Below, piece after piece: positions 1-22,761 of a stretch of 22,761 nucleotides of DNA. Numbering within the stretch: position 1 is the first letter of the stretch; each line of letters starts with the position of its first letter. The position numbers were made by a program, and so were the translations under genes. Source of the DNA: a virus; IMG/VR virus record IMGVR_UViG_3300002231_001524, positions 2,646 through 25,406 of that record. One strand, given 5' to 3'. The notes under the pieces were generated by a model, which ran no database searches, was not told the origin of the DNA, and saw only the letters and a list, made by a program, of their open reading frames with translations.

Positions 1-20
1 AATAATTTAAAACTAAAGAA

Positions 21-1301
21 ATGAACAAATTTGAAAGTTTCCTTACTGAAAAAGGAATAAATAAAGAGCAATTTACTGCTAAATCAGCAGAAGAAATGGC
101 TGGATTGTACAATGAGTACAACGAAAAAAACGCAACTCTTTTAACTGAATTAGTTGAAAAAGGTCAAGAAGATAATGCAGAAGTAATTAAGTCTTTAAGA
201 AAAGAAATTACTGAAAATCAAATTGCACAAGCAAAGGCATTAAATGAAACTTTGAAGCAACATGGTCTAATGATCAAAAAACTTTCTGAGCAAGAAAAAG
301 CTGATGGAGTTGGTGTTGTAAATTCAATCCAAAAAGGATTAGAAGCAAACAAAGAATCTTTATTAAAAATTAAAGATAATAAAAACGCTACATTAAACTT
401 CAAAGCTGCTGGAACGATGTTAATTTCATCAAATGTAAGTGGTGGAAATGTACCAGTTGAGCAAAGACTTCCAGGAATGGATGCAATTGCTTCAAGAAGA
501 GTAAGAATGTTAGATGTAGTTACTCGTGGAACTGCTGAATCAAATGTTATTTCTTGGGTATCACAAGCTAATAAAGATGGTGCTGCTGGTGGAACTGCCG
601 AAGGTGAATTGAAAAACCAAATTGATTTTGATTTGATTGTTGTTTCTGAATCTGTTAAGAAAAGAACTGCATTTATCAAAGTATCTGAAGAAATGGTTAA
701 CGATATTTCTTTTATGACTGCTGAAATTAACAACGAGTTAATGAGAGAGTTATTGAAAGATGTTGAATCACAAGTTTACGAAGGTGACGACGTAGGATCT
801 AACTTAAACGGAATTAAAACTGTTGCAACTGCATTTGCTGCTGGTTCTTTCGCTGGAACTGTTGACAATGCAAATGAGGCGGATGTTTTAACTGTTGCAA
901 TGAATCAAATCCAAGTAGCTGAACAAGATGATGCTGATTATGCTTTTGTTCATCCCAATACAATAACAACTTTAAAGTTAATTAAGACTTCTGAAACTGA
1001 TAGACGTTATATTGATAGATTAGCAATGGTTGCTGGTCAACTATCTTTAGATGGTGTAGTTTTAGTGCCGACAACTTTAGTAACTGATGGTGAATACTTA
1101 ATTGGAAACTTTGCATCTGCTACTGTTTACGATAAAGGAGAAATGAACATTGAAGTTGGACGTGATTCAGATGATTTCACTAAAAACTTAGTTACTGTAT
1201 TAGCAGAATGGAGAGGTTTATGTTTAGTTAAAACTAACAGAAGACCAGCATTTGTTACAGGAGATTTTGCAACTGATAAAGCTGCATTAGAAACACCTTA
1301 A
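21..1301 (+). CDS. major capsid protein, HK97 fold
   Basis: This 426-residue protein forms the icosahedral head shell. Residues 1-125 are charged and helical (many E, K, Q, N), as expected for a built-in scaffolding (delta) domain that a phage protease removes. From about residue 130 the sequence follows the HK97-type phage capsid family: the LPGMDAIASRRVRMLDVVTR region, then a domain with SWVSQ, a KVSEEMVND helix, VHPNTITTLKLIK and a C-terminal EWRGLCLVKTNRRPAFV strand. The length fits a capsid protein with a delta domain. The ATG is preceded by an A-rich leader without Shine-Dalgarno sequence. A strong hairpin follows the stop codon, fitting separate control of this abundant product. The cleavage site (perhaps near residues 120-130) is inferred only. 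Confidence 0.93.
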   Translation: MNKFESFLTEKGINKEQFTAKSAEEMAGLYNEYNEKNATLLTELVEKGQEDNAEVIKSLRKEITENQIAQAKALNETLKQHGLMIKKLSEQEKADGVGVVNSIQKGLEANKESLLKIKDNKNATLNFKAAGTMLISSNVSGGNVPVEQRLPGMDAIASRRVRMLDVVTRGTAESNVISWVSQANKDGAAGGTAEGELKNQIDFDLIVVSESVKKRTAFIKVSEEMVNDISFMTAEINNELMRELLKDVESQVYEGDDVGSNLNGIKTVATAFAAGSFAGTVDNANEADVLTVAMNQIQVAEQDDADYAFVHPNTITTLKLIKTSETDRRYIDRLAMVAGQLSLDGVVLVPTTLVTDGEYLIGNFASATVYDKGEMNIEVGRDSDDFTKNLVTVLAEWRGLCLVKTNRRPAFVTGDFATDKAALETP

Positions 1302-1318
1302 TAACTAATATCCTAGTT

Positions 1319-1348
1319 AAAACCTCCCTATGAAAGTAGGGAGGTTTT
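1319..1348 (+). terminator. hairpin after the capsid gene (terminator or attenuator)
   Basis: A perfect 12-bp stem (AAAACCTCCCTA / TAGGGAGGTTTT) with a 6-nt loop, TGAAAG, starts 17 nt after the capsid stop codon. The U-tract is only the four T that close the stem, and the next base is A, so termination may be partial. It would lower transcription of the downstream head-tail genes relative to the capsid gene and protect the capsid mRNA 3' end. Confidence 0.75.
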
Positions 1349-1367
1349 ATGGGTAAAAGCCAATACT

Positions 1368-1575
1368 ATGGAAAAGAAAGAACTAAAAAACAAGGAATTA
1401 AAAAGAAACCAGCAAAAAGAAAGTAGACCTTTCTAAATTAGCTGATAAAGTAGATATTATTGCTTTAGATGGTAAACATTTACAAAAGGATAAGGAATAC
1501 AATGTAACTAAAGAAATGGCTATTATTTTGATTAATAAAGGGGCTGCAAACTTAAGTAATGAGTATAGTTGTTAA
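1368..1575 (+). pseudogene. small post-capsid protein gene, frame broken by one base
   Basis: No continuous frame covers this region, yet 1402-1575 reads as protein: VDLSKLADKVDIIALDGKHL, then a KEYNVTKEMAIILINKGAANL helix, a pattern seen in small proteins encoded beside capsid genes. The best repair removes one A from the A5 run at 1400-1404. An ATG at 1368 then gives a 68-residue product starting MEKKELKNKELKETSKKK. The alternative is ATG 1349 (MGKSQYYGKERT, 25 codons to 1426), joined by adding one A near 1420-1422. ATG 1349 abuts the hairpin directly, so 1368 is favoured. The end overlaps the next gene by 17 nt. The function is unknown; a head-completion role is inferred from position. Confidence 0.55.
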
Positions 1576-2059
1576 AACAGATTTCAAAGGAGAATATAAC
1601 ATTTCTAAAACGTGTTATGACCAATTAGATTTTTATATTGAAAAGTATGAACATTATTATTTAGTTAGGTTGTTAGGTGCTGAATTGTACACTCTTTTAA
1701 TATCTGATTTAACTGCAACTGATCCGCAAGTTCCACAAACTACAAGATTCTTAAATATATTTAATCCTTTTAGTATAGATGAGCATAGTTGTTTATATTA
1801 TTCAGAAGGCATTAGAGAGATGTTAGTTCAGTTTATTTACTTTCATTATGTTAGAGAGAACCAAGTAATAAATAGTGCTAGTGGTACGGTTACAAATAGC
1901 GTTGAATTAGGAGTTAATGCAAAGTTCATGGGTAACATTGTCCAGGTTTACAATCAAGGCGTTAAGAACGCTTGTGCTATTCAATGGTATATTAATGAAA
2001 ATGAATTAGAATACCCAGAAGAAAACAAACAACCATTTGAATATACTTCTGGAATATGA
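1559..2059 (+). CDS. head-tail connector (adaptor-like) protein
   Basis: A 166-residue mostly helical protein. The N-terminal VVKTDFKGEYNISKTCYDQLDFYIEKYEHYYL region, an LLGAELYTLLISDL helix, and the later SEGIREMLVQFIYFHYVRENQ helix match, from memory, a family that sits right after the capsid gene in many flavobacterial siphophages and is taken as the head-tail adaptor. Such proteins add to the portal ring and prepare it for the tail. The ATG at 1559 lies 17 nt inside the preceding small gene, and the stop codon overlaps the next ATG (ATGA). The role is inferred from position and fold type, not from a catalytic motif. Confidence 0.7.
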   Translation: MSIVVKTDFKGEYNISKTCYDQLDFYIEKYEHYYLVRLLGAELYTLLISDLTATDPQVPQTTRFLNIFNPFSIDEHSCLYYSEGIREMLVQFIYFHYVRENQVINSASGTVTNSVELGVNAKFMGNIVQVYNQGVKNACAIQWYINENELEYPEENKQPFEYTSGI

Positions 2060-2412
2060 GAAACTTTACATTGTTAGAAAATATTGATGGAAGTATCCAA
2101 CAAATTAGCGATGCAAAGAATTTAGAAAGGCATACAGAATGGGTTTTAAGGATTAGTAGTACTGGTTTGGATGGAATACCTCAGTTATTTATTGAAGAAG
2201 GATTTAATGGTGGTAAATGTTTGCCAGAACCAACTGAATGGAGTGTTTTACCTTTTAAATGTGATGGTAATGGAACTTTTGAGATTACAGAAAGTGAAGT
2301 AAAGATAAGAAGCAAACAATTTTTGGCTAACTGGTTTAGAATAAGAATTGATCCAAACGGCAACACAACTGGAACAATTAGCGTAATTTTAAGTTATAAA
2401 GATTACACATGA
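2056..2412 (+). CDS. conserved phage structural protein of unknown function
   Basis: A 118-residue protein with mixed strands and no membrane segment or signal peptide. It starts MRNFTLLENIDGSIQQISDAK and ends in a strand-rich region (ANWFRIRIDPNGNTTGTISVILSYKDY) that resembles a small beta-sandwich. It is coupled to both neighbours by 4-nt ATGA overlaps, so it is almost surely cotranslated with the connector and the next beta-rich protein. The family is not recognised. The context suggests a virion protein, either a neck or stopper component or the base of a head fibre. Confidence 0.6.
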   Translation: MRNFTLLENIDGSIQQISDAKNLERHTEWVLRISSTGLDGIPQLFIEEGFNGGKCLPEPTEWSVLPFKCDGNGTFEITESEVKIRSKQFLANWFRIRIDPNGNTTGTISVILSYKDYT

Positions 2413-2744
2413 AAACTTATGATTTTGATACTATTGATGCTTGTGATTTAGAGAGTATTCTAAAGGCTGGTAACAATATTACTATTACTAAGTTGGATGA
2501 TTGCACTTTAGAGATTAGTTCAAGTGGTGGAGGGGGTAATTCAAACGGTATTAAATACCATTTAAAGAGTGGAGATAATATAACTGTACAAGATTGTTTT
2601 GAATATTTTATTGCTTGTGATTTTATTATAGATAATGGTGCTAACTTTACAATTGAAAACGGTGCTAGATTAGTTATTCATAGTGGAGTTTTAAAGAATG
2701 ATGGTTATATTAAAAGCGATGGATTAATAAAGATAGGTTTATGA
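2409..2744 (+). CDS. beta-strand repeat virion protein, fibre-like
   Basis: A 111-residue protein in two parts. Residues 1-45 are acidic and end in a Ser/Gly linker (SSSGGGGNSNG). Residues 46-111 are short alternating strands (DFIIDNGANFTIENGARLVI, then LKNDGYIKSDGLIKIGL), a pattern that looks like the rungs of a beta-helix. Such rungs are common in phage fibres and spikes. It overlaps both neighbours by 4 nt. It may be the stalk attachment for the larger fibre proteins that follow. This is inference, and no homologue is recalled. Confidence 0.55.
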   Translation: MKTYDFDTIDACDLESILKAGNNITITKLDDCTLEISSSGGGGNSNGIKYHLKSGDNITVQDCFEYFIACDFIIDNGANFTIENGARLVIHSGVLKNDGYIKSDGLIKIGL

Positions 2745-3040
2745 GTATTTTAAGTCAAATAGCAATAACACAAGCACAAGCCCTAGCAAGTGCAACATTA
2801 GGAAGGTTTGATTACTTTGTAGATAGTTCAGATGAATTATTTAAGGCTTATGATGATACTAATACCTTAATTGTTGTTGGTGGTTCTAGTTTTGCAAGTG
2901 GAATAGATTATACATTAACAGTTCCTTCGGACTGGGATGGCAATCCTGCAAATGTTCAAGAGGCTTTAGATGAATTAGCAAGTAGGGTAAAAGGAATTAG
3001 AAAACAAAACAGATTTAATTACTGTTACTGCTGCTATTGA
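2741..3040 (+). CDS. N-terminal fragment of the fibre-like protein
   Basis: This is the 99-residue open frame left by the frame break. Residues 1-84 look genuine (AITQAQALASATLGRFDYFVD, then SFASGIDYTLTVPSDWDGNP and a helix ANVQEALDELASRV). The VQEALDEL helix is a common linker in phage fibre proteins. The last 15 residues (from the IRKQN region on) are out-of-frame and should be ignored. The start overlaps the upstream stop by 4 nt. Confidence 0.6.
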   Translation: MSILSQIAITQAQALASATLGRFDYFVDSSDELFKAYDDTNTLIVVGGSSFASGIDYTLTVPSDWDGNPANVQEALDELASRVKGIRKQNRFNYCYCCY

Positions 3041-3512
3041 TTTAGATGATGTAAAATCTAAGTCCGATAGTGCTTTACAACCTGGAGATAATGTAAGTGA
3101 ATTAGTAAATGATGCTGGTTACACTACTGCACAAGGTTTACCATCTGTTTTAGCGGTTGATAATACAACTGGATCAAATGATATTGATGTTAGTAACGGT
3201 CAATTATTAAAAGCCGAGAATGGCAATGCTGCTATTAATTTAAGAAATTTAGGTGTTAATGGTCAAATAAGTATTGATGCTGATGGTATTCAATTAAATG
3301 GAGGTACATTTTTTGTATCTGCTGCTGTTGGTAATGTTACAATAGGACCAGCTGGTAATAGTTTAAGTTTATTTAAAGGAGATTTTACCAAAATAGGAGA
3401 TATTTCAATAGTAAATAATGATTCTGGTAATGTAGCAACACAAACATTCCCTAGTTATCCAGTAACAGCAGCATCACAAGACGGAACTATAAATAGTGGG
3501 GTTATAAACTCG

Positions 3513-3935
3513 GTGTTTTTAGGTGGTATTGACATGATAATGAAAACCAATAATACAGCGTATTGCAATCAATTAGCCTTTAATACTGGAGAGGCTTTTG
3601 AAACGGTTTTAAAATATACTACACCAACTGCAAATAATAATGTAACTATTCAAGATGGAAGTGGTACATTAGCGTTTTTAAGTGATATTGTACCTTCTTT
3701 GACTTTTAATGTAGATTTAGATAGTGCAGAAAGTTCAGTTTCTAGGGTTTTTGCTGGTGGTCGTACTACCTTTACAGTTACTCATAATTTAGGAACTTTA
3801 GACATAAAACCAGAAGTATTTAGACTTTCAGACGGTAGAACTATTGGATTTAGAGTAGAAAGAACTGGAATAAATACTATTGATGTTAGTAGAAATGGCA
3901 ATATTGCAGACGGTTTATTTAGATTAGTAATATAA
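3513..3935 (+). CDS. C-terminal part of the fibre-like protein (tip domain)
   Basis: A GTG at 3513 can open this frame, but it is internal: the same frame is open back to 2997 and codes for fibre sequence throughout. It carries a TVTIQDGSGTLAFL-like segment (here NNNVTIQDGSGTLAFLSDIV) that in many phages closes a fibre shaft. A strand-rich tip of about 80 residues follows, with THNLGTLDIKPEVFRL and VERTGINTIDVSRNG, resembling receptor- or carbohydrate-binding tips of trimeric fibres. The resemblance is from memory of such domains, not from a search. Confidence 0.6.
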   Translation: MFLGGIDMIMKTNNTAYCNQLAFNTGEAFETVLKYTTPTANNNVTIQDGSGTLAFLSDIVPSLTFNVDLDSAESSVSRVFAGGRTTFTVTHNLGTLDIKPEVFRLSDGRTIGFRVERTGINTIDVSRNGNIADGLFRLVI

Positions 3936-5390
3936 ATGGAGATACAAGACATAATACAAGGCTTAACAAGTGCTGAAATTGCAGCAATAACAACGCCAGA
4001 AGCTAGGACATTAATAGTAAATACAACCTTACAACAAGCCGTTATTTATGTTAATGGAACTTTTAAACAAGCTAGTTTTGAAAATACTGATGATATTCCA
4101 GAGGGAACTAAAAAATTTGCAACAACTTCTGATTTAGATCAAATAAATACTAATGCAAGTGATATAACTTCTTTGCAAATTGGAAAAGAAGATGCGTTTA
4201 CTAAAAATAGTGCATTTAATAAAGATTTTGGTACTGGTAGTGGTACTGTATTGCAAGGAGATACTACAACTATAACTCCAATACAAGCGAGTGATATAAC
4301 TTCTAATAATGCAAAGGTATCATTTCCAGAAGCTCCAAGCGATGGAAAGCAATACGCAAGAAAAGATACTGCATGGGAAGAGGTTGCAGCAAGTGGAATA
4401 TCAGAGCCTTTACCTATAATAGTTCTGACAAGCACGGATGACACCCAAGTATTTAATAGGGCATCACCATACACAATAGAATGGAATTCAGAAAAAGAAA
4501 AAGATTCTGCGTTTACACATAGCAATACTACAAATAATAGTATTATAGAAATAAATGATACTAGTACTTATTTATTTGCTGGCAATATTAGGATATTTAA
4601 CGGAACTGACCAAAGAACACAACCCACTGTAAAATTAATAATAGACGGGACTTTGCAAGATTGGAATTTAGCAAGTGGATATATTAGGAATGCTGGTAAT
4701 GCCTCCGATTTTTGGACTTTAGATTTTAGTTTTCAACCAGTCAAATTAAATTTAGGTCAAGAAATAGAGATTCAAATATCTCATGAAACATCAAACCCAT
4801 CCACATGGGATTCAACATTTATAGGTTCTGAATCTTATTTTTGGGGCATAAAACTACAAGGCGTAAAAGGAGAAAAAGGAGATACGGGAACAGGTTCTAA
4901 TATAATACTTAAAAAAGACGGTGTAACAGTTGGAACAGTAACAGAAACTATTGATATTTTAGGGGGTGTCCCTGTTGTTGATGAGGGTGGAAATGTTACA
5001 AGTATTGAGATAGGAAACTACGCTTATGCTACAGGAATTACTCAGATGCCCAGCAGTCAAATAACAAACTACACCGAAACGGGAGGAGGAGCAGTAGATA
5101 TTGATAACTATGATTTAGGAACGTCAAATGTTCACTTTATTGATCCAGGTTCGCATGACAGAGATTTTACTGGCATGATCGCCCCACCAGCAGGAGTTAA
5201 TAGGATAGTTACTATAATAAACGCAGGAACTGATAAAAAATTAAAGCCTAAAGACAATGATTCTGCAAGCACGGCAGCAAATAGAATGCTACTAGCAGAT
5301 GAAAGTGACTTTGATTTACCTCAAGGAGGTAGTTTTCAAATGATTTACAACCATAACGTTAGTCGTTGGACAACATATTCATATTATTAG
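3936..5390 (+). CDS. fibre-like protein with collagen-like segment and C-terminal tip
   Basis: A 484-residue protein that begins immediately after the previous stop codon. The N-terminal 30 residues look like an attachment region, followed by a TVNTTLQQAVIYVNGTFKQ-like strand pair. Residues 60-130 are a repetitive Ser/Thr/Asn shaft. The middle (about 155-310) is a beta-sandwich of the C1q/TNF-like type seen in phage fibres (FNGTDQRTQPTVKLIIDGTL). A short Gly-X-Y run (GVKGEKGDTGTG) follows, then a C-terminal domain of about 110 residues ending NHNVSRWTTYSYY. The mix of shaft, collagen-like linker and tip is a hallmark of trimeric phage fibres. It lies among head genes, so a head fibre is possible. 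Confidence 0.7.
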   Translation: MEIQDIIQGLTSAEIAAITTPEARTLIVNTTLQQAVIYVNGTFKQASFENTDDIPEGTKKFATTSDLDQINTNASDITSLQIGKEDAFTKNSAFNKDFGTGSGTVLQGDTTTITPIQASDITSNNAKVSFPEAPSDGKQYARKDTAWEEVAASGISEPLPIIVLTSTDDTQVFNRASPYTIEWNSEKEKDSAFTHSNTTNNSIIEINDTSTYLFAGNIRIFNGTDQRTQPTVKLIIDGTLQDWNLASGYIRNAGNASDFWTLDFSFQPVKLNLGQEIEIQISHETSNPSTWDSTFIGSESYFWGIKLQGVKGEKGDTGTGSNIILKKDGVTVGTVTETIDILGGVPVVDEGGNVTSIEIGNYAYATGITQMPSSQITNYTETGGGAVDIDNYDLGTSNVHFIDPGSHDRDFTGMIAPPAGVNRIVTIINAGTDKKLKPKDNDSASTAANRMLLADESDFDLPQGGSFQMIYNHNVSRWTTYSYY

Positions 5391-5392
5391 AA

Positions 5393-5683
5393 ATGGAAAA
5401 GAAATTTTATAAAGAAGATAACGAGCCGATACCATCTATAGTTTACAGTGAAACTCAGCCCGTAGGTTTTAGCGAGATAACAGACCAAGCGAAATTGTCT
5501 GGGTTGTATTTAAAACTAAACAATAAGATGAAGCAGTTAGGTAGGGATTATGTTTCTAGTTTTAAGGTAAATAGTTTTGGTTTGCTATATCGAGATGGAA
5601 CTTTAACAGATGCTAATGTAAATTATCTTTATAATAAATTAACTCAATTATTATTAAGGTTAGAAGATGGAAATTTTCGATAG
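5393..5683 (+). CDS. small conserved phage protein, fibre-associated
   Basis: A 96-residue protein when started at ATG 5393, two bases after the previous stop. An in-frame ATG at 5366 would extend nine residues into the previous gene and is less likely. The protein has a hydrophilic N-terminus (MEKKFYKEDNEPIPSIVYSE) and two helices (LSGLYLKLNNKMKQLGRDYVS and NVNYLYNKLTQLLLRLEDG). There is no membrane segment or catalytic motif. Its position after the fibre genes suggests a fibre accessory or chaperone, but this is a guess. Its end overlaps the next small gene by 17 nt. Confidence 0.55.
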   Translation: MEKKFYKEDNEPIPSIVYSETQPVGFSEITDQAKLSGLYLKLNNKMKQLGRDYVSSFKVNSFGLLYRDGTLTDANVNYLYNKLTQLLLRLEDGNFR

Positions 5684-5804
5684 TGCTAAATTTTTACTAG
5701 AAAATGAATTAAACACTATTACTCAAGATGATATTGATAACGGATATACTCAGGTAATACACGACCAAATATTAAACGATGTAAATAACTATTTAAACCA
5801 ATAA
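5667..5804 (+). CDS. small hypothetical protein, 45 residues
   Basis: The ATG at 5667 lies inside the end of the previous gene (17-nt overlap) and the frame runs to TAA at 5802-5804. The product begins MEIFDSAKFLLENELNTITQ and is acidic and amphipathic, probably two short helices. No family is recognised. The packed context (only 2 nt to the next ATG) and the lack of another frame here support it as a real gene. Confidence 0.5.
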   Translation: MEIFDSAKFLLENELNTITQDDIDNGYTQVIHDQILNDVNNYLNQ

Positions 5805-5806
5805 TT

Positions 5807-5962
5807 ATGAATGAAGTACAAGTAATAACGCTGTTAAAATTATTTAGAGAGACGGACAACCAAGAAACTATTAAGGCAATTGAATCTATTTTCCAAGAAG
5901 AGGCTAAAAAGGTTAATGAATGGATAAGTGGACGACCAAACGACCGACCAAATAAGGGATAA
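5807..5962 (+). CDS. small hypothetical protein, 51 residues
   Basis: ATG 5807 to TAA 5960-5962. The product begins MNEVQVITLLKLFRETDNQE, continues as a charged helix (IKAIESIFQEEAKKVNEWIS) and ends in a Pro/Arg/Asn tail (GRPNDRPNKG). The stop overlaps the next ATG by one base (TAATG), so translation of the following membrane-protein gene is probably coupled to it. No family is recognised. Confidence 0.5.
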   Translation: MNEVQVITLLKLFRETDNQETIKAIESIFQEEAKKVNEWISGRPNDRPNKG

Positions 5963-6222
5963 TGTTAAGAGTATTTTTTATATTGTTTTTATTACTTAGA
6001 TATTTGCCAGAATATTTTGATAGTAATAGCCTTTATTGGGTTATTGATTCTATTATTATGATTTCTTTGGCTGTTTATGTATTTAAAAATAGTGCAAAAA
6101 ATATGCTTAATTTGTTTATTGGCTTTGGATTATTGAACTTGTTAGGGTATGATTATCTAAATAATTTGAATATTTTTGTTTTAAATAAAACAGATATTAA
6201 TTTTTTGCTAATTCTACTTTAA
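5962..6222 (+). CDS. N-terminal three-helix part of the membrane protein
   Basis: This is the 86-residue open frame before the frame break. It starts MLRVFFILFLLLRYLPEYF, shares the TAATG stop-start with the previous gene, and has three hydrophobic segments. The last six residues (after KTDIN) are out of frame with the rest of the gene. On its own it would look like a small hypothetical membrane protein. Confidence 0.55.
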   Translation: MLRVFFILFLLLRYLPEYFDSNSLYWVIDSIIMISLAVYVFKNSAKNMLNLFIGFGLLNLLGYDYLNNLNIFVLNKTDINFLLILL

Positions 6223-6239
6223 TTACTTTATCTATAATT

Positions 6240-6602
6240 ATGTATTTTGCAATATTTAGAAATAGGTACAAATGGGAAAAACAAAAGTCTGAATTTTACA
6301 ATCCTAAAAGAGTTCAAGCAATTTATAGTAAGCCTAATAAGTTTTTAACTCTTTTGGGTGCTGCTATTTCGTTTAGCCCTAGATGTAGCGTAAGATTTAG
6401 TTATAATGGGGAAACAATATGCTTTAAGCGGTCAAGTAGTACTCCTATAAAATGTAAAACTGTAATAAAAAGTGATGACATTATAAAAAATACTAATATA
6501 GATGTTAATTATTTTAATGTAAGATATAATCTTATAAAAGATATAAAATACAATTTGTTTAATTTTAATTGCAAAGATTTATTTGATGAATATAGAGGTT
6601 AG
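6240..6602 (+). CDS. C-terminal cytoplasmic-type domain of the membrane protein
   Basis: A 120-residue frame opening at an internal ATG. Its first eight residues (MYFAIFRN) are the end of a membrane helix whose beginning is encoded just upstream in the same frame, which supports fusion with 5962-6222. The rest is basic, with strands around SVRFSYNGETICFKR and a final NFNCKDLFDEYRG. Positive residues right after the helix would place this domain in the cytoplasm by the positive-inside rule. The next gene starts 17 nt before this stop. Confidence 0.55.
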   Translation: MYFAIFRNRYKWEKQKSEFYNPKRVQAIYSKPNKFLTLLGAAISFSPRCSVRFSYNGETICFKRSSSTPIKCKTVIKSDDIIKNTNIDVNYFNVRYNLIKDIKYNLFNFNCKDLFDEYRG

Positions 6603-6966
6603 TATAATTATAACAAGTTTTGCGGGCGGTGTTTTTGCAATAGTTGGATTTTTTTTAAAACATTGGTTTACTAAACTTAGTGTAAGTCAAGATAAAATTA
6701 TAGATCAAATGAATGACCAAAAAGAACATAGGGCTACGGCTTCTGTTAAATTAGAAAGTTTAAAAGAGCAAAACGAATCAGCACAAAAAAGAATGTTTAG
6801 AGAAATGGGAGAAATTGCTTTAAGTATGAATACATCTATGGATAAACTTATGGTAAAAACAGAACGTAATTCTATGGATATTTTAAACTTGCAAAATGAA
6901 AATAAATTTATTGCAAAAGAAATATTACAAATTAGAAGGGATACTAATAAAAAAGATGTAAAGTAA
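6586..6966 (+). CDS. single-TM protein with long coiled coil
   Basis: A 126-residue protein from ATG 6586; a TTG at 6583 would add one residue. Residues 4-26 are a membrane helix (VSIIITSFAGGVFAIVGFFL). The rest is charged heptad-like helix (KLESLKEQNESAQKRMFREM, then ERNSMDILNLQNENKFIAKE), so it is a membrane-anchored coiled coil. It overlaps the previous membrane-protein gene by 17 nt and ends just before a promoter box. Candidate roles are partner of the neighbouring membrane protein, superinfection exclusion, or a spanin- or holin-like factor, although lysis genes lie elsewhere. No family is recognised with confidence. Confidence 0.6.
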   Translation: MNIEVSIIITSFAGGVFAIVGFFLKHWFTKLSVSQDKIIDQMNDQKEHRATASVKLESLKEQNESAQKRMFREMGEIALSMNTSMDKLMVKTERNSMDILNLQNENKFIAKEILQIRRDTNKKDVK

Positions 6967-6974
6967 AAAATAAT

Positions 6975-6982
6975 TATCTTTG
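6975..6982 (+). promoter_or_regulatory. Bacteroidota -7 promoter box TATCTTTG
   Basis: TATCTTTG matches the Bacteroidota sigma consensus TAnnTTTG. It lies in the 20-bp gap between two genes, ending 4 nt before the ATG at 6987. Transcription would start at or very near that ATG, giving a leaderless or almost leaderless mRNA for the head-tail and tail genes. No clear TTG -33 element is seen. Confidence 0.5.
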
Positions 6983-6986
6983 TAAC

Positions 6987-7382
6987 ATGATTAAAGAAAC
7001 GGTAGACATAGTAGAAGAATTAATATCTCAATTAGATATTGTGGTAAAATTTAAGTCTATTGTAGATAATGGAGATAATACCTATACTATTGAAACGTGC
7101 AATACTGGTTATTTGTTTCCATGTTATGAATTTGAAATTGCTGCAGTTAATTATAAAGTACTAAATGAAATAGGTAAAGACTTTATTTTTAACGAAAGAT
7201 TCACTATAAAGGGTAATATAGTTCCAACGGTTACAGAAATAACCTTAGATAGCCTTAAATACTATCATGGAACGGTAATAGCAACCAAAGAAGAACTAGC
7301 ACGAAAAGAATTAAGTTCTGATAAGTTTCCAATGGCTTTTTTATTGGAGATATTAGAAGATGATTTTAACAATTGTTTATGA
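6987..7382 (+). CDS. head-tail joining protein (stopper-like), probable
   Basis: A 131-residue protein beginning MIKETVDIVEELISQLDIVV, followed by several strands (KFKSIVDNGDNTYTIETCNTG, then FEIAAVNYKVLNEIGKDFIF, RFTIKGN) and a C-terminal helix (DKFPMAFLLEILEDDFNN). A helix followed by a small beta-barrel, placed just before a tail-terminator-like gene and the major tail protein, fits a head-completion stopper. Such proteins close the portal until the tail docks. The gene is the first after a promoter box and overlaps the next by 23 nt. The role rests on position and general fold. Confidence 0.55.
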   Translation: MIKETVDIVEELISQLDIVVKFKSIVDNGDNTYTIETCNTGYLFPCYEFEIAAVNYKVLNEIGKDFIFNERFTIKGNIVPTVTEITLDSLKYYHGTVIATKEELARKELSSDKFPMAFLLEILEDDFNNCL

Positions 7383-7701
7383 TGCTAGAATAGATAGAAA
7401 TAGCCAATTAAGGCTTTATTTCTTATCTGAAACAGATGAAAATAACTGGAATACTAACGAACATTATGAATTTTCTATTAAGCCGATGCGAAATTTGTTA
7501 TACAAGTTTATCGCACACTTAAATGAAAGTATTATGATAGGTGATATTGATTCTTATAGAGCAATTAACCATGCAAAGTTTGGAGTTTTTGTATCCGCAA
7601 AAGGTGGGCATACTGAAAGGATATTTAATGACAAATTAAGCGGTGTTGAACTTAGAATTGATTTACCGATATTAAAATCGGGGGTATGTTGCCCTTGTTA
7701 A
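7360..7701 (+). CDS. tail terminator or head-tail joining protein, probable
   Basis: A 113-residue protein that starts MILTIVYDARIDRNSQLRLYF within the end of the previous gene. It continues with an EFSIKPMRNLLYKFIAHLNESI helix, a short strand region and an RIDLPILKSGVCCPC end with three Cys. Immediately upstream of the major tail protein, this is where siphophages encode the tail-terminator ring that stops tube growth and binds the head. No diagnostic motif is present, so the call depends on synteny. Confidence 0.5.
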   Translation: MILTIVYDARIDRNSQLRLYFLSETDENNWNTNEHYEFSIKPMRNLLYKFIAHLNESIMIGDIDSYRAINHAKFGVFVSAKGGHTERIFNDKLSGVELRIDLPILKSGVCCPC

Positions 7702-7719
7702 ACTTAAAAATTGAAAAAA

Positions 7720-8664
7720 ATGGCAGTATTATGTGCTTGTGGAACTGGTGGAGGTAATTTGGGTAGACCAAGTTGTTTTCCTGTGTTTGACGTAACAAAA
7801 AAAGCAATCTTAGTGGAGTACTATAAACCAGATGGAAGTATCAACGGTGTTGAATTGGCTTCTTTAACGGCTGGTAAATTAGATCAAACTTACTTAGATG
7901 CAAGAATTAAAGATGTAAATGGAAAAACTAGATGGTATCCAACTCCAGAACTGAAAAATATTACAGATGAAAGAGCAGAAGATATTACAGAAACTTTTGA
8001 AGATACATCAAGTGTATTTATCCAAGAGGGTGCAAGAACCTTTACGGGATTAATAGTTAAAGGTGATCCAGTATTGTTAGGAAACTTGCAAAAGTGGAGA
8101 TGTTTAACAATTGGAGTTTTCTTTATTGATAAGGCTGGAAACTTAATCGGTAAACAAAATAGAGAAGGGTTTTTAGATCCTATCTTGTTACAAGATGAGA
8201 GCTTTAGTGCTTCTTTAATTAAAGGAACTGATACGGCAAAACAAAAAGATCAAATTTCTTTTATTGTATCTCAATTAGAGAATGATGCAGATTTAAGAAT
8301 GATTGAAGCTGGAGAAATTACCGCTAATTTAATTAGTGCTGGTGGTTTAGTAGATGTAAATGCTGGAACTCCTGCAAATGTTTCTACTACTGGTTTTGAT
8401 GTTCAGTTGAATACTCCTTTTGGTGGTGTTACTTCTCCAATTCCAGCAGAAGGATTAGGATTAGCAGACTTTGAAGTATTTAACAATACTACTACTGCTA
8501 GTGTTACTCCAATTTCTGTAACTGAATCAACGGTAACGGAAGGACTTTACACATTTGTAATTCCTGCTCAAACTGCTGCTGATGAATTAATAGTTACTAA
8601 TCCAGCAGTTGGACCATTAACAAAAAGCTTTGATTTAGCTAAATTTACTGTTACAATACCTTAA
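7720..8664 (+). CDS. major tail tube protein with C-terminal Ig-like domain
   Basis: ATG 7720 gives a 314-residue protein beginning MAVLCACGTGGGNLGRPSCF; a TTG at 7711 would add three residues and is less likely. Residues 20-205 alternate strands and loops as in tube proteins (FDVTKKAILVEYYK, RTFTGLIVKGDPVLLGNLQK, RCLTIGVFFIDKAGNLIG, QISFIVSQLEND). After a small hinge, residues 210-314 form a Thr/Val-rich beta domain (SVTESTVTEGLYTFVIPAQT) that resembles the Ig-like decorations found at the end of many tail tube proteins. It sits before the tail-assembly genes and tape measure, as expected. The high Ala/Gly content is like that of the capsid gene, also an abundant product. Confidence 0.75.
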   Translation: MAVLCACGTGGGNLGRPSCFPVFDVTKKAILVEYYKPDGSINGVELASLTAGKLDQTYLDARIKDVNGKTRWYPTPELKNITDERAEDITETFEDTSSVFIQEGARTFTGLIVKGDPVLLGNLQKWRCLTIGVFFIDKAGNLIGKQNREGFLDPILLQDESFSASLIKGTDTAKQKDQISFIVSQLENDADLRMIEAGEITANLISAGGLVDVNAGTPANVSTTGFDVQLNTPFGGVTSPIPAEGLGLADFEVFNNTTTASVTPISVTESTVTEGLYTFVIPAQTAADELIVTNPAVGPLTKSFDLAKFTVTIP

Positions 8665-8668
8665 AATT

Positions 8669-8866
8669 ATGGAAGATTTAAACTTAAAACAGATCATTAA
8701 AATCGGTAATACAGAATTTAATAAAAATTCTTTTGAAGGAATGACAAAGGATGAGTTTAAGAAACTGTATAAAGGAAAGTTAACAATAGATTTAGATGAA
8801 GCCTGGAAGCAACTTAAACCTAATACAAGGATTAAGAAGCCGAAAAGCAAAAAAAGTCAAGATTAA
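8669..8866 (+). CDS. small basic protein after the tail tube gene
   Basis: A 65-residue protein starting MEDLNLKQIIKIGNTEFNKN, with a MTKDEFKKLYKGKLTIDLDE region and a very Lys-rich end (TRIKKPKSKKSQD). It lies between the major tail gene and a terminator and is cotranscribed with the tube protein. Siphophages often encode tail-assembly chaperones here, but no frameshift signal linking it to another frame is seen and it is short. The function is unknown. Confidence 0.55.
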   Translation: MEDLNLKQIIKIGNTEFNKNSFEGMTKDEFKKLYKGKLTIDLDEAWKQLKPNTRIKKPKSKKSQD

Positions 8867-8871
8867 TATTC

Positions 8872-8898
8872 AAGGGAGGTTTAAAACCCTCCCTTTTT
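8872..8898 (+). terminator. rho-independent terminator after the tail tube genes
   Basis: An AAGGGAGG / CCTCCCTT stem with a short A/T loop ends in a T5 run. It ends the transcript that includes the tail tube protein. A promoter box follows after only two bases, so this is a clean transcription-unit boundary. Confidence 0.8.
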
Positions 8899-8900
8899 GT

Positions 8901-8908
8901 TAAATTTG
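8901..8908 (+). promoter_or_regulatory. Bacteroidota -7 promoter box TAAATTTG
   Basis: TAAATTTG fits TAnnTTTG and ends exactly 4 nt before the ATG at 8913, the same spacing as at 6975-6982. It lies immediately after a terminator, so it probably restarts transcription for the tape measure and tail tip genes. The transcript would be leaderless or nearly so. Confidence 0.55.
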
Positions 8909-8912
8909 TATT

Positions 8913-9377
8913 ATGGCTAAATTCTTTAATTCATTGATAGACAAATTGCAAAGCGTTGCTGATTTAGAATTAAATGATGTTGCTTTTAAGATAGCAAGTG
9001 AAAAAGAGGTTAAGGAATTAGTAATTCGATTAAATACACAAGGAGAAAAGACATCTCAACTATTTGAATTAGGAGAAGATAGTTTAGGAGATAGTTTGGG
9101 AGAATATTCTGCATTTACAGTAGAAAAAAAGAAGGATAAAAACCAACCTTTTGATAGAATTACGTTAAAAGATACTGGAGAGTTTTATAATTCTTTTGTT
9201 GTTGTACCTTATAGGGGTGGTTTTACTATAAAAGCGAATCCAATTAAAGAAGATAGTAATTTATTTGATGATTTTGGTGCTGATATTATTGGATTAAATG
9301 AAAATAATCTATCAATATTGAGAGAAGTTTATAAAGAAAAGACGTTAGAAGTACTAAAAGAAAAGTTAAAAGATTGA
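8913..9377 (+). CDS. conserved flavobacterial phage tail-assembly-region protein
   Basis: A 154-residue protein. The signature is an ELVIRLNTQGEKTSQLFELG helix, then GEDSLGDSLGEYSAFTVEKK and QPFDRITLKDTGEFYNSF, then GADIIGLNENNLSILREVY. From memory this pattern recurs upstream of tape measure genes in Bacteroidota siphophages, where it is often left as hypothetical; the RITLKDTGEFYNS part also resembles HK97 gp10-like tail-completion proteins. Likely roles are tail assembly or completion. It is the first gene after the 8901-8908 promoter box and overlaps the next start by 4 nt. Confidence 0.6.
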   Translation: MAKFFNSLIDKLQSVADLELNDVAFKIASEKEVKELVIRLNTQGEKTSQLFELGEDSLGDSLGEYSAFTVEKKKDKNQPFDRITLKDTGEFYNSFVVVPYRGGFTIKANPIKEDSNLFDDFGADIIGLNENNLSILREVYKEKTLEVLKEKLKD

Positions 9378-9763
9378 AATATTACAAAAACATAGAAGAT
9401 TTACCAATAAAAATATGGTTTGATATTCATGAAACTGGTAATTATAATCTTTTATTGATTAGTAAAACTAAAATAACTGATGAAATTTATAATACTTTGC
9501 ATAAATGCTGGGAAAGTATCTACGAACAATACATAAAAGAGTTTGGTTTATCTGATGATTATTTAGCACATATCAATATAAAAAAGAAAATAGCAAATTT
9601 ACAAGCTGATCTAGTTATAACTGGTCAAAAACATTTTAAAACTTTAATAAAAATAGAGAGAGAAAAAATGCAAATAAATTCTTTAGGAGAGAAAAAACCT
9701 ACTTCATTAAATATGAATTTAGCCCGTATGAGTAAGTATTACGGCTTTCATTTTGAAGTCTAA
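9374..9763 (+). CDS. probable tail-assembly protein, TTG start
   Basis: A 129-residue protein beginning MKYYKNIEDLPIKIWFDIHE if TTG 9374 is the start. There is no in-frame ATG until the late MQINSLGEKK, which would lose most of the protein, so TTG (or slippage from the previous frame) must be used. It has helical segments (TDEIYNTLHKCWESIYEQYI, HINIKKKIANLQADLVITGQ) and ends ARMSKYYGFHFEV. It sits directly before the tape measure, where tail-assembly chaperones are encoded. No named family is recognised. Confidence 0.55.
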   Translation: MKYYKNIEDLPIKIWFDIHETGNYNLLLISKTKITDEIYNTLHKCWESIYEQYIKEFGLSDDYLAHINIKKKIANLQADLVITGQKHFKTLIKIEREKMQINSLGEKKPTSLNMNLARMSKYYGFHFEV

Positions 9764-9810
9764 AGAATTAAGCGTTGTTGATTATTACTCTTATGTAAAC
9801 AATATTGTAA

Positions 9811-10068
9811 ATGGCTGATAAGATTGAAAATAAAGATTTATTTGCAAAGGATGCCTTTAGCAAAACTCAAAAAGATGTTGAAGATTTAATTGGTGTTTTA
9901 GACGAATTAAATAAAACGCTTGTAGACTTATCTAAGGCACAAAAAAAGATTCTTAATAGTGAAGATGGTAAAACATTTGAAAGTCTTAAAAAAATTAATA
10001 AAGCGGTTGACACTTTAAATACTGCTGAAGAAGAATCTACTAAAATTTTAGAAGCTAAAATAAAATAG
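9811..10068 (+). CDS. N-terminal fragment of the tape measure protein
   Basis: An 85-residue frame: MADKIENKDLFAKDAFSKTQ, then a coiled coil (VEDLIGVLDELNKTLVDLSK, then SLKKINKAVDTLNTAEEEST). It ends EAKIK at a TAG that is bypassed if one A is restored. N-terminal helical regions like this are typical of tape measure proteins of Bacteroidota siphophages. Confidence 0.65.
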   Translation: MADKIENKDLFAKDAFSKTQKDVEDLIGVLDELNKTLVDLSKAQKKILNSEDGKTFESLKKINKAVDTLNTAEEESTKILEAKIK

Positions 10069-10502
10069 AAACAAAATTAGAAAAAGAGAGGTTAGCTCAA
10101 TTAAAATTAGATATAGATAGAGAAAAGGCTTTTGATAGGTTTGAAAAGAAAATAAAAAACAACAAGAACAAGAAATTAAAAATCTTGAAAAACTTGAAAA
10201 ACAAAAAGACAAGCATTAGAAAAAGAATTAAAAGATAATGAAAAACTTGAAAAACAAAGAAAACGATCACAAAAAATAGCAATACAAGATAGGATAAGAC
10301 GGGAAAAAGCTTTTGATAAATTTGAAAAACAAAAAAGACAAGCAGAGTTAAGAGAGCAAAAAGCTGCTGAAAAGTTGGCTAATATTAAGAAATTAGAAGA
10401 TGAAAAGTCAGAAAAACTAAGGGTAAAAAAGAAAAAGAGTTAGCAGATGTTTATGGTCAACAAAGTAAAAGATTAAACGAATTAAGAAAGGAGTTTAAAT
10501 CT

Positions 10503-12758
10503 TTGGTTTTGGTAGAGGGGCAAAGTAGCAAGGCTGCAAAGAAACTACAAAAAGAAATTAAATCATTAGATAAGGAGTTAAAAGATGTAGATGCTAGTGC
10601 CGGACAATTTCAAAGAAATGTAGGTAATTATCCAGATTCATTTGGAAAGGCTGCTAATAGTATTTTAGGTGTTGCTGCTGCTGCTGTTACTGCACAAGGT
10701 GCTTTTAATGGTGTTAAAGGTAGTTTAGAAAGTACAGAAGCTGGATCAGAAGCAGTTAGAAAGGTTAGTTCTAAATTGTCTGGTGCATTTAGTCAAGTTC
10801 AAAATGTTGTTGCTAATGCTGCTTTAGATTTGTTTGGTTTTGTTCAATCGGTAGCAAAAGGAGATAAAGAAATTACACAATTAAAAGGAGTTTTTGATAA
10901 TACTGCTGATGCTGCTGATAACTTTGGAGATAAAGTAGAAAAGTCTTCTGATGGTCAAGAAAAACTAACAGAAAGAATAATAGAATTTGAAAAAGCAAGT
11001 AGACCTTTAGAAGTTAGATTAAGTTCTTTAAATGGATTAATAGAACAACAAGCAATAATTGCTGGAGATTCTACAAGGTCTTTTGATGAAATTGCTGGAT
11101 CGGTTTTAAAAGGTCAAGATTTACAAATTAAAAGGGCTAGAATAAATATATCTTTAGCACAAACAGAACTTGAAATATCAAAAGAAAGAGTAAGATTAGC
11201 AAATGAAGCTGGTGGTGCTGGTGTTGACTTGTTAGATCAAGAAACTGCTGCAATAACTAAATTAATTGATGCTGAAAACCAATTAAAGAATGAGATACTA
11301 GAAAACGAAAAAGAGTTAAGGCAAGTTAAACAAGATAGACTTGAAATTGATTTAGATATTTTAATAGATGGTTTTGATAATCAAAAAACTATTAATGAAC
11401 GTATAATTGCTAATGAAAAAGAAACTTTAGAAACTAGGGCGGCTTTATTAGATAAAACAAACAAACTAGCAGAAGAAAGTTTTAGAGGACAAAAAGAAGT
11501 ATTAGCAGATTTATCTAATGCAGGATTAAATATTGATGATTTACTTTTATTAGATGCTACTGAATTAGCAAAACAAATACAGTTATTAGGTCAATCTGAA
11601 ATAATAAATACAAGGACTTTAGAAGTAATTAGAGAACGTAGAATTGTATTGCAAGATTTAGAAGAAGCACAAAGCGACTTAAACGAATCTCAAGCAGAAG
11701 GATTAGAACTTACTAAGGATATTGAAGCACAAGAAGATGCGTTGTTTAAAATTATTACAAGTGGAGGTAAAGCAACTACTGAAGTTTTAGAAAATTTAGA
11801 AGAAGAAAGAATACAAAACCAAATATCTAACATTGAAGAAAGGTTAAAAAATGTAAAAGAAGGAAGTGTTGAAGAATTAAGATTAAGACAACAATTAAAC
11901 GACCTTTTAATTAAACAGGCAGAAAAGCAATCTAAAAAAGAAGAAGATGCTGAAAAGAAAAGAGTAGAAAAAGCTGAACAATTAGAAAAAGAAAGAATTG
12001 AAAAGCAAAAAGAATTAACTGCTGCTGCAATTGAAGTATTAGGAGATTTAGTAAACGAAGGTTTTGAAAAAAGAATAGCGGCTATTGATGATCAATTAAG
12101 TAAAACAGGAGAAAACATTGATAGATTAAGAGATAAAGCACAAGAAGGGCAATTAGATTCACAAGAAAGTTTAGCATTTGAGCAAAAACAAGAATTAGAA
12201 TTACAAAGGCAAAAGGAAAGGGAGCAAAAAAGGCAAGAACGTACACAAGCATTTTTTGCGGTGTTATCTTCATTCAATAGTAATGATGGTAATTTACCTA
12301 AAACTATTGCAGACATAAGCGTATTAAAAGCCCTTGCAGGTGGTTTAACGGCTTTTGATGGTGTTGATGATACTGGAGGGCGTGGAGACTTAGATAGCAA
12401 AGGCGGTAAAGCGTGGATATTGCATCCAAATGAGCAAGTATGGAGTAAAAAAGATAGGGGAGAAGTTGGTTTTAGAAGTCGTGAAGAAATGAAAGATATT
12501 GTAAAAATGTATGATAACGGTATGTTAACAGACATTATGAAGTACGATAAATCCAACGAGTTAATTAATACTAATGCTTTTGCTTTAAATGGTATGGGTA
12601 ATTCGCAAATAGTAAGTAAATTAGACGAATTAAATAAGTCTATAAAGTCAATCCAACCAATTACTGGAAGTGTTGAAATAGATGAAGCAAAAAAAGTAAT
12701 TCAATACACTTATAAAAAAGGCAATAGAATTACTAAAGAAATATCTAAATTATATTAA
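10503..12758 (+). CDS. main part of the tape measure protein
   Basis: A 751-residue frame whose apparent TTG start is internal. Near its residues 30-44 lies DASAGQFQRNVGNYP, a landmark I associate with flavobacterial tape measure proteins. It is followed by a hydrophobic stretch (SILGVAAAAVTAQGAFNG) that may insert in the host membrane during DNA delivery. A long helical region rich in E, Q, K and L follows (for example RLKNVKEGSVEELRLRQQLN). The C-terminus is globular, with DTGGRGDLDSKGGKAWILHP and NEQVWSKKDRGEVGFRSREE, the usual closing domain. It ends one base into the next start (TAATG). Length and position fit a tape measure; the N-terminus is encoded upstream in other frames. Confidence 0.8.
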   Translation: MVLVEGQSSKAAKKLQKEIKSLDKELKDVDASAGQFQRNVGNYPDSFGKAANSILGVAAAAVTAQGAFNGVKGSLESTEAGSEAVRKVSSKLSGAFSQVQNVVANAALDLFGFVQSVAKGDKEITQLKGVFDNTADAADNFGDKVEKSSDGQEKLTERIIEFEKASRPLEVRLSSLNGLIEQQAIIAGDSTRSFDEIAGSVLKGQDLQIKRARINISLAQTELEISKERVRLANEAGGAGVDLLDQETAAITKLIDAENQLKNEILENEKELRQVKQDRLEIDLDILIDGFDNQKTINERIIANEKETLETRAALLDKTNKLAEESFRGQKEVLADLSNAGLNIDDLLLLDATELAKQIQLLGQSEIINTRTLEVIRERRIVLQDLEEAQSDLNESQAEGLELTKDIEAQEDALFKIITSGGKATTEVLENLEEERIQNQISNIEERLKNVKEGSVEELRLRQQLNDLLIKQAEKQSKKEEDAEKKRVEKAEQLEKERIEKQKELTAAAIEVLGDLVNEGFEKRIAAIDDQLSKTGENIDRLRDKAQEGQLDSQESLAFEQKQELELQRQKEREQKRQERTQAFFAVLSSFNSNDGNLPKTIADISVLKALAGGLTAFDGVDDTGGRGDLDSKGGKAWILHPNEQVWSKKDRGEVGFRSREEMKDIVKMYDNGMLTDIMKYDKSNELINTNAFALNGMGNSQIVSKLDELNKSIKSIQPITGSVEIDEAKKVIQYTYKKGNRITKEISKLY

Positions 12759-14551
12759 TGGCAGATATTAGCAGAAATACAGAAAGTAAATATTTATTGA
12801 ATGGTATTGAAACTAATGCCCCTTTAGAGTGGCAAGATGTTACAATAGAAGCTCAATATCCAGATGATTCAGTACAACCAAATTTAACTATTACTGAATT
12901 TGATTTTAATTTAGAAAGTCGCAAGGCTGTAAATGATTGGATTTTAGGCGGTACTTCTGGAGGTGTTGGAATCTTTGAGGGGATGCCTTTTGATTTGAAT
13001 TTGTTTAATAATAATCCATTAACAAAGAACTTTAAAGCGTTTATAGACTTTACAAATAATTACAATGATCAGCCAGATGATGGTGTTGTAAGTGTTTCAA
13101 TTATCAAAGATGATAGTATTCAAAGTTTTTTTGATAAGTTAAACGGTACTACTTGTGGATATTTAGAAGAAATAGGGGTTTTTAATCAGTCAGATTATAT
13201 TACAATTCCTTATGTAGTAGAAAAGAAGTTTAATTTCTTTGAGATATTATTAAGCAGTATTGTTTTATATCTAATGGTTCAAGCCCTTATTGAATCTGTA
13301 AAAGATACTGCTGAAAATGTTGGTAAATTTACAGATGCTTTAACTCCTAGCCCTGGTATTGGTCCTACTGGGCCTATATTAGTTCCAGTAAGTGTAGGGG
13401 GTATAATATACGCTACTTTATCTTTAATTTTGCAAATAGTTTATACAGCAGTTTTATTACTTGCAATTATAGAGTTATCAATAACACTTTTTAATACCTT
13501 ATTACCACCTAAAAGAGAGCATAAAGGAATACTTTTAAAGACTGCATTAACAAAGATTGCAAATCATTTTGGCTATCAGTTTAATTGTCCAGTTACGGAG
13601 TATAACAATGTAACTTATTTGCCATCTAATCCTAATTTAGATGAAAAAGCATTTTTAGGATTTATTAATATTACAAAAGGAACTCAAAGCGGTATTCCAA
13701 ACAATTTAGACTATGGATACTTTACAGAAGATTTATTTAAGTTAGCAAAAGATTTGCCTTATGCAAAAATGGCTTTAATTGGAAACACGATAGAACTTAG
13801 GGCAAAGAATGATCCGTTTTGGTTACAACAATCTCAATGGGAAATTCCAGATGTATTAATAAATACTTTAGGATATAATGTAAATGAATTAAATGCAACT
13901 AATTTAGTTTCTTTTGGAGTAGATACAAGCGATGAATGGACTATTGATAATTATGTTGGAACGGCTGTTGAAATAAAAACCGACCCTATAAGCGTTATTA
14001 ATCAAAGAGCAGTATTATTAAAGGGATTAGATGAAGTAAATTTTGAATGTGCTTTAGGTACTAGAAAAGATAATTTAAACGCAATAGAAAACCTATTAAA
14101 AAATGTTGCTGGTGTTATTGATAATGTTACTGGAGTTTTTGGAGGCGGTACAAATTTTAGATCAAAAGTAACTACTAGAATAGGAGTTTTAAAACAGTCT
14201 ACCAATTGGCATACAGTCCCAAAACTATTGTATTTAAACGGTGGGCGTATGCCAGTAAACCATAAACAATTATGGAACGCTGATGTACTTTGGAGAAAGT
14301 ACCATAATGAAAAAAGTTTTATTGATAATAATTATAAGGCTCAAAAACAAGTATTTAACCAAGTATCAATACCTTTTGGATTAGAAGACTTTTTTAAGTT
14401 AAGTAACAATCCTTATTTTATTTACAAAGGAAATACGGCTAAAATTGTTAATTTTACATGGACGGTAGGAGAAGATGTAGCAGTTATTGATTTCTGGGTA
14501 AGAAAGCCGTACACATTTAATTTAAAAGAAACTAAAATAATACCTAGTTAA
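12758..14551 (+). CDS. distal tail or hub protein with hydrophobic segments
   Basis: A 597-residue protein right after the tape measure. Residues 1-150 are strand-rich (LEWQDVTIEAQYPDDSVQPN). Residues 161-178 (FEILLSSIVLYLMVQALI) and about 207-248 (GGIIYATLSLILQIVYTAVL, then LLAIIELSITLF) are strongly hydrophobic, the second long enough for two helices, and are separated by a Pro/Gly linker. The C-terminal 340 residues are mixed and soluble-looking (KNDPFWLQQSQWEIPDVLIN, then FKLSNNPYFIYKGNTAKIVN and DVAVIDFWVRKPYTFNLKET). By position it is the distal tail or hub protein. Membrane helices are unusual in a tail tip and suggest contact with the host envelope during DNA ejection. Starts and stops are coupled by 1-nt overlaps. 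Confidence 0.6.
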   Translation: MADISRNTESKYLLNGIETNAPLEWQDVTIEAQYPDDSVQPNLTITEFDFNLESRKAVNDWILGGTSGGVGIFEGMPFDLNLFNNNPLTKNFKAFIDFTNNYNDQPDDGVVSVSIIKDDSIQSFFDKLNGTTCGYLEEIGVFNQSDYITIPYVVEKKFNFFEILLSSIVLYLMVQALIESVKDTAENVGKFTDALTPSPGIGPTGPILVPVSVGGIIYATLSLILQIVYTAVLLLAIIELSITLFNTLLPPKREHKGILLKTALTKIANHFGYQFNCPVTEYNNVTYLPSNPNLDEKAFLGFINITKGTQSGIPNNLDYGYFTEDLFKLAKDLPYAKMALIGNTIELRAKNDPFWLQQSQWEIPDVLINTLGYNVNELNATNLVSFGVDTSDEWTIDNYVGTAVEIKTDPISVINQRAVLLKGLDEVNFECALGTRKDNLNAIENLLKNVAGVIDNVTGVFGGGTNFRSKVTTRIGVLKQSTNWHTVPKLLYLNGGRMPVNHKQLWNADVLWRKYHNEKSFIDNNYKAQKQVFNQVSIPFGLEDFFKLSNNPYFIYKGNTAKIVNFTWTVGEDVAVIDFWVRKPYTFNLKETKIIPS

Positions 14552-14784
14552 TGGATATTAAGGAATTTGAAAAGTTAGCGGAAAATGCTCAAAATATTTT
14601 TGCCAAACAAAGGGAGCAATTAGATAAGGATTTGGATTCTGTATTGAATGATGATAAAGAAACTAGCGAAAATAAGCACTTAGTTAAATCATTAGTCAGT
14701 AGATTAGATGAAGCAATTAATAATAGTGATAAAGATTCTTTGAATAGATTAAAAGATGAAGTATTACAAAAATTAAACCGTTAA
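14551..14784 (+). CDS. small acidic coiled-coil protein between tail genes
   Basis: A 77-residue helical protein, MDIKEFEKLAENAQNIFAKQ then REQLDKDLDSVLNDDKETSE and LVSRLDEAINNSDKDSLNRL. It has no Cys, membrane or signal segment. It starts with a TAATG overlap on the hub gene and ends two bases before the next ATG, so it is part of the tail operon. It may be an assembly chaperone for a neighbouring tail protein; this is inference. Confidence 0.6.
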   Translation: MDIKEFEKLAENAQNIFAKQREQLDKDLDSVLNDDKETSENKHLVKSLVSRLDEAINNSDKDSLNRLKDEVLQKLNR

Positions 14785-14786
14785 CA

Positions 14787-17270
14787 ATGGGAGTTCAAAT
14801 ATTAGAAAGGTCAACAAAATATTACAACCAATTTAATAATGGTGTAGGTTTTACTGATAATTTATCTGAATTTACTGATAACTTTACTGGCTCAGGAATG
14901 AACAAAATAAAGTTAGTTAAAGAGATTCAAGTTGAATGGTTTTCAAAAACTAAAGATAGCGGTGCTACTTGGACTGTTGATACTTCTACGGGAACTTTAC
15001 AAAGTTCAACAAATAATTTTATTAGTGATGGTTTTGCTGTTGGAGATTCATTTATTTATGAAGAACTTTCTGGTAGTGCTGGTACTAATTTTACTGGAGA
15101 AATTACATCAATAAGTCCTAATACTATCATATTTACCTTAACAAGTGGATCAAGAACAAATGCGGATACTGATGCAATGATTAGAGGTTACAATGATTTA
15201 ACTGCTATTAATTATAGATTTGGATTAATTGGAAATAGTGAAAGTTTTAATACAGAAAGTAAAGTTTCTGGAAATGATCAAGGTTATTATGGTAGTGGTG
15301 TTGGTTTTGATACTGGTGGAGGTGTCAGAGATACTAACTTTGTAACATTACAAAAGTTAGGAAGTTATCAAGATTGGATAACTGGAGGCGTTAAGGCTAG
15401 ATTTGTATCAAGTAATTATAGTTTGTTAACAGCAAGGACTGGAAGCCAAACATTTGAAATAGAACACGAATTTATAATAGTTCCATATTATTTAGAGGGT
15501 GAAATAACTAATTTACAAAATAATGTATTGCCGAACTTATTTACTGGTTTAAATACGTTAAAATACGTTTATAGTCCAGGATTTAGAACTGTTTTATCCA
15601 ATCCTAATACTGAAAAGAAAATAGAAGTAGATAGGGAGTTGGGTTCTGTTGCTTGGTTTGGAGAAAACTTTAATGGATTTAATGCTAATTATAAAGTTAA
15701 TTCTATTGATTATTCAGAAGAAGCAACTGGAAATAATGCTGATGGTGTTTTAATAACTTCTAAGACTACAATATTAGTAGAAGTTGAAAACCTATTAGGA
15801 AATTTTAATGCTGCTGAACGTGCTGGAGTTTACATATCTTATTTACCAGAGCAAACAGAATATACAGATACAATTTTAACAGACTTTAAAGAAAACTTTC
15901 TTTATGATGTTGCTTTAAATAATGGGGGGTTAAGTCCAACGGTTGGAGATGAAGGAATAATAACAGAATTTGAAATAATAAATGTTGTAGGTAATACAAT
16001 GACTTTATCATTTGATGTTGAATATTCATTAGCCCAAAAATTAAGATTATCGGGTTTAAATAGTCAAAGTCCTGCACAATATTTAATAGGTGTTGAACTT
16101 GGTGATGCTTCAATACCAGATCAAGGAAACTCTGATAAATTAATACTTTTAGCAGACGTAAACGAATATGATGAAAGTGCTGATATTCCAGATTTATTAA
16201 ACTTTACAAAGTTTGATATTTTAACACATGAAAAGCAATTAGGCGTATTAAATGGTACTACTGATGTTACTGCATGGAATGAAGATGGTGTATTAGTAGA
16301 TTATACTTTTAATTTAGATTTAAACAAAGAAGCGGTTTTAAATAGTTTAGATTTTTTATTAGTCGCTTATGATCCAATTACTAAAAAATACTTTGAATTA
16401 GATAAATATTCTTTTAATATATTTCCTGCTATTGTTAGTGGGGGTATTCAGCAATTAATTTTAAATGCAACTAGGGGGTATATTTTAAAAGTTGGCGATC
16501 AATTTAATGATGTTACTTTAGAAGTTGGGGCAAATGTTGCTAATGTTCAAAATTATAATGGCTTAATAGGTCAAAAATTTAGTTGGCAAGATTGGATTGA
16601 AAATTTAGATGTAGATACTATATTTTTTGATACCACTAAACCCAATAATAATTTTAATTTAAAAAGTTCTAATTATTCTTTTTTGAATGGTTATGAAATA
16701 AGATTAGCATTTTTTGGGAATGTTTTTGGTACAAGTGATTTGGGAGTAAGTGGTTTGACTAATTACCTTACTTTAACACCGCCTTTAACGGTTTATGATT
16801 ATGAAAATGATGGTAATGTTACTCCCGTATGGAGTGAAACAATAGAAACATTTGATGCTAGTGGTACTAATAATTTGGGCGGTGCTATTTTAACTGGTCA
16901 AGACACATTATTTAGAAGTACATGGGTTAACTCTGGCGGTCCTGTTATTTCTTTAACTGGTTTATGGGGTATTAATAGGATAGAAGAAACTAATCAAATA
17001 GGGTTTTCTATTACTGAAATGAGTACGTTAAATCTACCTAGTAGCAATCAATTGTTAAAACCTAAAAATGGCTTAACTTTGTGCGATATTCAAATAGTAG
17101 GGGGTAATGTAGTTTTAGAGTGTTTAATTGATGGTAACATTGCACAACCTGGAGTTAATTATAATCTATCGACTAGAATACAGGATGATAACTTTGTAAT
17201 TTTAGGAAAACAAACGGAAACGGGTGCATTTAAAGATACTGAAACAAGTGTAATAAAAGTAGTAGAATGA
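14787..17270 (+). CDS. large tail-tip or baseplate protein
   Basis: An 827-residue strand-rich protein, MGVQILERSTKYYNQFNNGV then repeated Ser/Thr/Asn-rich strands. About residues 60-125 resemble a small beta domain (SGATWTVDTSTGTLQSSTNN), about 200-240 carry YSLLTARTGSQTFEIEHEFI, and later domains include LSFDVEYSLAQKLRLSG and FWKLD-type strands. The last 150 residues (ETNQIGFSITEMSTLNLPSS, then LVEVENLL-like strands) are also beta. No catalytic motif (lysozyme or peptidase) was found. The size, strand content and position after the hub suggest a tail-tip or baseplate component or adhesin. It overlaps the next gene by 4 nt. Confidence 0.6.
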   Translation: MGVQILERSTKYYNQFNNGVGFTDNLSEFTDNFTGSGMNKIKLVKEIQVEWFSKTKDSGATWTVDTSTGTLQSSTNNFISDGFAVGDSFIYEELSGSAGTNFTGEITSISPNTIIFTLTSGSRTNADTDAMIRGYNDLTAINYRFGLIGNSESFNTESKVSGNDQGYYGSGVGFDTGGGVRDTNFVTLQKLGSYQDWITGGVKARFVSSNYSLLTARTGSQTFEIEHEFIIVPYYLEGEITNLQNNVLPNLFTGLNTLKYVYSPGFRTVLSNPNTEKKIEVDRELGSVAWFGENFNGFNANYKVNSIDYSEEATGNNADGVLITSKTTILVEVENLLGNFNAAERAGVYISYLPEQTEYTDTILTDFKENFLYDVALNNGGLSPTVGDEGIITEFEIINVVGNTMTLSFDVEYSLAQKLRLSGLNSQSPAQYLIGVELGDASIPDQGNSDKLILLADVNEYDESADIPDLLNFTKFDILTHEKQLGVLNGTTDVTAWNEDGVLVDYTFNLDLNKEAVLNSLDFLLVAYDPITKKYFELDKYSFNIFPAIVSGGIQQLILNATRGYILKVGDQFNDVTLEVGANVANVQNYNGLIGQKFSWQDWIENLDVDTIFFDTTKPNNNFNLKSSNYSFLNGYEIRLAFFGNVFGTSDLGVSGLTNYLTLTPPLTVYDYENDGNVTPVWSETIETFDASGTNNLGGAILTGQDTLFRSTWVNSGGPVISLTGLWGINRIEETNQIGFSITEMSTLNLPSSNQLLKPKNGLTLCDIQIVGGNVVLECLIDGNIAQPGVNYNLSTRIQDDNFVILGKQTETGAFKDTETSVIKVVE

Positions 17271-18196
17271 TAATTATAGAACAAACAAATAGCAATCCTT
17301 ATAATTATGGAAGTGGTAACGCTGGAAAAATATTAGGTCCATCTTTACCAGAAATTCCAGACCCTCAAACGAATGATATTTGTATTTGTGATTTTATCAA
17401 ATGTGAATATTCGGAGAAAATATTTTGTGATCCTTTAAACCCAAATGATTATTGGAAAAATGACCAAAACGAATTTCTTTATAAAAGATTTGTATCAAGT
17501 GATACAATAGATATTGAATTACAAAAGGATGAAGTAAAAGTTGCTGATTTGAATACTGATACTTATGGCACTTACTTTGATGGTTTTGCAAGTGGTACAC
17601 CAGAACAACAATTATACAAAGGCTATTTAGTGGATTGGTTAAAAGTATTTAATGATTTTGGTGCTGGAAGTTATACAATAGTTGCTAATCTTAGTATTAT
17701 TGGAAATGCTACGGTATCAACATCAAGAGAATTTATATTAAATGTTTATTCTGATATTGCTGCTGATGGTACTGTAAGAATAGAAAGTTACCAAAACGGA
17801 AATATTTTAGGAAATCAATTTGATTTTACTGGTTTAAATTGGTATCAATCTTTAAGACTTGGTGGTGAATTTGGAAATCCAGCACCGATATTTGAAACTT
17901 CTGAATATGTAACAAGTAAACACATAAGAAGACAAAACAAAGCCAGTATGAGTAGAGAATGGACTTTAAACACTAAGCTAATTAGTTGGGAAGTAGTCGA
18001 AAAGTTGGTTTATAATAAGTTGTTAGGGAATGAGATTTTGATAACTGATTATAAAATAAAAGCCGAATCATTATGGAGGCGTGTTAAAGTATTCATGCAA
18101 GAAATTGACAAACCAGAAATAGTAAACAATCCGAATAGACGTTATAATATTAAATTTGTTGATGTTAAACAAATATTTACAAAAAGAAACTTTTAA
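17267..18196 (+). CDS. tail-tip protein with N-terminal cysteine cluster
   Basis: A 309-residue protein. The N-terminal 55 residues are Asn/Pro-rich and carry Cys 39, 41, 46 and 54 (ICICDFIKCEYSEKIFCDP), close enough for metal binding or disulphides. The middle (about 75-215) is a beta domain (GSYTIVANLSIIGNATVSTS, then TGLNWYQSLRLGGEFGNP). The C-terminal 90 residues, with REWTLNTKLISWEVVEKLV, ESLWRRVKVFMQEIDKPEIV and RRYNIKFVDVKQIF, are a mixed domain like those of distal tail ring proteins. It is coupled to the previous large tail gene by a 4-nt overlap. The exact place in the tail tip is unknown. Confidence 0.55.
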   Translation: MIIIEQTNSNPYNYGSGNAGKILGPSLPEIPDPQTNDICICDFIKCEYSEKIFCDPLNPNDYWKNDQNEFLYKRFVSSDTIDIELQKDEVKVADLNTDTYGTYFDGFASGTPEQQLYKGYLVDWLKVFNDFGAGSYTIVANLSIIGNATVSTSREFILNVYSDIAADGTVRIESYQNGNILGNQFDFTGLNWYQSLRLGGEFGNPAPIFETSEYVTSKHIRRQNKASMSREWTLNTKLISWEVVEKLVYNKLLGNEILITDYKIKAESLWRRVKVFMQEIDKPEIVNNPNRRYNIKFVDVKQIFTKRNF

Positions 18197-18208
18197 AAAT
18201 TAAAAAAA

Positions 18209-19048
18209 ATGGGTGATAAAATTTCGCAATATACCGCAGACGGTGCAAGCAATCCTTTAAAGGATGAAGATTTATTTGATGCAAGTAATGAAGATGGGGC
18301 TGGTAGTTTTGATTTAAGTAAAAAAATTACTGCTTTAGAATTACTAGCTTATATTAATGCTAATATTGATAATTTATATTCAACTGATGGATCAATTCCA
18401 AATAATAGAGAAGTAGTTTTAAATAGTAAAATACTTTCTTTTATACAAGGAGATATAAAATTGAAATCAACGGGGGGGAATGTAAATTTTGTATTAGAAA
18501 GTAGTGTAGCAAATAAGCGAGTTAATTTAAAACATAATGATTCTTTAGATTCTGGAGGAATAACATTAAGTAATTCGGCTGGTGATTTTTTTACTGCCGA
18601 AGATGGTGTTTTAACTTTTAATGTAAATGATTTGTATGCTGAATCTGGTTTTGTAGGAATTAATAATTCAGTTCAAATAGGTACAGAAGTTTTTAGAGTA
18701 AATGGAGAAAGTAGATTAGGTTCGTCTATTATTAATGGTGTTGGAATGACTGTTGACGGTGCTGGATCTACAAATGCTAGGAATTTTGCAGTACAAAACA
18801 ATACAGATGGTAAGTATTTTGTTGCTACTAGTGATGCTGGGGATGGTAGAATAGGTATTAATGTATTAAATCCAGATTCTACAAAAAGGCTTCATGTAGT
18901 TGGAGATACTAGAATAGATGGTACGCAATTTTTAAATAACCAATCAGCACCAGCAACACCTACTGGGGGCGGTATTATTTATGTAGAAAGTGGTGCATTA
19001 AAATATATTGGATCAAGTGGTACTATAACAACCTTAGCAAACGCATAA
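18209..19048 (+). CDS. tail fibre protein
   Basis: A 279-residue protein with a short helical base (MGDKISQYTADGASNPLKDE, then SKKITALELLAYINANIDNL), followed by a repetitive Asn/Ser/Gly-rich shaft (LKHNDSLDSGGITLSNSAGD) and a tip. The final 60 residues, RLHVVGDTRIDGTQFLNNQS then SAPATPTGGGIIYVESGALK and YIGSSGTITTLANA, are a familiar ending of flavobacterial phage fibres. The ATG follows a long A-rich leader with no Shine-Dalgarno sequence. It likely contacts the host surface, being the last large gene before the lysis cassette. Confidence 0.75.
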   Translation: MGDKISQYTADGASNPLKDEDLFDASNEDGAGSFDLSKKITALELLAYINANIDNLYSTDGSIPNNREVVLNSKILSFIQGDIKLKSTGGNVNFVLESSVANKRVNLKHNDSLDSGGITLSNSAGDFFTAEDGVLTFNVNDLYAESGFVGINNSVQIGTEVFRVNGESRLGSSIINGVGMTVDGAGSTNARNFAVQNNTDGKYFVATSDAGDGRIGINVLNPDSTKRLHVVGDTRIDGTQFLNNQSAPATPTGGGIIYVESGALKYIGSSGTITTLANA

Positions 19049-19060
19049 AAATAAAATTAT

Positions 19061-19068
19061 TAAATTTA
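19061..19068 (+). promoter_or_regulatory. weak promoter-like box TAAATTTA
   Basis: TAAATTTA differs from TAnnTTTG at the last base and lies 4 nt before the ATG at 19073, the same spacing as the boxes at 6975 and 8901. With the mismatch and the AT-rich setting, chance is quite possible. Confidence 0.25.
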
Positions 19069-19072
19069 CAAA

Positions 19073-19405
19073 ATGATACAAATTAACAAACAATTGCAAA
19101 GACCAGACAAAGGAATGGTAAGTTCTGGCAGTATAATTTATTATACGGCACAATTTATAGAAGAAAAAAAAATAATTAGATTTAATTTAACTCATTGGTT
19201 TAGCTTAAGTGCAAAAGAAACTGCTGCTACTGATGGATGGTTGCCAATTCCAAAGGTTAAAGATTTTAGTTATATTCAATTAAAAGAATGTACTGATGAA
19301 GAATGGGAATCTTTAGATGATGCTGGAAGTGCTGCATTAGTTAAAGGATGGTTACAAGAAATAATTGAATCTCAAATAGGGGTTGGAAATACTGAAATAA
19401 TATAA
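19073..19405 (+). CDS. small conserved protein between fibre and lysis genes
   Basis: A 110-residue protein, MIQINKQLQRPDKGMVSSGS then strands (IIYYTAQFIEEKKIIRFNLT, HWFSLSAKETAATDGWLPIP) and a C-terminal helix (DAGSAALVKGWLQEIIESQI). It has no membrane segment and no catalytic motif. It ends one base into the holin-like start (TAATG). The position suggests a fibre accessory or a tail-tip component, but the function is unknown. Confidence 0.55.
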   Translation: MIQINKQLQRPDKGMVSSGSIIYYTAQFIEEKKIIRFNLTHWFSLSAKETAATDGWLPIPKVKDFSYIQLKECTDEEWESLDDAGSAALVKGWLQEIIESQIGVGNTEII

Positions 19406-19626
19406 TGAAAGAGGCAAAGGATAGGTTTTTAAATTTAATCATGGATCATGGCGTAAGTTTAAGTTTATCCGTTGCCTTTTGTTTTGCTATTTATTATATT
19501 GTACACTCTCAAAATGTTGAATTAATGAAAGCAATTTATCAATTAAGAGAAGATAAAAGGCAATTGAGAGAAGATGAAAGGGAGTTAATACAAGATATTA
19601 TTGAATGTTATAAATTAAAAGAATGA
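19405..19626 (+). CDS. small holin-like or spanin-like membrane protein
   Basis: A 73-residue protein with one membrane helix at about 13-33 (GVSLSLSVAFCFAIYYIVHS), then a charged helix (IYQLREDKRQLREDERELIQ) containing a QLRED repeat. A single N-terminal helix plus a charged coiled coil resembles BhlA/UviB-type holin-like proteins. It starts with a 1-nt overlap and overlaps the endolysin start by 4 nt, so it is tightly coupled to the lysin. Alternatively it could be a spanin-type or regulatory lysis factor. Confidence 0.6.
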   Translation: MKEAKDRFLNLIMDHGVSLSLSVAFCFAIYYIVHSQNVELMKAIYQLREDKRQLREDERELIQDIIECYKLKE

Positions 19627-20084
19627 AATTATCAGAAAATTTAAGCGTTAACGAGGTAATTAAATCTAATACAGCCACTAGAAAAGGTATTGACAACCAT
19701 CCTACGCAAGAACATTTAGAAGCCTTAGAAGATATTGCAGAAAATATATTTCAACCGATTAGAGAGCATTTTAAAGTTGCTATTGGTATTAGTTCTGGTT
19801 ATCGGTCAGAGGCTTTAAACAAAGCCATAGGAGGTAGTAAAACGAGCCAACATAGTAAAGGTGAGGCATTGGATTTAGATGCTGATATGTTTGGTAAAAT
19901 AACGAATAAGCAAATATTTGAATTTATCAAAGAAAATTTAGTTTTTGATCAATTAATTTGGGAGTTTGGAAATGATAACGAGCCTAATTGGGTTCATGTA
20001 TCATTTACAACTAGAAGACCTAACAGAATGCAAATATTAAAGGCTTATAAGTTAAAAGGTAAAAATAAATATAAACCAATGTAA
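19623..20084 (+). CDS. endolysin, peptidase M15 (D,D- or L,D-peptidase)
   Basis: A 153-residue zinc peptidase of the M15 (D-Ala-D-Ala carboxypeptidase-like) family that cuts peptide bridges in peptidoglycan during lysis. The metal site is visible: SQHSKGEALDLD gives His77 and Asp84 in the SxHxxGxAxD motif, and NWVHVSF gives His125; Glu114 in LIWEFG fits the catalytic acid. SSGYRS at 57-62 is another family motif. There is no signal peptide, so export needs a holin, and holin candidates flank it on both sides. The length is typical for a single-domain lysin. The gene overlaps both neighbours (4 nt upstream, 1 nt downstream). Confidence 0.9.
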   Translation: MKLSENLSVNEVIKSNTATRKGIDNHPTQEHLEALEDIAENIFQPIREHFKVAIGISSGYRSEALNKAIGGSKTSQHSKGEALDLDADMFGKITNKQIFEFIKENLVFDQLIWEFGNDNEPNWVHVSFTTRRPNRMQILKAYKLKGKNKYKPM

Positions 20085-20530
20085 TGGGAAAATTTAAAGA
20101 AAAAAACGGTAAAACAATGGTTGGTGCTTTTTTACAAAGTGTTGCACCTAATATTATTGATGTTGTTGGAGATGTTTTACCCTCTAATGGTGCTTTAGGC
20201 ATTGTAAAGAACTTAATTCAAAAGGATGATAAGTTAACAGCAAATGAAAAAGTAGAGGCGTTAAGGCTATTAGAATTAGATTTGGAGAATGTTAAAGATG
20301 CTAGAGATATGCAAAAAGAAGCATTGAAGCAAAATGATGTATTTTCTAAAAGATTTTTATATTATTTATCTACTTTCTGGAGTTTAACTGCAGCATCTTA
20401 TTTTTTCTTTGCAACTTTTACGCCCGTTTTAAATGATAAGATAGCAGATATTATTTTAGGCTTTTTGTTGGGTAGTGTTGTTGGAGTAATGATGAACTTT
20501 TTTTATGGAGATAGCCATAAAATGAAATAA
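20084..20530 (+). CDS. holin, 3TM family (gene-transfer-release type)
   Basis: A 148-residue protein. Residues 1-55 contain a weakly hydrophobic helix (VGAFLQSVAPNIIDVVGDVL); 56-85 a charged helix (EKVEALRLLELDLENVKDAR, then MQKEALKQND). Two clear membrane helices follow at about 91-112 (FLYYLSTFWSLTAASYFFFA) and 118-141 (DKIADIILGFLLGSVVGVMM). It ends FFYGDSHKMK, like the conserved ending of the 3TM holin family. It follows the lysin with a 1-nt overlap. It should form the membrane holes that let the M15 lysin reach peptidoglycan and so set lysis time. Confidence 0.8.
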   Translation: MGKFKEKNGKTMVGAFLQSVAPNIIDVVGDVLPSNGALGIVKNLIQKDDKLTANEKVEALRLLELDLENVKDARDMQKEALKQNDVFSKRFLYYLSTFWSLTAASYFFFATFTPVLNDKIADIILGFLLGSVVGVMMNFFYGDSHKMK

Positions 20531-20535
20531 TTTAT

Positions 20536-20543
20536 TATATTTG
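20536..20543 (+). promoter_or_regulatory. -7 promoter box TATATTTG, just after the holin gene
   Basis: TATATTTG is a full TAnnTTTG match starting 6 nt after the holin stop. There is no gene for 240 nt downstream on this strand, and a terminator follows about 40 nt later, so the predicted product is a short RNA. A -33 TTG is not obvious. Confidence 0.45.
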
Positions 20544-20549
20544 TATTGA

Positions 20550-20606
20550 TTTTCTATTTTCGTATTTTTATTTGAAAAGCCTCTCATTTATTTGGGAGGT
20601 TTTTTA
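20550..20606 (+). ncRNA. candidate small RNA 1 (about 57 nt)
   Basis: The stretch from the expected start of the 20536-20543 box to the T tract at 20600-20606 has no open frame of useful size. Its 3' half is the terminator hairpin and its 5' part is a U-rich single-stranded stretch. It may also be just the 3' UTR of the lysis transcript. The call rests on box-to-terminator layout only. Confidence 0.3.
20580..20606 (+). terminator. terminator after the lysis genes
   Basis: The CCTCTCA / TGGGAGG stem (one G-T wobble) with a short A/T loop is followed by a T7 run at 20600-20606. It ends the late transcript that carries tail and lysis genes. Confidence 0.75.
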
Positions 20607-20626
20607 TTGTATAAAATAATTTTTAT

Positions 20627-20634
20627 TATATTTG
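20627..20634 (+). promoter_or_regulatory. -7 promoter box TATATTTG with TTG -33 element
   Basis: TATATTTG is preceded by TTG at 20607-20609 with a 17-nt gap, so both parts of the Bacteroidota promoter are present. It is the best promoter in the window. The next terminator is about 50 nt downstream and no gene is in between. Confidence 0.55.
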
Positions 20635-20640
20635 AATACT

Positions 20641-20710
20641 GATTAATAACATAATTGTACTTGATGTGCAATAACCTAAAACCCGACATCGCCAAAATAG
20701 TCGGGTTTTT
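20641..20710 (+). ncRNA. candidate small RNA 2 (about 70 nt)
   Basis: This spans from the expected start, 7 nt after the promoter box, to the T tract of the second terminator. The first 37 nt are unstructured by eye and the rest is the terminator stem. A 21-codon frame (ATG 20664) runs through the terminator and is not convincing. A short leader RNA or a regulatory RNA is possible. Alternatively the terminator stops readthrough before the early operon. Confidence 0.35.
20678..20710 (+). terminator. strong terminator before the early operon
   Basis: An AAAACCCGAC / GTCGGGTTTT stem encloses a 12-nt loop and is followed by T residues (20705-20711). The stem is nearly perfect and G/C-rich against the AT background. 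It insulates the early operon from the late region. Confidence 0.85.
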
Positions 20711-20727
20711 TATTTTCAATCTTTTTT

Positions 20728-20753
20728 AAAGTAATACTAAAAGTAATACTTTT
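20728..20753 (+). promoter_or_regulatory. tandem palindromic operator AGTAaTACT x2
   Basis: AAAGTAATACT occurs at 20728-20738 and again at 20740-20750, with a 12-bp period. Each carries the odd palindrome AGTA-A-TACT, and the second extends to AAAAGTAATACTTTT (7+1+7). The pair sits just upstream of the promoter box at 20760-20767, where a dimeric repressor or activator would act. A ribbon-helix-helix protein encoded downstream (21966-22205) is one candidate binder. Confidence 0.55.
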
Positions 20754-20759
20754 TTTATG

Positions 20760-20767
20760 TATATTTG
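20760..20767 (+). promoter_or_regulatory. early operon promoter, -7 box TATATTTG
   Basis: TATATTTG lies 23 nt before the ATG at 20791, so the leader would be short (about 15-20 nt). The -33 region is taken up by the second AGTAaTACT palindrome and no TTG is visible there, which fits a promoter that depends on, or is blocked by, a bound regulator. Confidence 0.6.
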
Positions 20768-20790
20768 TACGGTAATCAAAACGTAAAAAG

Positions 20791-21102
20791 ATGGAATTAT
20801 TAGAAATAGAAAATTTAGATTTAGAAAGCAACACTTTAACTGCTGTATTTGACGGCTTATTTTCAGAGGGTTTTATTGTTAAGTCTGATTTTAGTTATGA
20901 TACTGAATTATTAGAAGAAGAAGAAGAAGAAACTAATTGTAAAAATGTTATTGGTGCTACTAATATTAAGTTTTGGGATTTTAAAACTTTTGATAGTCAA
21001 GAAAATGAGATTTCTATAAATGATAGAGAGTTAAAAAAGATTAAGGAATTAGTTGAATTTAAGCTAATTGATTTATTAAGTGATGAATTAAATAATAATT
21101 AA
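20791..21102 (+). CDS. acidic hypothetical protein, first early gene
   Basis: A 103-residue protein with about 27 Asp/Glu against about 9 Lys/Arg. It contains a run of six Glu encoded by (GAA)6 at 20914-20931. A strand region (SNTLTAVFDGLFSEGFIVKS, then KNVIGATNIKFWDFKTFDS) is followed by a helix (RELKKIKELVEFKLIDLLSD). It is the first gene after the operator-promoter, so it should be among the first made after infection. No family is recognised; an anti-host or DNA-mimic role is only a possibility raised by its charge. Confidence 0.55.
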   Translation: MELLEIENLDLESNTLTAVFDGLFSEGFIVKSDFSYDTELLEEEEEETNCKNVIGATNIKFWDFKTFDSQENEISINDRELKKIKELVEFKLIDLLSDELNNN

Positions 21103-21114
21103 AAAATAATAGAT

Positions 21115-21564
21115 ATGAATTTAGAAGATTTAAAAAAAGAAATACCCTTTAAATGGAGGGTGCAAAGTGCAAATCAATACGGGGCAAGTTGTGTTGCTTA
21201 TATTGATGCCAGAGATGTTCAAGATTTACTTGATGAAGTTTGTGGTCCTCAAAATTGGCAATGTAAATATTCAGAACATAAAAACAATTTATTTTGTTCT
21301 ATTGGTGTTGATATGGGCAAAGGTTGGGTATGGAAGTCAGATTGTGGAACTGAATCAAATGTTGAAAAACAAAAAGGAGAAGCATCAGATGCTTTTAAAC
21401 GTGCAGCGGTTATGTGGGGTGTAGGTAGATTTTTATATTCTAAAACTATTGTAAAGTTACCAGCAAAACAAAATAATGGTCGTTGGTTGCCATATTCAGA
21501 AAAAACAGGAAAATTTGTTTATGGAGATAATATAACAAAATGGTGTAATCAATTAAGTAAATAA
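21115..21564 (+). CDS. Rad52/22-family single-strand annealing protein
   Basis: A 149-residue recombination protein that anneals complementary single strands, working in phage genome recombination and repair. Family signatures are RVQSANQYGASCVAYIDARD near the start, EVCGPQNWQCKYSE, a strand CSIGVDMGKGWVWKSDCG, and the diagnostic GEASDAFKRAAVMWGVGRFLY at 88-108. The length is typical of short phage members that lack the long C-terminal region of cellular Rad52. It may work with a host or phage exonuclease, which is not visible here. The ATG follows ATAGAT, a context shared with two other genes in this operon. Confidence 0.87.
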   Translation: MNLEDLKKEIPFKWRVQSANQYGASCVAYIDARDVQDLLDEVCGPQNWQCKYSEHKNNLFCSIGVDMGKGWVWKSDCGTESNVEKQKGEASDAFKRAAVMWGVGRFLYSKTIVKLPAKQNNGRWLPYSEKTGKFVYGDNITKWCNQLSK

Positions 21565-21571
21565 AATAGAT

Positions 21572-21976
21572 ATGATAGATACAGCAAATTTAGTACAAGA
21601 AGTAATAGATGGAAATTTCAGCCCTTACAAGGCTGAATACATAATTAAAGAGCAAATGAACGTTTTAAGCGTACATTTGGAAATAGTGCATACAGAAGCA
21701 CAAAACCAATCAATTTATGAAGATAAAAATTTTGAAAAAGATGGCTTTAAAATGGAGAAAAGAAACGGTAGAAAAGTTTGGAATTTTAAAGGATGTGAAT
21801 CGTATAAAATAGCAAAAGACAATTTAACAGAAATTGAAAACAATCTAAAGGATAATTTCAATCAATGGGAAAAAGGAAATACAGTAGTTAATGAAGATGG
21901 TGTTGTTTTAGAAGTACCAAAAGTAACTTATACAAAAGAAGTTTTAATTATTAAAAAGGTAAAAGATGAAAAATAA
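21572..21976 (+). CDS. hypothetical protein next to the annealing protein
   Basis: A 134-residue protein with an N-terminal helix (MIDTANLVQEVIDGNFSPYK, then AEYIIKEQMNVLSVHLEIVH) and a later basic and strand region (KMEKRNGRKVWNFKGCES). It ends in a strand pair VLEVPKVTYTKEVLIIKKVK. It is encoded 7 nt after the annealase and is likely to be cotranslated. The function is unknown; a recombination accessory role is inferred from position only. It overlaps the next gene by 11 nt. Confidence 0.5.
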   Translation: MIDTANLVQEVIDGNFSPYKAEYIIKEQMNVLSVHLEIVHTEAQNQSIYEDKNFEKDGFKMEKRNGRKVWNFKGCESYKIAKDNLTEIENNLKDNFNQWEKGNTVVNEDGVVLEVPKVTYTKEVLIIKKVKDEK

Positions 21977-22205
21977 ATTTAAAAAAGCAGATGCACAAGG
22001 CAACAGGCTACCAGAAGAAATAGGAAAAGGATTAAACAAAGAACATTTAAAAAAGGTAATGAAAGAAAGCACTATTAAAGATGATATTATTTCTTTTAAA
22101 ATCGAACGTGAAATACATGATAAACTTATACGTGCATCAAATAAATTAAATGTATCTAAATCGCATATTATCCAGGAACTAATTAAAGAATTTTTAGACT
22201 TATGA
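21966..22205 (+). CDS. ribbon-helix-helix DNA-binding protein
   Basis: A 79-residue protein. Residues 1-40 are charged and probably flexible (NKFKKADAQGNRLPEEIGKG). Residues 41-79 fit a ribbon-helix-helix (CopG/Arc-type) domain: strand IISFKIER, helix EIHDKLIRASNKLN, turn VSKSH, helix IIQELIKEFLDL. Such proteins bind short palindromes as dimers of dimers, and tandem palindromes lie at 20728-20753 in front of this operon, so self-control is plausible. It could instead be an antitoxin-like or general regulator. There is no toxin gene beside it. Confidence 0.65.
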   Translation: MKNKFKKADAQGNRLPEEIGKGLNKEHLKKVMKESTIKDDIISFKIEREIHDKLIRASNKLNVSKSHIIQELIKEFLDL

Positions 22206-22480
22206 AAGCAAGTAGAGATTTATTAACGCTGATAATTGGTATTTTAATTTTGTGTTGTTTATACGGTACTAAAGAAAAACAAGAGTTAAAAGAGATTAAC
22301 TGCGATTTAACAGCCTCAAATAAGAAAATAGATAGTTTATACACTTATCAATCGGAAAGGCTTTTATATTACACTTTGATAAGCATTAGACAAAATGAAA
22401 TAATAGATCAATTTAATTCTAGCAGAAAGGAAAAATTACAAGATGCTGAATTAATGGAATTACAAAATAAATTGAATTAG
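22202..22480 (+). CDS. small membrane-anchored coiled-coil protein
   Basis: A 92-residue protein with an N-terminal hydrophobic segment (about 7-22, LLTLIIGILILCCLYG) followed by a charged helical region (KEKQELKEINCDLTASNKKI, then SSRKEKLQDAELMELQNKLN). The segment could be a membrane anchor or an uncleaved signal. It overlaps the previous stop by 4 nt. The function is unknown; an early membrane protein could act in exclusion or host takeover. Confidence 0.5.
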   Translation: MKASRDLLTLIIGILILCCLYGTKEKQELKEINCDLTASNKKIDSLYTYQSERLLYYTLISIRQNEIIDQFNSSRKEKLQDAELMELQNKLN

Positions 22481-22482
22481 AT

Positions 22483-22761
22483 ATGAACTTATTAAGACAG
22501 GTAACATTTGACCGAGCAAATAGAAAAAAGGATAAAAGCGTATCAATGACTTTTATAACTCAATTAGAACAAAGTACAGATGATTTTATGCAGATAGATA
22601 AAATTTTAAATGATTCTGGAGTACTTTATTTTAAAAGTGGTGGTAATTTAACTATTGAAGAAGTAAAAGCATTAGAAGATACTGAAATAGAAGTTGAAGG
22701 AAAGACAAAAAGCCAAAGGTTAAGGAATGTTTTGTATGTTTATTGGAAACAATTAATAGAT
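22483..22761 (+). CDS. conserved flavobacterial phage protein, partial at window end
   Basis: ATG 22483 opens a frame that is still open at the last base (93 codons seen). The product begins MNLLRQVTFDRANRKKDKSV, continues SMTFITQLEQSTDDFMQIDK and then an EVEGKTKSQRLRNVLYVYWK helix. From memory, proteins of this pattern are common in early operons of flavobacterial phages but have no known function. The start context TAGATATG matches that of the annealase and the next gene. The C-terminus lies beyond the window. Confidence 0.6.
   Translation, partial: MNLLRQVTFDRANRKKDKSVSMTFITQLEQSTDDFMQIDKILNDSGVLYFKSGGNLTIEEVKALEDTEIEVEGKTKSQRLRNVLYVYWKQLID

Follow-up and report, generated by a model that had tools for sequence, protein, structure and literature searches.

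Two putative miniature noncoding transcription units in series at the late-early junction of a marine flavobacterial phage

The gap between the last late gene and the first early gene of a marine flavobacterial phage contains, with a probability of roughly 0.55, two genuine miniature noncoding transcription units arranged in series and followed by an early promoter. Judged from the DNA, the units are probably real small RNAs, and the predicted unit 1 has a layout which recurs in flavophages. The window, i.e. the whole analysed stretch of 22,761 nucleotides, spans positions 2646-25406 of a viral contig 25,406 bases long. All of its main genes are carried by the plus strand and capsid and tail genes are present; the capsid protein is closest to those of Flavobacterium phages snusmum and hattifnatt (40.6%), and the nearest isolate relatives of the tail protein are also Flavobacterium phages, at about 28% amino-acid identity. 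The late-to-early junction of the window is a gap of 260 nt with the following features and surroundings:

19623-20084, M15 endolysin, a late gene
20084-20530, plus strand, holin-like membrane protein (phrog_1544), the last late gene, directly 5' of the units
20536-20543, plus strand, box 1, TATATTTG, -7 box of the Bacteroidota sigma-A promoter type
20548-20606, plus strand, predicted RNA 1 (about 59 nt), an unstructured U-rich leader and then the terminator hairpin, delimited by box 1 and terminator 1
20573-20606, plus strand, terminator 1, a 14-pair hairpin with T6 found by folding, putatively also the end of the late operon
20607-20609, plus strand, possible -33 element TTG, 17 nt 5' of box 2, in the tail of terminator 1
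20627-20634, plus strand, box 2, TATATTTG
20639-20711, plus strand, predicted RNA 2 (about 73 nt), composed of the 5' segment CTGATTAATAACA, a small hairpin at 20654-20672 and the terminator hairpin
20678-20711, plus strand, terminator 2, a 10-pair hairpin with a 12-nt loop and T6, found by folding
20730-20750, plus strand, two AGTAATACT repeats 12 nt apart, just 5' of box 3, candidate operator or activator site
20760-20767, plus strand, box 3, TATATTTG, putative early-operon promoter, 31 nt before the first early ATG (20791)
20791-21102, plus strand, first early gene (103 aa, no assigned function), 3' of the gap
21115-21564, Rad52/Erf-type annealing protein, early region, next after the first early gene
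21966-22202, CopG/Arc-like small regulator, early region

The exact TATATTTG sequence occurs three times on the two strands of the window, where 3.4 copies are expected by chance, and all three copies are on the plus strand inside this one gap, at 20536, 20627 and 20760. Box 1 begins 5 nt past the stop codon of the holin-like gene. The first-pass annotation, made from the sequence alone, had described two identical boxes at 20536 and 20627, each followed by an intrinsic terminator, and the positions and the folds (z -6.3 and -4.9) were confirmed; the third box had been missed. Since the sigma-A box TAnnTTTG of Flavobacterium occupies -12 to -5 (PMC9723704), transcription would be expected to start at about 20548, 20639 and 20772. 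The two tiny RNAs proposed earlier are still the best reading, nevertheless their lengths become about 59 and 73 nt instead of about 57 and 70 nt, and the first two of these starts replace the previous ones. The TTG-N17 promoter which had been assigned to box 2 is indeed found (TTG-N17-TATATTTG at 20607-20634), but it carries little weight because chance alone would yield 0.87 matches to TTG-N17-TANNTTTG in a window of this size; sequence inspection detected no TTG at N17-23 from box 1. Boxes 1 and 2 lie within a common 16-nt repeat (94%, spacing 91), and an 11-nt repeat is common to the terminator tails of both cassettes; these repeats would fit a duplication or a cassette exchange.

Box 3 is kept in all four relatives which could be aligned across the junction, and in L082 as well. 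Pairs of GTA[AT]TAC with 11-12 nt spacing, in either orientation, stand in the same place in L079, L003, L004 and L082. The AGTAATACT repeats are a candidate operator, perhaps for the CopG/Arc-like protein.

Strong intrinsic terminators follow 44 nt downstream of box 1 and 55 nt downstream of box 2. The stem of terminator 1 has -17.7 kcal/mol (z -6.3), and RNA 2 as a whole has -20.0 (z -4.9); in both cases 0 of 200 shuffles were as good. The palindrome of terminator 2 folds on the minus strand, too. Strong intrinsic terminators were called by a purpose-written scan with a strict cut-off; a generic scan for sigma-70 promoters and terminators listed neither terminator 1 nor terminator 2. Both units end in an intrinsic terminator and are without a translated ORF: in agreement with the earlier statement that there is no gene between the elements, no ORF of at least 60 aa was found on either strand in 20531-20790, where short minus-strand ORFs of 43-52 aa overlap. 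The leader of RNA 1 contains no ATG, and the sole ATG in RNA 2 (20664) would read through the terminator. The leaders of the units, in the window and in the other loci, are T-rich, mostly unstructured and mostly without a start codon; an extra hairpin before the terminator is present in RNA 2 and in a few other units.

The spacing of box and terminator was compared with chance in a pool of 108 non-redundant related viral loci (1.13 Mb). TATATTTG stands 44-56 nt upstream of the hairpin in 10 of the 69 strong terminators of this pool, and at 57-88 nt upstream in none of them. These ten units include close relatives, and seven are left after merging. When the 150 nt upstream were dinucleotide-shuffled in 300 rounds, the count averaged 0.1 and never exceeded 2; the 44-56 nt range was picked post hoc, after inspection of the data. 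With a range of 33-80 nt the box precedes 10/69 terminators of the related viral pool and 6/53 of those from nine flavophage isolates, compared with 4/144 along 800 kb of a Tenacibaculum chromosome and 0/105 among other genome loci. After the merging of relatives the excess over this one host chromosome is significant but modest (7/66 versus 4/144, p 0.04), so ordinary small RNA genes in such bacteria might share this appearance. A chance origin of the boxes was ruled out by the shuffles together with the host and other-genome controls. Perfect TATATTTG boxes are thus enriched 44-56 nt before terminators, and from the sequence they are predicted to function as promoters.

Such a unit was found in six of the nine isolated flavophages, where the box is typically located 1-16 nt past the last stop codon of an operon. 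The distance is 2 nt in FpV9, 3 nt in phage 1/32, 6 nt in P12002L and 34 nt in P12024S; in 11b it is 1 nt, with the terminator 75 nt further on and a stem weaker than the strict cut-off, and in snusmum9-1 the box is within an annotated gene. For intergenic boxes with a downstream terminator, the odds of a stop codon at most 40 nt upstream are 4.3 times those for other intergenic boxes. In five divergent loci (L094, L095, L099, L053 and L003) the unit immediately follows the last late gene and precedes the early genes, as in the window. The first-pass annotation had placed the cassettes at the switch between late and early regions, but similar units stand at other operon ends, too, in phage 1/32 and P12002L. 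At the late-early junction a box is missing in L034, L035, L051 and L054, which have the terminator alone; no unit was detected in the initial 50 kb of either Cellulophaga phage (phi18:3 and phi19:3), in Flavobacterium phage 6H or in a Fusobacterium control phage, and the holin homologues L006-L030 offered no comparable junction.

In close relatives of the window the two cassettes have different histories. Both are present in L005 (99%; L005/L085) and in L079; L003 (85% DNA identity) has box 1 and terminator 1, and L004 (80% DNA identity) has kept terminator 1 with a degenerate box 1, cassette 2 being absent from both. Loss of the boxes with only the terminators kept had been named as an observation that would speak against the RNAs; this is seen in part, in L004 for box 1; L079, L005 and L003 keep box 1. 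Since box 1 of L004 is degenerate and neither L003 nor L004 has cassette 2, this phage group does not conserve the pair as a two-RNA system: the tandem arrangement is lineage-specific, and the putative unit 2 is a lineage-specific addition as far as the alignments indicate. In L079 the end of the holin gene is unrelated (49% identity), and the identity is 100% from box 1 to terminator 1 and 95% from box 2 to terminator 2. The resumption of identity at box 1 means that the units go with the early region and not with the holin gene, so the start of unit 1 is also the start of the conserved block. Between the window, L003 and L004 the terminator 1 stem carries one two-sided and four one-sided pairing changes, a weak sample of three sequences, in which the covariation is not beyond that of shuffles.

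Further details of these relatives were noted. The comparison of L079 701-960 with window positions 20331-20536 indicates a module swap, with a different gene in the holin position and with homology resuming exactly at box 1. The homopolymer runs of L005/L085 (contig 3300002231_002557) are one base shorter than those of the window at several places; this looks like sequencing error, and reading frames such as that of the endolysin may be broken by it. Contig 3300037245_000165 (41.6 kb; L081 and L082) has a copy of the first early gene close to either end, with 84% and 82% identity to that of the window, which could reflect two paralogues or an imperfect terminal overlap.

It is the architecture of the units that is conserved between lineages, and not the sequence of the RNA. 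The best match of RNA 2 among about 300 boxes outside the close relatives is the unit of L099, a partial match of the form TATATTTG-N3-4-CTGATTNATAACA, and this likeness is suggestive at most. An RNA family defined by the 5' end pattern of RNA 2, TATATTTG-N0-10-TGATTNATAACA, was rejected: the pattern matched 39 viral stretches, and all 33 newly fetched ones were without a terminator, so this motif alone is mostly chance. Rfam gave no match in the window at gathering score, and the best one in the gap was far below gathering; the Flavo-1 motif was absent from the gap at E <= 5. A duplex scan against 36 phage start regions returned weak matches and no convincing target, the best duplex being leader 1 with rad52 (z -4.4 among 144 tests of A/U-rich sequence).

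According to the proposed model P1 (20536) would feed into T1, P2 (20627) into T2, and P3 (20760) into the early operon. The host RNA polymerase, carrying sigma-A, would initiate near 20548 and 20639 and terminate at T1 and T2, and the untranslated RNAs of about 59 and 73 nt would be released from the onset of infection. T1 and T2 would also end the transcripts of the late operon; consequently RNA 1 would also form the 3' end of the late mRNA. From this arrangement we infer promoter activity, transcription and the RNA ends, and the predicted RNAs would most likely serve as small regulators during infection. A wider generalisation can be offered tentatively, namely that many flavophages have tiny RNA genes which evolve fast and form a class by their architecture and not by their sequence (a sigma-A promoter 1-16 nt past the last stop codon of an operon, 33-80 nt before the terminator of that operon). 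Their RNAs might be transcribed immediately by the host polymerase and regulate the infection, and the cassettes might be exchanged between phages as modules.

The same elements could be read as additional early promoters, where P1 and P2 serve the early operon through leaky or antiterminated T1 and T2, the output is the read-through and the short RNAs are by-products. All three promoters point in the same direction, in series before the early genes, and lambda pR'-tR' under the control of Q is a precedent; nevertheless box 3 with its conserved repeats is closer to the early genes and is retained by every aligned relative, the folds of T1 and T2 are strong, FpV9 and 11b also have a further promoter-like box 3' of the terminator, and the gap showed no recognisable antiterminator or put-like RNA. 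We consider this reading unlikely. Polymerase loading might also matter by itself, if a promoter in front of the late terminator blocked late-to-early read-through regardless of the RNA produced. The preserved architecture with a changing RNA sequence and the position of the boxes 1-16 nt past stop codons at operon ends would suit such a role, but strong terminators alone suffice in the box-less relatives L034 and L035, and we regard it as very improbable.

Boxes similar to that of sigma-A could arise easily at AT-rich operon ends and be harmless before a terminator, with the tandem copy being neutral. Units are gained and lost among the close relatives, their RNA sequence is not conserved, many phages are without the box, and the host chromosome has some units too. 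On the other hand, the units are about 100 times as frequent as in dinucleotide-shuffled versions of these upstream regions, and neutral arrival should not favour the narrow spacing of 44-56 nt; we consider such a by-product or relic unlikely. The recurrence of the layout in divergent flavophages makes promoter relics, one of the options raised by the first-pass annotation, less likely. Two small RNA units followed by an early promoter remain our preferred explanation.

Short phage RNAs are already known. The lambda 6S RNA (pR'-tR', 194 nt) comes from a promoter which fires straight into a terminator, as predicted here for a short RNA, but it is a late promoter under Q antitermination, whereas the units of the window stand between late and early genes and have a separate early promoter beside them. 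Lambda OOP RNA (77 nt) and P22 sar RNA (68/69 nt) (PMC12197685) resemble the predicted units in being very short phage RNAs with their own promoter and intrinsic terminator; they are antisense to named phage mRNAs, whereas no gene lies opposite the units of the window, and the promoter here is of the Bacteroidota type. Flavobacterium has independent small RNAs such as Rfp18, the targets of which were tested (PMC9723704); they share with our units the sigma-A -7 box of TAnnTTTG type and the intergenic, non-coding location, but are chromosomal and genus-conserved. The main text of that paper does not mention phages (PMC9723704). The Flavo-1 RNA motif of Rfam is likewise a noncoding structured RNA of Flavobacteriaceae, but has no match in the window at gathering score. 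In the literature searched, small RNAs were not reported for phages of flavobacteria or of other Bacteroidota, and the recurring flavophage layout appears to be undescribed there. If the units are expressed, a box followed after 33-80 nt by a terminator behind the last stop codon of an operon becomes a rule which predicts candidate small RNAs, with candidates in the culturable isolates FpV9, 11b, P12024S and P12002L, and Bacteroidota phages would gain a layer of RNA control like that of lambdoid phages.

Two other recurring elements were observed in the pool. L091 (9577), L053 (5191), L084 (1931) and L043 (4917) share, upstream of the early promoter, an element resembling CTTATTGATTTTCAATTAGTTA; it stands directly behind the terminator in L091, L053 and L043, and 800 kb of host DNA contain no copy of its longer pattern. 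The prophage-type loci L060, L061, L062 and L167 (minus strand) have a common TATATTTGTCATCTCTAACGGGTTTATTAATTTAAACTC followed by a terminator, which in L061 and L062 stand upstream of helix-turn-helix regulator genes and could possibly represent a small RNA or an attenuated leader.
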